DNA from: Geoalkalibacter ferrihydriticus DSM 17813
GTDB lineage: Bacteria; Desulfobacterota; Desulfuromonadia; Desulfuromonadales; Geoalkalibacteraceae
Assembly: GCF_000820505.1 (NCBI RefSeq)
Contig: NZ_JWJD01000010.1
Location: 44,450-108,449, forward strand
DNA: 64,000 bases
Reading direction: 5' to 3'
In this document: positions 1 to 64,000 of the stretch, in pieces
Position numbering within the stretch: position 1 is the stretch's first letter
How the letters are laid out: every line of letters starts with the position of its first letter
Made by a program: the position numbers and the translations under genes
Notes under the pieces: model-generated
The model's input: only the letters and a program-made list of their open reading frames with translations
Database searches by the model: none
What the model was told of the DNA's origin: nothing

Positions 1-660
1 TTTCTACAACTGACCAAGGACAGCTTACAAATCAGGTTTAATTCACCGCAGAGGACGCGAAGAGTGCAGAGAATGGCCTAGAGAGAAGCAAGAAAAAATC
101 TCAAGGATTTTCTCTGTGTCCTCGGCGTTCTCAGCGGTAAAGAATGCTTTGGGTTTGAAGGTTTTCTACAACTGACCAAGGACAGCTTACAAATCAGGTT
201 TAATTCACCGCAGAGGACGCGAAGAGTGCAGAGAATGGGCCTAGAGAGAAGCAAGAAAAAATCTCAAGGATTTTCTCTGTGTCCTCGGCGGTCTCAGCGG
301 TAAAGAATACTTTGGGTTTGAAGGTTTTCTACAACTGACCAAGGACAGCTTACAAATCAAGTTTAATTCACCGCAGAGGACGCGAAGATCGCAGAGAATG
401 GGCCTAGAGAGAAGCAAGAAAAAATCTCAAGGATTTTCTCTGTGTCCTCGGCGTTCTCAGCGGTAAAGAATGCTTTGGGTTTGAAGGTTTTCTACAACTG
501 ACCAAGGACAGCTTACAAATCAAGTTTAATTCACCGCAGAGGACGCGAAGATCGCAGAGAATGGGCCTAGAGAGAAGCAAGAAAAAATCTCAAGGATTTT
601 CTCTGTGTCCTCGGCGTTCTCAGCGGTAAAGAATACTTTGGGTTTGAAGGTTTTCAACAA
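1..660. repeat. Four tandem copies of a 162-163 bp repeat
   Basis: Near-identical units begin at 1, 163, 326 and 489, and a fifth degenerates at 652. Each unit holds an imperfect inverted pair: a left arm with TTCACCGCAGAGGACGCGAAG and a right arm with TCCTCGGCGTTCTCAGCGG, separated by an A-rich spacer and followed by a linker. Copies differ by only a few bases, so the amplification is recent. The array ends about 22 bases before the exosortase start and may supply its upstream region. It continues past the left edge of the window. The same family occurs at 4180-4653, 18074-18363 and 39152-39217. Confidence 0.95.
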
Positions 661-681
661 CTGACAACGGACAAGAATTTC

Positions 682-1533
682 ATGACAATTGCTCGACGTA
701 TTGATTTGACGACATTGGTAGGGGCAGGTTTGTTTACGGTGGCTTTTGGGTTGCTGTATCACCATGCCATTGCTTCCATGGTTAACGACTGGAGCATCGA
801 TCCCAACTATTCCCACGGTTTTCTGGTGCCGCTGATTTCGGGCTATTTCCTGTGGATGAAGCGTGAGCACCTGCTGGAAATGACCCCGCGCCGCTCGCTG
901 TTTGGTTTGCTGGTCGCCCTGGGCGGGCTGGCCATGTTCCTGGTGGGCAGCGTGGCGGGGGAGTCCTTTACGATCCGCATGTCCATGCTCGTGGTTTTGA
1001 GCGGCGCTTTGCTCTTTGCCTGCGGTTGGTCGATTTTTCGAGAGCTTGCATTTCCCCTGGGGTTTCTGGTGTTCATGGTTCCGCTGCCCTACATTCTTTA
1101 TGACAGCGTCGCTTTTCCCCTGCGCATGATGATTACCAACTATTCAGTGGAGATCATAAAGTTTCTCGGCATCGCAGTGATGCGCGAGGGGAATATCATC
1201 CATCTGACCAACACCTCGCTGGAAGTGGCCGATGCCTGCAGTGGCATTCGTTCGATCATTTCGCTGCTGGCCTTGGCGACGGCCATGGCCTACATGTTTT
1301 TCAAGCCCATGTGGAAGCGCATCGTCCTGGTGGCTCTGGCTATCCCCATGGCGATTTTCGCCAATGGCGTGCGCGTGGTCGGAACCGGGGTGCTCGCCAG
1401 CCGTTTCGGCCCCGAGGTGGCGCAGGGATTTTTTCACGAATTCGCCGGCTTGGCGGTGTTTGTCCTGGCCATGGCGATGCTGGTTGGGGCCGCCGGGATA
1501 TTGAGTTGGATCGGGAGGTCACGCAATGGGTAA
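682..1533 (+). CDS. xrtA: Exosortase (PEP-CTERM sorting transpeptidase)
   Basis: Polytopic inner-membrane cysteine protease/transpeptidase, the functional counterpart of sortase, that processes proteins carrying a C-terminal PEP-CTERM signal. About eight hydrophobic segments are visible. The family triad is present: Cys186 in ADACSGIR, Arg231 in NGVRVVG and His252 in FFHEFAG. Its 283 residues match the core domain without a fused EpsI part, and EpsI follows as a separate gene overlapping by 8 bp. No strong ribosome binding site precedes the ATG; the 163-bp repeat array ends just upstream. PrsK, PrsR and PEP-CTERM substrates nearby favour type A, but the subtype is an inference. Being an exosortase is secure. 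Confidence 0.93.
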   Translation: MTIARRIDLTTLVGAGLFTVAFGLLYHHAIASMVNDWSIDPNYSHGFLVPLISGYFLWMKREHLLEMTPRRSLFGLLVALGGLAMFLVGSVAGESFTIRMSMLVVLSGALLFACGWSIFRELAFPLGFLVFMVPLPYILYDSVAFPLRMMITNYSVEIIKFLGIAVMREGNIIHLTNTSLEVADACSGIRSIISLLALATAMAYMFFKPMWKRIVLVALAIPMAIFANGVRVVGTGVLASRFGPEVAQGFFHEFAGLAVFVLAMAMLVGAAGILSWIGRSRNG

Positions 1534-2152
1534 GCGTTTGTTGCTGGTGGGTTTGCTTGTTTTGGGTTTTGCGCTTTACGTGCAGGCGCGCCCCTTTCAC
1601 GACCGGGTGCCGATCAAGCAGGATCTGGCCACCTTTCCCATGCATATAGAGGATTGGCGGGCCGCTGATTTCTCGCTGAGTCCGGGAGTTTTGGAGCAAC
1701 TGCGCGTCACCAATTATCTGATGCGCGACTACCGCCGCGACAACGAATCGGTCAATGTCTACATCGGCTATTATGAAACTCAGCGCGAAGGCGCCCAGAT
1801 CCATTCGCCTCGACATTGTCTGCCCGGCAGCGGCTGGGTGCCGACAAGTCATACGACGCGCACTTTTGAGATCGAAGGGCAGCGGCCCATCCATCTAGTG
1901 CAGGCGGTCTATGAGAAGGATTCCTTTCACGAGGTTTTTCTTTACTGGTATCAGATGAAGGATGCCACCATCACCAACGAGTATCTGCTTAAAGCTCAGA
2001 TGGTGTTCAATTCACTAAAATACCGGCGCAATGATGCTGCGTTTATTCGCCTTTCGGCACCGGTGCGCACCACCTTGGAGGATACGGTCGCCACCATGGA
2101 AACGTTCATGGCGGATTTCGTGCCCCTGCTGGATGATTATCTGCCCGAGTGA
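1526..2152 (+). CDS. epsI: EpsI family exosortase-associated protein
   Basis: 208-residue protein with an N-terminal membrane anchor (residues 4-22) and a periplasmic domain typical of EpsI (DUF3485), found either fused to or next to exosortases. Visible family features are the GYYETQREGAQIHSPRHC stretch with its conserved His-Ser-Pro and Cys, and a later FLYWYQ motif. EpsI proteins are linked to exopolysaccharide or exosortase function but their biochemistry is not settled. The gene starts inside exosortase after a GGGAGG site and its stop overlaps the prsK start, so the three genes are translationally coupled. Confidence 0.9.
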   Translation: MGKRLLLVGLLVLGFALYVQARPFHDRVPIKQDLATFPMHIEDWRAADFSLSPGVLEQLRVTNYLMRDYRRDNESVNVYIGYYETQREGAQIHSPRHCLPGSGWVPTSHTTRTFEIEGQRPIHLVQAVYEKDSFHEVFLYWYQMKDATITNEYLLKAQMVFNSLKYRRNDAAFIRLSAPVRTTLEDTVATMETFMADFVPLLDDYLPE

Positions 2153-4173
2153 TGTCCCATCTTCTTCTCGTCATTGCTTCCATCACCGTTGCGCTGATTC
2201 TTTTCGGTCTGCTGCTGCGGCGCAAGCCCTCAGCAGCGATCATCGCCTTGATCGCTGCTCTTTGCGTGGCGCTGACTGTTGAAGTCATCGACCTGCTCGC
2301 CCTGCGTGATCCGCAAAATCTTGAAAGCTATAAGCGTTGGGGATTGCTGGCTGAGTCCCTGCTGCCCTTTACCTGGCTTCTGTATACCCTGAAATTCGGG
2401 CGTCTGCCGGGCTGGCGCAATATCTCCTGGTTGCAGCGCGTTGTGCTGGCGGCAGCGGCATTCATGCCGCTGCCGGTTTTGTTGCTGCCGGTGGGCGACT
2501 TTTTCTATTCTCCCGATTTCGGCGATGAATTGATCCTGTTTCTGGGTAATCCGGGTTATTACTTTTTTATCGGCATTTTGCTTTTTCTGATCGTTGCTCT
2601 GGTCAATCTCGAAGTGACTCTGATGAGTTCGCCGCGGCCCGAGCGCTGGAAGATCAAGTACGAAATCATCGGCGCCGGCCTGGTTATCGCCTTTTTCCTC
2701 GTCTACTACAGCCAGAGCCTGCTGTATCGTTCCATCGACATGAGTCTTGCGCCGGCGCGGGCGGTTTTATTCATCTCCGCCATTGGATTCATTGCTTATT
2801 CGCGTTTGCGGCGCGGCGAGGCACCTAGCCTTCGCCTTTCACCCGACATGGCCTATCGCTCGGTGGTCGTGTTTATCATCGGTGTTTATTTTCTCGTTAT
2901 CGCTCTGCTGGGCGAGGGACTGCGCTACTTCGGCGAATCTACCCAGCGCAACTTTTTCATTACGGTCACTCTGATCGGCAGCGTAGCGGTTTTGGCTATC
3001 CTGCTTTCGGAGAAGGCCCGGCGCAAGATCCGCGTTTTTCTGCACAAGCATTTCTATCGCAGCAAATTCGACTATCGGCAGCAATGGTTGGATTTTACTC
3101 AGTGCTTGACCCAACCGCGTGACGCGCGCGAATTGCACCAGGCCATATTGGGTTTTTACTGTGCAACCTTTGGGTTTCGCGGGGCAAGCCTGTTTCTGAC
3201 GGACGATGAAGGGCGCTTTTTCGATCTTGTCGGGTTTTTTGAACGTGCCGCCTGGCGTGAAAAGGTTGCAGGGGATGGGCCGGTGATTGAGCGGCTGAGA
3301 GAAGGTGACTGGATCGTCGCTTTGGGCGAAATCCGCCTTGAGGGGGTGACTTCGCCTCTGATCGATTCTGGTTTGGCCTTTCTTGTCCCCCTGTTGTCCG
3401 AACATCGTCTGGAGGGATTTATTGCATTGGAGGGGCGAATAAATCCGGACGAAGTGCTGACCTATGAAGACTATGACCTGATGAAAGTTCTGGCTCGCCA
3501 ATCGACGGCTGCCATCCTGAACCTGCGCCTGTCCGCGGAACTTTCAGCTGCTCGCGAAATGGAACTTATGGGCCGCGTTTCGGCTTTTGTCATGCACGAT
3601 CTGAAAAACCTGGTGTCGAACCTGGGAATGGTGGTGGATAACGCCGAAAACTATCTGGATGATCCGGAGTTCCAGGTCGACATGCTCGATACCCTGCGCG
3701 GCACCGTGGGCAAGATGAAGGGACTGATTCAGCATCTACGCACCTTGCAGGAAAAACCCCTGTTGGAGCGGCGCAAATGCAATCTACGCCAAGTCGTGGA
3801 TGAGGCGCTGGGCAGCCTGAGCTTATCGAATGTCAGGGTGAGCGGCAACGGTGTCGAAGCCGATATCGATGCCGAAGAGATCCAGAAGGTGGTGCTCAAT
3901 CTGGTCCTGAACGCCATTGAAGCCGGCGGCAAAAACCAACCCGTATGGGTCGAAGTCGGCGACGACCAGGCCTGCATCCGCGTGCGCGACGAAGGCTGCG
4001 GCATGAGCGAGGAATTCATCCGCACCCGCCTTTTCAAACCTTTCGAGACCACGAAGAAAAAAGGTTTCGGCATCGGCCTCTATCAATGCAAGCACATCGT
4101 CGAAGCCCACGGCGGACGAATCGAAGTGCGTAGCGCGGAGGGTGAGGGTACGGAGTTTACTGTAATGTTTTGA
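2149..4173 (+). CDS. prsK: PEP-CTERM system sensor histidine kinase PrsK
   Basis: Membrane histidine kinase of exosortase loci. The first roughly 300 residues form eight or so transmembrane helices; a GAF-like segment follows (about 335-475), then the phospho-acceptor region with VMHDLKNLVSNLGM (His483) and a HATPase domain (NLVLNAIEAGG, DEGCGM, GFGIGLYQCKHIVEAHGG). The membrane input plus GAF layout is that of PrsK. Starts possible are GTG 2149, overlapping the epsI stop, or ATG 2152. Its partner PrsR is normally the next gene but here a GxxExxY gene lies between them. It probably phosphorylates PrsR to control sigma-54 promoters of exported proteins. Confidence 0.92.
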   Translation: MMSHLLLVIASITVALILFGLLLRRKPSAAIIALIAALCVALTVEVIDLLALRDPQNLESYKRWGLLAESLLPFTWLLYTLKFGRLPGWRNISWLQRVVLAAAAFMPLPVLLLPVGDFFYSPDFGDELILFLGNPGYYFFIGILLFLIVALVNLEVTLMSSPRPERWKIKYEIIGAGLVIAFFLVYYSQSLLYRSIDMSLAPARAVLFISAIGFIAYSRLRRGEAPSLRLSPDMAYRSVVVFIIGVYFLVIALLGEGLRYFGESTQRNFFITVTLIGSVAVLAILLSEKARRKIRVFLHKHFYRSKFDYRQQWLDFTQCLTQPRDARELHQAILGFYCATFGFRGASLFLTDDEGRFFDLVGFFERAAWREKVAGDGPVIERLREGDWIVALGEIRLEGVTSPLIDSGLAFLVPLLSEHRLEGFIALEGRINPDEVLTYEDYDLMKVLARQSTAAILNLRLSAELSAAREMELMGRVSAFVMHDLKNLVSNLGMVVDNAENYLDDPEFQVDMLDTLRGTVGKMKGLIQHLRTLQEKPLLERRKCNLRQVVDEALGSLSLSNVRVSGNGVEADIDAEEIQKVVLNLVLNAIEAGGKNQPVWVEVGDDQACIRVRDEGCGMSEEFIRTRLFKPFETTKKKGFGIGLYQCKHIVEAHGGRIEVRSAEGEGTEFTVMF

Positions 4174-4179
4174 ATTTTT

Positions 4180-4212
4180 TTCACCGCGGAGAGCGCTGAG
4201 TACGCGGAGAAA
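4180..4212. repeat. Left arm of palindromic repeat flanking the GxxExxY gene
   Basis: The block starting TTCACCGCGGAGAGCGCTGA lies 7 bases after the prsK stop. It pairs in inverted orientation with 4620-4653 and belongs to the same family as the units at 1-660, 18 kb and 39 kb. The two arms bracket a complete coding sequence. Confidence 0.85.
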
Positions 4213-4238
4213 AACCTGGAGGGGGAAACTGATTTTTT

Positions 4239-4610
4239 ATGGAAAATATTACGGAAAAGATTATTGGGTGCGCAATTAAAGTGCATCAGGAATTAGGTCC
4301 TGGCCTTTTGGAATCCACATATGAAAAATGTTTTGTTCATGAGCTTTTGGCAGAAGGGCTTTTTGTAGAGGTGCAAAAAGAGTTGCCTGTCTTTTATCGT
4401 GGGGTAAATCTTGAATGTGGTTACCGAATCGATATCCTAGTAAATCGTGAGGTTGTCGTCGAGTTGAAATCCGTTGATGCTATTTTGCCTATCCATCAGG
4501 CTCAGATTCTCTCATATTTGAAGTTGTCAGGGTGTAAAATTGGCTTATTGATCAACTTTAACGTCACTATGCTCAAGCAAGGCATACGTCGTTTGGTAAA
4601 TAATTTTTAA
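4239..4610 (+). CDS. GxxExxY protein, PD-(D/E)XK nuclease-like
   Basis: 123-residue protein of the GxxExxY family (PDDEXK_3 superfamily). The signature G-L-L-E-S-T-Y follows VHQELGP, and a nuclease-like core is visible: Asp in YRIDILV and Glu-Leu-Lys in VVVELKS, as expected for a metal-dependent PD-(D/E)XK fold. The biological role of the family is not established. The gene sits between prsK and prsR, exactly within two inverted arms of the dispersed repeat, and is somewhat more AT-rich than its neighbours. A GGAGGGGG block precedes the ATG by about 13 bases, a long spacing. It may be a cargo or mobility gene of the repeat rather than part of PEP-CTERM control. Confidence 0.88.
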   Translation: MENITEKIIGCAIKVHQELGPGLLESTYEKCFVHELLAEGLFVEVQKELPVFYRGVNLECGYRIDILVNREVVVELKSVDAILPIHQAQILSYLKLSGCKIGLLINFNVTMLKQGIRRLVNNF

Positions 4611-4619
4611 ACTCAGGTT

Positions 4620-4653
4620 TGCTCAGCGTTCTTTGCGCTCTCAGCGGTGAAAA
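4620..4653. repeat. Right arm of palindromic repeat flanking the GxxExxY gene
   Basis: CTCAGCGTTCTTTGCGCTCT continuing into CAGCGGTGAAAAA is the inverted partner of 4180-4212. It ends about 4 bases before the prsR ATG, so the repeat itself forms the leader and weak ribosome site (CGGTGA) of prsR. Confidence 0.85.
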
Positions 4654-4656
4654 ATA

Positions 4657-6045
4657 ATGGAAAAGTTACTGATTATTGATGACAGCGAAGAAATTCGCAA
4701 GCAGCTCAAATGGGGCCTGGGTAAGGACTACCAGGTTTTTCTTGCAGGTGATGTCGAGGAGGGGCTGGGGCTGTTTCGTAAGCATCGGCCGCGGGTGTTG
4801 ACTCTTGATCTGGGGTTGCCGCCTGATGCCGATGGAGCGACGGAAGGGCTGCGTTGCCTGGGGGAAATTCTCAAAGAGAATTTTCGTACCAAGGTGATCA
4901 TGGTCACCGGCAACGAGGAGCGCCAAAACGCGTTGAAAGCCATCGAGATCGGCGCTTACGATTTTTACCAGAAACCCATCGAGCTGGCTGAAATCAAGGT
5001 CATTTTGCGCCGCGCTTTTCATCTGGCCGAACTTGAAGAGGAAAATCGCCGCCTGCAGAAATCCGCCGTGCATGGGTTGCCGGTCATGGCCGGGTTGTTC
5101 GGTCAGTGTTTGCAGATGCAGCAGGTGTTCACCACCATCCGCAAGGTGGCTTCGGCCGACGTGCCGGTACTGGTGCTGGGTGAAAGCGGCACGGGCAAGG
5201 AACTGGTGGCTAAGGCCATTCACGGGGAAAGCCTGCGGCAAGAGGGACCATTTGTCCCGATCAATTGCGGGGCGATTCCGGAAAATCTTCTGGAATCCGA
5301 ATTGTTTGGCCACGAAAAAGGCGCCTTCACCGGAGCGCAGGCACGCATTCAGGGCAAGGTGGAATTCGCCCATAAGGGAACGCTTTTTCTTGATGAAATT
5401 GGGGAAATGCCGCCGCTATTGCAGGTGAAACTGCTGCGTTTTCTGCAGGATCACACCATTCAGAGGGTCGGCGGTCGCGACACCATAGAGGTTGATGCGC
5501 GCATCGTTGCCGCGACCAATATCGATATGGATCAGGCTATTGCCCAAGGCGAGTTCCGCGAGGATTTGTTCTACCGCATCGGCGTGATTACCATCAATCT
5601 GCCGCCCCTGCGCGAAAGGGGCGAGGACATTTTGCTGCTATCCAGTCTTTTTCTGCATCGCTACGCCGAAGAGTATGGTCGGCCGGTTAAGAGCTTCAGC
5701 GGTGAGGCTCAAAAAGCCTTGCGCTCTTACGAATGGCCGGGAAACGTGCGGGAATTGGAGAACAAGATCAAACGTGCGGTTATCATGGCCGAGAAAGGCC
5801 AGATTGAACCGGGCGATCTGAATCTGGGCATAGGCGAGGGGGGAGCGGTGCGACTGGGTGAGCTCAATTTTGAGGGAATGACTCTCAAGGATGCGCGGGA
5901 CCTGGTGGAGCGAGACATGGTGTTGAGCACTCTGAATCGCGAGGGCGGCAATATCGCCAAGACCAGCGATATCCTCGGCGTGAGTCGTCCGACTCTTTAT
6001 GACCTGCTGAAAAAACATAATTTGCAGGGTGCTGCGGGGAAATGA
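4657..6045 (+). CDS. prsR: PEP-CTERM-box sigma-54 response regulator PrsR
   Basis: 462-residue NtrC-type activator. The receiver domain (1-125) has Asp51 in LTLDLGLPP; the AAA+ domain (about 150-385) carries GESGTGKELVAKAIH, the sigma-54 contact loop GAFTGA and Walker B LFLDEIGEMPP; the C-terminus ends in a Fis-type helix-turn-helix (GNIAKTSDILGVSRPTLYDLL). The arrangement with exosortase and PrsK identifies it as PrsR. It should remodel sigma-54 polymerase at promoters of PEP-CTERM genes, and a good sigma-54 promoter is present in front of the PEP-CTERM gene at 10.75-11.5 kb. Its native operon link with prsK is interrupted by the GxxExxY insertion. Confidence 0.92.
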   Translation: MEKLLIIDDSEEIRKQLKWGLGKDYQVFLAGDVEEGLGLFRKHRPRVLTLDLGLPPDADGATEGLRCLGEILKENFRTKVIMVTGNEERQNALKAIEIGAYDFYQKPIELAEIKVILRRAFHLAELEEENRRLQKSAVHGLPVMAGLFGQCLQMQQVFTTIRKVASADVPVLVLGESGTGKELVAKAIHGESLRQEGPFVPINCGAIPENLLESELFGHEKGAFTGAQARIQGKVEFAHKGTLFLDEIGEMPPLLQVKLLRFLQDHTIQRVGGRDTIEVDARIVAATNIDMDQAIAQGEFREDLFYRIGVITINLPPLRERGEDILLLSSLFLHRYAEEYGRPVKSFSGEAQKALRSYEWPGNVRELENKIKRAVIMAEKGQIEPGDLNLGIGEGGAVRLGELNFEGMTLKDARDLVERDMVLSTLNREGGNIAKTSDILGVSRPTLYDLLKKHNLQGAAGK

Positions 6046-6056
6046 CGCGATGCATC

Positions 6057-6120
6057 CCGTAGGGGCGACGCATGCCTCGCCCTTGCCTTGCCCGAGGCGA
6101 CGCATGCGTAGCCCCTACGG
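6057..6120. repeat. Imperfect palindrome between convergent genes
   Basis: CCGTAGGGGCGACGCATGC and GCATGCGTAGCCCCTACGG form an inverted pair with one mismatch over about 18 bp, around a GC-rich loop with a second CCTCG/CGAGG pair. It lies between prsR and the convergent kinase gene, and its right arm contains the stop codon of the latter (6115-6117). It may be a repetitive extragenic palindrome and may act as a transcription barrier. Confidence 0.8.
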
Positions 6121-8370
6121 TTCAACCACCTCTGCAAAGACCTCCACCAAGGCTGGATCAAACTGGCTGCCTGCCTTTCTGCGTAGTTCCTCCAGAGCTT
6201 TTTCTTCAGACATCTTTTTTCGGTAAGGACGATCTTCGGTCATGGCGCACCAGGCGTCGATGATGGCGAGAACACGCGAGAACAGTGGGATTCTCTCGCC
6301 TTTGAGCCCTTCGGGATAACCGCTGCCGTCATACCATTCGTGATGGTGCAGAATGGCGGTACGCACCTCCTGCGCGTATTCAATATCTTTGAGCAGATCG
6401 ACGCTGGCGTGGGGATGGATGCGCAGGGTACTGACTTCAGAGGCGGAGAGCTTCTTGGTTTTTCCCAATACGCTGTCATCGATGAGCATCAATCCGAGGT
6501 CATAGACCAGGGACAGATAAAGCCCCACACTTCGCTGTTCTTCTCCGATGCCGATTTTGTCGAGCAGCTGACCCATCAGCTCTTGCCGGCGGAGATTTTT
6601 CCCCATGGATTTTTTCTCGGCGCCGACCAGGTTGTCAAAAGAGGCGATAATGCGGCGCAGATCTTCTTCGGTATGACCGTCTTCGTGTAAGGTCTCGATT
6701 AGGTGGGCAATGCGTTGGCTGAGTACCGAGGCAATCTGAAGGTCGGCTTCCGAGAAGGGATCGCCTGACTTTTTATTGTTGAGATTGATGACCCCGACGG
6801 TGTTTCCGCCGATTATAAGAGGCAGTGACATGAAAGAGGGTGTCGTGTATTGAGCCGCCAGGGGGCTTGCGGCGAAGCGGGGATCTTCACGGATATCTTT
6901 GACCAGCAGGGGTTTGCCTTCGTGGGCAACCCAGCCGGCAATGCGCTCGCCGACGCGGATGCGGGTCTTTTTGATAATATCGGCGTCGAGTCCTCGGGCG
7001 CTGCGGATAATCAGATCCTGAGTGAGTTCGTCGCTGAGCATGATCGAGCAGGTGTTGACGGCGAGCAATTCGGAGATGAAATCGAGAAACAGATCCATGC
7101 TTGTATTGACGGCCGCCTCGATACGCTGGCGAGCGCCTCGGGGAATATGGATGCTTACGGAAAACCCTTCGGCGGTATTGGCGACCTCGAATTGCCAGTT
7201 GTGGACTTCGGCGGATTTCTTCGCCAGATAGAGCTTGAGGTTTTCATCGGAGCGCTCAGGATCGAACATGGTGCGCGAGGAGAAAAAGTAATCGGCTGTT
7301 TCCTCGGGAAGTTTGCGGTCGGTGGTCATGGTCAGCAGAATATGGCTGTTTTGTCGGCCGGTGAATTTCAGGTGACAACCGCTCTCCAAGTGCGGCAGGA
7401 TGCCTTCGAGAAGATTGATGAAAAATTGCGCCACCATGACCTTATCACCGGCAACATCGGGAATGTCCGCCGCGAAATCAACCTGAACCTTGATGTCCTT
7501 GCGACTGAACTTGGCCTTGAGCAATCGGGATTCGAGGGTCTCGCGCAGCGCCCGTTCGATGTTGATGATGGTGCGGTGCATGACGCGTGACTCGTCTTCA
7601 ACGCGCAGGAAATCGAGTTGGTTCTCAACGATATGTATCATTTTATCGATTTCGAGAGTGAGAATATCCATGAACTCGCGAAAGTCGCCGCCGTCGAGCT
7701 TGTCTGAGTTGCGCAGGTAATAGACCGCGCCTTTGGTCGAGTTAAGGGGGGTGCGCAATTCGTGGCTCACCCGGGTGAGGAATTCGGTTTTGGCCAGGGA
7801 CGCTTCGATGAGTTTGCGATTGACCTCTTCGTGCTCGGCGGCCTTGGCTTTGAGCTGATTGACGAGAAAGGCGTTTTTCAAAGCAATGGCGGCCTGGTTG
7901 GCGATGATCTGGATAAGGATGAACTCTTCTTCGGTGAAGGGTTCGCCACTTTTCTTGTCGTTGATGTTGAGAACCCCGAGCAGTTTTGTTTTACCGATGA
8001 TGGGGCAGGAGACGAAGGAGCGGGTTTTGTAGCGGTCGCGCGTCTTGGAAAAGCGCGGATCGCTGGCGATGTCGGCAACCAGTACGGCCTCGCGTGTCTG
8101 GGCCACTTGGCCGGCGATGCCTTCGCCGATGGCTGCGCGGTAGCTGCGCGCCAGATTTTCATCCAGCCCGCGACAGGTGAAGATAGAGAGCTGCTGTTGA
8201 TCGTTGGCCAGCATCAGCGAACCTTTTTCGGCCCCCGTATGATTGATGGCCAGGTCGAGCATGATGTTGGCGATGGCACTGATGTTGTCGGAAAGAATAA
8301 TGGCGCTGGAGATCTCTTGCAGGATCTCCAGTTTTTTTTCGCAGAGGTCTTTGGAGGCGAAGTCAGCCAT
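6115..8370 (-). CDS. GAF / histidine-kinase / GAF / HD-GYP-like sensor
   Basis: 751-residue cytoplasmic signalling protein without clear membrane helices. Order: GAF domain (about 15-170), HisKA-type helix with VSHELRTPLNS (about 205), a HATPase-like segment whose G-boxes are poorly recognisable, a second GAF (about 415-560), and a C-terminal HD-GYP-like domain (about 600-745). The last keeps HHHEWYDGSGYPEG and DRPYRKK, but the HD dyad position reads YDLGL instead of HDIGK, so phosphodiesterase activity is doubtful. A sigma-54 type promoter lies 75-90 bases upstream at 8445-8460. No clear ribosome site was seen, so the start is less certain. It may sense a small ligand and relay it, or bind rather than hydrolyse c-di-GMP. 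Confidence 0.82.
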   Translation of the reverse strand: MADFASKDLCEKKLEILQEISSAIILSDNISAIANIMLDLAINHTGAEKGSLMLANDQQQLSIFTCRGLDENLARSYRAAIGEGIAGQVAQTREAVLVADIASDPRFSKTRDRYKTRSFVSCPIIGKTKLLGVLNINDKKSGEPFTEEEFILIQIIANQAAIALKNAFLVNQLKAKAAEHEEVNRKLIEASLAKTEFLTRVSHELRTPLNSTKGAVYYLRNSDKLDGGDFREFMDILTLEIDKMIHIVENQLDFLRVEDESRVMHRTIINIERALRETLESRLLKAKFSRKDIKVQVDFAADIPDVAGDKVMVAQFFINLLEGILPHLESGCHLKFTGRQNSHILLTMTTDRKLPEETADYFFSSRTMFDPERSDENLKLYLAKKSAEVHNWQFEVANTAEGFSVSIHIPRGARQRIEAAVNTSMDLFLDFISELLAVNTCSIMLSDELTQDLIIRSARGLDADIIKKTRIRVGERIAGWVAHEGKPLLVKDIREDPRFAASPLAAQYTTPSFMSLPLIIGGNTVGVINLNNKKSGDPFSEADLQIASVLSQRIAHLIETLHEDGHTEEDLRRIIASFDNLVGAEKKSMGKNLRRQELMGQLLDKIGIGEEQRSVGLYLSLVYDLGLMLIDDSVLGKTKKLSASEVSTLRIHPHASVDLLKDIEYAQEVRTAILHHHEWYDGSGYPEGLKGERIPLFSRVLAIIDAWCAMTEDRPYRKKMSEEKALEELRRKAGSQFDPALVEVFAEVVEP

Positions 8371-8444
8371 AGGTTACTCGGAGGTTTGAAGTGGCGACGG
8401 CCCCGCGATTATTCTGGCGACGCAAGGTACTACACGAGTAAGGC

Positions 8445-8460
8445 TGCAAAACACATGCCT
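8445..8460 (-). promoter_or_regulatory. Candidate sigma-54 promoter of the GAF/HD-GYP gene
   Basis: On the minus strand AGGCATGTGTTTTGCA has the -24 GG and -12 GC separated by exactly 10 bases and a full TTGCA -12 box. Transcription would start near 8434, about 64 bases before the ATG at 8370. Confidence 0.6.
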
Positions 8461-8587
8461 GATTACGGTTTTGTTTGGCTGGGCAGAGCTTTTAAGTGTT
8501 TGTTTTTAATATTAAATAGGCTGAAAAAATATTGCTTGCCTTAAAAAAATGACGCTTTTTAAAAAGTCGTTTTTCTCTTTTATGTAA

Positions 8588-8616
8588 AATATTTCGACAG
8601 TAAATGTCGAAATATT
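8588..8616. promoter_or_regulatory. Perfect 12-bp inverted repeat upstream of subtilase
   Basis: AATATTTCGACA, a 5-base spacer GTAAA, then TGTCGAAATATT. It lies directly upstream of a candidate sigma-54 promoter (8623-8638). The half-site TTTCGACA recurs at about 12514, in the intergenic region before the secreted protein at 12761. It could be an operator or an enhancer site; no run of T follows that would make it a good terminator. Confidence 0.6.
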
Positions 8617-8622
8617 AAATTC

Positions 8623-8638
8623 AGGTATGGGATTTGCT
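8623..8638 (+). promoter_or_regulatory. Candidate sigma-54 promoter of the subtilase gene
   Basis: AGGTATGGGATTTGCT gives GG-N10-GC with a complete TTGCT -12 box; the -24 box is weaker (AGGTAT against TGGCAC). The predicted start near 8649 would give a leader of about 260 bases that includes the riboswitch. Confidence 0.45.
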
Positions 8639-8760
8639 TAATTGATAAAAACAAAGAGATGGGGGACGTTGCCAAGACTCTATGCATACAAAACTGGATT
8701 ATGGAAAGGAGGTTGTTAAGTAATTCATTGATTCTCTGATAACAATCGGTTAAGTCTCTT

Positions 8761-8855
8761 GTTTTCGAAAGGGTAAACCCCGGGTGACCGGGGGGCACAA
8801 AGCCTACGGCTCCTGGGTATGCGGCTTCAGGAGGGCCGGGTTACCGAAGAAACGG
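8761..8855 (+). ncRNA. GEMM-family (c-di-GMP-I / cGAMP) riboswitch
   Basis: The leader contains all GEMM landmarks: AAAGGGTAAACC, a P2 stem CCCCGG closed by a GUGA (GNRA) tetraloop, the joining GGCACAAAGCC, a P3 stem CTCCTG/CAGGAG, and the 3' element GGGTTACCGAAG. P1 pairs GTTTTCG with CGAAGAAAC. The family binds cyclic dinucleotides. Geobacter relatives use variants that prefer cGAMP, distinguished at the position of Vc2 G20; by eye this position reads G, which favours c-di-GMP, but the alignment is manual. A second hairpin (8850-8879, AAACGGG/CCTGTTT) follows before the ribosome site GGAGGG at 8897-8902, and could be the expression platform. Confidence 0.9.
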
Positions 8856-8908
8856 GCTCACCCTTCGGGCGACCTGTTTCACCACAAAATTAATCCGGAG
8901 GGATAATC

Positions 8909-10663
8909 GTGAAAAGGCTTTCATGGCGAACAAAAATTGTTGCTGCCTTTGCCCTGTGTTTTGGGGTGATGCTTGTCGGTGGACCCATTGACGCAGCGCA
9001 GGGTAAAGGATTTGTTTCCGGTGAACTCTTGGTTCGACAAAAAGCAGGGGCTTCCGCCGCAAGTGTGCGTGCTGCTCTCCAGGCCCAAGGAGCAGGAGAG
9101 ATCGAAGAGATTCCCGGCATCAAGGTCAAGCGAATTCGTGTTCCTGAGCACGCTCTTGAGAAGGTGCGAACCGCTCTGGCGCGCAATCCGAACTTTGAGT
9201 TTGTCGAGCCCAACTTTATCGGGCAAGGAACCCTGGTACCCAACGATACCTCCTATTCAAGCCAATGGCATTTGCCGCGCATCAACGCCCCGAACGGTTG
9301 GCAACTGACCACGGGCTCGAGCGATATCCCCATCGCTATTGTTGATTCCGGAGTCGATCCCAACCATCCGGATCTTGGTGCCAAACTGCTGCCCGGCTAT
9401 AATTGGCTGGATTTCAACACCGACACCAACGATGTACAGGGGCACGGCACCGCGGTGGCCGGGGCCGCCGCCGCTATCACCAACAACAGCCGAGGCATTG
9501 CCGGGGTGGCCTGGGAAAACACCATCATGCCCCTGGTGGTACTCAACAGCAGTAATTCGGCGAGCTATTCCAACATTGCCTCGGCCATTGTTTACGCGGT
9601 GGACCGTGGCGTGAAAGTCATTAACGTCAGCATTGCCGGCACGAGTTTCTCGTATACGCTGCAAAACGCCGTCGACTATGCTTGGAATCGCGGCGCCCTG
9701 GTGTTCTGCGCGGCGGCCAACAACAACACCGATGATCCCTTCTATCCGGCCGCCTTGCCCAACGCCATCGCCGTTGCGGCCACGGACCAGAACGACAACA
9801 AGGCGTCCTATTCCAATTACGGCGACTGGATCACCATTGCCGCGCCGGGGTCCTCCATTTACACCACGCTGCGCGGCGGCGGATACGGCGCACGCAGCGG
9901 CACCTCACTGGCCTCGCCCATCGCCGCTGGGCTCGGCGCATTGATCTGGTCACTCAATCCCGACCTGTCGCACGTTGAGGTTCTTGAAATCCTAAAAGCC
10001 GGCGCCGATGATTTGGGTGCGGTCGGCTTCGATCCCATGTTCGGTCATGGGCGCATCAACGTGCTGGGCTCTCTGTCTCTTGCAGAAAAAATTGTTGCCG
10101 AAACCGATGTAACGCCGCCGGTTGTCGCACTGACTTCCCCTGCCGACGGCTCCGCTGTGGCGGGCCTGGTGACGCTCGTCGCCGAGGTTGAGGACGACCA
10201 GGGTGTGGACCGGGTGGAATTCTTTGTGAACGGCAATCGCCTCGGTCAGGATACCGGAACCCCCTATATGTTCTCCTGGGATGCCGATCAGGTACCCGCC
10301 GGTTGGCATCGTCTGAACGCTCAGGCGGTTGATACCTCGGGGAATGTCGGCGTTTCGCAAGAAATCATGGTGTACGTCGAGCAGGCGAGTGATCTGGTGC
10401 CCCCGCAGGTTGCCATCAGCAACCCTCTGCCGGGCGCAAAGCTCAACAAGCAGGAATGGGTGCGTGCCGCAGCCTCGGACAACGTGGGTGTGGTTCGAAT
10501 GGAGCTGTATATCAACGGTTCTTTGATGACTGTCAACAATTCCGACACTCTTGCATGGCGCTGGATGACCCATAAGGAGCGCTCGAGTGTTTTTGAGGTG
10601 AGCGTCAAGGCCTACGACGCTGCTGGAAATGCTTCAGAGGATACGATTACTGTTTACAAGTAG
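8909..10663 (+). CDS. Secreted subtilisin-like (S8) serine protease
   Basis: 584-residue exported endopeptidase with a GTG start 6 bases after GGAGGG. Signal peptide about 1-32 (hydrophobic core VAAFALCFGVMLV); inhibitor-like propeptide about 33-108; S8 catalytic domain with Asp146 (IAIVDSGVDPNHPDL), His179 (GHGTAVAG) and Ser333 (SGTSLASPIAAG); then two Ig-like bacterial domains, each opening with PPxVA(L/I)S/TxP and a D-x-G-V pattern, that probably bind a surface or substrate. No PEP-CTERM signal is present. A GEMM riboswitch in the leader places production under cyclic dinucleotide control, fitting a role in remodelling matrix or cell surface. A strong terminator follows. Confidence 0.94.
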   Translation: MKRLSWRTKIVAAFALCFGVMLVGGPIDAAQGKGFVSGELLVRQKAGASAASVRAALQAQGAGEIEEIPGIKVKRIRVPEHALEKVRTALARNPNFEFVEPNFIGQGTLVPNDTSYSSQWHLPRINAPNGWQLTTGSSDIPIAIVDSGVDPNHPDLGAKLLPGYNWLDFNTDTNDVQGHGTAVAGAAAAITNNSRGIAGVAWENTIMPLVVLNSSNSASYSNIASAIVYAVDRGVKVINVSIAGTSFSYTLQNAVDYAWNRGALVFCAAANNNTDDPFYPAALPNAIAVAATDQNDNKASYSNYGDWITIAAPGSSIYTTLRGGGYGARSGTSLASPIAAGLGALIWSLNPDLSHVEVLEILKAGADDLGAVGFDPMFGHGRINVLGSLSLAEKIVAETDVTPPVVALTSPADGSAVAGLVTLVAEVEDDQGVDRVEFFVNGNRLGQDTGTPYMFSWDADQVPAGWHRLNAQAVDTSGNVGVSQEIMVYVEQASDLVPPQVAISNPLPGAKLNKQEWVRAAASDNVGVVRMELYINGSLMTVNNSDTLAWRWMTHKERSSVFEVSVKAYDAAGNASEDTITVYK

Positions 10664-10685
10664 TTGACTTTATTAGACTTCTTAA

Positions 10686-10726
10686 AAATAAAAGGGGCGG
10701 CGTCAATGACGCCGCCCCTTTTATTT
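10686..10726. terminator. Bidirectional rho-independent terminator
   Basis: GGGGCGGCGTCA and its perfect complement close on a 3-base loop and are flanked by A and T runs on both sides. It serves the subtilase and the convergent PEP-CTERM gene. Confidence 0.95.
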
Positions 10727-10749
10727 TGTGGTGTAAAGTTCTCCGACGA

Positions 10750-11499
10750 TCAGGCTTTTCTCTTCCGATGCCAAAGCCCAAGACCAAGCAGGCCGGCGCC
10801 GAGCAGGACGATGGTGCTGGGTTCGGGGATGGGGTCGAGAATTACGCCGCCGCCACCGCCGTCTTCTTCTTCCTGAAAGGTGCCGACAAGTTTAAGGCTT
10901 CCGTCGCCGTTTAAGCCCACGTTCTGGAAGCGAACATAGGTGAGGCCGTCGCTTGGGGCATGATCATTCGTGATGTGCCGCGGGTCTTGCGCCAGGGCGA
11001 TGTCCTCTACAAAAATCATTTCGAAATACGCCGTGGTGAAGTAAGGGTTGGCTGCAAATCCTCCGCTTTGGTCGGGGGCGGGGTTGTAAAGGGCATACTG
11101 GCCGCTTTGGGACGCGGCGAGATAATCCAGGGAAACGCCGGCCTGATTATTTGCTAAATTCCAATAGTTCAGATTGCCCGGGTCAGGCGAGGTGCCGCCC
11201 AACTGAACCTGATCTCCTGTGGCTGTGAAAGCTGCCAGAGACCAGGAGCTGTAGGCGACGAGTTCTTCCAGAAAAAAGCCGAACCCCGTGATGCCCGGTG
11301 CGTTTACTCCCGAACCGCTATCGAGGCTGGTCGGAGAGGTGTTATTCAGAGCCAGGGAAAGGGTGTTGCCGATAATGCTGATTTCCATCGTGGCGGATCC
11401 GGTTCCGCCCTCATTGCTGCCGCTGAAGTTGAAGGTCAGAGCCCAGCTCTGGCCCGCACAAAAAAGAACGACCAAAACGGCAATAACAAAACTTTTCAT
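10750..11499 (-). CDS. PEP-CTERM sorting domain protein (intact copy)
   Basis: 249-residue exported protein. Signal peptide MKSFVIAVLVVLFCAGQSWA, a beta-rich middle region, and a canonical C-terminal sorting signal: DPIPEPST, a hydrophobic helix (IVLLGAGLLGLGLW) and a basic tail HRKRKA. It should be cleaved and handled by the exosortase at 682-1533. The middle shows no domain I recognise. A sigma-54 promoter stands about 50 bases upstream, matching control by PrsR. A frameshifted paralogue with the same signal, SGS-rich N-terminus and tail follows in the same orientation upstream. Confidence 0.93.
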   Translation of the reverse strand: MKSFVIAVLVVLFCAGQSWALTFNFSGSNEGGTGSATMEISIIGNTLSLALNNTSPTSLDSGSGVNAPGITGFGFFLEELVAYSSWSLAAFTATGDQVQLGGTSPDPGNLNYWNLANNQAGVSLDYLAASQSGQYALYNPAPDQSGGFAANPYFTTAYFEMIFVEDIALAQDPRHITNDHAPSDGLTYVRFQNVGLNGDGSLKLVGTFQEEEDGGGGGVILDPIPEPSTIVLLGAGLLGLGLWHRKRKA

Positions 11500-11546
11500 A
11501 AGAATGCCTCTCTTCTCTCGTGAGAATAAGTATTTCAGAACAGTGG

Positions 11547-11562
11547 TGCAAGATTGCGGCCA
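11547..11562 (-). promoter_or_regulatory. Sigma-54 promoter of the PEP-CTERM gene
   Basis: Minus-strand TGGCCGCAATCTTGCA matches TGGCAC-N5-TTGCA with the GG and GC elements 10 bases apart. The predicted start lies near 11536, giving a leader of about 37 bases. PrsR is the obvious candidate activator. Confidence 0.75.
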
Positions 11563-11631
11563 ATCTTCAAGTGCTCAAATTTGCAAGGAAAAACATAAAT
11601 CCCGCCATTTCACTGTAAAAAAATCCGACAA

Positions 11632-12374
11632 TCAAGCTTTTCTTCTGCGATGCCACAGGCCCAAGCCGAGAAGTTGCGCGCCGAGCAAGATGATGGTGCT
11701 GGGTTCGGGGATGGGATCGAGAATCACGCCGCCGCCGCTTTCGTCCTCTTCCTGAAAAATTCCAAACAACTTAAGGCTTCCTTCGCCATCTTTGCCGACG
11801 TTTTGAAAGCGCACATAGGTGACGCCGTGCGTGGGGTCATGGTCGTTGGTGATGAACTGGTCATTTGGCGCCAAGGCGATGTTGTCCGTGAAATCATGTC
11901 AAAATACGCGGTTGTGAAGTAAGCGTTTGCAGCCAATCCGTCGCGTTGGAGAGGATTGTAAAGAGCATATTGACTGCCACCCTGGGACGCTGCGTGATAG
12001 TCTGGGGAGGCGCCGGCCTGTCCATCCATCAAGCCCCATAATGCCAGGTCTTCCGAAGTGCCGCCCAGTTGAACCGGATCCCCTGCGATTGTGTGAGCTA
12101 TGAGCGACCAGGAGCTGTAGTCAACGAGGTTTTCCAGAAAAAACCCGAATCCTGCGATGCCTGGTGCGTTATCCCCCCCCGAATTATCATCGAGAGCGAG
12201 CGGAGAGGTGTTTTGCAGGGCCAGGGAAAGCGTATTGCCGATGATGCTGATTTCCATCACGGCCGACCCGGTTCCACTTTCATGGCTGCCGCTGAAGGAA
12301 TAAGTCAGCGCCCAGCTATGCCCGATAAGGAAAAGACAAATGAGAGTTGCAAAAGCAAGCTTTTTCATGGTCAC
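11632..12374 (-). pseudogene. Frameshifted PEP-CTERM paralogue
   Basis: The reading frame starting at 12374 (or MKK at 12368) encodes a signal peptide and follows the intact paralogue closely to TTAYFDMI. It then leaves frame; the remaining sequence resumes in another frame as NDQFITNDHDPTHG and continues to DPIPEPST, the hydrophobic helix and WHRRRKA. The break is at about 11891-11895, where a run encoding ATTTTC in the ancestor reads ATTTC, a single-base loss. Apart from this the gene looks undamaged, so the change is recent, phase-variable, or a sequencing error. No sigma-54 promoter was found upstream, unlike the intact copy. Confidence 0.85.
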
Positions 12375-12760
12375 CTCTTTTCATGGGAATTGATAGGAAA
12401 TATTTAGGAATAATATTAAAAAAGTTAATCTAATTGTTAAATAAAAACCAAACCATGTTGTAAGTTGTTGAAATGGTATAAAAAAATATGTTCAAAATGT
12501 TCGATGTAAAGATTTTCGACAGAAATTTTGAGTTTGACAGCAGAATGGCAAAGGAGACTGTTTTTGAAAGGAATGGGATAGATTGTAATTAACAAAATAA
12601 ATTATTGACATTTCCGAAATCAGCAGTAAAAGGTCTAAGTAGTTGGGTTTAGGCGATTCCTTAAGGTTTTGTCGGGTGTTGTCAATGATTAACGGAATTT
12701 CTTTAATCGCCGTTCCTTAAGTGTCTGGTCTCTTTATGCTTTTCGAAGGGAGGAAAAGGT
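12375..12760. other. AT-rich divergent intergenic region
   Basis: About 390 bases between divergent genes with low GC content. It contains a TTTCGACA half-site near 12514 like those at 8588-8616, a TTGACA at 12605-12610 without a convincing -10, and a repeated TTCCTTAAG motif (near 12658 and 12714). A GGGAGG ribosome site precedes the ATG at 12761. I see no riboswitch and no correctly spaced sigma-54 element. Confidence 0.5.
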
Positions 12761-14236
12761 ATGATAAACAAATTTTTGTCAATCTGTACTCTTGGGCTTT
12801 TCTTATTTGGCAGTGCTGCCTGGGCGGATGATTTCTGGGTCGGCACCCTAAATGGTGGTGGGGAATCGGTTGAAAACGTATTGAATTTCGACTGGGCTTC
12901 CTCGGGTAGTGGCGTCGCTGAAAATGTAGGTCCTGTGGCTGGACCTCTTGAGATTGGGGATGTAATAACTTTTCGCTATCAAAGTTTTCTTACTCATTTA
13001 AATGATCAAACTGGGCAACCATTAATCCTTAGCGGATTGAGTATTGATTTTGAATTTACATTAGTAGCAGAAATTGAAGAAATTGTTGTTGGTTTGGAGG
13101 AGCTCGGTTCATCAACAGTAGCTATATTTGAAACATTGCCTGGCGGACAATTTTACATTTATTATGATGAAAAAAATAATGCAAATATTTCTCAAGGTTA
13201 TGGTTTTGATGATGGTGTTGTTATTGCTAGCGGTGTAATAATTGCTGGTCAAGAATCTGTTTTTAGCTTCAATTCGAGTACAAATATAGGCTTGGGTGCA
13301 TCTGTGATTTATGGAGATATAACTTATGTCAACTCTGAATTTATTGACCCATCTGCAAATATCGTAGGTTGGAGGTTTGAGGGAACCCAGCATTATCCTC
13401 CAATAGAATCAGATACAACCGCGTTTTTTGTTTCAACGCCAGGTGAAGGCAATCTTGATGAATATATTGTGCAAGCAACCGATTTGGTTCTTAAAGTCGA
13501 TGGTAGCAGTAAATTTTTAGTTGCACAACAAGATGTGGGCCCCTGCCGTGTCACCGGCGGCGGGCACAGCACCTCGGGTGAGGCTCCTGACGGCGAATGG
13601 GATGAGACCTTTGCCGAAGTGAAAACAACGGGCAATCCCAACTGGTACAACACCTATCAGTTCGGTGGCCAGGCCGGTGCCAATACGGCCATGCAGCCCC
13701 AGCCCAAAGGGCAATGGACGCATCATCAGCAAAAAGGCCCTGACGGCAGCTTTACCTTCCATGCGGGAACCGCAAGCGCGCCTCCGGGTACGGAAATCAC
13801 CCTGATCGAGTGCAGTGACCCCGGCAACTGTCTGCCGGCGCGTCCCGCCGAGTTCAAACAGATCGACTTCAACGGCGTGGGTACCTTCCGAAATATCCGC
13901 AGTGCGCCGCCCTCCTTGGCGCATGTGATACCAAACGAGACCTATCATTACTTTGAGGTCCATATTGAAGACCTCGGCGAGCCGGGTCGCGCCGGAAAAC
14001 AGCCTGATATTAACGATGCTCTCTGTCCACCGGAAGGATCGCCGGGTGAAGTGGCCAATTGCGGGTGTCCTGATTTTTATCGGATCACCATCTATGAGGG
14101 CGTCTATCCCGAATATGATCCTGTGACCGGTAAGGTTACGAACCTCAACAAGACCGATGTTATTTATGATGTTTATGGGTATCTGACCGGCGGTAACCTG
14201 CAAATTCATCCGCCGACAGGGTTTGACATGCAATAA
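12761..14236 (+). CDS. Large secreted protein of unknown function
   Basis: 491 residues with signal peptide MINKFLSICTLGLFLFGSAAWA. Two parts differ. Residues 23 to about 258 are beta-rich, encoded by AT-rich DNA, and resemble the body of PEP-CTERM-type surface proteins, though I do not recognise a family. Residues about 260-491 start with GPCRVTGGGHSTSG and contain paired cysteines, THHQQ, YHYFEVHIEDLGEPG and CPDFYRITIYEG; this resembles TGGG-type modules found at the end of secreted proteins, and is GC-rich like the chromosome. No PEP-CTERM tail or lipobox. A strong ribosome site GGGAGG precedes the ATG and a terminator follows. Confidence 0.8.
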   Translation: MINKFLSICTLGLFLFGSAAWADDFWVGTLNGGGESVENVLNFDWASSGSGVAENVGPVAGPLEIGDVITFRYQSFLTHLNDQTGQPLILSGLSIDFEFTLVAEIEEIVVGLEELGSSTVAIFETLPGGQFYIYYDEKNNANISQGYGFDDGVVIASGVIIAGQESVFSFNSSTNIGLGASVIYGDITYVNSEFIDPSANIVGWRFEGTQHYPPIESDTTAFFVSTPGEGNLDEYIVQATDLVLKVDGSSKFLVAQQDVGPCRVTGGGHSTSGEAPDGEWDETFAEVKTTGNPNWYNTYQFGGQAGANTAMQPQPKGQWTHHQQKGPDGSFTFHAGTASAPPGTEITLIECSDPGNCLPARPAEFKQIDFNGVGTFRNIRSAPPSLAHVIPNETYHYFEVHIEDLGEPGRAGKQPDINDALCPPEGSPGEVANCGCPDFYRITIYEGVYPEYDPVTGKVTNLNKTDVIYDVYGYLTGGNLQIHPPTGFDMQ

Positions 14237-14265
14237 AAATTCGACCGCTTTAAACGAGCCAAGAT

Positions 14266-14299
14266 GGGCCGCTCAGCTTCGGCAGGGCGGCCCTTTTAT
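14266..14299 (+). terminator. Rho-independent terminator
   Basis: GGGCCGC pairs with GCGGCCC around a loop and is followed by TTTTATT, 30 bases after the secreted-protein stop. Confidence 0.85.
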
Positions 14300-14302
14300 T
14301 AA

Positions 14303-14348
14303 AGCGAAACTTAGGGGACGGTCTTAGCGAAACTTAGGGGACGGTCTT
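14303..14348. repeat. Two perfect tandem 23-bp repeats
   Basis: Units 14303-14325 and 14326-14348 are identical and contain AAACTTAGGGGACGGTC. Such short GGGGACGG blocks often remain at edges of transposed segments, but no transposase is nearby. They lie between a terminator and the 3' end of trmL. Confidence 0.85.
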
Positions 14349-14384
14349 GACGAATTGACTAAATTGATTGAGATGCATAAGGCG

Positions 14385-14861
14385 CTAATGTTCGTCGAGT
14401 CGCCCCGCCTGGCGCAGGGCTTCATAAAGCACGATCCCCGTCGCCGTCGACAGATTGAGGCTGCGCACCAGCGGCGAGAAAATCGGGATGCGGATGCACT
14501 GCTCGGGATGGGCGGCGAGCAATTCATCGGGCAGGCCTTGGGTTTCCTTGCCGAACACCAGAAAGTCGCCGGGTTGAAAGGAAACCTCATGGTAGGAACG
14601 GGCAGCTTTTTTAGTTGTGAGCCAGAAGCGCCCCTGGGGAAACGCCTGCTGCAAATCGGCATAGCTTTCCCAGCGCCGCACGTCGATGGCCGGCCAGTAA
14701 TCAAGGCCTGCGCGCTTGAGGTAGCGATCATCCAGGGAGAAGCCAAGCTTGCCCACAAGATGCAACAGGGTGCCCGTAGCGCCGCACAGGCGTGCGATGT
14801 TGCCGGTGTTGGGCGGGATTTCGGGCTCGATCAGTACAATATGAAAGGGTGTCTCGGTCAT
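14385..14861 (-). CDS. trmL: tRNA (cytidine/uridine-34-2'-O)-methyltransferase
   Basis: 158-residue SPOUT methyltransferase that methylates the wobble ribose of tRNA-Leu using S-adenosylmethionine. Conserved blocks are IPPNTGNIARLC at the N-terminus, FGKETQGLP in the middle and RSLNLSTATGIVLYE forming the knotted cofactor site. Full length for the family. It is divergent from a tRNA-Leu gene whose product is of the class it modifies. Assignment is secure. Confidence 0.96.
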   Translation of the reverse strand: MTETPFHIVLIEPEIPPNTGNIARLCGATGTLLHLVGKLGFSLDDRYLKRAGLDYWPAIDVRRWESYADLQQAFPQGRFWLTTKKAARSYHEVSFQPGDFLVFGKETQGLPDELLAAHPEQCIRIPIFSPLVRSLNLSTATGIVLYEALRQAGRLDEH

Positions 14862-14928
14862 GGCGCCGGACTATATCATGAGGGATATGAAGGGGAAATT
14901 GAAAAAGGAGCTGAGCCGGTTTTTTCTG

Positions 14929-14957
14929 TTGCATTCGCTACGGGCATTTGATATAAA
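14929..14957 (+). promoter_or_regulatory. Sigma-70 promoter of tRNA-Leu
   Basis: TTGCAT (14929-14934), a 17-base spacer and TATAAA (14952-14957), placed 12 bases before the mature tRNA end. Confidence 0.75.
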
Positions 14958-14969
14958 TCCCCTCGCTTT

Positions 14970-15056
14970 GCCGAAGTGGTGGAATTGGTAGACACGCTAG
15001 GTTCAGGGTCTAGTGGGCGTAGGCCCGTGGGAGTTCGAGTCTCCCCTTCGGCACCA
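14970..15056 (+). tRNA. tRNA-Leu (anticodon CAG)
   Basis: 87 bases including an encoded CCA. Acceptor GCCGAAG pairs with CTTCGGC; the anticodon stem CTAGG/TCTAG encloses the loop TTCAGGG with CAG at positions 34-36; a long variable arm typical of leucine tRNAs and a GTTCGAGTC T-loop are present. Confidence 0.97.
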
Positions 15057-15067
15057 GCTTAAATTTA

Positions 15068-15106
15068 AAAGGGCCTGAGATCTCTTGTAGATTTCAGGCC
15101 CTTTTT
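15068..15106 (+). terminator. Terminator after tRNA-Leu
   Basis: GGGCCTGA and TCAGGCCC form a stem flanked by A-rich and T-rich runs, so it can also act for the convergent cheD. Confidence 0.9.
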
Positions 15107-15114
15107 GTGTCTCG

Positions 15115-15699
15115 TCAATCCCACAGCTCGTCTTTGCTTTTATCCCTGCGCTTTTCTCTCTGTTTCTGCGCCAGCAGCCGCCGCTCACGGCGGGCGATGT
15201 CCGCTTCGGTGGATTTGGGGATACGCCGCACGAGAACGGAAAAATCATCCGGTATGAAATAGATCACCCGCCCGTGGATGCCGCCGAGGTCTGCGGCCAT
15301 GAGGCTGATTTTTTCGTTGTCGAGAAAGCTGCGGATAAAGCGGCAATTGAGTTCGCCGACACCGGGGCCGGCGGTTTTGGGCGCGATGATGGTCGCGCCG
15401 CCGAACACTTTGGCGCGCAGATTGGGTCGCTGAGCTCCGAGTTTGAGCATGGCGTTGATGAGCAGCTCCATGGCATGGATTCCGTAACGACCCGATTCGC
15501 TGAGCAGCAGGGGGCTGTTGGGTAAGCTGCGCGTGCCGCACAGCAGAAAGTGATTCATGCCGATAACGCGTTTGACAGGATCATAAAGGCAGGCTGCGAC
15601 ACAGGAGCCGAGCAACGTCGAAAGAGTGGCCGTATCGGCGGACGCCCGATAGTCACCAGGAAGAATGGAGATAATATTGTCGCCGATGGAATTGGGCAT
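15115..15699 (-). CDS. cheD: Chemoreceptor glutamine deamidase CheD
   Basis: 194 residues. CheD deamidates specific glutamines of chemotaxis receptors and binds CheC. The catalytic pattern is present: Cys in LLGSCVAACLYD, His in GMNHFLLC, and the family block GRYGIHAMELLINAML followed by RAKVFGGATI. A charged tail of about 35 residues extends beyond the core. The gene stands alone, with no chemotaxis operon around it. Confidence 0.93.
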   Translation of the reverse strand: MPNSIGDNIISILPGDYRASADTATLSTLLGSCVAACLYDPVKRVIGMNHFLLCGTRSLPNSPLLLSESGRYGIHAMELLINAMLKLGAQRPNLRAKVFGGATIIAPKTAGPGVGELNCRFIRSFLDNEKISLMAADLGGIHGRVIYFIPDDFSVLVRRIPKSTEADIARRERRLLAQKQREKRRDKSKDELWD

Positions 15700-15828
15700 A
15701 GTATCTCTGAGGGAGAGAGGAATTGTGGTTTTGAGATCGCCGCAGGTTGATATGTTACCAAAACGGTTGTTGATTGCAAGTTCTTAAAATAATTGCTCAC
15801 CCGCGACTCTTCTGCTAAGCTTTGCGCC

Positions 15829-16509
15829 ATGGAAAATCGCGCTGCCATAAAAAAATGCCCCCTGTTTGCCGGAGTGACGGATCAGGATCTCGAACGCTTG
15901 GAAGAGGTGTGCCGGCGTCGTGATCTGCATAAGGGCGAGGTACTTTTCTCACAGGGTGAACCGGCTGTTGGCTTTTACGTGGTGACCGACGGCAAAGTCA
16001 AGATCTACAAGCTCTCGCCGGATGGCAAGGAGCGCATTCTGCACATCGTGCATGGGGGGGAGAGTTTTGCCGAGGCGGCTATTTTTGCTGACGGTTTATA
16101 TCCCGCTTTTGCCGAATCGCTCAGTCGCGCAACGGTACTGTTTTTCCCCAAGAAAGATTTCCTCAATCTGCTGAAGGAACATACGCAGATTCCCATCAAC
16201 ATGATTGCCGGCCTGTCGCGTTTTCTGCGGCAGTTCGCCACCCAGATCGAAGATCTTACTTTCAAAGATGTTCCGGCCCGCCTGGCCCGCTATCTGGTTG
16301 AATTGGCCGGCGATGAGGCCGATACCGTCCAGTTGCCTATCTCCAAAAGCCAGCTCGCCTCACGCTTGGGTACGGTCAGTGAAACCCTCTCGCGCACCCT
16401 GCGCAAACTTTCCGATGATGAATTGATCCATGTGCGCGGCAAGGATATCGACATCCTCGATCGCGACCGCCTGGAAGACCTGGCCGAAAGTACGCGTGAA
16501 TCGCTTTGA
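15829..16509 (+). CDS. Crp/Fnr family regulator, probable HcpR
   Basis: 226-residue activator with a cyclic-nucleotide-fold sensor domain (about 1-130), a dimer helix and a C-terminal winged helix (LPISKSQLASRLGTVSETLSRTLRKL). No N-terminal Fnr-type cysteine cluster is seen. An upstream TTG at 15793 is in frame but ATG at 15829 gives the normal length. The two downstream genes encode a nitrosative-stress family protein and a ferredoxin of the kind that accompanies hybrid cluster protein, and both have TTGAC-N4-GTCAA sites upstream. That context points to HcpR, the NO-responsive Crp/Fnr regulator of anaerobes. The name is an inference; the family is certain. Confidence 0.88.
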   Translation: MENRAAIKKCPLFAGVTDQDLERLEEVCRRRDLHKGEVLFSQGEPAVGFYVVTDGKVKIYKLSPDGKERILHIVHGGESFAEAAIFADGLYPAFAESLSRATVLFFPKKDFLNLLKEHTQIPINMIAGLSRFLRQFATQIEDLTFKDVPARLARYLVELAGDEADTVQLPISKSQLASRLGTVSETLSRTLRKLSDDELIHVRGKDIDILDRDRLEDLAESTRESL

Positions 16510-16538
16510 GTTTCTGTTTAAACACCTAAACTCTCGGC

Positions 16539-16624
16539 ACACGGATCAAATCTGATATACGCGGATTAAAATCAAGACCTTGGATTTCGTGTGGAAATCC
16601 GGTTTTTTCAGATTTGATCCGTGT
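16539..16624. repeat. Palindromic element with 16-bp arms
   Basis: ACACGGATCAAATCTG (16539-16554) and its exact complement CAGATTTGATCCGTGT (16609-16624) enclose a 54-base core. The right arm, with following CCCATGA, recurs at about 18419-18443. It lies in the regulator to YgbA-like intergenic region. Confidence 0.85.
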
Positions 16625-16648
16625 CCCATGATACCTTTCCGGCTTGTT

Positions 16649-16662
16649 TTGACATGCGTCAA
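16649..16662. promoter_or_regulatory. Crp/Fnr-type (HcpR-like) site TTGAC-N4-GTCAA
   Basis: TTGACATGCGTCAA is a perfect palindrome. Centre 16655.5 is 41.5 bases before the ATG at 16697; with TATTCT at 16685-16690 as a -10, class II activation would yield a leaderless or nearly leaderless transcript. Confidence 0.7.
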
Positions 16663-16696
16663 AGATTTACCTGCCTATTTTGCTTATTCTCAGCAC

Positions 16697-17071
16697 ATGA
16701 ACACGCCACCATTCACATCCGGACTCCATCCCAAAGAAATCAAGGACCTGCGCATCCTTGCGCAATTTTCTTCGGTTTATTGTTGTGTCCACCACGCCGG
16801 GCCTAAACAGTTTTTGGCGGCGAGGGAAGAATGGGGCGGGAAAATTGATCTTTCCCCATTTCCGTTGTGCGCGAATTGTCGGGAATTCCTGGGCTATGCC
16901 ATTGAACGGCGCCTGCGCTGCCCGCTTGATCCGAAGCCGATCTGCAAGCATTGCCATATCCATTGTTACCGCCCTGGGCATCGTGAAAAGGTGCGCGAAA
17001 TTATGCGCTTTTCTGGAAAATATCTGTTGAAGCGCGGACGCCTTGATCTGCTCTGGCATTACTTTTTCTAA
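16697..17071 (+). CDS. YgbA-type nitrosative stress protein
   Basis: 124-residue protein of the nitrous-oxide-stimulated promoter family (YgbA_NO). The cysteine/histidine pattern is clear: YCCVHH, LCANCREF, and CKHCHIHCYRPGHR, suggesting bound metal or an iron-sulfur centre. The C-terminus GRLDLLWHYFF is typical. In-frame starts exist at 16580 and 16628, but the regulator site at 16649-16662 lies within that extension, so ATG 16697 is preferred. In other bacteria the family is NO-induced and its exact biochemistry is not settled. Confidence 0.85.
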   Translation: MNTPPFTSGLHPKEIKDLRILAQFSSVYCCVHHAGPKQFLAAREEWGGKIDLSPFPLCANCREFLGYAIERRLRCPLDPKPICKHCHIHCYRPGHREKVREIMRFSGKYLLKRGRLDLLWHYFF

Positions 17072-17086
17072 CTGTGGAGGTTCTTG

Positions 17087-17227
17087 ATGATCTGGACGGT
17101 GCTCGCCGGAATATTGCTGCTGTTGTGGACGGTGATTTTTTTGACCGCCTTTTGCCCGCTGCGCGCGGCGCGGCGCAGGCAAGAAGCCAGACAGGTTGCG
17201 GTTTTTGAAAGCAATGACAAATATTGA
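17087..17227 (+). CDS. 46-residue single-pass membrane protein
   Basis: Short ORF missed by length-based calling. ATG follows GGAGG (17076-17080) with a 6-base spacer, the best ribosome site in this cluster. The product starts MIWTVLAGILLLLWTVIFL, one transmembrane helix, followed by a basic stretch LRAARRRQEARQ and a polar end. It begins 15 bases after the YgbA-like stop, so is likely co-transcribed. The TGA stop overlaps the next TTGACC-CC-GGTCAA site. No family recognised; it may be an accessory subunit for a redox protein. Confidence 0.65.
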   Translation: MIWTVLAGILLLLWTVIFLTAFCPLRAARRRQEARQVAVFESNDKY

Positions 17228-17237
17228 CCCCGGTCAA
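17224..17237. promoter_or_regulatory. HcpR-like site TTGACC-CC-GGTCAA
   Basis: A 14-base perfect palindrome 85 bases before the ferredoxin ATG. A CATGAT -10-like element at 17260-17265 places it near -41.5 of a predicted start at about 17272. Confidence 0.75.
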
Positions 17238-17321
17238 GGTGATTGTTGCTTGAATCCGGCATGATCTGGACAAAAAACACAATTAAGAAACCCACGAATA
17301 TAAAATTTCAAGGAGAACGCC

Positions 17322-18062
17322 ATGATTCGAGAAATTGTAACAATCGACGAAGAAAAATGTGATGGTTGTGGTCTGTGCGTGCCGGCCTGTGCCGAAGGAG
17401 CGATTCAGATTGTCGACGGCAAGGCGCGGTTGATCGCCGACAACCTGTGCGATGGCCTGGGCGCCTGCCTGGGCGATTGTCCCCGTGACGCTATTAAAAT
17501 TGTGCGTCGCGATGCCGATGAATTTGACGAGGAAGCGGTGGATGAGCACTTGAAAAAAAGCGGCAAACCTCCCCTGACGGCTCATGCCCCTCAGCCGCAA
17601 CCTCAGGCCCAGGGTGGTTGCCCTTCGGCGCGAATGATGGAGTTTTCGCGCAAGAGCGAACCCCAAGCAAATGGTGAAGAAGCGGGTGAGCGTCCTTCAG
17701 AGTTGCGGCAATGGCCCATCCAGATAAATCTGGTGCCGCCGACCGCGCCCTTTTTCAAGGATGCCGAACTGGTTCTGGCCGCCGACTGCGCCCCTTTTGC
17801 CTTTCCGGAGTTTCACCGAGACATCCTCAAGGGCAAGGCCCTGGCCATCGGCTGCCCGAAGCTCGATGACGGCAAGGCGTATCTGGAAAAGCTCACCGCG
17901 ATTCTGCGCCACAACGACATTCGCAGCCTTACCGTGGTGCACATGGAGGTTCCTTGTTGCACGGGCTTGATTATGCTTGCCCGTCAGGCGGTTGCCGATA
18001 GCGGCAAGAATGTGCCGATTGAAACCATCAAGGTCGGCATCCAGGGCGATTTGAAGGGTTGA
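17322..18062 (+). CDS. Ferredoxin-like Fe-S protein (FrdX-type)
   Basis: 246 residues after AAGGAG. The N-terminal 65 residues form a two-cluster ferredoxin: CDGCGLCVPAC and CDGLGACLGDC with paired proline/aspartate contexts. A Pro/Gln-rich linker (about 85-125) leads to a C-terminal domain (about 140-246) with further cysteines (AADCAPF, AIGCPKLDDGK, VPCCTGL) resembling a cluster or coenzyme binding fold. This long architecture is the one usually encoded beside hybrid cluster protein and co-regulated by HcpR; hcp itself is not in the window. The name frdX is used for such genes in comparative work, so the call rests on context plus motif. Confidence 0.85.
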   Translation: MIREIVTIDEEKCDGCGLCVPACAEGAIQIVDGKARLIADNLCDGLGACLGDCPRDAIKIVRRDADEFDEEAVDEHLKKSGKPPLTAHAPQPQPQAQGGCPSARMMEFSRKSEPQANGEEAGERPSELRQWPIQINLVPPTAPFFKDAELVLAADCAPFAFPEFHRDILKGKALAIGCPKLDDGKAYLEKLTAILRHNDIRSLTVVHMEVPCCTGLIMLARQAVADSGKNVPIETIKVGIQGDLKG

Positions 18063-18073
18063 TAAAGGCAGCC

Positions 18074-18363
18074 AAGTTCGATTCACCGCAGAGAACGCCA
18101 AGAACGCAGAGAATGGCTTAGGGAAAAGCATAAAAAGTCTCAAAGGTTTTCTCAGCGCCCTCAGCGTTCTCAGCGGTAAATAAGGGCTGAGGTTGTGAAG
18201 GTTTTCAAAAAAGGACAAATGCCGAAGGTCAGACCTTGAGATCAAGTTCGATTTACCGCAGAGAACGCCAAGAACGCAGAGAATGGCTTAGAGAAAAGCA
18301 TATAAAGTCTCAAAGGTTTTCTCAGCGCCCTCGGCGTTCTCGGCGGTAAATAAGGGTTGAGGA
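18074..18363. repeat. Two tandem copies of the palindromic repeat
   Basis: Copies at 18074-18193 and 18244-18363 (period 170) each contain a left arm TTCACCGCAGAGAACGCCAA (TTTACC in copy two) and a right arm GCGTTCTC(A/G)GCGGTAAA. They belong to the family at 1-660, but with a different spacer. No gene lies between the arms. A remnant of the 16539-16624 palindrome follows at about 18400-18443. Confidence 0.9.
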
Positions 18364-18514
18364 TTTTGCCAGATCCTGTTCATCCTGTCGATTTGAGCCT
18401 GGTTTTAATCCGCCCCTATCAGATTTGATCCGTGTCCCATGAGATTTTCACGGCCTTTGCCGCTATTGGCTTTTCAAGTAGTAAAAAAATGTTTTACCCC
18501 GCCATTCCTTCTGG

Positions 18515-18543
18515 TTGACTCTTTTTACCCCCCTTGGTATATT
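18515..18543 (+). promoter_or_regulatory. Sigma-70 promoter of the thioesterase gene
   Basis: TTGACT (18515-18520), 17-base spacer, TATATT (18538-18543); predicted start near 18550. Confidence 0.75.
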
Positions 18544-18606
18544 TCCGACCTGCTAAAAAAATTTAGTCTGACTTAAAACCGTTTTTCTTGCTGCGAAAGA
18601 CCAATT

Positions 18607-18999
18607 ATGAATCCCTGTCGCATGACTCTTCGTGTGCGCTACGCGGAAACGGACGCCCAGGGGGTTGTGCATCATGCGCGTTACCTGGTGTGGTTCGAAG
18701 AAGGTCGCTCTGATTTCCTGCGCCAGAACGGGGCACGCTATACCGACTTTGAAAAAGCCGGTTATTATGTTGTGGTGGCGCGTGCTGAACTCGATTACAA
18801 GGCCCCGGCCTTTTACGAGGATGAGGTCACTATTGAAACCACCTTGGAGAGACAGCGCGGCAAAGTCCTTGAATTTTCCTACCGCGCCTTGAACCAGGAC
18901 GGACTGCTGCTGGCAACGGCCCGCACGGTGCATGTGGTCATTGACCGCACCCGAAAGCCCGTTTCTCTGCCGGCTGAACTTCTTGATAAGTTGGTTTAG
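18607..18999 (+). CDS. YbgC/FcbC-type acyl-CoA thioesterase
   Basis: 130-residue single hot-dog-fold thioesterase hydrolysing acyl-CoA thioesters. The 4-hydroxybenzoyl-CoA thioesterase signature is clear: RYAETDAQGVVHHARYLVWFEEGR with the catalytic Asp. Full family length. No Tol-Pal genes are adjacent, so it need not be the Tol-associated YbgC; its acyl substrate cannot be told from sequence. Confidence 0.9.
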   Translation: MNPCRMTLRVRYAETDAQGVVHHARYLVWFEEGRSDFLRQNGARYTDFEKAGYYVVVARAELDYKAPAFYEDEVTIETTLERQRGKVLEFSYRALNQDGLLLATARTVHVVIDRTRKPVSLPAELLDKLV

Positions 19000-19102
19000 G
19001 GGTCTTTTTTTATGTTCTTGATTTATAACAGAAAATGACAGGATTGAGGTGTGAGTTGTTTTTCCCTCGATTTGATCCCTTGTGAGCGCTGAAGGTGCCT
19101 TC

Positions 19103-19648
19103 ATGACCACCGAAAATCATAAATTGACGCAGGGCCGGGTGCAGGTCTACACCGGCAACGGCAAAGGAAAGACTACGGCCTCTCTGGGGCTCTGCCTGCG
19201 AGCGGCCGGGCACGGTCTGCATATCCATGTGCTGCAGTTTATGAAGGGCAGCACGGTGTATGGCGAACTTGAATCGGCCCGCAAGCTGGCTCCGTATCTC
19301 ACCATCGAGCAGGTCGGGCGCGACACCTTTGTCTCCCGCGAGAATCCCGATCCGGTCGATGTCGCCATGGCCCGGGCGGGCTTTGATAAAGCCAGGCAGT
19401 TGGTGCTGAGCGGTGACTACGATTTGATCGTGCTGGATGAAATAAATTGTGCGGTTGATTACGGCCTGGTGTCGCTGGAAGAGCTGAAAGATCTTATCGC
19501 ACACAAACCTGCCTACACTGAACTGGTGTTGACGGGTCGCGGGGCCCATGCCGACATCATCGCAATTGCCGATCTGGTGACGGAAATGCGTGAGGTCAAG
19601 CATTACTTCAATGCGGGGCAAGCTTCGCGCACTGGAATCGAGAGCTAA
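19103..19648 (+). CDS. cobO: Cob(I)yrinic acid a,c-diamide adenosyltransferase
   Basis: 181-residue CobA/BtuR/CobO-type enzyme that transfers the adenosyl group of ATP to cobalt of corrinoids. Features: P-loop YTGNGKGKTTASLG near the N-terminus, FMKGSTVYGE, and LIVLDEINCAVDYGL with the Walker B-like pair. GTG 19082 is in frame, but ATG 19103 is favoured by GAAGGTG upstream. Adenosylcobalamin made here would serve the B12-dependent mutase subunit encoded downstream. Confidence 0.95.
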   Translation: MTTENHKLTQGRVQVYTGNGKGKTTASLGLCLRAAGHGLHIHVLQFMKGSTVYGELESARKLAPYLTIEQVGRDTFVSRENPDPVDVAMARAGFDKARQLVLSGDYDLIVLDEINCAVDYGLVSLEELKDLIAHKPAYTELVLTGRGAHADIIAIADLVTEMREVKHYFNAGQASRTGIES

Positions 19649-19777
19649 GCTTGATGCACTCGCAAAAACTCAGAGGATGGCTTGCGACGCCATCAAGAAT
19701 AACAGCCTGTTCCGCTCCTTATGGCGAGGGGTTTTAGAAATCTGTTGATATATAACATCGATAAAGGAGAAATGAGA

Positions 19778-20182
19778 ATGGCAGAGAGAACTTTGCGCTT
19801 GCTGGTGGCTAAACCAGGCTTGGATGGCCATGACCGTGGGGCGAAAATCGTGGCGCGCGCTTTTCGTGATGCCGGCTTCGAGGTCATCTACACCGGGCTG
19901 CGCCAGACACCCGAGCAGATCGTCAATACCGCCATTCAGGAAGACGTTGACGCCGTGACTCTCTCGATCCTTTCCGGTGCGCATAACACTTTGTTTCCCC
20001 GGGTCGTCGATCTGCTGCGCGAAAAAGGTGCCGGCGACATCCCCGTGTTCGGCGGGGGCATCATCCCCGAGGATGACATCCCCGGCCTGAAAGAGGCGGG
20101 TGTGCTCGAAATTTTCACTCCGGGTACCAGTACCGAGATGATCGTGCAGTGGGTTAAAGACAATATCAAACCTCAGGCTTGA
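19778..20182 (+). CDS. Methylmalonyl-CoA mutase B12-binding subunit
   Basis: 134-residue cobalamin-binding domain protein with the base-off/His-on motif: DGHDRG (DxHxxG), SILSGAH and GGGIIPEDD. It corresponds to the small or C-terminal part of methylmalonyl-CoA mutase; the catalytic large subunit is not in this window. The in-frame upstream start 19721 is unlikely because AAGGAG lies 8 bases before ATG 19778. It overlaps meaB by 4 bases, and mutase with MeaB is a standard pair. Confidence 0.92.
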
Positions 20183-21135
20183 GTGGATTCGTCGTGTCCT
20201 TAGCCGAAAAAATTCTTCAAGGAGACATCCGCTCTGCGGCGCGCCTTATGCGCAATGTCGACGACAACATGCCGGGCGCGGTGGATGAGCTCAAAAAACT
20301 ATATCCCCATACCGGCAAAGCGTTCATTCTCGGTGTCACTGGGCCGCCCGGTGCCGGCAAGTCGACTCTGACCGATAAACTTATTGAAGCTTACCGAGGC
20401 AAGGGCTTGAGCGTCGGTGTGGTTGCCATTGATCCGACCAGCCCATTCTCCGGCGGTGCGATTCTCGGCGACCGGATCCGCATGAATCGTCACGCCACGG
20501 ATCCGCAGGTTTTTATTCGCTCCCTCGGCACGCGCGGTCATCTCGGCGGGCTGTCGAATTCGGCCAACGACGTCGTGCACATTCTCGATGCCATGGGAAT
20601 GCAGGTGGTCATTGTCGAAACCGTCGGTGTCGGGCAGGACGAGGTTGAAATCGTGCGCACTGCCCACACAACGCTGGTGGTCATGGTGCCGGGCCTCGGC
20701 GATGATATTCAGGCCATCAAGGCCGGAATCCTTGAAATCGGCGATATTTTTGTTGTCAATAAGGCTGATCGGCCCGAAGCTGACCGCACCGCCCGCGACC
20801 TGTCGATTATGGTGGACATGAAAGAGCGCAGTGCCGATGAATGGTTGCCGCCCGTGGTGCTGACGGTGGCGCAGAAAAAGGACGGCCTGGGTTCGCTCGT
20901 CGATAAGATCGAAGAGCATCGCGCCTATTTGCATACCGATGGGCGACTTCAGCGCCATGAAGAAGACAAGAGCCGACAGCGTTTCACCGATCTCCTCAAA
21001 GAGCGTCTTTTCGCCCAGGTTTTTGGCCGCATCGAGGAGGAAGATCAAGTGCGCGACATCGTACAATCCGTTGCGCGGCGCGAACGCGATCCCTACACCG
21101 CGGTTGAAGAAATCTTACGTTCACACCTGCGTTGA
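20179..21135 (+). CDS. meaB: MeaB, mutase-associated GTPase
   Basis: 318-residue G3E-type GTPase that guards adenosylcobalamin loading and integrity of methylmalonyl-CoA mutase. P-loop [11 protein letters not shown] (about 54), [30 protein letters not shown] (Walker B/switch) and NKAD for guanine recognition are all present. The likely start is TTG overlapping the previous stop, or GTG at 20194. Full family length. Confidence 0.95.
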
Positions 21136-21173
21136 CAGGGCCGCCAGGGGTGATGCCTCGGACAAAAAAAGCG

Positions 21174-21203
21174 TTGACACTCGGCTGAAATTGTTGGTAT
21201 AAA
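21174..21203 (+). promoter_or_regulatory. Sigma-70 promoter of tRNA-Val
   Basis: TTGACA (21174-21179), 18-base spacer, TATAAA (21198-21203), 12 bases before the tRNA. Confidence 0.75.
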
Positions 21204-21215
21204 TCCGAACACTTC

Positions 21216-21290
21216 GGGCGCATAGCTCAGCGGGAGAGCACTGCCTTCACACGGCAGGGGTCGTAGGTTCAATCCCTACTGCGCCCACCA
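21216..21290 (+). tRNA. tRNA-Val (anticodon CAC)
   Basis: 75 bases with encoded CCA. GGGCGCA pairs with TGCGCCC; the stem CTGCC/GGCAG encloses TTCACAC with CAC at 34-36; D-arm TAGCTCAGCGGGAGAGC and T-loop GTTCAATCC are standard. Confidence 0.97.
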
Positions 21291-21298
21291 ATAAAATC

Positions 21299-21334
21299 AA
21301 GGGCTTAGCGATTTTTCGCTAAGCCCTTTTTGCG
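21299..21334 (+). terminator. Terminator after tRNA-Val
   Basis: GGGCTTAGCGA and TCGCTAAGCCC form an 11-bp stem with a T4 loop, followed by TTTTTG. Confidence 0.93.
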
Positions 21335-21524
21335 TCGTGAGGTTTTTGTGATGCATTTTTTTGGAAAGGGGCATACCTGAAAAGGTTTCCCTCTGAGATG
21401 GTTAACATTTTGACGGCTAAGTGGTATAAACAAACTGAGATATTCGGTAAACTTTTCGCATTTACAGAGGTGATGCAGCGGTTGTATCTTCTGGGAGAAG
21501 CGTTTTGGCATGGGAGGGGAAGTG

Positions 21525-23120
21525 ATGGATTTTGATGAATTATGCGTTCTTCTGGTTGAGGATGAGGGTGCCCACGCCGAGGCCATCTCCCGAGCCTTTG
21601 CCGTAGCTGATTTGCCTGCGAGAATTATCATTGCCGCAAACTTGAAGCAATATTATCAGAACCTAGCGCTCGAAGAGCCCGATGTCGTGCTGATGGATTT
21701 TAACCTCACCGACGGCAACGCCATGGATGTGCTCAAAGCGACGGGTGCGCATGGTTCTTTCCCCATTTTGGTCATGACCGCCTATGGGAACGAGGAAATG
21801 GCAGTGGCGGCCATGAAAGCCGGGGCGCTGGATTATGTGGTTAAATCGCCGCAGAGTTTTGCGGTCATGCCGCAGATCGTGATGCGCGGCTTGCGCGAAT
21901 GGCGATTGTTGCAGGAGAAAAAAAGCGCTGAACAGGCGCTGCTGGAAAGTGAACAGCGCCTGCGCCGTGCGCTGGAGGCTGCCGAAGAGGCGTCTCGCGC
22001 CAAGAGCGAATTTCTGGCCAACATGAGTCACGAAATCCGCACCCCCCTCAACGGGTTGTTCGGCATGCTGCAATACCTCAAGACCACCCCCTTGCAGTCT
22101 GAGCAGACCCAATGCGTCGATCTTGCCGTTGAGTCGGGCGAAAAGCTTCTCGATATCCTCAATGATATTCTCGATCTGTCACGCATCGAGGCAGGTAAGC
22201 TTGACCTGCACCAGAGTCGCTTTGATCCTGCCCGTCTGGTGCGACAAGTTTGTGATATCTTTCTTCCCAACGCCGCTGCGAAGAATCTTGCTCTTAAAAA
22301 TGAAATAAGCCCTGATTTTCCTGCCGAAGTTGTTGGTGACGAAGGTCGGCTGCGCCAGGTGCTTTTCAACCTTGTGGGCAACGCCGTCAAGTTTACCGAG
22401 GAGGGGCATGTCTGTATTTTCGGCGGCCGGGCTGCCTCCGATCCCGAGCGTCCCGGCAGGCTCGGGTTGTGGTTCACCGTTGAGGATACTGGCGTCGGCA
22501 TCCCACAAGACCGACTCGATGCCATCTTCGAGCCTTTCGTGCAGGTCGATGGGAGCAGTACGCGCAAATATGGCGGCGCGGGTCTGGGTCTGGGAATCGT
22601 CAAGCGGCTGGTCCAGTTGATGAACGGCACCCTGAGCGTTGAAAGTGAACTTGGTCGAGGCACCCAACTGAGTTTTTCCGTCGAGGTCGAAGAGGCGAGT
22701 CCCGCCGTGCCGGTAAGCCCTGGGCCGATATTGACCAAGCCGATGCTTATCCGCCCGTTGAAAATTCTGCTCGCTGAAGATGAACGCATTAATCGCTTTA
22801 CCATGGAGCGCATGCTGATAAAGCAGGGACATGAAGTTCGTTCGGTTACTGACGGCAAGCAATGTCTTCATATGCTGCAGCAGGATTCTTTTGATCTGGT
22901 GTTTATGGACATTCAGATGCCGGAAATGGACGGGCTGGAAACAACGCGACAGGCTCGTAGTCTCAAGGACCCGGACAAGGCGCGCATCCCCATTGTCGCC
23001 TTGACTGCTCATGCCATGAAGGGCGATCGCGAAAAATTTCTTGAAGCCGGTATGGATGAATACATCAGCAAACCTGTGCGCGCTGAAGAGCTAAGGCGTG
23101 TTCTGTCGCTGTTTTTTTAA
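21525..23120 (+). CDS. Hybrid kinase: receiver-HisKA-HATPase-receiver
   Basis: 531 residues, soluble. An N-terminal receiver (about 5-125, [11 protein letters not shown]) is followed by a coiled coil, HisKA ([20 protein letters not shown]), HATPase ([35 protein letters not shown]) and a C-terminal receiver with [18 protein letters not shown] 5 bases before ATG 21525 sets the start over ATG 21510. It opens a run of five same-strand signalling genes, with 17 bases to the next. Input signal unknown: it probably integrates upstream phosphorelay. Confidence 0.9.
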
Positions 23121-23137
23121 ATTTTCGGGGCACTCCG

Positions 23138-25402
23138 ATGACTCAGGATAAATCAGGGTCGAATTCCGATGTCGATCCGCCTCATAGATTCGAATACCCT
23201 GGTGTTTCTTTTCTGCTCATCGCTCTTTTCTGGACTCTGGCCATCGGCGCCATGGCCGGCTGGCATTATTATCATGCGAGCAGGGCCGCATTGGATAATG
23301 CGCGTACAGCGGCTCGCCACAGTTTCGGCAAAGATCTGACCTTCCGCCGCTGGGCCACAAGCCATGGCGGCGTCTATGTGCCGGTCACGGCCAATACCCC
23401 GCCTAATCCTTATCTGACTCATGTTTTCGAACGCGACATCACGACCCCGTCCGGACGCGATCTGACCCTGGTCAACCCTGCCTATATGCTGCGCCAGATG
23501 CATGAAATGGCCGATGAGCTTTTCGGCACGCGCGGACATATCACCAGTCTCAAACCTCTGCGATGGGAAAATTCACCCGACGCATGGGAGGTGGAGGCCT
23601 TGCAGGAATTTTTGACAGGGAGCATTGAATGGTCGACCAGGTCGCAGATTGAGGGGGAGGATTATCTGCGCCTCATGCGCCCCTTGATGGTCGAAAGTGG
23701 TTGTCTCAAATGTCACGACCAGCAGGGCTATCAACTTGGCGATATCTTGGGCGGGGTCAGTGTGGCAATCCCCTGGGCGCCATATCGACAGGCGCTGGCG
23801 GCCGCACTTCGCGCTTATGTTTTGGGTTATGGTGGCCTGTGGCTGGTCGGCCTGATTTTGCTTGAGGGCAATCGCAGGCGCTTACGTGATCATCTGGAGG
23901 GACGTCTTGATAGCGAAAAGCGCTACCGTCAACTCTTTATATCCAATCCTCAGCCCATGTGGATATACGATTTGGATACATTGGCCTTTCTTGCAGTGAA
24001 CGATGCGGCTGTCAGGCGCTATGGATACAGCCGAGAAGAGTTTCTTGCCATGACCATTAAAGACATTCGGCCCCTTGAGGATGTTGCTGGGTTGTTGCAC
24101 AATGTCGCAAATGTTCAGAGCGGATTCGATGAAGCGGGTGTTTGGGTTCACATCAAAAAAGACGGCACAGTAATGGATGTCGAGATCACTTCCCATACCC
24201 TTGAGTTTGATCGGCACCGCGCGGAAATGGTACTTGTGCAGGATGTTACCGAACGCCTCCGCGCGGAAAAGATATTGCGTGACAATGAAAAACGTCTTCA
24301 GCATTGGCACGAGCTGTTGCAATACATTGTTGCGCATGATACCAGCGCCATTGTCGTTTTCGATAAAAACCTCAACTTCTTGTTCGTTAGTGACCGCTTT
24401 CTAACGGACTACCGGGTCAAGAAAAAAGATATCATCGGCAAACATCATTACGAAATCTTCCCTGACATCCCGGAAAAGTGGCGCCGGATTCATCAGCGCG
24501 TATTGCAGGGCGAATCGCTCGGTGAAGAAGAGGACCGGTTTGAGCGCGAAGACGGTCGTATTGATTATACACGCTGGCAATGTCGCCCCTGGTATGAAAG
24601 CGATGGGTCCATCGGCGGCATTATCATCTACACAGAGGTCATCACCGAGCGCATCGAGGCCAGGGAGGAACTGAAACAGCGCACCCTGGAGTTACAAGAG
24701 CGCAGCGCCGAACTTGAACGTTTCAACTACACCGTGTCCCATGATCTCAAGAGTCCCTTGGTTACGGTGAAATCTTTTCTCGGTTTTCTGGAGCAGGATC
24801 TGAAAAGACAAGATGACGAACGTATTCGTCTCGACATCGATTATATGCGTGCCGCAACGCAAAAAATGGGACAGCTGCTTGATGATTTGCTCGAAATGTC
24901 GCGACACGGCCGCATTGTCAACCCTTCCGTGAATGTTTCCTTTTCGGAACTCATGCGTGAAACACTCACTCTGGTGGCGGGGCCGATCACCGAGCGGGGC
25001 GTCGAGATCCAAATGGGTGATGATATGCCGGACTTGTTCGGCGACCCGCCGCGCCTGGTGGAGATCTGGCAGAACCTGTTGGAGAATGCCGTCAAGTATA
25101 TGGGTGACCAAGAACATCCGCGCATTGAAATCGGTGCTGAAATGCAAGGAAAGGAGATGGTTTTTTTTGTACGCGATAATGGTATAGGCATCGATGAGCG
25201 GTATTTCGATAAAATTTTCGGTCTTTTTGAGAAACTTGACAAACAGACCGAAGGCAGTGGTTTGGGGCTGGCCTTGGTGAAAAGGATCGTAGGATTATAC
25301 AAGGGAAGAATCTGGGTGGAATCGCAAGGCGTGGGCAAGGGCAGCTGTTTCAATTTCACCCTGCCGGATGCCGTTGAATTTAAGGAAGGGAAACAGCTAT
25401 GA
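23138..25402 (+). CDS. Haem-sensor (DUF3365) PAS histidine kinase
   Basis: 754 residues. Membrane helix about 25-45, then a periplasmic Tll0287-like/DUF3365 domain carrying one CxxCH motif (SGCLKCHDQQGY, about residue 190), a second helix about 225-245, two PAS domains (about 260-380 and 390-515), HisKA (FNYTVSHDLKSPLVTVKSF) and HATPase (NLLENAVKYMG, DNGIGID, GSGLGLALVKRI). Covalent haem in the sensor would fit redox or gas sensing. The downstream receiver gene overlaps by 4 bases and is the likely partner. Confidence 0.9.
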   Translation: MTQDKSGSNSDVDPPHRFEYPGVSFLLIALFWTLAIGAMAGWHYYHASRAALDNARTAARHSFGKDLTFRRWATSHGGVYVPVTANTPPNPYLTHVFERDITTPSGRDLTLVNPAYMLRQMHEMADELFGTRGHITSLKPLRWENSPDAWEVEALQEFLTGSIEWSTRSQIEGEDYLRLMRPLMVESGCLKCHDQQGYQLGDILGGVSVAIPWAPYRQALAAALRAYVLGYGGLWLVGLILLEGNRRRLRDHLEGRLDSEKRYRQLFISNPQPMWIYDLDTLAFLAVNDAAVRRYGYSREEFLAMTIKDIRPLEDVAGLLHNVANVQSGFDEAGVWVHIKKDGTVMDVEITSHTLEFDRHRAEMVLVQDVTERLRAEKILRDNEKRLQHWHELLQYIVAHDTSAIVVFDKNLNFLFVSDRFLTDYRVKKKDIIGKHHYEIFPDIPEKWRRIHQRVLQGESLGEEEDRFEREDGRIDYTRWQCRPWYESDGSIGGIIIYTEVITERIEAREELKQRTLELQERSAELERFNYTVSHDLKSPLVTVKSFLGFLEQDLKRQDDERIRLDIDYMRAATQKMGQLLDDLLEMSRHGRIVNPSVNVSFSELMRETLTLVAGPITERGVEIQMGDDMPDLFGDPPRLVEIWQNLLENAVKYMGDQEHPRIEIGAEMQGKEMVFFVRDNGIGIDERYFDKIFGLFEKLDKQTEGSGLGLALVKRIVGLYKGRIWVESQGVGKGSCFNFTLPDAVEFKEGKQL

Positions 25403-25842
25403 TCGGGGAACCAATTGTTATTTTGTTGGCGGAGGATGACCCGGCCCATGCGGAAATCGTGCGCCGCAACATGGAAAATTCCCGAATCAGCAACCGCCTG
25501 GAGCATGTGGTCGACGGCCAGGAAGCACTGGATTACCTGTATCGTCGTGGCAGGTTCAGCGATCCGGGGTGTGCGCCACGTCCGGGGTTGATCCTGCTGG
25601 ATCTGCGCATGCCGCGGATCAATGGCCTCGAAGTGTTGAAGATCATCAAGGAAGATCCTGGTTTGGGGCGCATACCGGTTGTGGTTCTGACTACTTCGGC
25701 CGCCGAAACGGATGTGGCCAAGGCCTATGATCATCATGCCAACAGCTATCTTGTCAAACCGGTCGATTTTCATCAGTTTGTCGAGATGATGAGTACCATC
25801 GGCTATTACTGGCTGGTGTGGAACAAAAATCCCAATGCTTGA
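25399..25842 (+). CDS. Single-domain response regulator (Rcp1-like)
   Basis: 147-residue receiver only. Acidic pocket LLAEDDPAHAE, phospho-acceptor LILLDLRMPRING and Lys in SYLVKPVDF are present. The insertion between helix 2 and strand 3 (YLYRRGRFSDPGCAPRPG) is that of phytochrome-partner Rcp1 proteins, which pair with SHDLKSPL-type kinases such as the two flanking it. No output domain, so it probably relays phosphate or regulates by contact. Confidence 0.92.
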   Translation: MIGEPIVILLAEDDPAHAEIVRRNMENSRISNRLEHVVDGQEALDYLYRRGRFSDPGCAPRPGLILLDLRMPRINGLEVLKIIKEDPGLGRIPVVVLTTSAAETDVAKAYDHHANSYLVKPVDFHQFVEMMSTIGYYWLVWNKNPNA

Positions 25843-25920
25843 GGGCGTTGGAGAATCAGGACGTTTCCCTCCGAACGTGTGACAATTCAATGCTGGTACT
25901 CAGGACTCAACGGAGATGAT

Positions 25921-27591
25921 TTGAGTCTTTTCAGAAATGTCATTATTCTTGTCTTTATGCTGGGTTTGCTGGTGCCGGGATCTGCGTTCAGCCTTGATGC
26001 CCCGGCTTTCGGTTACGAAATGTTTGAGCGTCACGGTGCGGTCATGCTGCTCATCGATCCCGACAGTGGACGCATCGTCGATGCCAATCAGGCGGCGGTC
26101 GATTACTACGGCTATCCGCGCGACCAGCTACGGCGCCTGGCCATTCAGCAGATCAATACCCTCTCTGACGCCGAAACCCGGCAGGAGAGGGCGTTGGCGG
26201 CGCGGGAAAACCGCAACTATTTCATCTTCCGGCACCGTCTGGCCAACGGTGAGATCCGCCCCGTCGAAGTCTATTCCTGGCCCATCACCGTAAATCAAAG
26301 AACGGTGCTCTTCTCCATCATCCATGACGTTTCTCAGCGCGAAACGCTTCAGGAGGCTCTGGTGCAAAGCGAGGTGAGACTGCGCTTTGCGGAAAAGGTT
26401 GCCGGGGTAGGGCACTGGACTCTTGATCTCGATACCGGCATCTACACCTTTTCGCGGGGCGCCAGGGAATTGTTGGGACTGGAAGGCGAAACCCACGAAG
26501 TTAAGAGCATTCTTGGTCAAATTCTGCCCGAATATCGCGAGTTGATGGAACGCTCGCGCCACAGGCTTATTGAGCAGGGAGAAGAGTATTCCGTCGAAAT
26601 CAGATTCCAGCGACCCGGTGACGGCCGAATCCTGGATCTGCATTCTCAAGGAATCTACGATGCGGAGGAACACAGGGTGTTCGGCGTTATTCACGATATT
26701 ACGAATTATTCCGAAACGATGCGGACGCTGAAAGGGCAAACCCTGAAATTCGTGACGGCGATGTCTGTGGCGGTTGTTGTGCTACTGGCGGTTATTTTTC
26801 TACTTATCCAAGCCATGCGCACACGCAAAAATGCCCAACAGGCTTTGCTCGACCGAGAAGCTCTGCTTAAACGCAATGATCAGTTGCTTCGAGCCAAAAA
26901 CGCCGAGTTGGAGCGCTTCACCTATGCCGTGAGCCATGACCTGAAGAGCCCCTTGGTGACGATTCAGACCTTTCTTGAATTTCTGCGGGAGGATATGAAA
27001 ACGGCCGATGCCACCCGAACAGCCAAGGATATTGGTTATATTGACAGCGCCGTGCAGCGTATGACGCTGTTGCTTGACGAACTGCGTGAGTTTTCCCGCG
27101 TTGGGCGGATGATGAATGAAGCCGTCGCGGTGTCCTTCACGGATTTGACTGAGGAAGCCTTGGCGCTGGTGGCGGGGCCCATTGCCGAGCGTGGGGTGAG
27201 TGTTCAGGTAGAGGATGTGGATTTGCGCCTGGTGGGTGATCGCCCCAGGCTGGTCGCGGTCTGGCAGAATCTGGTGGAGAATGCCGTCAAATATAGGGGT
27301 GACCAGAAGCAACCCCGCATTGAAGTCGGCGCCGAGTTGTCAGGCGACACCCCGGTTTTTTTCGTGCGGGACAACGGCATGGGCATTGCTCCCGAAAATC
27401 ACGACAAAATCTTCGAGCTGTTCAAACGCGTCGAAACAAGCGGCGATGGCACGGGATTCGGTCTGGCCCTGGTCAAGCGCATTGTTGAGCTGCATGGCGG
27501 GCGCATCTGGGTGGAGTCGGAAGGTGAAGGGCAGGGGGCTTGTTTCTCCTTCACCTTGCCGAAAGCTGTTTCGGAGAAGAGTTCTGCATAA
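25921..27591 (+). CDS. Membrane PAS-PAS histidine kinase
   Basis: 556 residues from TTG 25921, preceded by GGAGATGAT; the longer frame from GTG 25879 is possible. An N-terminal signal/anchor (LFRNVIILVFMLGLLVPG) is followed by two PAS domains (about 25-145, 155-275), a transmembrane helix (VAVVVLLAVIFLLI) and HisKA with FTYAVSHDLKSPLVTIQTF plus HATPase. PAS before the helix suggests an extracytoplasmic sensory part. Its kinase core is close to that of the preceding haem-sensor kinase, pointing to duplication. Confidence 0.87.
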   Translation: MSLFRNVIILVFMLGLLVPGSAFSLDAPAFGYEMFERHGAVMLLIDPDSGRIVDANQAAVDYYGYPRDQLRRLAIQQINTLSDAETRQERALAARENRNYFIFRHRLANGEIRPVEVYSWPITVNQRTVLFSIIHDVSQRETLQEALVQSEVRLRFAEKVAGVGHWTLDLDTGIYTFSRGARELLGLEGETHEVKSILGQILPEYRELMERSRHRLIEQGEEYSVEIRFQRPGDGRILDLHSQGIYDAEEHRVFGVIHDITNYSETMRTLKGQTLKFVTAMSVAVVVLLAVIFLLIQAMRTRKNAQQALLDREALLKRNDQLLRAKNAELERFTYAVSHDLKSPLVTIQTFLEFLREDMKTADATRTAKDIGYIDSAVQRMTLLLDELREFSRVGRMMNEAVAVSFTDLTEEALALVAGPIAERGVSVQVEDVDLRLVGDRPRLVAVWQNLVENAVKYRGDQKQPRIEVGAELSGDTPVFFVRDNGMGIAPENHDKIFELFKRVETSGDGTGFGLALVKRIVELHGGRIWVESEGEGQGACFSFTLPKAVSEKSSA

Positions 27592-27717
27592 TTTGACTTG
27601 ATTTATTTGCTTCTTGTAATTAATATAAATTTATGGTTTTGTGAACGGATGGACGACGCGATAAGCCGTCCGCACAAAATGACGCCTTGAAAATGCAGTT
27701 CCGAAAGTTTTTATCCT

Positions 27718-30700
27718 GTGACCAATGGCCAGCTGACAGGACAGAAAAAACAATACAGCCTGGTTTCTGCCATTGCAATCCTCCCGGTTTTTGTGGCGGG
27801 AGTGCTGCTTGCCTGGTGGTCCGTGCAAACGGCTTTCGACCACCTGCGCCAGGATCTGCTGCGTCAGGCGCAATGGCTTGCGCAAACAGTGAATATCGAT
27901 CATGTCAATGCCCTCAGCGGCACCCCCGCCGACCTCCAGTCTCCTGCATACCTGCGCCTAAAAAAACAGTTTTCCGCCAGTGTCTCCATCGATCCCCGCC
28001 ACCGCTTCATCTATCTCATGGGCCGAAATGCTGATGAGAGCGTATTTTTTTTCGTTGATAACGAACCGGTTGGTTCCGCCGATGAAGTTGCGCCCGGCCT
28101 GATCTACAACGAGGTTCCGGATGGATTTCGCCGTGTATTCGATACGGCAATCCCAACAACGGAAGGCCCCTATACCGATCAATGGGGTCGTTTTATCAGT
28201 AGTGCTGTGCCCTTGATTGATCCCGCCACGGGTGGCGTTGTCGCAGTTTTGGGCCTGGATATTGACGCTCGCCTCTGGTCGCGCTTGTTGATCCGGGCAG
28301 CGCTCCCCAGTGTGCTATTGACCCTGGCACTGGCTGCAGTTTTACTTTTCGGCGCAGTGCTGCTGAATTTACGCTCGCGATTTAGAAATGACCCATCACG
28401 CTGGATGCACCGCCTTGAGCCCGCCCTGGTGGCTTTAATCGGGCTGATCCTCACAATGTTCTCCGCCTGGATGGCGCATGATTGGGAGAGTCGTAACCGC
28501 GCGCAGAGCTTTGTGCAACTGGCGGCAATCCAGACCGGGGCCATAGCAGACACTTTGCATGATTTGCGCGACATTGAACTGGAAAGCCTGGCGCGTTTTT
28601 ATGAGGGCCGCGAACACATTACTTCCGCAGAGTTTCAGCATTTCACCGGCTTTCTTACTCGAAATCAGGCGGTTCACGCCTGGGCTCTGATCCCGGCTGT
28701 GTCAGCGGCGGAGAGGCTCGATTTTAAACAGCAGCTCGATGCCGATGGATTGCAGGATTTTTCCATCTGGGAAAGGGACGCTCAGGGTAACCGCATGTCT
28801 GCCGGCAGTCGGGACAGGTATTTTCCGCTTATGCATGTCGTGCACCTGACAGCTAATGACCCGATTCTGGGTTTTGACCTGGGCTCTGAGCCCCTGCGTC
28901 GCGCGGCGTTGGAAGAGGCGATGCATTCCGGCATGATGACCGCTACCGCGCCCCTCACCCTGGTCGATGAAACCGATGACCAATTGGGCATGCTCATCAT
29001 GCGCCCGGTTTTCACTCGCGAAGATAAGGGCCCTTTGCGCGGTTTTGTTCTTGCAGCATTGCGCCTGGACAATCTGCTGAAAAGTCAGGCAAAGGATCAT
29101 TCGATATTGATGAAAATCGCACTGGTGCACAGTGATGCTCCGAGCCAATTACTCGCGGTCTATGGGGACCGCCAGGACATGTCGGGAAATGGGCTGTCCG
29201 TGACGCGCCCCGTATTTGCCTACAGCAGGGTTTTTGCCGTAACCGCCCACGGGGGGCCGGATTTCATGCTGTTGCACCCTGCTCGAGCCGGGCTGCTGGT
29301 CGCGCTGAGCGGGCTTGTGCTGACCGTCGCTCTCGCTGCCGTAACCGGAGTCACCTTTCGGCGCCGCGAGGAACTTGAAGGGTTGGTTGAGGAGCGAACG
29401 CGATCGCTGCATGACAGCGAAATGTTTTTGAGGATGCTGCTGCAAACCATACCGATTCCGGTTTTTTACAAGGACAAAGAGGGGCGCTATCTGGGCTTCA
29501 ATAATGCGTTTGAGACATTTTTCGGAAAGTCCAGGCAGGAACTTATCGGCAAAAGCGTTTTTGACATCAGTCCCTCGGAATTGGCTGAAATCTATCACGC
29601 CCAGGATCTCGTGCTGTTCGAGAAACCCGGGGTTCAGGTGTATGATTCCCGGGTCAAGGATGCTCAGGGCGCTCTTCACGAGGTGGTGTTTCACAAAGCG
29701 TCCCTGACCGACGCGCAGGGTGCGGTTGTCGGGCTGATCGGCGCCGTGCTTGATGTGACCAAGTGCAGGCGGGCAGAGACAGAACTTCAGGTCGCCAACC
29801 TGGAGTTGCAGGCCGTCAGTGAACGCGCTGGGGAAATGGCCCGAGAGGCGGAATCAGCCAATCTTGCCAAAGGCGAGTTTTTGGCCAACATGAGCCACGA
29901 GATTCGCACGCCCATGAACGGGGTCATCGGCATGACGGGGCTGCTGCTCGATACGGCACTGACCGATGAACAGCGGCATTACGCCGAGATTGTGCGTGGG
30001 AGCAGCAAATCGCTGCTTTCCTTGATTGACGGCATTCTCGATTTTTCAAAGATTGAAGCCGGAAAGCTCGAGCTGGACACGCTGGACTTCAAATTGCCAA
30101 GTCTGCTCAACAGTTTTTCGATGGCGTTTGCCGTGCAAGCGGAGGAAAAAGGGGTGGAATTTTCCTGTGCTATTGATCCGGGAGTTCCCGTTTTCCTGCG
30201 CGGCGATCCCGGTCGTCTGCGGCAGATTCTAGTCAACCTGACCGGCAATGCCCTTAAATTTACCACGGAGGGTGAAGTGGCGGTTCAGGTGTCGCTGGTG
30301 GAGCAAGGGCAGGAGGATGCGCTGTTGCGCTTTTCAGTGCGCGATACGGGTATCGGCATTCCGCAGGACAAAATCGGGTTTCTTTTTAACAAATTCACAC
30401 AGATTGACAATTCGACCACCCGCAAATACGGCGGCACGGGACTGGGCCTTGCCATCTCTAAGCAACTGGTCGAACTCATGGGCGGGGAGGTGAGCGTGCG
30501 CAGCAAAGAAAACAAGGGGTCGGAATTCAGATTTACCGCGCGCTTTGGCAAGCGGGACGCAGGCGCGCAAACCGCTGGTTATCTGCAGGTTGACACGGGC
30601 GGGTCACCTGCGCTGACTCAGAAAATTTCCGATTTCAATACAGAGGAAGGATTTCCACCGTCTCAAAGGGTTGATGGAGCGACCACCCGATTTGGTGGTC

Positions 30701-31446
30701 GCACAGCGCGCATCCTCCTGGTCGAGGACAATGCCACCAATCAGCAGGTAGCCCTGGGTATTCTCAAAAAACTTGGACTATCTGCCGATGCGGTTGCCAA
30801 CGGTGCGGAAGCCCTTAATGCCCTTGAGACCAAGGCCTACGATCTGGTGCTCATGGATGTGCAGATGCCGGTCATGGATGGTTTTGAAGCATCCAGGCAG
30901 ATCCGTAATCCGCAATCCGCGGCCCTTAATCACCGGGTGCCGATCATTGCCTTGACCGCCCACGCCATGCAGAGCGATCGACAGCGCTGTCTCAATGCGG
31001 GTATGGATGACTTTCTGTCCAAGCCGGTGTCGCCGCAATTGTTGGCCGAGATTCTGGAGAAATGGCTGCCCGAGAAAAGTGTGCCTTCCGTTCAGCAACC
31101 TGCCCCTGTCCTGAAAGAGCCGGTGGTTTTTGATCGCGCGGGCATGATGGAGCGAATGATGGCGGATGAAGACCTGGTGCAATCGGTCATTGAAGGATTT
31201 CTGGAAGATGTTCCCGGGCAAATCGAGAACCTGCGCAACTCTCTGCAGGGCGCGGACATGGAAGGTGCTGAGCGGCAAGCTCACACCATTCAAGGGTTGG
31301 CGGGACTCGTCGGCGGTGACAGGTTGCGGGCGTTGGTTTTGCCGATGGAACAAATGCTGATGAATGGCGACCTGGAGGGTGCCAGGGCGCGCCTTGCCAA
31401 CATGCAATCCGAGTTCGAGGCGCTGAAGAAGGCCATGCTGTCCTGA
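27718..31446 (+). CDS. Large hybrid kinase: CHASE-PAS-HK-REC-HPt
   Basis: 1242 residues with GTG start. Helix about 15-38, a Cache-like extracytoplasmic segment, paired helices near 190-250, a CHASE domain (about 260-440), helix about 520-545, PAS (about 560-690), HisKA ([17 protein letters not shown]), HATPase ([15 protein letters not shown]), receiver with Asp1047 ([13 protein letters not shown]) and HPt with His1189 ([13 protein letters not shown]). All phosphorelay residues are present, as in BarA/ArcB-like kinases; the final receiver partner is elsewhere. CHASE domains sense small extracellular molecules. Confidence 0.9.
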
Positions 31447-31459
31447 TTTTTTCTGAAAA

Positions 31460-31606
31460 GTGGGCGATCAGATTGAGGTTAAGGGCTCTCGGGTGACATT
31501 TGAAGGTAAACCGGCCCTGATCGCTGCGGAGGTCAAAAAGGATGATTCGGTGCTGGTGTTGCGCAATGAGGCCGGCATCCCCGTCTGGGCTGGTTGGAGT
31601 CGTTGA
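31460..31606 (+). pseudogene. 3' remnant of a small exported-protein gene
   Basis: An open 48-codon stretch starts abruptly 14 bases after the hybrid kinase stop and reads VGDQIEVKGSRVTFEG ... VLVLRNEAGIPVWAGWSR before TGA. It has the look of the conserved C-terminus of a small OB-like protein lacking its first half. No ribosome site. It abuts the IS remnant. Confidence 0.55.
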
Positions 31607-31610
31607 AGGC

Positions 31611-31941
31611 GGTTCTTGGACACTGAATTGGGGTAAAGTCCCCGTGTCCAAGGAGCACTCGGACCACTTTCAGAACCAGATCAAGTTCTGGGGGATCACT
31701 CCCAGCTTTCCTTCGTTGCCGAGCCTCAGACCAACGGCGTGGCCGAACGTTTCAACCGCACGTTAAAAGAGCAAGCCATTTATGGCCACGTATTCCGAAC
31801 CGTTCATGATGTTCGCGAGGTCGTCGGGACCTTTGTCGAACTCTATAACAGCGAGTGGCGCGTCGAGAAAAACCAGTTCAAATCGCTCCATGAAATCCGT
31901 CATGCGGCGTGAGTTTAACTTGTGTCCAAAGAACCGGTTCC
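31611..31941 (+). mobile_element. Internally deleted IS3-like element
   Basis: Ends are imperfect inverted repeats: GGTTCTTGGACACTGAATT at the left and AACTTGTGTCCAAAGAACC at the right. Between them only the 3' part of an IS3-type integrase core survives. About 330 bases remain of an element normally over 1 kb. No target duplication is evident. Confidence 0.65.
31655..31912 (+). pseudogene. IS3-family transposase remnant (rve core, C-terminus)
   Basis: Translation gives KFWGITPSF, a one-base shift, then FVAEPQTNGVAERFNRTLKE, HVFRTVHDVREVVGTFVELYN and KSLHEIRHAA before TGA. The GVAERFNRTLKE segment contains the catalytic Glu of the DDE core. The 5' three quarters are missing, so the copy is dead. 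Confidence 0.85.
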
Positions 31942-32232
31942 GCTACAAATTGCCGGTGCAGAGAAACAGGATCCGTAACTTTCCCATGATTTTTTCATCC
32001 CTTGGCTAGAGACGGGATCAGCAGCACCGGAGCATGGTTTTTCGACTCCTTGCCGCGGAAGAGGACAATCCCTAAACGTTGATAGATTGGGAAAATACCG
32101 GGAAAGCTTATCCGCATAGGCGAATGAAGGCAAGGCAGCTTACCGGGTAGAATCCCCCATTCATTTAATTGCTCAATTTGTCGCCAGGATGGTAAATTGC
32201 GACGTTAATACCTTTTGGCGCAAGGTGCTTTC

Positions 32233-33300
32233 ATGCCGCTAAGCAATCCCTGGTTGTGGTTTGTTATCTATTTCGGTCTCGGTCTGATTCTTGGTACGGT
32301 GCTTTACCGTAGCGATTTCTGCATGGCCGCCATTCTCAGAGATGTTTTTCTTTTCAAGGACACCGCGCGTCTGCGGCACCTTTTTCTTGCTGTTGTCCTG
32401 ACCTTATTTCTGTTTCTGCTGCTACGCGCAGTCGGGCTCAGTCCCGCGGATCCCTACAGGGGCTACGGCATCGTGTCCCTTATGGGCGTCGGCGGTGGGC
32501 TCATCTTCGGCTTCGGCATGGTTTTGGCCGGCGGCTGCGTCATGAGTTCCCTTTATAAAATGGCCTCCGGAAACCTGAGCTATGTCCTGGTCTTTTTTGG
32601 AATGATTTTGGGGAGCATGCTCTATGCCGAGTTGTTTCCCTGGCTGCAGGAGGTCGAACGCAGTCTGTCTCTCGCCATGCCGGCCAGTCTGTTTGAGCTT
32701 TGGCCGCGGGCAATGCGCTGGGTCGCATGGACTTTTATCGCTCTTGCGGCGCTGCTCTTTGTTCAGTGGCAACGCAAGGGATATTGGCACCTGAGGGTCG
32801 AAGTGGCCGGTTATCTGCAACCCTGGCTGGCGGCCCTATGTCTTGCCTGCATCAGCCTGGCTCTTTATCTGTTCAGCTCTGTGCCCTTGGGCATTTCGTC
32901 GGGCTATGCCGAATTGGCGGGTTTTTTGGGCAGAATGATCACGCCCGAGCATGTTGCGTCCCTGGAGTACTTCAGCCGGAGCGAGGCCATGCATCTCGCC
33001 GAGGGTCGCCGTTACGGCGAGGTTGTTCTCATGGCGGGCGTGGTGTTCGGTGCCTTTGTCAACGCCGTTGCATTGCGCGAGTTCCACGTGTCCCCTCCGC
33101 CACCCTTGAGTCAATGCGGCGCGGCCTTTGCAGGAGGTCTGTTGATCGCCTTGGGGGCGCGCATGGCTCAAGGATGTAATTTCAAGCATCTGCTCGGCGG
33201 CTTGCCGCTGCTCTCCGTGCAATCCCTGCTCTTTGCCCTGGGGTTGATCCTGGGTGTCTGGTTGGGCGCCCGCATACTGCCCCGGCTTCTTTTGAGGTAA
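32233..33300 (+). CDS. YeeE/YedE family permease
   Basis: 355-residue membrane protein with about nine to ten helices and the two half-repeats of the family: MVLAGGCVMSSLYKMASGN and ARMAQGCNFKHLLGGLPLLS, each with a conserved Gly-Cys. The YeeE branch imports thiosulfate; the YedE branch is linked to selenium metabolism. The next gene, 6 bases away, encodes a TusA-like protein, a constant partner. ATG 32233 is preferred (AAGGTG upstream) over the longer frame. Substrate (sulfur or selenium species) is undecided. Confidence 0.9.
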   Translation: MPLSNPWLWFVIYFGLGLILGTVLYRSDFCMAAILRDVFLFKDTARLRHLFLAVVLTLFLFLLLRAVGLSPADPYRGYGIVSLMGVGGGLIFGFGMVLAGGCVMSSLYKMASGNLSYVLVFFGMILGSMLYAELFPWLQEVERSLSLAMPASLFELWPRAMRWVAWTFIALAALLFVQWQRKGYWHLRVEVAGYLQPWLAALCLACISLALYLFSSVPLGISSGYAELAGFLGRMITPEHVASLEYFSRSEAMHLAEGRRYGEVVLMAGVVFGAFVNAVALREFHVSPPPPLSQCGAAFAGGLLIALGARMAQGCNFKHLLGGLPLLSVQSLLFALGLILGVWLGARILPRLLLR

Positions 33301-33306
33301 ACTTTC

Positions 33307-33573
33307 ATGGACACCAGAGAAATCATCGAAACCATCGACTTGAATATTCTCGGGCAGGTTTGTCCGGCGTGCCTGCTGGTGGTGCTCAAGGCGCTCAATG
33401 ATCACGAACAGCGACTGCGCTGCGGAAAAACGCGCCTGGTGGTGCGCACCGACCACCGGGACAGTACGCGCACGGTTCCCGAGTCGGCCCGCAAAATGGG
33501 CTATGCAGCCCTGGTGAAAAAAGTCGGCAGCTATTATGAAATCTCCATCGGGAAAAAAGATGATCCCGCCTGA
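33307..33573 (+). CDS. TusA/SirA-like sulfur carrier
   Basis: 88-residue protein of the TusA family. The motif LGQVCPACLLVVLKALN places the reactive cysteine at the start of helix 1; the second motif residue is Cys instead of the usual Pro (CPAC against CPxP), giving a CxxC pair. It would pass persulfide or selenide from or to the permease. It ends inside the following kinase gene. Confidence 0.9.
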   Translation: MDTREIIETIDLNILGQVCPACLLVVLKALNDHEQRLRCGKTRLVVRTDHRDSTRTVPESARKMGYAALVKKVGSYYEISIGKKDDPA

Positions 33574-34924
33574 TGAGGAACTTGCCTCCCTAAAGGAGCG
33601 CTGCGCGGTTCTGGAGGCCGAAAATCAGGCCTATGCGCGCTACATTCGCGCCAAGACCAATCAGTTGCTGGAAATCATGGAAACGCGTGCCCTACAGGCC
33701 GAAGAACTGGATGATCGTGCCCTCCTCGATCTGGATCCCATCGGCATCGTGGCGCAGTCCTTCCAGCAGATTCTGGGGCATCTCAACCGCACCATCGACG
33801 AGCTGCGCGAGGCCAGGGCCGGCGAGCGGGAGCTGCGTGAATATTATCTGACCGAGAAGATGAAGCTGGCCACGGTGATTGAAAGTCTCTCGGAGGGCTT
33901 GCTGGTTCTGGATGAACAAAACCGTATCCTCTCCTGCAACCGCGCCGCTGATGAGCTTACTCAATGGTTGACCACCGAGATGCTGGGGCAACCCATCGGT
34001 GCCGGATTTCCCGAGATGGAGAACGCCTTGCGCAAGAATGCGGGCGACGCGCAGAATCTGGAGCTGGTGCATCGCAGCCGCGCGGGTGAAGATCTTCTGC
34101 TGTCGGTCAACATCGCTCGCCTGCGCGACAGCGAGGGACGCCGGCTCGGCCGGGTTGTGACTTTTCGTGACAGCACCGAGGAGAGAAGGCGCACGGAGCT
34201 TTATCATCGCACGGAAAAACTCGCCGCCATCGGCCAGCTTTCCGCCGGGGTCGCCCACGAGCTCAATACCCCGTTGGGCAGCGTGCTGGGTTATGCGCGT
34301 CTGCTGCTCAAGGACAAGACCCTCAACGCCACCCAGCGGGCCTGGGTCGAGATCATCGCCGAACAAGTCAAGAAGAGCAGCGCCATCATCCAGGGCTTGC
34401 TGCGCTTTGCCCGTCAATCAAATCCCGCGCGGCGTTGCCTTGAAGAGTGCCGGTTAAATGAAATCATCGCGCAGACCTTGCCCTTGCTCGCCACGGAAAC
34501 GGCCAAGCGCAAGATTGAATTGATCACCGATTTGCAGGCCGTACCTGCCATTGTCGCCGATCCGCGTGAGCTTGAACAGGTCGTGCTCAACTTGACGATG
34601 AATGCCTTGCAGGCCATCGGCAACAAGGGCCGCATCAGCATCCGAACCCGGCATGCGGGAGCGCGCGTGGTGCTGAAGGTGGAGGATAGCGGTCCGGGCA
34701 TTCCCGAACCGATTCGCTCGCGCATTTTCGACCCCTTCTACACCACCAAGCCCGTGGGGGAGGGGACGGGTCTGGGCTTGTCCATCTGCTCGGGAATTGT
34801 CGGCGATCTGGGTGGAAGCATTGACGTGAGCAGCGTCGAGGGGCAGGGGACAACCTTTATCGTGTCGCTGCCGGTGCACGCAAATGGTGCGTCGAATGTG
34901 CCAAAAAATCGTAAAATCAGCTAG
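33560..34924 (+). CDS. NtrB-like PAS sensor histidine kinase
   Basis: 454 residues, soluble. Coiled coil about 1-110, PAS (about 115-215, SLSEGLLVLDEQNRILSCNRAA), HisKA with GQLSAGVAHELNTPLGSVLG and HATPase (NLTMNALQAIGNKG, DSGPGIPE, GTGLGLSICSGIV). It overlaps the TusA-like gene by 14 bases and is followed 11 bases later by its sigma-54 partner, so permease, carrier, kinase and regulator form one operon. Confidence 0.92.
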   Translation: MIPPDEELASLKERCAVLEAENQAYARYIRAKTNQLLEIMETRALQAEELDDRALLDLDPIGIVAQSFQQILGHLNRTIDELREARAGERELREYYLTEKMKLATVIESLSEGLLVLDEQNRILSCNRAADELTQWLTTEMLGQPIGAGFPEMENALRKNAGDAQNLELVHRSRAGEDLLLSVNIARLRDSEGRRLGRVVTFRDSTEERRRTELYHRTEKLAAIGQLSAGVAHELNTPLGSVLGYARLLLKDKTLNATQRAWVEIIAEQVKKSSAIIQGLLRFARQSNPARRCLEECRLNEIIAQTLPLLATETAKRKIELITDLQAVPAIVADPRELEQVVLNLTMNALQAIGNKGRISIRTRHAGARVVLKVEDSGPGIPEPIRSRIFDPFYTTKPVGEGTGLGLSICSGIVGDLGGSIDVSSVEGQGTTFIVSLPVHANGASNVPKNRKIS

Positions 34925-34935
34925 GAGGACGCTTG

Positions 34936-36279
34936 ATGTCTGCTCCCTCGATTCTTATCGTGGAAGATGATCTGCGCATGCGCCAGCTGCTGCGCGATAC
35001 CCTGGGTGCCGAGGGGATTGTTGCCGAAACGACCGAGGACAGCCGCGAGGCGGCGCGGATTCTGGATGCGCAGAAGATCGACATCGTCATTACCGATCTG
35101 ATGATGCCCCATATCGACGGCATGGAGATCCTTGAACGCGCCCGACGCGGCAATCCCGAATGCGCGGTGATACTCATCACGGGTTACGGCACCATTGAGT
35201 CGGCGGTGGCGGCCATTCGCAAAGGCGCCTACGACTATGTCCAAAAACCCTTTGAGCCCGATGCCCTGCTGCTCATCGTGCGCCGCGCCCAGGAACATGT
35301 GCGCCTGCTCCAGGAAAATCGCCGACTGCGTCGTCAGGTCGAGGGAATGCACGGCGAGGAATTGATCGGCACCAGCCGCCGGATGGTGGATCTAAAGAAC
35401 TTCATCGCCAAAATCGCCCCCTTTGACACCACGGTGCTGATTCAGGGAGAGACGGGCACCGGCAAGGAACTGGTGGCCAAGCTCATTCATCAGTGGAGCC
35501 CCCGGCGCACCCAAACTTTTTTGCCCATCAACTGCGGCGCCTTGCCCGAATCGCTGCTGGAGGCCGAACTTTTCGGGCATGTGCGTGGCGCTTTCACCGG
35601 CGCCGACCGGGATAAAAAAGGCCTTTTCGAGGCGGTGGAAAAAGGCACGCTTTTTCTCGATGAGATTAATTCCATCTCCCCGGCATTTCAGGTCAAATTG
35701 CTGCGTGTTCTGCAGGAAGGCACCTATATGAAGGTCGGGGGTCGCGATCCGCAAAAAACCGATGTGCGGGTCATCGCCGCGGGCAACGTCCCTTTGGAAC
35801 AGGAGGTCGCGGCGGGCCGTTTCCGCAGTGATCTGTTCTACCGTCTCAACGTGGTGCCGGTGGAGATACCGCCCCTGCGCGAACGGCGCGAGGACATCGG
35901 CCTGCTGGCCCATCATTTCCTTGCGAAATACGGCGCCAAATACGGCAAGAGCGTACAAACCATCAGCGCGCGGGCCCTCGAGAATCTGCGTGCGCACCCC
36001 TGGCCGGGCAACGTGCGCGAACTGGAAAATGTCGTCGAGCGCGCCGTCATCGTCGCTGAAGGCGATGAGCTTTTGCCTGCGCACCTGCCGCGTCTTACGC
36101 CGCCGGCGGATGAACGCATGGCGGCAGATGAGGATTTGATTTCCCTGGAAGAGATGGAAAAGCGCCTCATCCTCAAAACCCTGCAACGTACTAGCGGCAA
36201 TCGCGGCAGAACCGCCGAAATTCTCGGCATCAGCCCGGTGTCCCTATGGCGCAAGATAAAGAAATACGAATTTTATTAG
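34936..36279 (+). CDS. Sigma-54 dependent response regulator
   Basis: 447-residue NtrC-class activator, ATG 7 bases after GGAGG. Receiver (1-120, VITDLMMPHIDG), AAA+ domain with GETGTGKELVAK, GAFTGA and LFLDEINSISP, and Fis-type helix-turn-helix NRGRTAEILGISPVSLWRKI. Its likely target is the adjacent sigma-54 promoter at 36373-36388, which has two TTCA-N3-TGAA palindromes upstream. Confidence 0.94.
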   Translation: MSAPSILIVEDDLRMRQLLRDTLGAEGIVAETTEDSREAARILDAQKIDIVITDLMMPHIDGMEILERARRGNPECAVILITGYGTIESAVAAIRKGAYDYVQKPFEPDALLLIVRRAQEHVRLLQENRRLRRQVEGMHGEELIGTSRRMVDLKNFIAKIAPFDTTVLIQGETGTGKELVAKLIHQWSPRRTQTFLPINCGALPESLLEAELFGHVRGAFTGADRDKKGLFEAVEKGTLFLDEINSISPAFQVKLLRVLQEGTYMKVGGRDPQKTDVRVIAAGNVPLEQEVAAGRFRSDLFYRLNVVPVEIPPLRERREDIGLLAHHFLAKYGAKYGKSVQTISARALENLRAHPWPGNVRELENVVERAVIVAEGDELLPAHLPRLTPPADERMAADEDLISLEEMEKRLILKTLQRTSGNRGRTAEILGISPVSLWRKIKKYEFY

Positions 36280-36299
36280 AAAAGCCCTTCCCGCATTTC

Positions 36300-36329
36300 T
36301 TTCATTTTGAAACAATCCTTCACAATGAA
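36300..36329. promoter_or_regulatory. Paired upstream palindromes (putative enhancer sites)
   Basis: TTTCATTTTGAAA (36300-36312) and TTCACAATGAA (36319-36329) share TTCA-N3-TGAA and have centres 18 bases apart. Relative to the sigma-54 start predicted near 36399 they lie at about -93 and -75, a usual range for enhancer-binding proteins. Confidence 0.6.
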
Positions 36330-36372
36330 ATTAAGATTAGAGAGAAAAGTCACTGATTTTGCGCTTTTGTCT

Positions 36373-36388
36373 TGGCATACCCCTTGCT
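36373..36388 (+). promoter_or_regulatory. Sigma-54 promoter of the cytochrome gene
   Basis: TGGCATACCCCTTGCT differs from TGGCAC-N5-TTGCT at one consensus position. The leader would be about 82 bases. Confidence 0.85.
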
Positions 36389-36480
36389 GTATAAATAACC
36401 CGAAATAGGAAAAAACAGTCGCATTCGTCGACAGAATTTCCATATGTCCAACCGCAACGCAACAAGGGGAGGCTTAGAGC

Positions 36481-37320
36481 ATGGATAAGGATCGCAGAAA
36501 AGTCCTGGGTATGGCAGGCTGCATGGCGGCGGCCGGAGTTCTCGGTACGGGAGCCTTTAAACTGGTCGGTGCTCAGGACGGAAAGAAGGAAGACGTCAAG
36601 GCGCGTCCGCCCGTCAAACTGGACAGCAAAGGCAAGGTCTTGCATGAGCCGCTGCCCTATGTGGCCCTTGATCCCGACAAGGCCCTCGAGCTCGGGTACA
36701 GCAACAAGCTCATCGGCGACTGCATGTACGGGGTGTTTTCGACTATCGTTGAGATGCTTGGCGATAAAGTGGGCGGGCCTTATCTGACCTATCCCACCTC
36801 AGTGACGCGTTTCGGGGCCGGCGGCATTGTCGGCTGGGGTGCCACTTGCGGTTCGGTGCAGGGGGCGGCCATGGCGATTTACCTGGTTTCACCCAATCCG
36901 ACCCCGATCATTGATGAGGTTCTCAATTATTATCAGTACTCCATGCTGCCCGACCTCAGGCCCCCCAATGCGGCCATGGACATCAAGCCCTCCCGGGCGG
37001 ATTCGACCCTTTGCCACGTGTCCATCTCGCACTGGACCAAGGCCTCGGGAGCCCAGACCTTTTCCAGGGAGCGCGTGGAGCGCTGCGCCCAACTCGCCGC
37101 CAATTTGACGAAAAAGACCGTCGAGGCTCTTAATGCGCAGTTGGCCGGCAGCTTCAAGGGCGATTTCCCCATCCCGGAAGAGGTTCTTGCCTGCCGCGCC
37201 TGTCATGATATGGGTGGCGCCATGGAGAACACCCGCGGCAAGATGAACTGCATGACTTGCCACAGCGGGCATGATGAGATGAAACCCAATATTTACGAAA
37301 AGCCTCCGGTGAAGTTGTAA
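36481..37320 (+). CDS. Split-Soret-like dihaem cytochrome c
   Basis: 279 residues. N-terminal DRRKVLGMAGCMAAAG is a probable twin-arginine export signal. The middle shows the C_GCAxxG_C_C pattern (CMYGVFSTIVEML, GWGATCGSVQGAA), and the C-terminus carries two CxxCH sites, ACRACHDMGG and CMTCHSGHDE. This combination is that of split-Soret cytochrome c of sulfate reducers, a periplasmic dihaem protein of uncertain electron partner. It has its own sigma-54 promoter, next to the two-component pair. Confidence 0.85.
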   Translation: MDKDRRKVLGMAGCMAAAGVLGTGAFKLVGAQDGKKEDVKARPPVKLDSKGKVLHEPLPYVALDPDKALELGYSNKLIGDCMYGVFSTIVEMLGDKVGGPYLTYPTSVTRFGAGGIVGWGATCGSVQGAAMAIYLVSPNPTPIIDEVLNYYQYSMLPDLRPPNAAMDIKPSRADSTLCHVSISHWTKASGAQTFSRERVERCAQLAANLTKKTVEALNAQLAGSFKGDFPIPEEVLACRACHDMGGAMENTRGKMNCMTCHSGHDEMKPNIYEKPPVKL

Positions 37321-37345
37321 CGCGCAGCGGCAACCCAAAGTGTGT

Positions 37346-37387
37346 ACTTGACAAAAGAGGCTATTTGGCTATATTGCCAAGTAGCCT
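37346..37387 (+). promoter_or_regulatory. Promoter with overlapping ArsR operator
   Basis: TTGACA (37346-37351), 16-base spacer and TATATT (37368-37373). A 14-bp inverted repeat, AGAGGCTATTTGGC / GCCAAGTAGCCTCT (37354-37387), has the -10 as its loop. A repressor bound here would block polymerase directly, so the ArsR gene is probably autoregulated. Confidence 0.85.
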
Positions 37388-37410
37388 CTTAACCATTGAA
37401 AGGTCAGCGC

Positions 37411-37743
37411 TTGTATCAAAACCGCAAAAGCCATTTCGAAGCCCGCGCCCGCGTTCTCAAGGCTCTCGCCCATCCAACCCGGTTGTTCATTGTCGAAGAA
37501 CTCGCCAACGAGGAGCGCTGCGTCTGTGATCTGACCGAGATGATCGGGGTGGATATCTCCACCGTCTCCAAGCATCTCTCGGTTCTCAAGCAGGCCGGCG
37601 TTGTGTCGGACGACCGGCGCGGCAACCAGGTTTTTTATCGCCTGCGTGTGCCCTGCATTCTTAATTTTTTCGGCTGCGTGGAGTCGGTTCTGGAATCCCG
37701 GGCGCGCGAGCAGAGCGAATTTCTTGAAGTGGTTGCGGACTAA
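37411..37743 (+). CDS. ArsR/SmtB family repressor
   Basis: About 110 residues, winged-helix repressor. The metal-site helix ERCVCDLTEMIG resembles the ELCVCDL arsenite site, and VDISTVSKHLSVLKQAGVV is the recognition helix. Two TTG starts are possible (37396 and 37411); AAAGG spacing favours 37411. A second perfect palindrome before the permease (37764-37785) shares the ATTTGG half, so the regulator likely controls both genes. Ligand probably a thiophilic metal(loid). Confidence 0.9.
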   Translation: MYQNRKSHFEARARVLKALAHPTRLFIVEELANEERCVCDLTEMIGVDISTVSKHLSVLKQAGVVSDDRRGNQVFYRLRVPCILNFFGCVESVLESRAREQSEFLEVVAD

Positions 37744-37763
37744 CCCCTATTTTTTTGCTCAAA

Positions 37764-37785
37764 TATTTGGTCATTTGACCAAATA
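37764..37785. promoter_or_regulatory. Second ArsR-type operator
   Basis: TATTTGGTCA-TT-TGACCAAATA, perfect 10-bp arms, 28 bases before the permease start. It shares ATTTGG...CCAAAT with the operator at 37354-37387. Confidence 0.8.
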
Positions 37786-37812
37786 GGAAAGTGCTGTCAA
37801 AGGATATTTTTC

Positions 37813-39132
37813 GTGGACTGGAAACAGGAATGGAAGCCCCTGGCGGCGATCGTCGCCGTTTTTACCGCCTGCTATTATCTTCCCATCGATTGGTTGCGCC
37901 AGTCGCAGCGCGTGGAAAATGCTCTGTGGGAATCCCTGCACCTGGTCAAATGGTATGCCCAGGAACATGTCATCCTGTGCCTGATACCGGCTTTTTTCAT
38001 CGCCGGGGCGGTCGGGGTATTCGTCAGTCAGGCCGCGGTGATGAAATATCTCGGACCCCAGGCCCATAAACCCCTGGCTTATGGTGTCGCCTCGGTTTCG
38101 GGCAGTATTCTGGCGGTGTGCTCCTGCACCATATTACCGCTGTTCGCCGGTATCTATCGCATGGGCGCCGGGCTGGGTCCCGCCAGCGCCTTTCTTTATT
38201 CCGGTCCGGCTATCAACATTCTGGCCATCGTGTTGACCGGCGCGGTGCTTGGGCCGCAGATGGGCGTAGCGCGCGCGGTCGGGGCGGTGGCCTTTGCCAT
38301 TGTCATCGGCCTGTGCATGCACCTGATTTACCGCAAGGAAGAACAGGCCAAGATCGAGGCGGCAGCGCTCATGTCGGAGCCCCCGGTGACGCGCCCCCTG
38401 TGGCAGAACGCCCTTTATTTCGGATCCATGGTCGGTATTCTGGTCTTTGCCAATTGGGGTCGTCCGGCCGAAGAACAGGGTCTTTGGTATGCCATTTACG
38501 AAGGAAAATGGGTTTTTTCTTCGTTGTTTGCGGTGGCTCTGGCGCTGATTCTGGTCGCCTGGTTCAATATCGGCAAGGTTCGGATGCTGATGGCTGCCGC
38601 GCCGGTGGTCGTTCTGGCTCTGGCCGTGCCCCAGCATCCGACCCTGGCTTTTGTCGCCGGCGCCATCGGTCTGTCGGTATTGCTCACCACCGGCAAGGAT
38701 GAAAGTGGCGAATTGAACGAGTGGTTTTCCACCAGCTGGGATTTCGCCAAAAAGATCATGCCCCTGCTGCTCATCGGGGTGCTGGTGGCGGGAGCGCTGC
38801 TTGGGCGTCCGGAGCAGGAAGGCCTGATCCCTTCCGCCTGGATCGCCGGACTGGTGGGCGGCAACTCCCTGTGGGCGAATCTGTTTGCTTCGGTGGTGGG
38901 AGCGTTCATGTATTTTGCCACCCTGACCGAAGTGCCTATTTTGCAGGGACTCATCGGCGCCGGCATGGGCAAGGGCCCGGCCCTGGCCCTGCTGCTGGCG
39001 GGTCCGGCCCTGAGCCTGCCCAACATGCTGGTGATTCGCAGCATCATGGGCACACAGAAAACGATCGTGTTCGTCGCGCTGGTGGTGGTTATGTCGACCC
39101 TCGCCGGGATGATTTTCGGAGCGTTTTTTTAA
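37813..39132 (+). CDS. ArsP-like permease (DUF318 family)
   Basis: 439-residue permease with ten or so helices. The motif SILAVCSCTILPLFAGIY contains the Cys-x-Cys characteristic of ArsP_1 permeases and is followed by GPASAFLYSGPAIN. Members export organoarsenicals or act with thioredoxins in redox metal(loid) handling; the substrate is uncertain. GTG start after AAAGGA. ArsR-type gene and operator upstream, small thioredoxin and CcdA genes downstream: a familiar neighbourhood. Confidence 0.9.
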   Translation: MDWKQEWKPLAAIVAVFTACYYLPIDWLRQSQRVENALWESLHLVKWYAQEHVILCLIPAFFIAGAVGVFVSQAAVMKYLGPQAHKPLAYGVASVSGSILAVCSCTILPLFAGIYRMGAGLGPASAFLYSGPAINILAIVLTGAVLGPQMGVARAVGAVAFAIVIGLCMHLIYRKEEQAKIEAAALMSEPPVTRPLWQNALYFGSMVGILVFANWGRPAEEQGLWYAIYEGKWVFSSLFAVALALILVAWFNIGKVRMLMAAAPVVVLALAVPQHPTLAFVAGAIGLSVLLTTGKDESGELNEWFSTSWDFAKKIMPLLLIGVLVAGALLGRPEQEGLIPSAWIAGLVGGNSLWANLFASVVGAFMYFATLTEVPILQGLIGAGMGKGPALALLLAGPALSLPNMLVIRSIMGTQKTIVFVALVVVMSTLAGMIFGAFF

Positions 39133-39151
39133 GGGATTATAAAATAATGCG

Positions 39152-39217
39152 CACCGCTGAGAGCGCAAAGAGCGCAGAGAAATAAACCTCTGTACTCTCG
39201 GCGTGCTCTGTGGTGAA
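39152..39217. repeat. Single short copy of the palindromic repeat
   Basis: CACCGCTGAGAGCGCAAAGA at the left and CTCTCGGCGTGCTCTGTGGTG at the right with about 25 bases between. Same family as 1-660; arms are nearest to those flanking the GxxExxY gene, but no gene is inside. Confidence 0.8.
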
Positions 39218-39263
39218 AACTTGTCTGCGATTTGTCCTCAACCAACCATAGGAGATCCAAAGC

Positions 39264-39497
39264 ATGAAAAACATCAAGATTCTCGGAACCGGTTGCGCCA
39301 AGTGCCATAAACTGGAGGAAAACGCCAAGGCCGCGGTGGCCGCCTTGGGTTTGGCCTGTGAGGTGGAAAAGGTCACCAACATCAACGACATTATGAAGTT
39401 CGGGATAATGACCACACCGGGCCTGGTGGTGGACGACAAGGTGGTCTCGGCGGGCAAACTGCTTTCTCCCGACCAAATAAAAAAGCTGATTGCTTGA
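39264..39497 (+). CDS. Small thioredoxin-like redox protein
   Basis: 77 residues, thioredoxin_3 / redox-active disulfide protein 2 type. Active site GTGCAKCHKLEEN near the N-terminus and MTTPGLVVDDKVVSAGK with the cis-proline. These mini-thioredoxins accompany ArsP-type permeases and are thought to donate electrons. It overlaps the longest frame of the following lipoprotein by 4 bases. Confidence 0.92.
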   Translation: MKNIKILGTGCAKCHKLEENAKAAVAALGLACEVEKVTNINDIMKFGIMTTPGLVVDDKVVSAGKLLSPDQIKKLIA

Positions 39498-39523
39498 AAC
39501 TTTTCGCAAAGGTGATGGATAAG

Positions 39524-39943
39524 ATGTACGAATTACTGAGATATCGCTGTCAAAAATTCTTCTTGACGTCCGCCGTCGTGGCCTTTCTCTCCCTGGTGGT
39601 CGCCTGTGAAAAGTCCGACTCTGCTTCGGCTCAAGGGGGTTCCCCTGTCGCGGGAACCGGAGTCCCCCACTTGGTCGATCTGGGCGCCGATAAATGCATT
39701 CCCTGCCAGATGATGAAGCCGATTCTCGACGATCTGGAAAAAGATTTTGCCGGGCGTATGGATGTCACTTTCATCGACGTCTGGAAAAATCGCGATGAGG
39801 CTCGGCGTTTTGGAATTCAGATGATTCCCACCCAGATTTTCTACGATGAAAAGGGTGTGGAACTCTATCGGCGCAGCGGCTTTATCGGGCGCGAGGACAT
39901 TCTCGCGACCTGGCAGCGGCTTGGTTATGAATTTGGGCAATAA
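39524..39943 (+). CDS. Thioredoxin-like lipoprotein
   Basis: 139 residues. Signal with lipobox LSLVVAC, so probably membrane-anchored on the periplasmic side. Thioredoxin fold with CIPCQMMKPILDDLEKDF and the cis-proline loop MIPTQIFYDEKG. ATG 39524 has AAAGGTG at good spacing; TTG 39494 and ATG 39515 are alternatives. The gene is followed 10 bases later by ccdA, which could keep its disulfide reduced. Confidence 0.9.
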   Translation: MYELLRYRCQKFFLTSAVVAFLSLVVACEKSDSASAQGGSPVAGTGVPHLVDLGADKCIPCQMMKPILDDLEKDFAGRMDVTFIDVWKNRDEARRFGIQMIPTQIFYDEKGVELYRRSGFIGREDILATWQRLGYEFGQ

Positions 39944-39953
39944 AGGAATTTAG

Positions 39954-40655
39954 ATGGAATCGTTGTTTATCACCCTGACCAATGCCGTAACCGGCACCCC
40001 GTTGATTGCTCTCTCTGCGGCCCTTGCCTGGGGCGTTATCAGCGTGGTGCTTTCACCCTGCCATCTGGCCAGCATTCCCCTCATCGTCGGTTTCATCGAC
40101 GGGCAGGGGAAAATGAGCACCTGGCGCGCTTTTGTCATTTCCAACCTTTTTGCCGTGGGCATTCTCATCACCATCGCCTTCATCGGCGTGGCGACGGCCA
40201 TGGCCGGACGGATGTTGGGTGATCTCGGCGTCTGGACCAACTGGTTCGTGGCGGCGATTTTCTTTGTTGTTGGTCTTCATCTGCTCGATGTCATCCCCAT
40301 GCCCTGGTCCGGCCCCGGGCAGGTGGGCATGGCGCGCAAGGGGATGATCGCCGCCTTTTTATTGGGGTTGATCTTCGGCATCGCCCTGGGACCCTGCACA
40401 TTTGCCTTCATGGCACCCATGCTCGGTGTCGCCTTCAGCCTCTCCGCGGACAACATGCTCTACGGCGCGGCCCTGCTTCTGGCCTATGGCATCGGCCATT
40501 GCGCGGTGATCGTGCTGGCGGGCACCTTCACCGAGGTCATCCAGCACTATCTCGACTGGAACGAACGCTCCAAGGGCGCCGTCATCCTGAAAAAGATCTG
40601 TGGTTTGCTGGTGATCGCAGGCGGCGTCTGGCTGATCTACACCGCGCCCCTCTAG
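39954..40655 (+). CDS. ccdA: CcdA-type thiol electron transporter
   Basis: 233-residue membrane protein, six helices, with the two cysteines in SVVLSPCHLASIPLI and ALGPCTFAFMAP. CcdA carries reducing equivalents from cytoplasmic thioredoxin across the membrane to periplasmic thiol proteins. The preceding thioredoxin lipoprotein is the likely recipient. Length matches short CcdA rather than DsbD. Confidence 0.93.
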   Translation: MESLFITLTNAVTGTPLIALSAALAWGVISVVLSPCHLASIPLIVGFIDGQGKMSTWRAFVISNLFAVGILITIAFIGVATAMAGRMLGDLGVWTNWFVAAIFFVVGLHLLDVIPMPWSGPGQVGMARKGMIAAFLLGLIFGIALGPCTFAFMAPMLGVAFSLSADNMLYGAALLLAYGIGHCAVIVLAGTFTEVIQHYLDWNERSKGAVILKKICGLLVIAGGVWLIYTAPL

Positions 40656-40687
40656 GGGGGCGCACAACGCGGAAAAGAAGGTGAGCT

Positions 40688-40765
40688 ATGACCGGCAAAA
40701 AAGGCTTCATCCTGTGCGTGTGCCAGGGGACCCGTCCCTTGCGCAAACTTGACTGCGAGAGTTGA
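40688..40765 (+). pseudogene. 25-codon fragment resembling an Fe-S protein start
   Basis: ATG after GAAGG, then MTGKKGFILCVCQGTRPLRK and a stop after five more residues. The stretch ILCVCQGT is how several cytoplasmic 4Fe-4S proteins begin, so this looks like the first exon-like piece of a truncated gene. It might also be a leader peptide. Confidence 0.35.
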
Positions 40766-40817
40766 TGGACGCAGCGAAGAAAAAATAGTAGAGGATGCTT
40801 TTGAAGGGGTTTTGGGC

Positions 40818-41717
40818 ATGATGATTGTCGCTCCCGCACTCTTGGGGCTGGTCTTTTGTTTACTTAATGCAGCCGGGGCTGATTTATTTTGCCTGACGTC
40901 GGGGTGCGCTCTTTATGCCGGATATTCCCTGTTCGGCGTGTCCTTTTATGCCTATGGCGCCATGGGGTTTGGCACCATACTTGTGCTGGCCCTGTGTGCG
41001 CGGCGTATGCCACTGGCCGTCAAATTGCTTTTCTGGGTGATTTTCATCGGCCTGTTTCTGGATGTGCTGTTTCTCGGGTGGCAAATTCTTTACTGGCCCT
41101 GTCTAAGCTGTCTGGTGGTTGCCGTTCTGCTCGGATGGACAGCCGTGGCTTTCTGGTTGAGGTATGCGCACGAGGGTCGGCGACTGTTGCAAGGGGTTTT
41201 CCTGATCTGGGTCTTCTTCCTGATTCCCGTGGGGATTGCCGCCGGCAAGGAACTGTTTCTTTCGCCCTGGCCGATTTACGGTGCGCAGGATGCCCCGATT
41301 CACGTCTTTTTTTCCCCCACCTGTCCCGCATGCGGTACCGAGGTTGCTAAACTTTTGCAAAGCCCCTATGCCGATAGGGCGGCCTTTTTCCCGGTCGCCA
41401 AGGATGGTCGGGACTTGAAGCTTTTTGCCGCATTTTTACAGGAAAAACTTGATGAACCTCAAGATTTAAGACGACTTTTTCTTGAGGAACCGGATGGCGA
41501 GGTGAGTGTTCCCTTAGTTTTGCGTTGGCGTCTGGCCAGAAATACCATGGCTTTGGCCGGTTATGGTGCTCAATCCATTCCTTTCATCCTGAGCCCGACG
41601 GTACTTGAAATTGTCCAAGCACCCTTTGATGGGGCCTTGCCCACATCCAATCCCTGGGAGCCGGTCGATGTCGGAGGGTGTGGTTTCTTCGGCGCGCAGG
41701 ATCTGCCTTGTGACTGA
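40818..41717 (+). CDS. VKOR-like membrane thiol oxidoreductase with thioredoxin part
   Basis: 299 residues from ATG 40818 (AAGGGG upstream). Four or five helices with CLTSGCALYAGYSLFG and LYWPCLSCLVV give the paired cysteines of vitamin K epoxide reductase-like proteins; a periplasmic thioredoxin-like part follows with FFSPTCPACGTEVAKLL. The design would connect disulfide formation to membrane quinone, or act in reverse with CcdA next door. Similarity is weak outside the cysteine blocks, so the call is moderate. Confidence 0.7.
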   Translation: MMIVAPALLGLVFCLLNAAGADLFCLTSGCALYAGYSLFGVSFYAYGAMGFGTILVLALCARRMPLAVKLLFWVIFIGLFLDVLFLGWQILYWPCLSCLVVAVLLGWTAVAFWLRYAHEGRRLLQGVFLIWVFFLIPVGIAAGKELFLSPWPIYGAQDAPIHVFFSPTCPACGTEVAKLLQSPYADRAAFFPVAKDGRDLKLFAAFLQEKLDEPQDLRRLFLEEPDGEVSVPLVLRWRLARNTMALAGYGAQSIPFILSPTVLEIVQAPFDGALPTSNPWEPVDVGGCGFFGAQDLPCD

Positions 41718-41775
41718 TTTTTCCGTGCGCGGGTACTGAGGCTTCCCGCTTGGGCTTGGTGTTCGGTGCAACAAC

Positions 41776-42651
41776 TCAGTTGCGCATCGGTATCAGCAAC
41801 ACCGGTACCGGCGAGTTACGCACAACATTATGGCTGACGCTGCCGAGAAAAATTTCGCGCACAAAACCCCGCCCCTGCGTTCCCATGACGGCCATTTTTG
41901 CGTCATGCTCCTTGATCAAACGGCAGATTTCCTCATGGGTAATGCCGTAACAAACTTCGGTATTTACTTGCAGTGACGGGGACTTTTTCAGCAGAGTCTT
42001 CCTTAAATCAGCAAGCCGGCCACGGTCATGTTCGTTAAATTCTTCCAGTCGATCCTTGAGGTGTTGTTCCAGTTTGACCTTGTCCTGAACATGAATCAGA
42101 GTGAGCTTTTTTACCCCTTCGGCCACCAGCTGTTTCAACGAGTTGAAGGCGTTGTCAGCCATTTCGGAAAAATCGGTGGCAAACAGAACATGTTCACTGA
42201 AACCGCAATTTTCAAAGGGGAGACATGCCGAGTCCTCGCCTGATTTTTCCACCGGCACCACCAGCACCGGTTTTTCGGTTTTGTTGATCACTCCAAAGGC
42301 AACGCCTCCGATAATTTTCTCTTCGGCCAGAGAATGCCCCTGGGCCCCCAGAACAATCAGATCGTAATTTTCTTTTACCGCTATCCGGTTGATTTCCCGC
42401 TTCGCGGAGCCGACGACAATCCGCGTTTCGACGTTGAAACCTTGCTCTTCCAGGTTTTTTTTCTGCTTCTCCATCAACTCATCCAACGACTCCGTCTTGT
42501 ACGAATAGGCTGTTGAGGCGGCGTGGGAAAAACTTAAGCACTGCAGCAACAGGCAGTCTCCGGCGCCGAAATCTTTCAGCCCTTTTAAACAATCGGTCAT
42601 GGCAGAAGATGCCGGTGAAAGATCGGTAGCAACAATAAAGGGATTAAACAT
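41776..42651 (-). CDS. Tandem universal stress protein
   Basis: 291 residues, two Usp domains. First: MFNPFIVATDLSPAS and LIVLGAQGHSLAEEKIIGG. Second: EHVLFATDFSEMADNAF and the ATP-binding GTQGRGFVREIFLGSVSHNVV with G-x2-G-x9-GS. Good AAAGGAG site. It follows acr3 in the same direction, 41 bases on, probably in one transcript. Confidence 0.93.
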   Translation of the reverse strand: MFNPFIVATDLSPASSAMTDCLKGLKDFGAGDCLLLQCLSFSHAASTAYSYKTESLDELMEKQKKNLEEQGFNVETRIVVGSAKREINRIAVKENYDLIVLGAQGHSLAEEKIIGGVAFGVINKTEKPVLVVPVEKSGEDSACLPFENCGFSEHVLFATDFSEMADNAFNSLKQLVAEGVKKLTLIHVQDKVKLEQHLKDRLEEFNEHDRGRLADLRKTLLKKSPSLQVNTEVCYGITHEEICRLIKEHDAKMAVMGTQGRGFVREIFLGSVSHNVVRNSPVPVLLIPMRN

Positions 42652-42692
42652 GATACAACTCCTTTTTGCTGGCGTTCCTAAAGTTTGGGGTT

Positions 42693-43748
42693 TTAAGCTT
42701 TTGCCGCCGGAAACCAGCCGCGGGTGCGATTGGCGTATTTGACCAAAGCCAGCATCAGCGGCACTTCCACCAGCACCCCGACGATCGTCACCAACACCAC
42801 CGGCGAGGCAGCGCCGAACAGGGTAATGGCAACAGCGACCGCCAGCTCAAAAAAGTTAGAGGCGCCGATCATACCTGCCGGCGCGGCAATATCATGGCTC
42901 ATACGGCATTTAAGACAACCGATATAGGCCAGGAAAAAGATGAAGATCGTCTGAATGATCAGCGGAATGGCGATCAGGACAATATGAAAGGGGTTGCTAA
43001 GGATCACATCTCCCTGAAATGAGAAAATCAGTACCAACGTCAGCAGCAACCCAACAATGGTGATGTTGTTGAATTTGGGTAGAAATTCCTTGTTGAAATA
43101 CTCTTCCCCTTTATTCTTCAACATCCAAGTGCGGGTGAAAATCCCCCCCGCCAAAGGGATGACAACGAACAGAAACACCGACAGAAATAGAGTCGCCCAG
43201 GGAATGCTGATGCCGCCGATACCCAGCAGCAGGGCGACGATCGGGGTGAAAGCAATCAGGATAATCAGGTCGTTGGTGGCAACCTGAACCACGGTGTAAG
43301 CCGGGTTGCCGCGAGTCAGATGGCTCCAGACAAAGACCATGGCGGTGCAGGGAGCGGCCCCCAGAATGACCGCGCCGGCCAGATATTCTTTAGCCAGGTC
43401 CGGAGGGATAAAGGGGCTGAACACGACATAAAAGAAGAAGGCCGCGATACCGAACATGGTAAAGGGCTTAATCAGCCAGTTGACAATCCAAGTGATATAG
43501 AGCCCCTCGGGATTTTTCTTTAAGTTCCTAATGCTGGTGAAATCAACCTTCATCATCATCGGATAGATCATCAGCCAGATCAGCACCGCAATGGGGATGG
43601 AGACATTTGCATACTCAAATTTACTTAAAGTCGCAGGAATTGCGGGCAGAAATTTTCCGATCAGCACCCCGCCAATCATGCAGAGAACAACCCATACCGT
43701 CAGGTTTTTCTCAAAAAAACTGATGCCTTCCAACTTTTGCTTCGTCAT
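42693..43748 (-). CDS. acr3: ACR3 family arsenite efflux permease
   Basis: 351 residues, ten helices. The family motif LGAAPCTAMVFVWSHLTRGN with the essential cysteine, LIWLMIYPMMMKVDF and SNFFELAVAVAI are all present. It extrudes As(III) using the membrane potential. Full length with GGGAGTT upstream. The preceding arsC is only a fragment, yet a good promoter with an ArsR-like operator remains upstream, so acr3 is probably still expressed. Confidence 0.96.
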   Translation of the reverse strand: MTKQKLEGISFFEKNLTVWVVLCMIGGVLIGKFLPAIPATLSKFEYANVSIPIAVLIWLMIYPMMMKVDFTSIRNLKKNPEGLYITWIVNWLIKPFTMFGIAAFFFYVVFSPFIPPDLAKEYLAGAVILGAAPCTAMVFVWSHLTRGNPAYTVVQVATNDLIILIAFTPIVALLLGIGGISIPWATLFLSVFLFVVIPLAGGIFTRTWMLKNKGEEYFNKEFLPKFNNITIVGLLLTLVLIFSFQGDVILSNPFHIVLIAIPLIIQTIFIFFLAYIGCLKCRMSHDIAAPAGMIGASNFFELAVAVAITLFGAASPVVLVTIVGVLVEVPLMLALVKYANRTRGWFPAAKA

Positions 43749-43762
43749 TGTTTAACTCCCAG

Positions 43763-43930
43763 CTAATTCGTTACGGAAAAATCGCCGAGTTGGGCCCGGA
43801 TTTCATCCCGTACCCGGCGGTAAACTGCCATTATCTCTTCTTCTGTGCCCGTTGCCTTGGGGGGATCCTCAAAGCCCATGTGCAAACGCTTTACGCCACC
43901 GATAAACAGGGGACATTTATCGTTGGCGTT
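43763..43930 (-). pseudogene. arsC: 3' fragment of thioredoxin-type arsenate reductase
   Basis: NANDKCPLFIGGVKRLHMGF, followed by EDPPKATGTEEEI and a helix RRVRDEIRAQL, is the C-terminal 55 residues of ArsC, including the third redox cysteine region. The N-terminal CX5R phosphatase loop is absent. The fragment starts a few tens of bases from the retained promoter, consistent with one deletion removing the 5' part. Confidence 0.85.
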
Positions 43931-43963
43931 CCAAAGCCTTGAAAATCTGAGCTGTTTGCTTCT

Positions 43964-43997
43964 GGAGGTGATTGTATCCGCATGTACAGATATGTAA
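43964..43997 (-). promoter_or_regulatory. ars promoter with ArsR-like operator
   Basis: Minus strand: TTTACA, 16-base spacer, TACAAT. The spacer holds TATCCGC-ATGT-ACAGATA (43975-43992 on the plus strand), matching 12 of 14 half-site bases of the operator at 47677-47694. This suggests the arsR at 47.3-47.7 kb also controls this unit. Confidence 0.65.
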
Positions 43998-44106
43998 AGA
44001 GATTGCTTCCCGTACCAGACATTATTTCCGGTACGGCCAAACGTGAGAAAACATAGCCTTCCGGAAGCCCCCGTGCGACAGAACAACTTGCCATGGAATC
44101 GTTAGG

Positions 44107-44124
44107 TGTAATAATACACCTCTT
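44107..44124. repeat. Short palindrome of unknown role
   Basis: AGGTGTA-ATAA-TACACCT. It lies between the ars promoter and the divergent iron-sulfur gene and could be an operator for either. Nothing else recognisable is in this intergenic stretch. Confidence 0.4.
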
Positions 44125-44222
44125 TTCGGCTTCTGCTGTTGCGAATAATCGGCTATCCGGATATAAGGGAAAGGTGAGCTGATTCTTCATGCCACTGTTT
44201 CCCTCCCAGGAAAGGCCAAAAG

Positions 44223-45641
44223 ATGGCTCCCTCCGCAAAAGACAAAACGCCCCGGAAAATACTCGACGCCGTTATTGACCTCTGCGCCGACTGCGACACC
44301 TGCCGTACCCTTATGGACGAGGACTGCGCCTTTTTCCCCGAATTGTATCGTCTCTGGGATCAGGAAAAGGAAGAGGGCATCCCCATCAACGATGAGCAGG
44401 TGCGCCATCTCACCGATCTGTGCACCCTGTGCGGTCTCTGTCCCTGTCCCCGGATTCCCATGGATATCATTGAGGCCAAAAGCCGGTACATCGAAAAAGA
44501 GGGCTTGCCGCTGGCGACGCGCCTGATTACCGATGTCCCGCGCATGGCGCGCCTCTGTGGGACTTTGCCCCGCCTGGTCGACGCCTTGCGGTCCAGCAAA
44601 ACCTTCGGCGCCCTGCTGCGCAAGGCCATCCGCCTGCACCCCGAGCGCGATCTGCCCGCTTTCGCCAAGGAAAACTTCTTTCAGTGGGCAGAGAAAAGGG
44701 ATCTGAACCGCCGCCGGGAAGGGCAAGCCAGTATTGCTTATTTTGCCGGTTGCACGGCGGGCTATCTCTTTCCCGAGATCGGCCGCGCGCTGGTCGAAGT
44801 TCTGGAGCGCAGCGGCGTGAGCGTTCATGTGCCGTCGCAGAAGTGCTGCGGGATGCCCCATCTGGTTGAGGGCGAGCGCGACAAAACCCTGGCGTGTGCC
44901 GGCGCCAACATGGAAAGCCTGCTGCAGGCGATTGATGGCGGAGACGATGTGGTTTGCTCATGCCCGACCTGCGGCTTTTTCTTCAAGGATCTGCTCAAGG
45001 AACGCGCGGTTTATTCCGAGGCTTATCAGCAGTCGGTCGATGCCGGCGCGGATGAACTGAAGGTGCCCGAAACGGTGCGCGATCATGAAAAGCACAAGGT
45101 TCTGAAAAAGTCCATGTACAGGCACATCCTCAAGGATGACGGATACTTTTCCTCCCTTGACCCCATGAAGCGCCTGGCGGTGGCCGCTCACACCTTCGAT
45201 GCCGGCGAATATCTGGCGCGCCTGCATGGCGAAGGGCGCCTGAACGTCGACTTTCAGCCCCTTGCTCAACGCCTGGTCTATTTCGCCCCCTGCCATCAGC
45301 GTGAGCAGAGAATGGGGCGGCCCTACCTGGAATTGCTGGCGCTGATTCCCAAGCTCAGGGTCGAGGAAGTGGGCGAGTCCGAGTGTTGCGGCATGGGCGG
45401 AAATTTCGGCTACAAAGCTGGATTCCACGAAACATCTCTGGAGTTGGGCCGCCCTCTGCTGGAGAAGATCCGCAAACGCAACCCGCAGGCGATCATCACC
45501 GACTGCATGAGCTGCCGTTTGCAGTTCGGTCATGTTTTGCCCTATCCGGTCTTTCATCCCCTGGAAATTATTGCGCGAGCTTATTCAGCGGCAGCGCTCC
45601 CGGCCCGCGAAAATTCCCCTGCGGAAGATAGAGAAGCATGA
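44223..45641 (+). CDS. GlpC/HdrD-like iron-sulfur oxidoreductase subunit
   Basis: 472 residues. The N-terminal 2x4Fe-4S region has CADCDTCRTLMDEDC and CTLCGLCPCPRIP; two CCG domains follow (AGCTAGYLFPEIG ... QKCCGMPHL ... CPTCGFFF; FAPCHQREQ ... ESECCGMGGNFGYK ... CMSCRLQF). Such proteins pass electrons from a flavoprotein dehydrogenase to a membrane carrier, as in anaerobic glycerol-3-phosphate dehydrogenase. No flavin subunit is adjacent. The substrate is unknown. Confidence 0.88.
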   Translation: MAPSAKDKTPRKILDAVIDLCADCDTCRTLMDEDCAFFPELYRLWDQEKEEGIPINDEQVRHLTDLCTLCGLCPCPRIPMDIIEAKSRYIEKEGLPLATRLITDVPRMARLCGTLPRLVDALRSSKTFGALLRKAIRLHPERDLPAFAKENFFQWAEKRDLNRRREGQASIAYFAGCTAGYLFPEIGRALVEVLERSGVSVHVPSQKCCGMPHLVEGERDKTLACAGANMESLLQAIDGGDDVVCSCPTCGFFFKDLLKERAVYSEAYQQSVDAGADELKVPETVRDHEKHKVLKKSMYRHILKDDGYFSSLDPMKRLAVAAHTFDAGEYLARLHGEGRLNVDFQPLAQRLVYFAPCHQREQRMGRPYLELLALIPKLRVEEVGESECCGMGGNFGYKAGFHETSLELGRPLLEKIRKRNPQAIITDCMSCRLQFGHVLPYPVFHPLEIIARAYSAAALPARENSPAEDREA

Positions 45642-45774
45642 TGTCTACCTCCTCACCTGCCACCAGGTCCGGACTGCCGATAGGAACCGCGAGCAGGGCC
45701 TGGGCCTGTTGCCTCGGGCAGAGGCAAATTTTCGGCTGGTAGCGGAGCAAGGTACGCAGCCCGGTTTCCAGTGC
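45620..45774 (-). pseudogene. Decayed C-terminal gene fragment, MoeA-like
   Basis: Reads ALETGLRTLLRYQPKICLC and ALLAVPIGSPDLVAGEEVDI then MLL; the last part resembles the end of molybdopterin molybdotransferase (MoeA). A stop codon lies just upstream in frame and the frame runs over the end of the iron-sulfur gene. The identification is tentative. Confidence 0.4.
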
Positions 45775-45785
45775 TTACTGATAGC

Positions 45786-46190
45786 TCAACATGAGATTTC
45801 TTCGTGGGTGACAAGACCGTCAGGTTCTTCTTCGCGGGATGGATTTAGCGGGATCACGTCGGCGGGGGCGCAGACACACGGTAGCCTCGCTGCCGGGGGC
45901 CAGGGGGTAGCTGCGAATTGCAATTTCCGGCAGGCGCATCTGTAAACGGGTGGTCGGCAGACCCTGAGGTCGCGGCCATACCAGGATTTCACAGCCCAAG
46001 GTAATGACCTCCTCGATGGTGGCGGGAATCGGATTTTCCAAATGTCTTCCCCAGGGTTTGTCGGGCGGAAAGCTGCAATGGTCAGTCGTCCTGCGGCGTG
46101 AAAATCTGAGCGAACTTCTGATCGATGGTCTGATTGAGCTCTTGGCGCAAGCGTTCAAATTTATCCAGCAGATCCAGCCTTCGAGCGCAC
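45786..46190 (-). pseudogene. Decayed ABC-transporter ATPase (TOBE end) and neighbour
   Basis: In one frame WGRHLENPIPATIEEVITLG, then LPTTRLQMRLPEIAIRSY and GSEATVCLRP; a shift leads to DVIPLNPSREEE. The pattern PLAPGSEATVCLRP(x)DVI is that of TOBE domains of oxyanion (molybdate/tungstate/sulfate) import ATPases. Farther upstream (46087-46179) a helical piece LDLLDKFERLRQELNQTIDQ is also open but has no start. No Walker motifs remain. Confidence 0.5.
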
Positions 46191-46201
46191 CCGCAGGGGT
46201 T

Positions 46202-46711
46202 TCATGACAAAAAGCGCGTCTCGATCAAGTCGCACAGTCCGTTCGCATCATTGATGTCGTATACCGGCACGTCGAGTTCCAGCGGTTCGTCGGATGCCAC
46301 GGCAAACAGCGTCGGGTCGTGCTCCTCGCCGCGACACAACAGTCTGGGACTGCGTTCGCGGCGATGGACTTCGATCTTGGGCATGGCGCTGCGCTTGAAT
46401 CCTTCGGTGAGGATGATATCGACGTCGTTGAAATAGGTTTGAATCGATGCGTCGAGGGGCGGCTCTTGGTCATTCGGATTTCTTTTGACCATAGCGATTT
46501 TTTCCGGCGAAGTGATCAGCATAGTATCGGCGCCGGCCTGAGTGAGGCGCCAGGAATCCTTGCCTTCGTGATCGATGCTGAAGCTGTGGGCATCATGCTT
46601 GATGGCGCCGATCCGGTAGCCGCGGGATTTCATCTCGACGATCAGTTTTTCCAGAAGGGTGGTTTTGCCGGTGCCGCTTTTGGCAACGATGGATACAACG
46701 GGGGGATTCAT
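46202..46711 (-). CDS. mobB: Molybdopterin-guanine dinucleotide protein MobB
   Basis: 169-residue P-loop GTPase (VAKSGTGKTTLLEKL) that assists MobA in attaching GMP to molybdopterin. HDAHSFSIDHEGKDSWR and ILTEGFKRSAMPKIEV are family blocks. It overlaps mobA by 4 bases. Confidence 0.94.
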   Translation of the reverse strand: MNPPVVSIVAKSGTGKTTLLEKLIVEMKSRGYRIGAIKHDAHSFSIDHEGKDSWRLTQAGADTMLITSPEKIAMVKRNPNDQEPPLDASIQTYFNDVDIILTEGFKRSAMPKIEVHRRERSPRLLCRGEEHDPTLFAVASDEPLELDVPVYDINDANGLCDLIETRFLS

Positions 46712-47313
46712 TGGGCCTCCTTGTCCAGGCGCCGGAGATCGTCCGGCGTATTGAGATTCAACAGCGCGCGCTGCCAGCCGGCAGGCAGGCTGTCTGCTTC
46801 CAGGTAGCGCGCGTGTACTTGGCGATAGAAGTCAAAAATGCGGTAATCACCGCGCACCAGCATCTGTTCCATGAGAGGCAGGCAGTTTTTGTGATAAAGA
46901 GCGAAGACCGGCTCAAGCCCCTGCGGGGTGCGTGGAACCACCAGGTCGCACCCGTTGCGGTGACTCAGGATAAAGCGAACAAGATCCGGGTCGGGATGGG
47001 CCAGATCGCAGGGGACGACAAAGATCCATGGCGATTGCGCGGCACTCAGGGCGCCGTGGAGTCCCCCGAGAGCGCTGCCGGGATATATATCGGGGACGCT
47101 GGGAGTCTCGGGCATTGCCAGGTCGGGGCGGTCCCCGGCGATGAGCACCCGCGGAAAGATGCCGCGCAGCATCTCCAGAGTACGTGCAAAAAGGGTTTGC
47201 CCGCCAACCCTAAGTGTTGCCTTGTCCCGTCCCATGCGGCGACTGCGCCCGCCGGCAAGAATGACACCGGTGACATCGGAGGGTGCCTGGACTGCGTTAT
47301 GCGAATTTTGCAT
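46708..47313 (-). CDS. mobA: Molybdenum cofactor guanylyltransferase MobA
   Basis: 201 residues. Nucleotidyltransferase motif GVILAGGRSRRMGRDKATLR, a conserved PCDLAHPDPDLV metal-site segment and PVFALYHKNCLPLM. It forms the bis-MGD cofactor of DMSO-reductase family enzymes. It begins 5 bases after the ArsR stop, so mobA-mobB are read from the ArsR-controlled promoter. Confidence 0.94.
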   Translation of the reverse strand: MQNSHNAVQAPSDVTGVILAGGRSRRMGRDKATLRVGGQTLFARTLEMLRGIFPRVLIAGDRPDLAMPETPSVPDIYPGSALGGLHGALSAAQSPWIFVVPCDLAHPDPDLVRFILSHRNGCDLVVPRTPQGLEPVFALYHKNCLPLMEQMLVRGDYRIFDFYRQVHARYLEADSLPAGWQRALLNLNTPDDLRRLDKEAQ

Positions 47314-47318
47314 ATCGA

Positions 47319-47666
47319 TCAGCTGCAGGCGGATGCGTTTTTACTGCTGAGAAATTTGTCCAACATGGCAAGGTCTCGGCGCGCCTGGGGCAGTTCGACC
47401 AGACGCTGGGCCAGTATATTCTGCAGGTCGTCATGCAGCGCATCTGTCGCCTGAACCAGGGTGTAGTACATCCAAACTCCCTGACGACGATCGGAGACCA
47501 GCCCGGCGTTGCGCAGATAGGCCAGGTGGCGTGAAACGGTTGATTGGGGCAGGTCAAGAATAGACATGAGGTCGCAGACGCACAGCTCTCCCCGCGTCAG
47601 TAGGGCGAGAATACGCAGACGTGTCTCGTCGGCCAGGGCTTTGAAAATACGAGCTGTCTGTTTCAT
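47319..47666 (-). CDS. arsR: ArsR/SmtB family repressor of the mob operon
   Basis: 115 residues from ATG 47666. The arsenic-site helix GELCVCDLMSIL with Cys-x-Cys matches classical ArsR, and LPQSTVSRHLAYLRNAGLV is the recognition helix. A promoter with an internal operator precedes it; with the -10 only about 7 bases from the ATG the mRNA should be leaderless. TTG 47672 would overlap the -10 neighbourhood and is rejected. Confidence 0.92.
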   Translation of the reverse strand: MKQTARIFKALADETRLRILALLTRGELCVCDLMSILDLPQSTVSRHLAYLRNAGLVSDRRQGVWMYYTLVQATDALHDDLQNILAQRLVELPQARRDLAMLDKFLSSKNASACS

Positions 47667-47673
47667 ACGCAAA

Positions 47674-47708
47674 ACATATCCGCATGGGCGGATAATGTCA
47701 ACAGTCTG
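47674..47708 (-). promoter_or_regulatory. arsR-mobAB promoter and operator
   Basis: Minus strand TTGACA, 17-base spacer, TATGTT. The spacer contains the perfect palindrome TATCCGC-ATGG-GCGGATA (47677-47694), nearly the sequence found at the ars promoter at 43.97 kb. Confidence 0.85.
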
Positions 47709-47899
47709 CGCGGGAAATTCCGCCAGTTATAAACTCATTGGTACTTGACTATAAGTTTAAAGATTGTTAAAAGATTGGTAGATTTTAAAAAATAAAATCT
47801 ATTTTATCTTCAGGGGTTTGATCTCAATCGGCCGCTTCCCTGCGGGATAATAACGGAAAGAAATCTCTATTTCTATTTTTTATCAAAGTGATTCTACCC

Positions 47900-48307
47900 A
47901 TGGACGCAATGGTATTCATTCAGTGGAAACCCACCTACAGCGTGGGACACGCTCTGATCGATCGGCAGCACTGAACTGTCATCGAGGTCATTAACGAGCT
48001 ATACCGGGTGCGGCACGGGATTCAGCCACCCGGGCGGCTTCAAGAGCTTCTCAGGCGGTTGAATCAGTACACCAAGGCTCACCTGACCTTTGAAGAACGG
48101 TTGCTCAAGGAGACCGGTTATCCCGAATTTGAGGCCCATCTGGAACTTCACTGGGTCATGAAATCCCGCATGGCGGCGTTGGCGCATCAAGCCGAAGCGC
48201 TCGATGAAGATGTTGCCCAGGAACTTTTTGATTTTCTCAAGGCCTGATGGTTGCATCACATCCTTGATGAAGACATGAAATACGTTGACTTCCTGGTGCG
48301 AAAATAG
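47900..48307 (+). pseudogene. Bacteriohemerythrin gene with two in-frame UGA codons
   Basis: Reads MDAMVFIQWKPTYSVGHALI-DRQH, UGA at 47972, TVIEVINELYR ... AHLTFEERLLKETGYPEF ... HLELHWVM ... ELFDFLKA, UGA at 48245, WLHHILDEDMKYVDFLVRK and stop. All seven di-iron ligands expected of hemerythrins are retained: five His plus Glu and Asp in the usual places. The rest of the frame is free of damage, so inactivation is recent. No good ribosome site before the ATG. O2 or redox sensing/binding would have been its role. Confidence 0.85.
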
Positions 48308-48426
48308 CCAGGCGAACTTGCCTGGGATGAAAAATCATTTATAGTTTTTCGTATTCTCATCCCAACGAAATTCGTCGGCTCGTTCGGTTCCCAGGATTCC
48401 GCGTTTTCATCCGCAAGGAGATGGCT

Positions 48427-49434
48427 TTGTCTGACAGCGCAGAGTACGAATCTTCGCGGCCCACCTGGGTCGCTTTGCGCATTGCCCTTATTTATCTAAC
48501 CCTTTCGGTTCTCTGGATCTATTTCAGTGATCGCCTTCTGATTTTTCTGGTTGATGACCCGGCGCGGTTGACGCGCTTGCAGACCGCCAAAGGTTGGCTG
48601 TTTGTCTCGGTCAGTGGATTGCTGATCTACTTTCTCGTGCGCCGTGCTTTGTATCAAGCCCATGCCGCCCAGGTACAGATCCGGCAGCTCAATCAGGAGC
48701 TTGAGCTGCGAATCGCCGAGCGCACCGCCCAACTGCAAGCCGCCAATCGGGAACTCAAGGCTTTCTCTTATTCGGTATCCCATGACCTAAAAGCTCCGTT
48801 GCGTGGAATCGACGGTTACAGCCGCCTTTTGGAGGAGGAGTTTCATGAGCGGCTGAACGCTGAGGGACGTGGTTTTTTGCGCAATATTCGCCAAGGTGCC
48901 TCTCGGATGCAGCAACTCATCGAGGATTTGCTCTCCTACGCACACATGGAGCAACGCACCTTGCAGAGGACTTCGGTGGATTTGAATTTATTTTTGCGCG
49001 AGGTGTCGGCTGACTGTGAAGCGGAGCTTAAGCGACGTGGTGGTGAACTGCGCATCGAAGTTCCCGCTTTGCGGGTGCGCGCCGATCACGAAGGGCTGCA
49101 CATCGTACTGCGCAATCTGCTGGAGAATTCTTTGAAGTTCAGTCACGGCATCCAGGCTCCCTGCATCGAAATCGGTGGGCGACTGGAAGGAGATAAGGCC
49201 ATTCTCTGGGTGCGCGACAACGGAATCGGTTTTGAGGAGAAGTTTCGCGAACGTATTTTTGATATTTTTCAGCGCCTGCATCTCACCGAGGACTATTCGG
49301 GCACCGGTATCGGCTTGGCTTTAGTGCGAAGGGCCATGCAGCGTATGGGCGGACGCGTCTGGGCGGAAGGCGCTTCCGGCGCCGGGGCGGTCTTTTATCT
49401 TGAGCTGCCGGCGGTTTTAAAGGATGAATACTGA
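48427..49434 (+). CDS. Membrane histidine kinase, phytochrome-like core
   Basis: 335 residues. Two helices (about 15-38, 58-78) with a short external loop, coiled coil, HisKA FSYSVSHDLKAPLRGIDGYS, HATPase (NLLENSLKFSHG, DNGIGFEEK, GTGIGLALVRRAM). AAGGAG ends at 48420, so ATG 48421 is too close; TTG 48427 has 6-base spacing and is preferred. It shares one base with the next gene (TGATG), so kinase and multi-receiver protein form a pair. Confidence 0.9.
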   Translation: MSDSAEYESSRPTWVALRIALIYLTLSVLWIYFSDRLLIFLVDDPARLTRLQTAKGWLFVSVSGLLIYFLVRRALYQAHAAQVQIRQLNQELELRIAERTAQLQAANRELKAFSYSVSHDLKAPLRGIDGYSRLLEEEFHERLNAEGRGFLRNIRQGASRMQQLIEDLLSYAHMEQRTLQRTSVDLNLFLREVSADCEAELKRRGGELRIEVPALRVRADHEGLHIVLRNLLENSLKFSHGIQAPCIEIGGRLEGDKAILWVRDNGIGFEEKFRERIFDIFQRLHLTEDYSGTGIGLALVRRAMQRMGGRVWAEGASGAGAVFYLELPAVLKDEY

Positions 49435-52400
49435 TGCCTTCAGATACTGCATTACGGGTTCTCTACCTTGAGGACAATCCTGCCGACGCTGATTTGGCGC
49501 GTAACGCACTGGCACGGGCAGCGACTCGTTTCCAAATGGAAACAGTGCCCACCTTGGAGGCTGCAAGGCGCAGGCTTGCAGACTCAACGCCTCCCTATGA
49601 TCTTCTGCTTTCCGACCTCAGTCTTCCCGATGGCAGCGGCCTTGAATTGCTCACCGAGGTCCGTCGTCGTGATCTGCCCTTGGCTGTCGTGATCCTTACC
49701 GGTTCGGGAGAACAAAAGGCGCCGTTCGTCGCCCTCAAAGCCGGAGCCGATGATTATCTGTCTAAAAAAGATGACTATCTCGCCCAGCTGCCTGGCGTAC
49801 TTACGGCCGCCCTCAACCGGTTCCGACGTCGGCGTGCTTATCTTGATAAACCCTTGCGGGTTCTTTACGCCGAGCCCAGTGCTTTTGACCGCGATCTGAC
49901 ACTGAGGTTTTTTTCTCGGAACGCACCCCATATCCGACTGGATACCGTCGGCAAAGGCGCCCAGGTTTTGGAGCGCCTCTCATATTCGGTTCAGGATCTA
50001 GATTTACCCTATGATGTGGTGTTACTCGATTACCGCCTTCCCGGTCTCGATGCCCTCGAAGTGGTCAAAGTGCTCAGACAGAAGCGGCATTTGGATATTC
50101 CGATTGTTCTGGTGACCGGTCATGGCAGCGAAGAGGTGGCTATACGTGCCCTTCATCTGGGTGTGGATGAGTATCTGATTAAGCGCGAAGGCTACCTTTT
50201 TCAATTGCCGGCGATTCTAGAAAAGGCCCAGAAGCAAGCCGAACTTCGCCGCAGTGAAGCGCGCTACCACAGCTTGTTTGATAACAATCATGTAGTGATG
50301 CTGCTTATCGATCCCGAGAGTGGCTGCATAACCGACGCCAATCCTGCCGCATGCGCCTATTACGGTTATGCCCTGGATGTTCTCCGAGGAATGTCTATTA
50401 CGGCGATTAACGCCCGCAGTTTTGAGGAAATACAGCGGGATATGCGTCAGGCCCAAGCCATGGAATGCAACCTCTTTCGTTTCCAGCACCGTTTGGCCGA
50501 CGGCCGCCTGCGGGAGGTTGAGGTCATCATCGGCCCCATGGAATTTTCAGGACAAACGTTGCTCTATTCCATCGTCAACGATATTACAGAGCGCTTGCTG
50601 GCTGAAAAGAGTCTGCATTTGGCACGCTTCTGTATTGACCATGCAGCCGTTGCCATTTATCGCATCGAGGAAGACGGTCGGATCCTTGAAGCCAATCATG
50701 AGGCTGCACGCAGTTTGGGATATAGTCGCGAAGAGCTGTGCAGTATGAAAGTCTTCGCCATCAACCCGGATTTCAGCCTCGAAGAATGGCGGGCGCATCG
50801 CAAGAGCGTGCGGGACAAAGGGTCGGGAACTATTGAGACCCGTCATCGCCGCCGGGACGGGTCGATTTTCCCCGTTGAAGTCACGGTCAATTACCTCGAC
50901 TATGCAGGCAAATCCTTTTCCTACTCCTTTGCCAAGGACATTACCGAGCGCAAGCGTTCCGAGGAGGATCTGAAACGCTTTAAATTCATCGTTGAAAATG
51001 CCGGTCAGGAAGTTTATCTGATCCGGCCGGACGGCAGTTTGTTCTATGTGAATAAAACGGCAGCCGCAAGTCTTGGCTATACCGTTGAAGAACTTCTGTC
51101 CATTGGCATTCCGGGCATCGATCCGGCGTTTGGCCCCGTCTTCAGTTCACACTTCGAAGAACTTAAAATACGCGGACTGCCTTACTTCGAAACGGACCAT
51201 GTCGCCAAAGACGGTCGGCGGGTGCCCAAGGAGATCAAGTCCGTATATCTGCGCATGTCCGATCAGGAATTCGTCTGTTCTTTTGCCCGGGATATCAGCG
51301 ACCGCAAGCGCTATCAGGAACAATTGGAATATCTGGCCACTCACGACGAACTGACCGGGCTGGCCAACCGGGCTTTGCTGCATGACCGCCTGTCGCAAGC
51401 GATTCGTTTTGCCCATCGTTCACAGCGCCTGGTGGCGATTCTGCTCCTCGATATCGATCGGTTCAAGGTTATCAACGACAGCCTTGGGCATGGGGTCGGC
51501 GACGAGTTGTTACGTGCGGTGGCGCAGCGTCTGCAGGAAGCCGTGCGTGAAACGGATACCGTGGCCAGACTGGGTGGCGACGAATTTGTCGTCCTGCTGA
51601 CCGAGGTTGCCGATTCCGAGGTTGTGGGACGGGTGGCGGGAAAAATTCTGAACCGTTTGGCTCTGCCACATCAGTTGGCCGGCCACGAAATCCACCTGAG
51701 CGCAAGTTTCGGCGTCAGTCTCTACCCCCGCGACAGCACTGATGCCGCGACTCTCATCCGCAATGCCGATATTGCCATGTATCGAGCTAAAAGAGAGGGC
51801 GGCAGCAACATCACTTTCTATACGTCGGACATGAATGCCCAGGTCATTGAGACATTGGAGCTCGAAGGCGCGCTGCGCCTGGCTCTCGAGCGAGAAGAGT
51901 TCAGTCTGTATTATCAGCCAAAAATCGACTTGGCGAGCGGGCGCATTGTCGGCTGTGAAGCCCTGCTGCGCTGGCGGCATCCGCACCGCGGTCTGGTCGC
52001 CCCGACCGAATTCATTCCGCTGGCCGAAGAGACAGGCCTGATCGTGCCCCTCGGTGCCTGGGTTCTCAAAGAGGCCTGCCGGCAGGCAAGAGTCTGGCAG
52101 AACCAGGGACTGCCACCATTGAGCATCGCGGTTAATATTTCCGCGCGCCAATTCAGCAAAAGCGATTTGCCGCAACTTGTTCAGGAGACCATCCAGGAAA
52201 CAGGATTCAAACCGCGATTGTTAATTCTCGAATTGACCGAGAGCATCCTGATGTCCAATCCGACTTCGGCGGTGTCCGTCATGGACAAGCTCAAAGCGCT
52301 CGGGGTCCGCCTTTCTCTGGATGATTTCGGCACCGGTTATTCGAGTCTCGCTTATCTGAGCCGCTTTCCCTTCGACCAGGTCAAGATCGACCGGTCCTTT

Positions 52401-53066
52401 GTCAGCGGCATCGTGAGTGATCCAAAATCAGCGACCATCGCTACTGCGATCATCGGCCTTGCTCACCGCATGCACCTCAGGGTCGTCGCCGAAGGAGTCG
52501 AAAACGAAGAACAGCTTGGGTACCTGCATAAAAACGGTTGTGACGAGATTCAAGGCTATCTGCTCAGTCGCCCCCTGCCTGCGACAGATTTTCCAGATTT
52601 CTTGCGCGAGAATATAAGTCTTCCAGCACTCAACGTATTCAGTTTCTCTGAAGCACCGGCCTTGCTTATCGTCGATGACGAACCGAACACCCTGAGCGCC
52701 TTGCAACGTGCCCTGGCTGAAGAGGGGTACCGCATTCATTCTGCAGGCAGTGCGCAGCAGGGGTTGGAGATACTGGCAAAGAACAGCGTTCAGGTAATTC
52801 TCACCGATCAACGCATGCCGGGAATGAGCGGCACCGAATTTCTCGGTCGCGTAAAATCTCTGCACCCCGATACAGTGCGGATCATCCTTTCGGGTTACGC
52901 TGATCTGGATACGGTGGTGCGGTCGGTCAACGAAGGGGCGTTGTACAAATTTCTCGGAAAACCCTGGGATGACGATCAACTTCGAGAGCATATCCGCGAT
53001 GCTTTCCGCTATTACGAAGCGATCATTCGCCCCCGGCGTGTGGCTGCCGAGGCAACTCAGCGGTAA
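49434..53066 (+). CDS. REC-REC-PAS3-GGDEF-EAL-REC signalling protein
   Basis: 1210 residues. Two receivers (about 1-125 and 140-265; DLLLSDLSLPDGSG, DVVLLDYRLPGLD), three PAS domains (about 275-640), GGDEF with RLGGDEF at 714 and an RETD inhibitory site five residues before it, a complete EAL domain (EALLRW at 842, LTESILMSNP, LDDFGTGYSSL, AEGVE), and a third receiver at the C-terminus (VILTDQRMPGMSG). Both c-di-GMP synthase and phosphodiesterase residues are intact. The upstream kinase is the likely phospho-donor. A terminal receiver behind EAL is unusual. Confidence 0.93.
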   Translation: MPSDTALRVLYLEDNPADADLARNALARAATRFQMETVPTLEAARRRLADSTPPYDLLLSDLSLPDGSGLELLTEVRRRDLPLAVVILTGSGEQKAPFVALKAGADDYLSKKDDYLAQLPGVLTAALNRFRRRRAYLDKPLRVLYAEPSAFDRDLTLRFFSRNAPHIRLDTVGKGAQVLERLSYSVQDLDLPYDVVLLDYRLPGLDALEVVKVLRQKRHLDIPIVLVTGHGSEEVAIRALHLGVDEYLIKREGYLFQLPAILEKAQKQAELRRSEARYHSLFDNNHVVMLLIDPESGCITDANPAACAYYGYALDVLRGMSITAINARSFEEIQRDMRQAQAMECNLFRFQHRLADGRLREVEVIIGPMEFSGQTLLYSIVNDITERLLAEKSLHLARFCIDHAAVAIYRIEEDGRILEANHEAARSLGYSREELCSMKVFAINPDFSLEEWRAHRKSVRDKGSGTIETRHRRRDGSIFPVEVTVNYLDYAGKSFSYSFAKDITERKRSEEDLKRFKFIVENAGQEVYLIRPDGSLFYVNKTAAASLGYTVEELLSIGIPGIDPAFGPVFSSHFEELKIRGLPYFETDHVAKDGRRVPKEIKSVYLRMSDQEFVCSFARDISDRKRYQEQLEYLATHDELTGLANRALLHDRLSQAIRFAHRSQRLVAILLLDIDRFKVINDSLGHGVGDELLRAVAQRLQEAVRETDTVARLGGDEFVVLLTEVADSEVVGRVAGKILNRLALPHQLAGHEIHLSASFGVSLYPRDSTDAATLIRNADIAMYRAKREGGSNITFYTSDMNAQVIETLELEGALRLALEREEFSLYYQPKIDLASGRIVGCEALLRWRHPHRGLVAPTEFIPLAEETGLIVPLGAWVLKEACRQARVWQNQGLPPLSIAVNISARQFSKSDLPQLVQETIQETGFKPRLLILELTESILMSNPTSAVSVMDKLKALGVRLSLDDFGTGYSSLAYLSRFPFDQVKIDRSFVSGIVSDPKSATIATAIIGLAHRMHLRVVAEGVENEEQLGYLHKNGCDEIQGYLLSRPLPATDFPDFLRENISLPALNVFSFSEAPALLIVDDEPNTLSALQRALAEEGYRIHSAGSAQQGLEILAKNSVQVILTDQRMPGMSGTEFLGRVKSLHPDTVRIILSGYADLDTVVRSVNEGALYKFLGKPWDDDQLREHIRDAFRYYEAIIRPRRVAAEATQR

Positions 53067-53092
53067 AGATTCAACCTGTGTGAACGTATGGA

Positions 53093-53136
53093 AATTAAAA
53101 GCCGTTGCCTGTGATACCCCGCAACGGCTTTTAATT
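53093..53136 (+). terminator. Rho-independent terminator
   Basis: AATTAAAAGCCGTTGC and its exact complement (16-bp arms) with a 12-base loop and T-rich tail, after the GGDEF/EAL gene. Confidence 0.92.
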
Positions 53137-53200
53137 TGTTTTGACGGCAATCAAGGGGTTTGCTAGGATTCGCGCATATTTTTTGCCCAAGGAGATTCTC

Positions 53201-53998
53201 TTGCAGATCAAAACCCCCGAGGAAATCACGCAAATGCGGCACGCCGGCCTGTTGTTGTGGCAGGCCCATCAGGTCGCGGCCAAAATGATCACAGCGGGCA
53301 CCCTCACCCGCGATATCGACCGGGCCGTTGAAGAAACACTGGTTGCCGGAGGCGGCATCCCTCTGTTCAAAGGGGTTCCGGGCAAGGTGCCTTTTCCTGC
53401 CGCGACCTGCATTTCTCTCAACGAAGAGGTCGTTCACGGCATTCCTTCCAGTCGGGTTTTAAACGAGGGAGACCTGGTCAGCCTTGATATCGGCGTCAAA
53501 CTCAATGGCTGGTGCGCCGATGCCGCGGTCACCTATGCCGTCGGTGAGATCGACGAAGAAAAAGCACGTTTGCTGCGCGTGACCGAAGAGTGCCTGGCGC
53601 GGGCCATCGGTGCGCTGCGTCCCGGCGTGCGCTGGAGCAAAATTGCCTTGAAATTACAGAAGTTTGCCGAACGGGAAGGGTTTTCGGTGGTGGAGGAACT
53701 GGTCGGCCATGCCATCGGCCGCGAGATGTGGGAACCGCCGCAGGTGCCGAATTTCTTTACCCGCCAGATGCCTGACTTCAAACTGCGTACCGGTTTGGTT
53801 CTGGCCATCGAACCGATGATAAACCTGGGGCGCAAGGAGGTTGTGCTGCGCCCCGACCATTGGACGATCGCCTCGCGCGACGGCAAACCCAGCGCCCATT
53901 TCGAGCATACCGTGGCGCTGACGGAGGATGGCCCTGTTGTTTTGACCTGCGGCCCCAATGGTGAGGGGTGGGGGATGGGTCAATCGCAGAACAGGTAA
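53201..53998 (+). CDS. map: Methionine aminopeptidase, type I
   Basis: 265 residues from TTG 53201, 6 bases after AAGGAG; the longer frame from 53141 lies in the terminator tail. Metal ligands: Asp pair in SLDIGVKLNGWCADAAVTY, His in VGHAIGREMWEPP, Glu in VLAIEPMIN and Glu in EHTVALTEDG. Removes N-terminal Met from nascent proteins. Not next to secY or infA, so probably a second copy. Confidence 0.95.
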   Translation: MQIKTPEEITQMRHAGLLLWQAHQVAAKMITAGTLTRDIDRAVEETLVAGGGIPLFKGVPGKVPFPAATCISLNEEVVHGIPSSRVLNEGDLVSLDIGVKLNGWCADAAVTYAVGEIDEEKARLLRVTEECLARAIGALRPGVRWSKIALKLQKFAEREGFSVVEELVGHAIGREMWEPPQVPNFFTRQMPDFKLRTGLVLAIEPMINLGRKEVVLRPDHWTIASRDGKPSAHFEHTVALTEDGPVVLTCGPNGEGWGMGQSQNR

Positions 53999-54369
53999 TC
54001 ATCGGGATCGGTCACGGCTGCATCGCGCAGCAACTCCACAATGGACTGCCGGTTGAACCCTCGCACAAAACGTTGATTTTTACCGATGACCGGTACGATG
54101 ATTTCTTCTTGAGAAAAATATTCACGATAAATGGCCCGTAATTCCTGATAGGCCTGTCGATCTTCCGTCACATTCCTGCTTTCCGGTACATACCCCTGCT
54201 CAAAAATGACGTCAAGGGTGAGTTCGCAATACGGGCACCCCGTTCTCACATAGACGACCACTTCATCCGAGGCGATTTGCGGTACCTTGACGCTTAAATC
54301 GGCTGCGGGCGGTCTGGCGCAACCCGCGACAAGCAACAGACAGATGAAGAGTGCTAAAAAACTTTTCAT
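53980..54369 (-). CDS. Glutaredoxin-like lipoprotein
   Basis: 129 residues. Signal with lipobox LLLVAGC; glutaredoxin/thioredoxin-like domain with VYVRTGCPYCELTLD and VPVIGKNQRFVRGF, ending in a Cys near the C-terminus (DDYLFCD). Periplasmic thiol-disulfide role is likely. Its 3' end overlaps map by 19 bases, convergent. It follows the DUF4105 gene. Confidence 0.85.
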   Translation of the reverse strand: MKSFLALFICLLLVAGCARPPAADLSVKVPQIASDEVVVYVRTGCPYCELTLDVIFEQGYVPESRNVTEDRQAYQELRAIYREYFSQEEIIVPVIGKNQRFVRGFNRQSIVELLRDAAVTDPDDYLFCD

Positions 54370-54404
54370 GGTAAGTCCTGGGGGGCGGATTGCGATCCGG
54401 AGGT

Positions 54405-56351
54405 TCAAAAATACCGGGTCAGGGCAATTGTCGCTTCAGCGCGGGACTGATTGAAGGATCGCTCCCAAAGTCCTTTGAGCATAATGCCGTTGCGCCGTGA
54501 AAGGCGATAGTTCTGATCAAGGGCAATACGGTAATGTTCATGCTGCTCTAATCCGTAGAACAACGCTCCGCCGTGGAGATGAGCCTTCCAGTCAGGGGAT
54601 AGTTGCGTGAGGATGCCGAGGCTGCTGCCGGCGCCAAGGGCTGTTTTGTCACGAAATCGGTCGCTGAGATTGATATCGGCTTCAGCCATCAGGTAAAAGA
54701 TACCTGCGGAAAAAAACGGCCAGGCCATGCCGCCGCCGGTGTTGACTCCAAGATAAAGCAGGTCGCGTCCGTCGCTGAAAGGTTTGCGATCAAGACCGCC
54801 TTTGACCTTCCATGAGACCGGTTTGAAAAACAGATCCCGAGGCGCCAGGGAGAAAATGTCGACCAGGTGAAAACTTTCCAGGCGCAAATTGCGCGTCTCG
54901 GGAAAGTAACGACTGTTCAGGGAAAAGAAATTGATCTGGGCGCCTTGGGTAAATCCCTCGTCGGGATCAAGAAGGTCGTGGTAGGCGGGGCGCCAGGACA
55001 ATTCCAGAAAAAAGCGATCATCGCGCACTCCGATTCCGGTACCCCAGCGGCCGGCATCGTGGCCTTGTTCTGGCTGAGGGGGTTGGGGAATCTCGCCGGC
55101 TTTGGTTTCGCCAGGCCCAAGGGTGCTTCTCGCCATGAGAATCGGCAAGAAGTGTTTTTTGAAATGATTCTCGTCGATCTCTTTTCTTGAGAAGCGATAG
55201 CGCATATATTCTGCGGAGAGGTCGAGAATCTGGCGTTGCTCTTCGAAATTTTGCCCTTCCGTGAGGCTATCGGCTGGTATTTTCTGCGTGGCGACGGAAT
55301 AGGCGAGGTGAGCGGCTTCCGGGCTGAGCAGTGATGCCCGATGTTGAATGCGAGACGCCAGGGATGGGCGGTATTTGACTTCTTCGATAAGCCCTGCCCG
55401 GCGTACGGTAGCAATGGTATCGGCCGGTATGACCCAGAAGGAAAGACGGTCCCAGTATTCCTGGGCCAGCTCTATTTCCGGACGCGCAGCTTCCAGCAGG
55501 AAAAGCAGCATGAAGGAGCAGTTTTCGTCGAAAAAGTAATAGTCGGAGGCGATCCCCTGGAGTTCCCAACTATGCAGAACCAATCTGCGGACTTCTTCAG
55601 GCGTCAGATTGAGACGGTATTCCCACACGTCCCGATGTTCCAGGTCGCTATAATCGTTAAGTTTTTCGTAGTAGGGCAAGACCGTGAAATAGCCGTCGTA
55701 AAACCCGAATAGCCCTTTAAAGGCATATATCAGGCCGTTGGTGTCGGTGGAAAAGGCAGCGTAGTTGATGGCGTAGGACAGTAATTCGCTCTGGTAGGAG
55801 CTGCCGATCCGCAACAGGGTGTGCCCGAACATCGAGGCTGGTCCGTTGTTATGGGCTGCGGGAAACACCAGAACGGCGGTCCGTGGATCGACTGTGGCAA
55901 TGGCTTCATCAAGCTTGCGACAGACAGGCTGGGGCAGGGCCGCTCGATCGATTTCAAGAGCTTCCACGAGCCATTCGGTGCGTGCCGGAAAACGGCAGGC
56001 AAAGTGATCATCGCCCTTTTCGGCGGGCTCGAACAGTGCTGTTATCGATGCGGCCAATTCTTTCTGCGGATCTCTTTTTCCGGAGGGAGAGAGAAAGTAG
56101 TCGGGATCGTCGACCAGGCTTTTGTAGCCCCGGCCCTGGGCCCGATAGCGCAGGAAAATTTGCCAGGGACGCGCTTCGGCAAGACCGCGAATTTCGGCAT
56201 CCTCAATGAGGGCCGCGCGCTGAATGCCGGTTTGCTCTGCCGGGACAGGTGCGGCGAAGAGCAGGATGGCGCAGATCGAGACGCAAAAAAAGTATGCGAA
56301 GCTTGAGGCTTCGCATACTTTTTTAGTTTTTCCACGGGCAAAAAATGACAT
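54405..56351 (-). CDS. DUF4105 outer-surface protein
   Basis: 648 residues. Signal peptide about 20-38, then the DUF4105 domain (about 100-400) with NNGPASMFGHTLLRIG and FFDENCSFMLLFLLEAA, residues that look like a His/Cys hydrolase site; the C-terminal 250 residues have alternating beta strands and end in ALTRYF, suggesting a beta-barrel. The start ATG overlaps the DUF3015 stop (TAATG), yet codons 9-22 encode a perfect terminator-like hairpin. Function is not known. Confidence 0.85.
   Translation of the reverse strand: MSFFARGKTKKVCEASSFAYFFCVSICAILLFAAPVPAEQTGIQRAALIEDAEIRGLAEARPWQIFLRYRAQGRGYKSLVDDPDYFLSPSGKRDPQKELAASITALFEPAEKGDDHFACRFPARTEWLVEALEIDRAALPQPVCRKLDEAIATVDPRTAVLVFPAAHNNGPASMFGHTLLRIGSSYQSELLSYAINYAAFSTDTNGLIYAFKGLFGFYDGYFTVLPYYEKLNDYSDLEHRDVWEYRLNLTPEEVRRLVLHSWELQGIASDYYFFDENCSFMLLFLLEAARPEIELAQEYWDRLSFWVIPADTIATVRRAGLIEEVKYRPSLASRIQHRASLLSPEAAHLAYSVATQKIPADSLTEGQNFEEQRQILDLSAEYMRYRFSRKEIDENHFKKHFLPILMARSTLGPGETKAGEIPQPPQPEQGHDAGRWGTGIGVRDDRFFLELSWRPAYHDLLDPDEGFTQGAQINFFSLNSRYFPETRNLRLESFHLVDIFSLAPRDLFFKPVSWKVKGGLDRKPFSDGRDLLYLGVNTGGGMAWPFFSAGIFYLMAEADINLSDRFRDKTALGAGSSLGILTQLSPDWKAHLHGGALFYGLEQHEHYRIALDQNYRLSRRNGIMLKGLWERSFNQSRAEATIALTRYF
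56285..56324. terminator. Terminator-like hairpin inside the DUF4105 5' coding end
   Basis: AAAAAAGTATGCGAAGC, loop TTGAG, GCTTCGCATACTTTTTT: 17-bp perfect arms with A and T runs at both sides. It lies 27 bases after the DUF3015 stop on the minus strand, within the DUF4105 reading frame. Confidence 0.85.
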
Positions 56352-56812
56352 TAATGGGTCAGCAGAGCAGCATTGTCGATCACTTCAGCCATGACGACGT
56401 TTTCGGAGGTGAAAACCTGAGCGAAATTTTGCTGAAGGGAGGCGGCGAACTCGGCGCGCTGATCCGCAGGTACCTGCATGAGCTCGGCGAATGCGTCCAG
56501 GGTCTCGCCGCTGCCGGCGGCGATGTCCATGGCCAGGGCATCCATGTTGTGTGCGACGAACTGCTTCATTTCGGCGCTGCCGGTGACCCAGATGGGATCG
56601 CCGCAATTGAGGGTGCCGGTGGTGATGCCAAAGGTCTGGTTACCGAAAGTTCCGTTGGTGGTGGCGGCAAAAATCTGCACGCCGCCCGGCTGATCTTTGA
56701 AGAGCACGGAACCGAGCCCGCAACCTGCGGTGCCGTAAGGATCCGCGAAAGCAAAGGACGAAACGGCAACCATGGTTGCTGCTGCGCATACCGATACGAT
56801 CAGTTTTTTCAT
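56351..56812 (-). CDS. DUF3015 periplasmic protein
   Basis: 153 residues with signal peptide ending AVSSFAFA. DUF3015 pattern: DPYGTAGCGLGSVLF and TTGTLNCGDPIWV with two conserved cysteines, then a helical second half. Such proteins often stand next to DUF4105 genes. Role not known. A-rich leader with GGAGGTCAT upstream. Confidence 0.9.
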   Translation of the reverse strand: MKKLIVSVCAAATMVAVSSFAFADPYGTAGCGLGSVLFKDQPGGVQIFAATTNGTFGNQTFGITTGTLNCGDPIWVTGSAEMKQFVAHNMDALAMDIAAGSGETLDAFAELMQVPADQRAEFAASLQQNFAQVFTSENVVMAEVIDNAALLTH

Positions 56813-57171
56813 ATATGACCTCCTATGGGGTTATTGCATGAGGAAACGCCACCATAGCGTTTCCCCAGCTTGAACATCGTTTGTCTAGAACTGCCATAAA
56901 AAAAACGTATGGTGGAAATCTACTTGGTATTTTTGATTTGTCAACATTGGATGTGTCGACGACTGGCTAAGGATCGGAGTCCTTTCGAGCTTCTCGGCAA
57001 GCCACATCTTGATAATCGCCTGGCGAGGCACCCCGAGTCGAATGTGAATTAAAAGACCAATTCACATTAGCCAAGCGGGTCAGAGAAAACCCTGACCGTC
57101 AGCAGGTAAGCCACTGGGTTACAAGTACAGCATTGATGTGCTGAGGGAGGTTCTAGAATGAACTCCAGGGG

Positions 57172-57261
57172 GATGATCAGCCTTTCATCAACCTGCTGTC
57201 GAGCATGGTGTGGGAAGGGCAGCGCGATTACCTGCGTTTGCTGGAAAGTCTGGAGGAATAA
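57172..57261 (+). pseudogene. C-terminal fragment upstream of hsdR remnant
   Basis: Open stretch DDQPFINLLSSMVWEGQRDY continuing LRLLESLEE to TAA. No start and no identified family. It ends 6 bases before the hsdR-like ATG, as if from a gene of the same operon. The region 56813-57171 before it shows nothing recognisable. Confidence 0.45.
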
Positions 57262-57267
57262 GGGACG

Positions 57268-57613
57268 ATGAAACTCTCCTACCTTGAAGACTTCGATTCG
57301 TAAATCCGGGCCATCCAGTTGCTGGGCACATTCGGCTGGTCCTACCTCAGCCGCGAAGAAGATCTGGCTCTCCGCAACGGGCGCCTCGACCAGGTTGTTC
57401 TGACCGGTATCCTCAAACCCTGGCTGGAGGAATACAACCGCATCGAAGTTAAGGGAGAAAGCCACCTTTTCACCTAAGCCAACATCACTGAAGGCATCCG
57501 CCGCCTGACCGACGAGCCGTTCGACGGCCTGATCCGCACCAACGAGAAGATTTATCACCTTTGGCACGAGCCTCGACCAGACCATCGGCGGTGACCGCAA
57601 GGGAGACTAAGCT
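57268..57613 (+). pseudogene. hsdR: Decayed type I restriction subunit (hsdR) 5' end
   Basis: MKLSYLEDFDS, stop, IRAIQLLGTFGWSYLSREED, then LEEYNRIEVKGESHLFT, stop, ANITEGIRRLTDEPFDGLI; a frame change then gives FGTSLDQTIGGDRKGD before TAA. This is the N-terminal domain of HsdR up to the start of its nuclease region, with two stops and one shift; the motor part is gone. Confidence 0.75.
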
Positions 57614-57772
57614 GGCCGATGCTTATCGCGAAGCCCGTGAGTATTTCGACGAGATCTGGGGTGCTGGCGGATCCTGTTATGAGGGTATGGTGTATAACCC
57701 AAAAAATACCCCCCAAAAAAACTCTGGCTGTCAACGGATTGAGATGGACGGGATAGGGCAGCAGATACAGAA

Positions 57773-57796
57773 AAACCCGCTATTTCTAGCGGGTTT
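57773..57796 (-). terminator. Terminator of tRNA-Leu(GAG)
   Basis: AAACCCGCTA/TAGCGGGTTT with a 4-base loop; on the minus strand it is followed by T-rich sequence. Confidence 0.85.
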
Positions 57797-57830
57797 CCTG
57801 GTTATCTTTAGACTGCTTTGGATTGTCTGT

Positions 57831-57917
57831 TGGTGCCGAAGGCGAGACTCGAACTCGCACGACCAATTGGTCACCACCCCCTCAAGATGGCGTGTCTACC
57901 AGTTCCACCACTTCGGC
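57831..57917 (-). tRNA. tRNA-Leu (anticodon GAG)
   Basis: 87 bases with encoded CCA. GCCGAAG/CTTCGGC acceptor; anticodon stem CCATC/GGTGG with loop TTGAGGG giving GAG; long variable arm; GTTCGAGTC T-loop. Confidence 0.96.
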
Positions 57918-57929
57918 GAACGGATTGTC

Positions 57930-57958
57930 TTTATACTGATTCAGTTTCCTGTTGTCAA
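57930..57958 (-). promoter_or_regulatory. Sigma-70 promoter of tRNA-Leu(GAG)
   Basis: Minus strand TTGACA, 17-base spacer, TATAAA, 12 bases before the tRNA. Confidence 0.85.
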
Positions 57959-57973
57959 TAAAAAATCAGAGGT

Positions 57974-58342
57974 TTAATTATCAGCCGCTGGAGGCGTTTC
58001 GATGGGAGCTGCTTCCTGGGTCGGAACCGTGCCCGGAGGCAAAGGCTGCTCGGGAATCGGCATGACTTGCTGCGTCGGCGTCACGATCTCGGGCATAATG
58101 CTCCCGGCATCCGGGCGACCGGAAAAGTAAGAGAGAGTCAGGCTGGTCAGCATGAAAATCACTGCCGCGGCACCGGTCAGCTTGCCGAGAAAACTGCCTG
58201 CTCCGGCGGCGCCGAAAACTGTGCCGCTTGATCCTGCGCCGAAGGATGCACCGATACTGGCGCCCTTTCCGGGTTGCAGCAGGACGATGATAATTATGGC
58301 GAAGCTGACGAGAATGTGCAGAAAAATCAGAAACGTGGTCAT
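57974..58342 (-). CDS. secG: Preprotein translocase subunit SecG
   Basis: 122 residues: two membrane helices, the conserved VLLQPGKGASIGASFGAGSS between them, and a proline-rich C-terminal tail of about 40 residues. Non-essential SecYEG subunit that aids SecA-driven export. It is last in the gap-pgk-tpiA-secG group, a common order. Confidence 0.95.
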   Translation of the reverse strand: MTTFLIFLHILVSFAIIIIVLLQPGKGASIGASFGAGSSGTVFGAAGAGSFLGKLTGAAAVIFMLTSLTLSYFSGRPDAGSIMPEIVTPTQQVMPIPEQPLPPGTVPTQEAAPIETPPAADN

Positions 58343-58422
58343 TGGTAAAACTTACTCCCATCGAAGTTTGGCGTTGAACCGGGCAAAACTATCACAGAAC
58401 GCAAGGGGAGAAAAGGAGAAAA

Positions 58423-59181
<759 letters not shown>

Positions 59182-59390
59182 GAGTTTTCTCCCTCAGGGA
59201 AAGACGGCGGGGTGGTCCACGCGGACCACCTCCAAAATGGAATACAGAAAGTAACCGTGCAGCAGGCACCGCAGGCTGCAGCAAAAACTTGCCTGGGGCT
59301 CAAACATTTGCCGCAGCACTCAACCGCCGCAACCTGCGGCACTGTCGGGCATCGCAGCGGATTAGATACTACAGAAGTTCAGAGATTGCG
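59182..59390. other. pgk-tpiA intergenic with short hairpin
   Basis: GTGGTCC/GGACCAC (59212-59229) forms a small stem; a GC-rich stretch with repeated CTGCAGC- and CCGCA-like words follows. No gene or clear promoter is seen. Confidence 0.4.
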
Positions 59391-60581
59391 TCATTTATTC
59401 GTTAAGGCCGCCACGCCGGGCAGGTCCTTGCCCTCCAGCAACTCCAGCGAGGCGCCTCCGCCTGTGGAGATATGGCTCATTTTATCTTCAAGACCTGCTT
59501 TTTTGACGGCCGAAACCGAGTCGCCGCCGCCGATGATCGTGGTGGCTTTGGCTTCAGCCAGGGTGCGGGCCACGGCAAAAGTGCCTTTGGCAAAGGCGTC
59601 GAACTCGAAGACTCCCATGGGACCGTTCCAGACGACGGTCGCGGCTTCGCGCAAGGCTTTCTCGTACCCGGAGATGGTCAGCGGGCCGATGTCGAGAGCC
59701 ATCCAGTCCGGCTCAAAGTCGGTGTTATCGCAGATTTTATGATCGGCGTCGGCTTTGAATTCACGGGCAATGACGTGATCCTGCGGCAGAAGCAGGTTGA
59801 CGCCCTTTTGCTTGGCTTGTTCCACGAGACGACCGGCGAGTTCAATGCGGTCTTCTTCGACAAGAGATTTGCCGACATCGACGCCCTGAGATCTGAGAAA
59901 AGTGTAGGCCATGCCGCCGCCGATGATCAGGGTATCGACCTTGTTGAGCAGGTTTTCGATGACCGAAATTTTGTCGCTGACCTTGGCTCCGCCGATAACG
60001 GCGACAAAAGGCCGTTTGGGGTCGGCCAGGGCTCCGCTCAGGTACTCAAGTTCCTTGCCCATGAGGTACCCGGCGACGGCGGGTTGCAGCAGGCGTGCGA
60101 CGCCTTCGGTGGAAGCGTGAGCGCGATGAGCTGTGCCAAACGCATCGTTGACGTAAATATCGGCCAGTTGCGCAAGTTCACGAGAAAATGCGGAGTCGTT
60201 TTTTTCTTCGCCAGGATGAAAGCGCATGTTTTCAAGGAGCAGCACGTCACCGTCGTTCATTTCATTCGTGAGGGCGATGACTGTGGGGCCGACGCAGTCC
60301 TTGGCCATGGCGACCGGGCGACCAAGGAGTTTGGCAAGATAGGGGGCGACAGGGGCCAGGCTGTATTTGTCTTCTGGCTTGCCCTTGGGGCGGCCGAGGT
60401 GAGAGGCGAGAATCAGCCGGCCGCCATGATCGACAATATAGCGCAGCGTCGGCAGGGCCGCCGTGATGCGCGTATCGTCCTCGATCTCCTGGCGGTCGTT
60501 GAGGGGCACATTGAAATCGACACGGCAGAACACCCGTTTGCCGCTGAAATCAACATCTTCAAGAGTCATTTTGCGTGACAT
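59391..60581 (-). CDS. pgk: Phosphoglycerate kinase
   Basis: 396 residues. [20 protein letters not shown] and [20 protein letters not shown] at the substrate site, [13 protein letters not shown] in the middle, and WNGPMGVFE plus GGGDSVSAV for the nucleotide site. Glycolytic ATP-forming step. 87 bases downstream of gap. Confidence 0.98.
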
Positions 60582-60668
60582 GCCAAGCTACCTCCATAAC
60601 ATAACGAAAGAAGGGGAGGGTCCTGGTTTTCGACCCGCCCCTTCGACACGGGAGCAACGATAGAAAGA

Positions 60669-62735
<2,067 letters not shown>

Positions 62736-62740
62736 TTTTA

Positions 62741-62826
62741 CAGCACGCAGACTTTCAGGATGAACGCAGATTATCTTAGATCCTAATCCGCCCTGATCCT
62801 GCCTTTTTTCGCCATTATCTGCGTAC
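62741..62826. repeat. Imperfect palindromic intergenic repeat
   Basis: ACGCAGATTAT (62764) and ATTATCTGCGT (62814) pair with two mismatches; CAGGAT and ATCCTG words pair inside. It resembles common intergenic palindromes and lies between the WalJ-like gene and purB. Confidence 0.6.
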
Positions 62827-62874
62827 TTTTTTCTGTTCTGGATCTTAGTTTGCCGAATAAGGAGCAATTTGCCG

Positions 62875-64000
62875 ATGATTCCACGTTATACCCGTCCGGA
62901 AATGGCCCGTATCTGGGAGCCGGAAAACCGCTTTCGCATCTGGTTGGAAATCGAAACCCTGGCCTGCGAGGCCCAGGCCGAGCTGGGGGTCATTCCCCGT
63001 GATGCGGTCAAGGTGATTCGTGAAAAGGGTGACTTTGATATCGACCGCATCGACGAGATCGAAATGGAAGTCAAGCACGACGTCATTGCCTTTCTCACCT
63101 CCGTAGCCGAATATGTCGGCCCCGAAGCGCGCTTCATCCATCAGGGCATGACCAGTTCTGATGTGCTGGATACCTGTTTGTCGGTGCAACTGGTACAAGC
63201 TGCGGATGAACTCCTCGCCGATCTCGACATGGTGCTCGACTCCATTCGCGTGCGCGCTTATGAACACAAAGACACGGTGTGCATGGGCCGCTCCCACGGC
63301 ATTCACGCCGAGCCGGTCACTTTTGGCCTCAAGCTGGCCACTTGGTATGCCGAGATGCAACGCAACCGCACGCGTCTTGAAGCGGCCCGCGAAAACATCG
63401 CCACCGGTGCCATTTCCGGAGCGGTAGGCACTTTTGCCAATATCGATCCAAAGGTGGAGGAATATGTGTGCCGCCAGATGGGACTCAAGCCTGAACCCGT
63501 CTCTACGCAGGTCATTCCGCGCGACCGTCACGCCGAATATTTCTGCACCCTGGCGGTAGTCGCATCGTCTCTTGAACGTATTTCCGTCGAGGTTCGCCAC
63601 TTGCAGCGCACCGAGGTGCTTGAAGCCGAAGAGTTCTTCAGCAAGGGTCAGAAGGGTTCTTCGGCCATGCCGCACAAGCGCAACCCCATCCTCAGCGAAA
63701 ACCTCACCGGCCTGGCCCGCCTGGTGCGTGGTTATTGCATGCCGGCTTTGGAAAACGTCGCCTTGTGGCATGAACGCGACATTTCCCATTCTTCCGTTGA
63801 GCGCAATATCGCACCCGATGCCACGGTAACCTTGGATTTTGCCCTGCGTCGCCTTAACGGGCTGATTAAAAATCTGGTGGTCTATCCGCAGAACATGCTG
63901 AAAAACCTTCATCAGATGAAGGGGCTGGTGTTTTCGCAGAAAATCCTTCTCGACCTCACCCAGGCCGGTGTGTCGCGTGAGGATGCTTACCGCCTGGTGC
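62875..64000 (+). CDS. purB: Adenylosuccinate lyase (5' part, runs off the window)
   Basis: First 375 codons; the gene continues beyond the right edge. MIPRYTRPEMARIWEPENRF is the usual N-terminus, GMTSSDVLDTCLS and GRSHGIHAEPVTFG carry active-site His, and KGQKGSSAMPHKRNPILSEN is the fumarase/lyase signature loop. Works twice in purine synthesis (SAICAR and adenylosuccinate cleavage). AAGGAG lies 10 bases before the ATG. Confidence 0.97.
   Translation, partial: MIPRYTRPEMARIWEPENRFRIWLEIETLACEAQAELGVIPRDAVKVIREKGDFDIDRIDEIEMEVKHDVIAFLTSVAEYVGPEARFIHQGMTSSDVLDTCLSVQLVQAADELLADLDMVLDSIRVRAYEHKDTVCMGRSHGIHAEPVTFGLKLATWYAEMQRNRTRLEAARENIATGAISGAVGTFANIDPKVEEYVCRQMGLKPEPVSTQVIPRDRHAEYFCTLAVVASSLERISVEVRHLQRTEVLEAEEFFSKGQKGSSAMPHKRNPILSENLTGLARLVRGYCMPALENVALWHERDISHSSVERNIAPDATVTLDFALRRLNGLIKNLVVYPQNMLKNLHQMKGLVFSQKILLDLTQAGVSREDAYRLV

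Follow-up and report, generated by a model that had tools for sequence, protein, structure and literature searches.

The window analysed here is a 64-kb stretch of DNA (contig C10, positions 44,450 to 108,449) from a 3.84-Mb genome assembled in 23 contigs, hereafter referred to as G000 where it is compared with its relatives. Across the whole 64 kb, the Rfam models at their own cut-offs reported one riboswitch (8762–8848) and two tRNAs, and the riboswitch lies directly upstream of a gene for a secreted S8 subtilase (Table 1). The protease matches Peptidase_S8 (PF00082, 164.9 bits), and its translation contains IVDSGVD, GHGTAVAG and GTSLASP, which we take to be the Asp, His and Ser motifs of an S8 subtilase. 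Neither NCBIfam nor Pfam gave a PEP-CTERM match on the protease at a threshold of E 0.001, and the enzyme is therefore probably released rather than sorted. The genes for XrtA, EpsI, PrsK and PrsR lie on the same strand, 2.9–8.2 kb upstream of the protease start, in agreement with an initial annotation of this DNA that had placed the protease in an exosortase region; the genome thus has both prsK (TIGR02916, 530.1 versus 300 bits) and prsR (TIGR02915, 645.1 versus 502.6 bits). The gene nearest to the protease leader is transcribed divergently and encodes an HD-GYP-like protein. We considered this protein as a phosphodiesterase feeding the riboswitch and rejected it: the HD histidine is replaced by tyrosine in G000 and in the relatives G003 and G004, which makes phosphodiesterase activity doubtful. 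No match to the gene was found in the 19.9 kb of the relative G001 that was searched.

Table 1. Features of the subtilase locus, in window coordinates
Feature	Position	Strand	Basis or remark
XrtA	682–1533	+	above NCBIfam cut-off
EpsI	1526–2152	+	above NCBIfam cut-off
PrsK	2149–4173	+	above NCBIfam cut-off
PrsR	4657–6045	+	above NCBIfam cut-off
Divergent GAF-HisKA-GAF-HD-GYP-like protein; HD histidine replaced by Tyr (VYDLG)	6115–8370	−	domain search
Sigma-54-like site oriented towards the divergent HD-GYP-like gene; distance to the box 123 nt	8442–8461	−	motif
PrsR-type box, 17 nt; TGTAAAATATTTCGACA on +, TGTCGA-N5-TTTACA on −	8583–8599	−	putative PrsR-binding site
Perfect 12-bp inverted repeat AATATTTCGACA/TGTCGAAATATT, 5-nt loop	8588–8616		arms 8588–8599 and 8605–8616, 100% complementary
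Sigma-54-like −24/−12 site CAGGTATGGGATTTGCTTAA	8622–8641	+	GG-N10-GC at 8624–8637
Conserved 20-mer ATTGATTCTCTGATAACAAT	8727–8746	+	also at subtilase loci of G001 and G003 (copy 1)
P1 helix, 5′ strand	8758–8767	+	complementary to 8845–8856
c-di-GMP-I (GEMM-I, RF01051) aptamer, complete	8762–8848	+	56.9 bits against a gathering cut-off of 35, E 1.8e-8
P1 helix, 3′ strand CGAAGAAACGGG; last eight bases (8849–8856) also form the second hairpin's 5′ arm	8845–8856	+	folding
Second hairpin, holding the anti-ribosome-site sequence	about 8849–8880	+	minimum-energy fold
Anti-ribosome-site sequence CCCUUCGGG	8861–8869	+	pairs with 8894–8902 once P1 is formed
Ribosome site UCCGGAGGG	8894–8902	+	folding
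Secreted S8 subtilase, 584 aa; fervidolysin-like propeptide, two Big_7 stretches	8909–10663	+	domain search

The aptamer scores well above the gathering cut-off of its covariance model, and the complete GEMM riboswitch of the initial annotation thereby passes the covariance check that could have refuted it. A separate search of 8600–9000 retained the sister model c-di-GMP-I-GGC (RF03167) as the top clan member; its score of 51.1 bits falls short of the gathering cut-off of 59, and A8799 sits where the RF03167 consensus has G.

A subtilase search across 277 genomes of the class listed 39 matches, and the regions upstream of the 15 highest-scoring ones (238 bits or more) were checked. One of these was excluded because its contig, C453 of G195, begins within the gene; an aptamer of the clan precedes 10 of the 14 assessable homologues among these best 15 of the 39 listed. 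At these loci, the top score is contested among the three sister models RF01051, RF03167 and RF03168. The carriers are G000, G001, copy 2 of G003, G004, G127, G146, G158, G187, G200 and contig C71 of G195, where the aptamer is cut by the contig end and scores below the cut-off. They belong to four families (f1, f18, f23 and f24), of which f23 and f24 lie outside the order of the window. No aptamer was found before four homologues (copy 1 of G003, G005, G126 and G188) among the best 15 of the 39 listed. By eye, G126 has an apparent remnant of the 5′ half of the aptamer. A scan of named contigs yielded 18 loci with 32–45% identity in other phyla or distant proteobacteria, which we left out of the comparison. 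As judged from the sequences, the new elements here are the pairing of this aptamer with a subtilase, conserved in four families, and an expression platform that resembles a translational OFF switch.

Upstream of the aptamer, the 12-bp inverted repeat reported in the initial annotation is perfect and exceeds chance expectation, as only 1 of 2,000 dinucleotide shuffles of 8371–8908 contained a 12-bp repeat with a 3–8-nt loop. Its left arm sits within a 17-nt box, TGTAAA-N5-TCGACA. In the work of Haft in 2006, motif 1 is 17 nt long, ends in TTTACA and has PrsR as its proposed binder, and it precedes a sigma-54 motif upstream of PEP-CTERM genes at a mean distance of 62.8 nt and a minimum of 32 nt (PMC1569441). 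The box fits this motif as compared by its text description rather than by its logo. Four exact copies of the box are present in the genome: the one in this leader, two at PEP-CTERM genes and one ahead of the gene at 12761, which resembles PepA with a score below the cut-off of that model. With one mismatch allowed, 24 matches were found in the genome versus 13 for a reversed control pattern, and only the exact form can therefore be taken as specific; in seven relatives, TGTAAA-N5-YCGACA gave 42 matches versus 2 for the control. We read 39 of these loci (9 of the 24 matches in the genome itself and 30 of the 42 in the relatives), and a PEP-CTERM tail, recognized by a simple pattern, follows the box at 16 of them, representing 14 distinct genes. 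At 12 of these 16 loci, a GG-N10-GC lies 50–64 nt from the box. The repeat may be read as the box plus a mirror half. As an independent operator it is disfavoured: its core occurs once in the genome and, by eye, is not kept in G004 or G001. Copy 1 of G003 appears by eye to retain a 5-bp form of the repeat.

The GG-N10-GC sequence that the initial annotation had called a promoter is present between the repeat and the aptamer, and transcription from it would be expected to start near 8649. Compared with a sigma-54 consensus, this site scores 9/12; among 500 shuffles of the 200 nt preceding the aptamer, 2 do as well. The same consensus gave 10/12 in G004 (2/500) and G127 (3/500) and 9/12 in copy 2 of G003 (11/500) and G126 (23/500); the scores were unconvincing in G158 (8/12, 66/500), G146 (8/12, 50/500), G001 (6/12, 110/500) and G200 (6/12, 160/500), and the consensus scan found no site in the G187 leader. 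A clade matrix, built from ten PEP-CTERM promoters, ranks 8622–8641 as the best site of 391 nt, yet 25 of 300 shuffles reach its score. For the relatives, the best matrix score was reached by none of 300 shuffles in copy 2 of G003, 84 in G004, 147 in G001, 180 in G127 and 200 in G126, and in G158 the matrix selects a different site (5/300). The GG-N10-GC lies 139 nt before the aptamer here, 138 nt in G004 and 136 nt in copy 2 of G003. Where the box is present, in G000 and G004, it is separated from the GG-N10-GC by 24 nt. Because this placement relative to the aptamer and the box is near-identical, we favour a sigma-54 promoter at 8622–8641, a plausible rather than proven assignment.

A substantial minority of the weight goes to a different arrangement, in which the box serves the divergent gene only, the repeat works as an operator of its own, and an unrecognised promoter close to the conserved 20-mer drives the protease gene. 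Towards the divergent gene, the box has its published orientation, with a GG-N10-GC at 61 nt in G004, 123 nt here and 139 nt in G003. Towards the protease it is reversed, and its distance from the sigma-54-like site falls below the published minimum (PMC1569441), so that neither orientation nor spacing is that of motif 1. Moreover, G001 has the riboswitch and the 20-mer and lacks both box and sigma-54 site, and the number of shuffles reaching the matrix score points the same way. Against this arrangement stand the near-constant spacings described above and the recurrence of high-ranking consensus matches in G127 and G126. A sigma-70 promoter was not favoured, with two plus-strand matches in 8371–8960 versus a shuffle mean of 0.8, one over the repeat (8594–8621) and one over the gene start (8878–8907). 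The layered control that the initial annotation had proposed thus remains plausible, with the qualification that its layers differ in age: the aptamer is kept across four families, whereas the combination of box and sigma-54 site is limited, among the loci read, to G000 and G004, and the sensor is therefore steadier than the promoter layer.

Downstream of the aptamer, the minimum-energy fold contains the second hairpin that had been noted before the ribosome site. Its 3′ arm (CCUGUUUC, 8873–8880) pairs with 8849–8856, bases that also form the end of the P1 3′ strand, and the two pairings are therefore mutually exclusive. When the region after P1 was folded alone, a helix between CCCUUCGGG and UCCGGAGGG formed in G000, G001 and copy 2 of G003. 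The strand common to aptamer and hairpin and the anti-ribosome-site pairing, together with the box inside the repeat, go beyond the initial annotation, as does the predicted sign of the control, repression by c-di-GMP. We rejected an intrinsic terminator: the scan of 8371–8960 found no terminator-like site, and the second hairpin is followed by ACCACAAAA.

These features suggest that the leader is probably a c-di-GMP-sensing translational OFF switch for the secreted subtilase. Transcription would probably proceed from the sigma-54 promoter at 8622–8641, adjacent to a PrsR-type box that the protease would have in common with the divergent gene. On binding c-di-GMP, the aptamer would close P1 (8758–8767 with 8845–8856) and thereby take away the 5′ arm of the 8849–8880 hairpin, so that CCCUUCGGG would pair with UCCGGAGGG and the protease would remain untranslated. 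At low c-di-GMP, the hairpin would form and trap the anti-ribosome sequence, and translation could start.

Locking P1 in the computed folds lowered the mean accessibility of GGAGG from 0.79 to 0.01 in G000, 0.27 to 0.01 in G001, 0.78 to 0.00 in copy 2 of G003 and 0.15 to 0.00 in G127, and had the opposite effect in G004 (0.27 to 0.58). In the more distant leaders, the corresponding values were 0.21 and 0.21 (G146), 0.04 and 0.00 (G158), 0.17 and 0.00 (G187), and 0.00 and 0.00 (G200). The free folds of these four leaders are closed or nearly so, and according to the model their switching must be kinetic or else is not captured. The G195 leader, with its truncated aptamer, was not folded. In ensemble free energy, locking P1 costs 10.4 kcal/mol in G000, 8.3 kcal/mol in G001 and 10.6 kcal/mol in copy 2 of G003; if the model holds, this cost of 8–11 kcal/mol must be paid by ligand binding or by co-transcriptional folding. 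The G004 leader also contains an SD-led TTG frame of 51 codons running through the aptamer; a leader peptide was considered on this ground and set aside.

The arms of the hairpin pair at 7–8 of 8 positions in eight leaders, and P1 pairs equally well (7–8 of 8) in the seven in which it is readable. We compared the duplexes that each leader forms between its own anti-ribosome and ribosome sequences with those of permuted partners: for ten leaders, 5 of 20,000 permutations were as good, a figure that is partly corrected for kinship and rises to 13 of 20,000 without G004 and to 38 of 20,000 for the eight leaders remaining without G001 and copy 2 of G003. Against shuffles of their own sequence, a test with the same partial correction, eight leaders were matched by 1–20 of 500 and G158, a weak case, by 68 of 500. 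G004 lacks the pairing, its duplex energy of −3.3 kcal/mol being equalled by 423 of 500 shuffles. Aligned in one register, eight leaders form 75 pairs versus a permuted mean of 65.4 (23 of 20,000, again with kinship partly corrected); this count omits G004 and G127, whose leaders do not fit the register and which are both included in the duplex permutation test. Among the eight, one covarying column pair reads C-G, U-A or A-U and another U-G, C-G or U-A. Judged by register or by energy, nine of the ten leaders show covariation of the anti-ribosome pairing.

This covariation, together with the lack of a terminator-like site in 8371–8960, makes it unlikely that the riboswitch acts in the opposite direction or on transcription, by Rho-dependent or other termination, with the anti-ribosome pairing being secondary. 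Such action would accord with the opening of the G004 ribosome site when P1 is locked and with the high cost of P1 in the free fold. It would also accord with another G20-type GEMM in the genome, in which a terminator is built on the 3′ half of the aptamer in an ON arrangement. Translational repression on ligand binding remains our preferred reading, and its OFF logic has a precedent, as translational OFF control governed by P1 stability has been described for Vc2 of Vibrio cholerae, an aptamer of the same class (PMC9262584). Vc2 precedes a different gene, and the present leader differs from it further in that its P1 3′ strand is in competition with a hairpin holding the anti-ribosome sequence.

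The alignments place G8772, A8799 and C8844 at the ligand-contacting positions, a combination of the c-di-GMP type. We take A8799 and C8844 to be equivalent to A47 and C92 in Vc2 numbering. The same G, A and C are found in five aligned relatives (L049, L114, L115, L116 and L118). The initial annotation had tied the identity of the ligand to the equivalent of G20; this base is G8772, rather than the A at position 20 of GEMM-Ib, and c-di-GMP is therefore predicted as the ligand of the 8762–8848 RNA in preference to cGAMP. Recognition of cGAMP or of both dinucleotides, as in Geobacter GEMM-Ib, seems very unlikely: two other GEMM sites in the genome (contigs C1 and C7) carry A at the position-20 equivalent, so that cGAMP signalling is likely present, and in Cd1 the equivalent base contributes to selectivity without being a hard filter (PMC9262584), but G occupies this position here and in the readable homologous leaders, and an A20G change turns the selectivity of a Geobacter riboswitch from cGAMP to c-di-GMP (PMC6456294).

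The locus is a further case of a known riboswitch class; its ligand, sign and biological role are predictions. GEMM riboswitches in this class of bacteria are best known for genes of cytochromes, pili and polysaccharides (PMC6456294), and the present leader would tie c-di-GMP to extracellular proteolysis by an RNA route whose ligand and sign are directly testable. The PrsK–PrsR regulon, with motif 1 and sigma-54 (PMC1569441), offers a second comparison: the 17-nt box, the sigma-54-like site and nearby prsK and prsR are likewise found here, whereas the putative target carries no PEP-CTERM signal, the box has the opposite orientation and lies 24 nt rather than about 63 nt from the site, and a riboswitch is added. 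In the open-licence literature covered, which lacks key papers of 2015 and consists mostly of titles and the beginnings of abstracts, we found no description of an exosortase-linked leader that combines a PrsR-type box with a riboswitch.

Controlled matrix remodelling, as suggested in the initial annotation, may be the role of this circuit. High c-di-GMP is a mark of the sessile state, and repression at high c-di-GMP with release on its fall would suit a protease used on leaving that state, where it might loosen the matrix. By their position, the neighbouring PEP-CTERM proteins are candidate substrates. The genome encodes a second subtilase, located behind a cytochrome gene and the G20-type GEMM with the ON arrangement. 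On a more speculative view, which we regard as improbable in its entirety, the locus would be a dispersal switch: PrsK–PrsR and sigma-54, which would direct the making of exosortase-sorted matrix proteins, would also transcribe the protease able to cut these proteins, c-di-GMP would silence the mRNA, and a drop in c-di-GMP would free the matrix. If so, the sessile cell would store the protease message and release the matrix immediately, with no need for new transcription, and one signal would switch the two proteases in alternation, because the second GEMM has the opposite platform.

Protease control by c-di-GMP is found in other systems. In LapD/LapG, low c-di-GMP frees periplasmic protease activity through a protein receptor, whereas the receptor here would be RNA. 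In Clostridioides difficile, a c-di-GMP-I OFF switch precedes zmpI. ZmpI/PPEP-1, a secreted protease that frees surface proteins in a c-di-GMP riboswitch circuit, cuts surface adhesins near their anchors (PMC6366702); it is a Firmicute metalloprotease with known substrates, whereas the enzyme here is an S8 subtilase. Geobacter GEMM-Ib, which senses cGAMP, shares the aptamer fold and differs from the present leader, which has G at position 20 and lacks a terminator-type platform. The A20-type copies in this genome precede exoproteins: in the 150 residues scanned, the product of the gene behind the C7 copy opens with ESPR and TPS domains, and the gene behind the C1 copy resembles it by eye.

On contig C4 of the same genome, a G20-type (c-di-GMP-type) GEMM aptamer is followed by a multihaem cytochrome gene and then by a second S8 subtilase gene (Table). 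The strong terminator at this aptamer is formed with its 3′ half (fold z = −4.76), and the riboswitch is predicted to be an ON switch. In two relatives, G001 and G003, GEMM and subtilase matches likewise lie on the same strand, with 2–3 kb between them.

Table. Sequence features of the G. ferrihydriticus genome (G000).
Feature	Position	Associated features
AAAGGAGGT and 20-mer ATTGATTCTCTGATANCAAT	window 8705–8746	
A20 (cGAMP-type) GEMM	G000:C1:1385210	terminator; long exoprotein downstream
A20 (cGAMP-type) GEMM	G000:C7:4104	terminator; long exoprotein downstream
G20-type GEMM	locus G000:C4:193667–197018 (= L045 1568–4919)	multihaem cytochrome gene; second S8 subtilase

In G003, where the secreted subtilase gene is duplicated in tandem (C33:4559–8480), copy 1 has the 17-nt PrsR-type box and lacks the riboswitch, and copy 2 has the riboswitch and the sigma-54-like site and lacks the box. 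The stretch before the subtilase in G126 (C104, ~5750–5860; L047), which adjoins a GG-N10-GC site, is an apparent remnant of the 5′ half of the aptamer, and an Rfam search of it returned no match. In G004 (L050 8157–8312), a 51-codon TTG frame preceded by a Shine–Dalgarno sequence passes through the aptamer. In G000, G001 and G003 (copy 1), the subtilase locus carries the conserved 20-mer, which in the window lies upstream of the aptamer; five genomes gave one more match, with three mismatches.

The divergently encoded HD-GYP-like protein (window 6115–8370) retains HHExYxGxGYP-like residues, and the histidine of its HD motif is replaced by tyrosine in G000, G003 and G004. The protein may act as a receptor and not as an enzyme.

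The exoprotein after the C7 A20-type GEMM contains ESPR and TPS domains. Two weak GEMM matches (C1:1385314 and C7:4004; 33.2 bits each) contain N and each duplicate the adjoining aptamer; they look like assembly-gap artefacts rather than tandem riboswitches. Within the window (11630–12374), a PEP-CTERM tail (~11638–11712) and an ORF (11724–12374) lie in different frames, a mismatch that points to a frameshifted gene or a sequence error.
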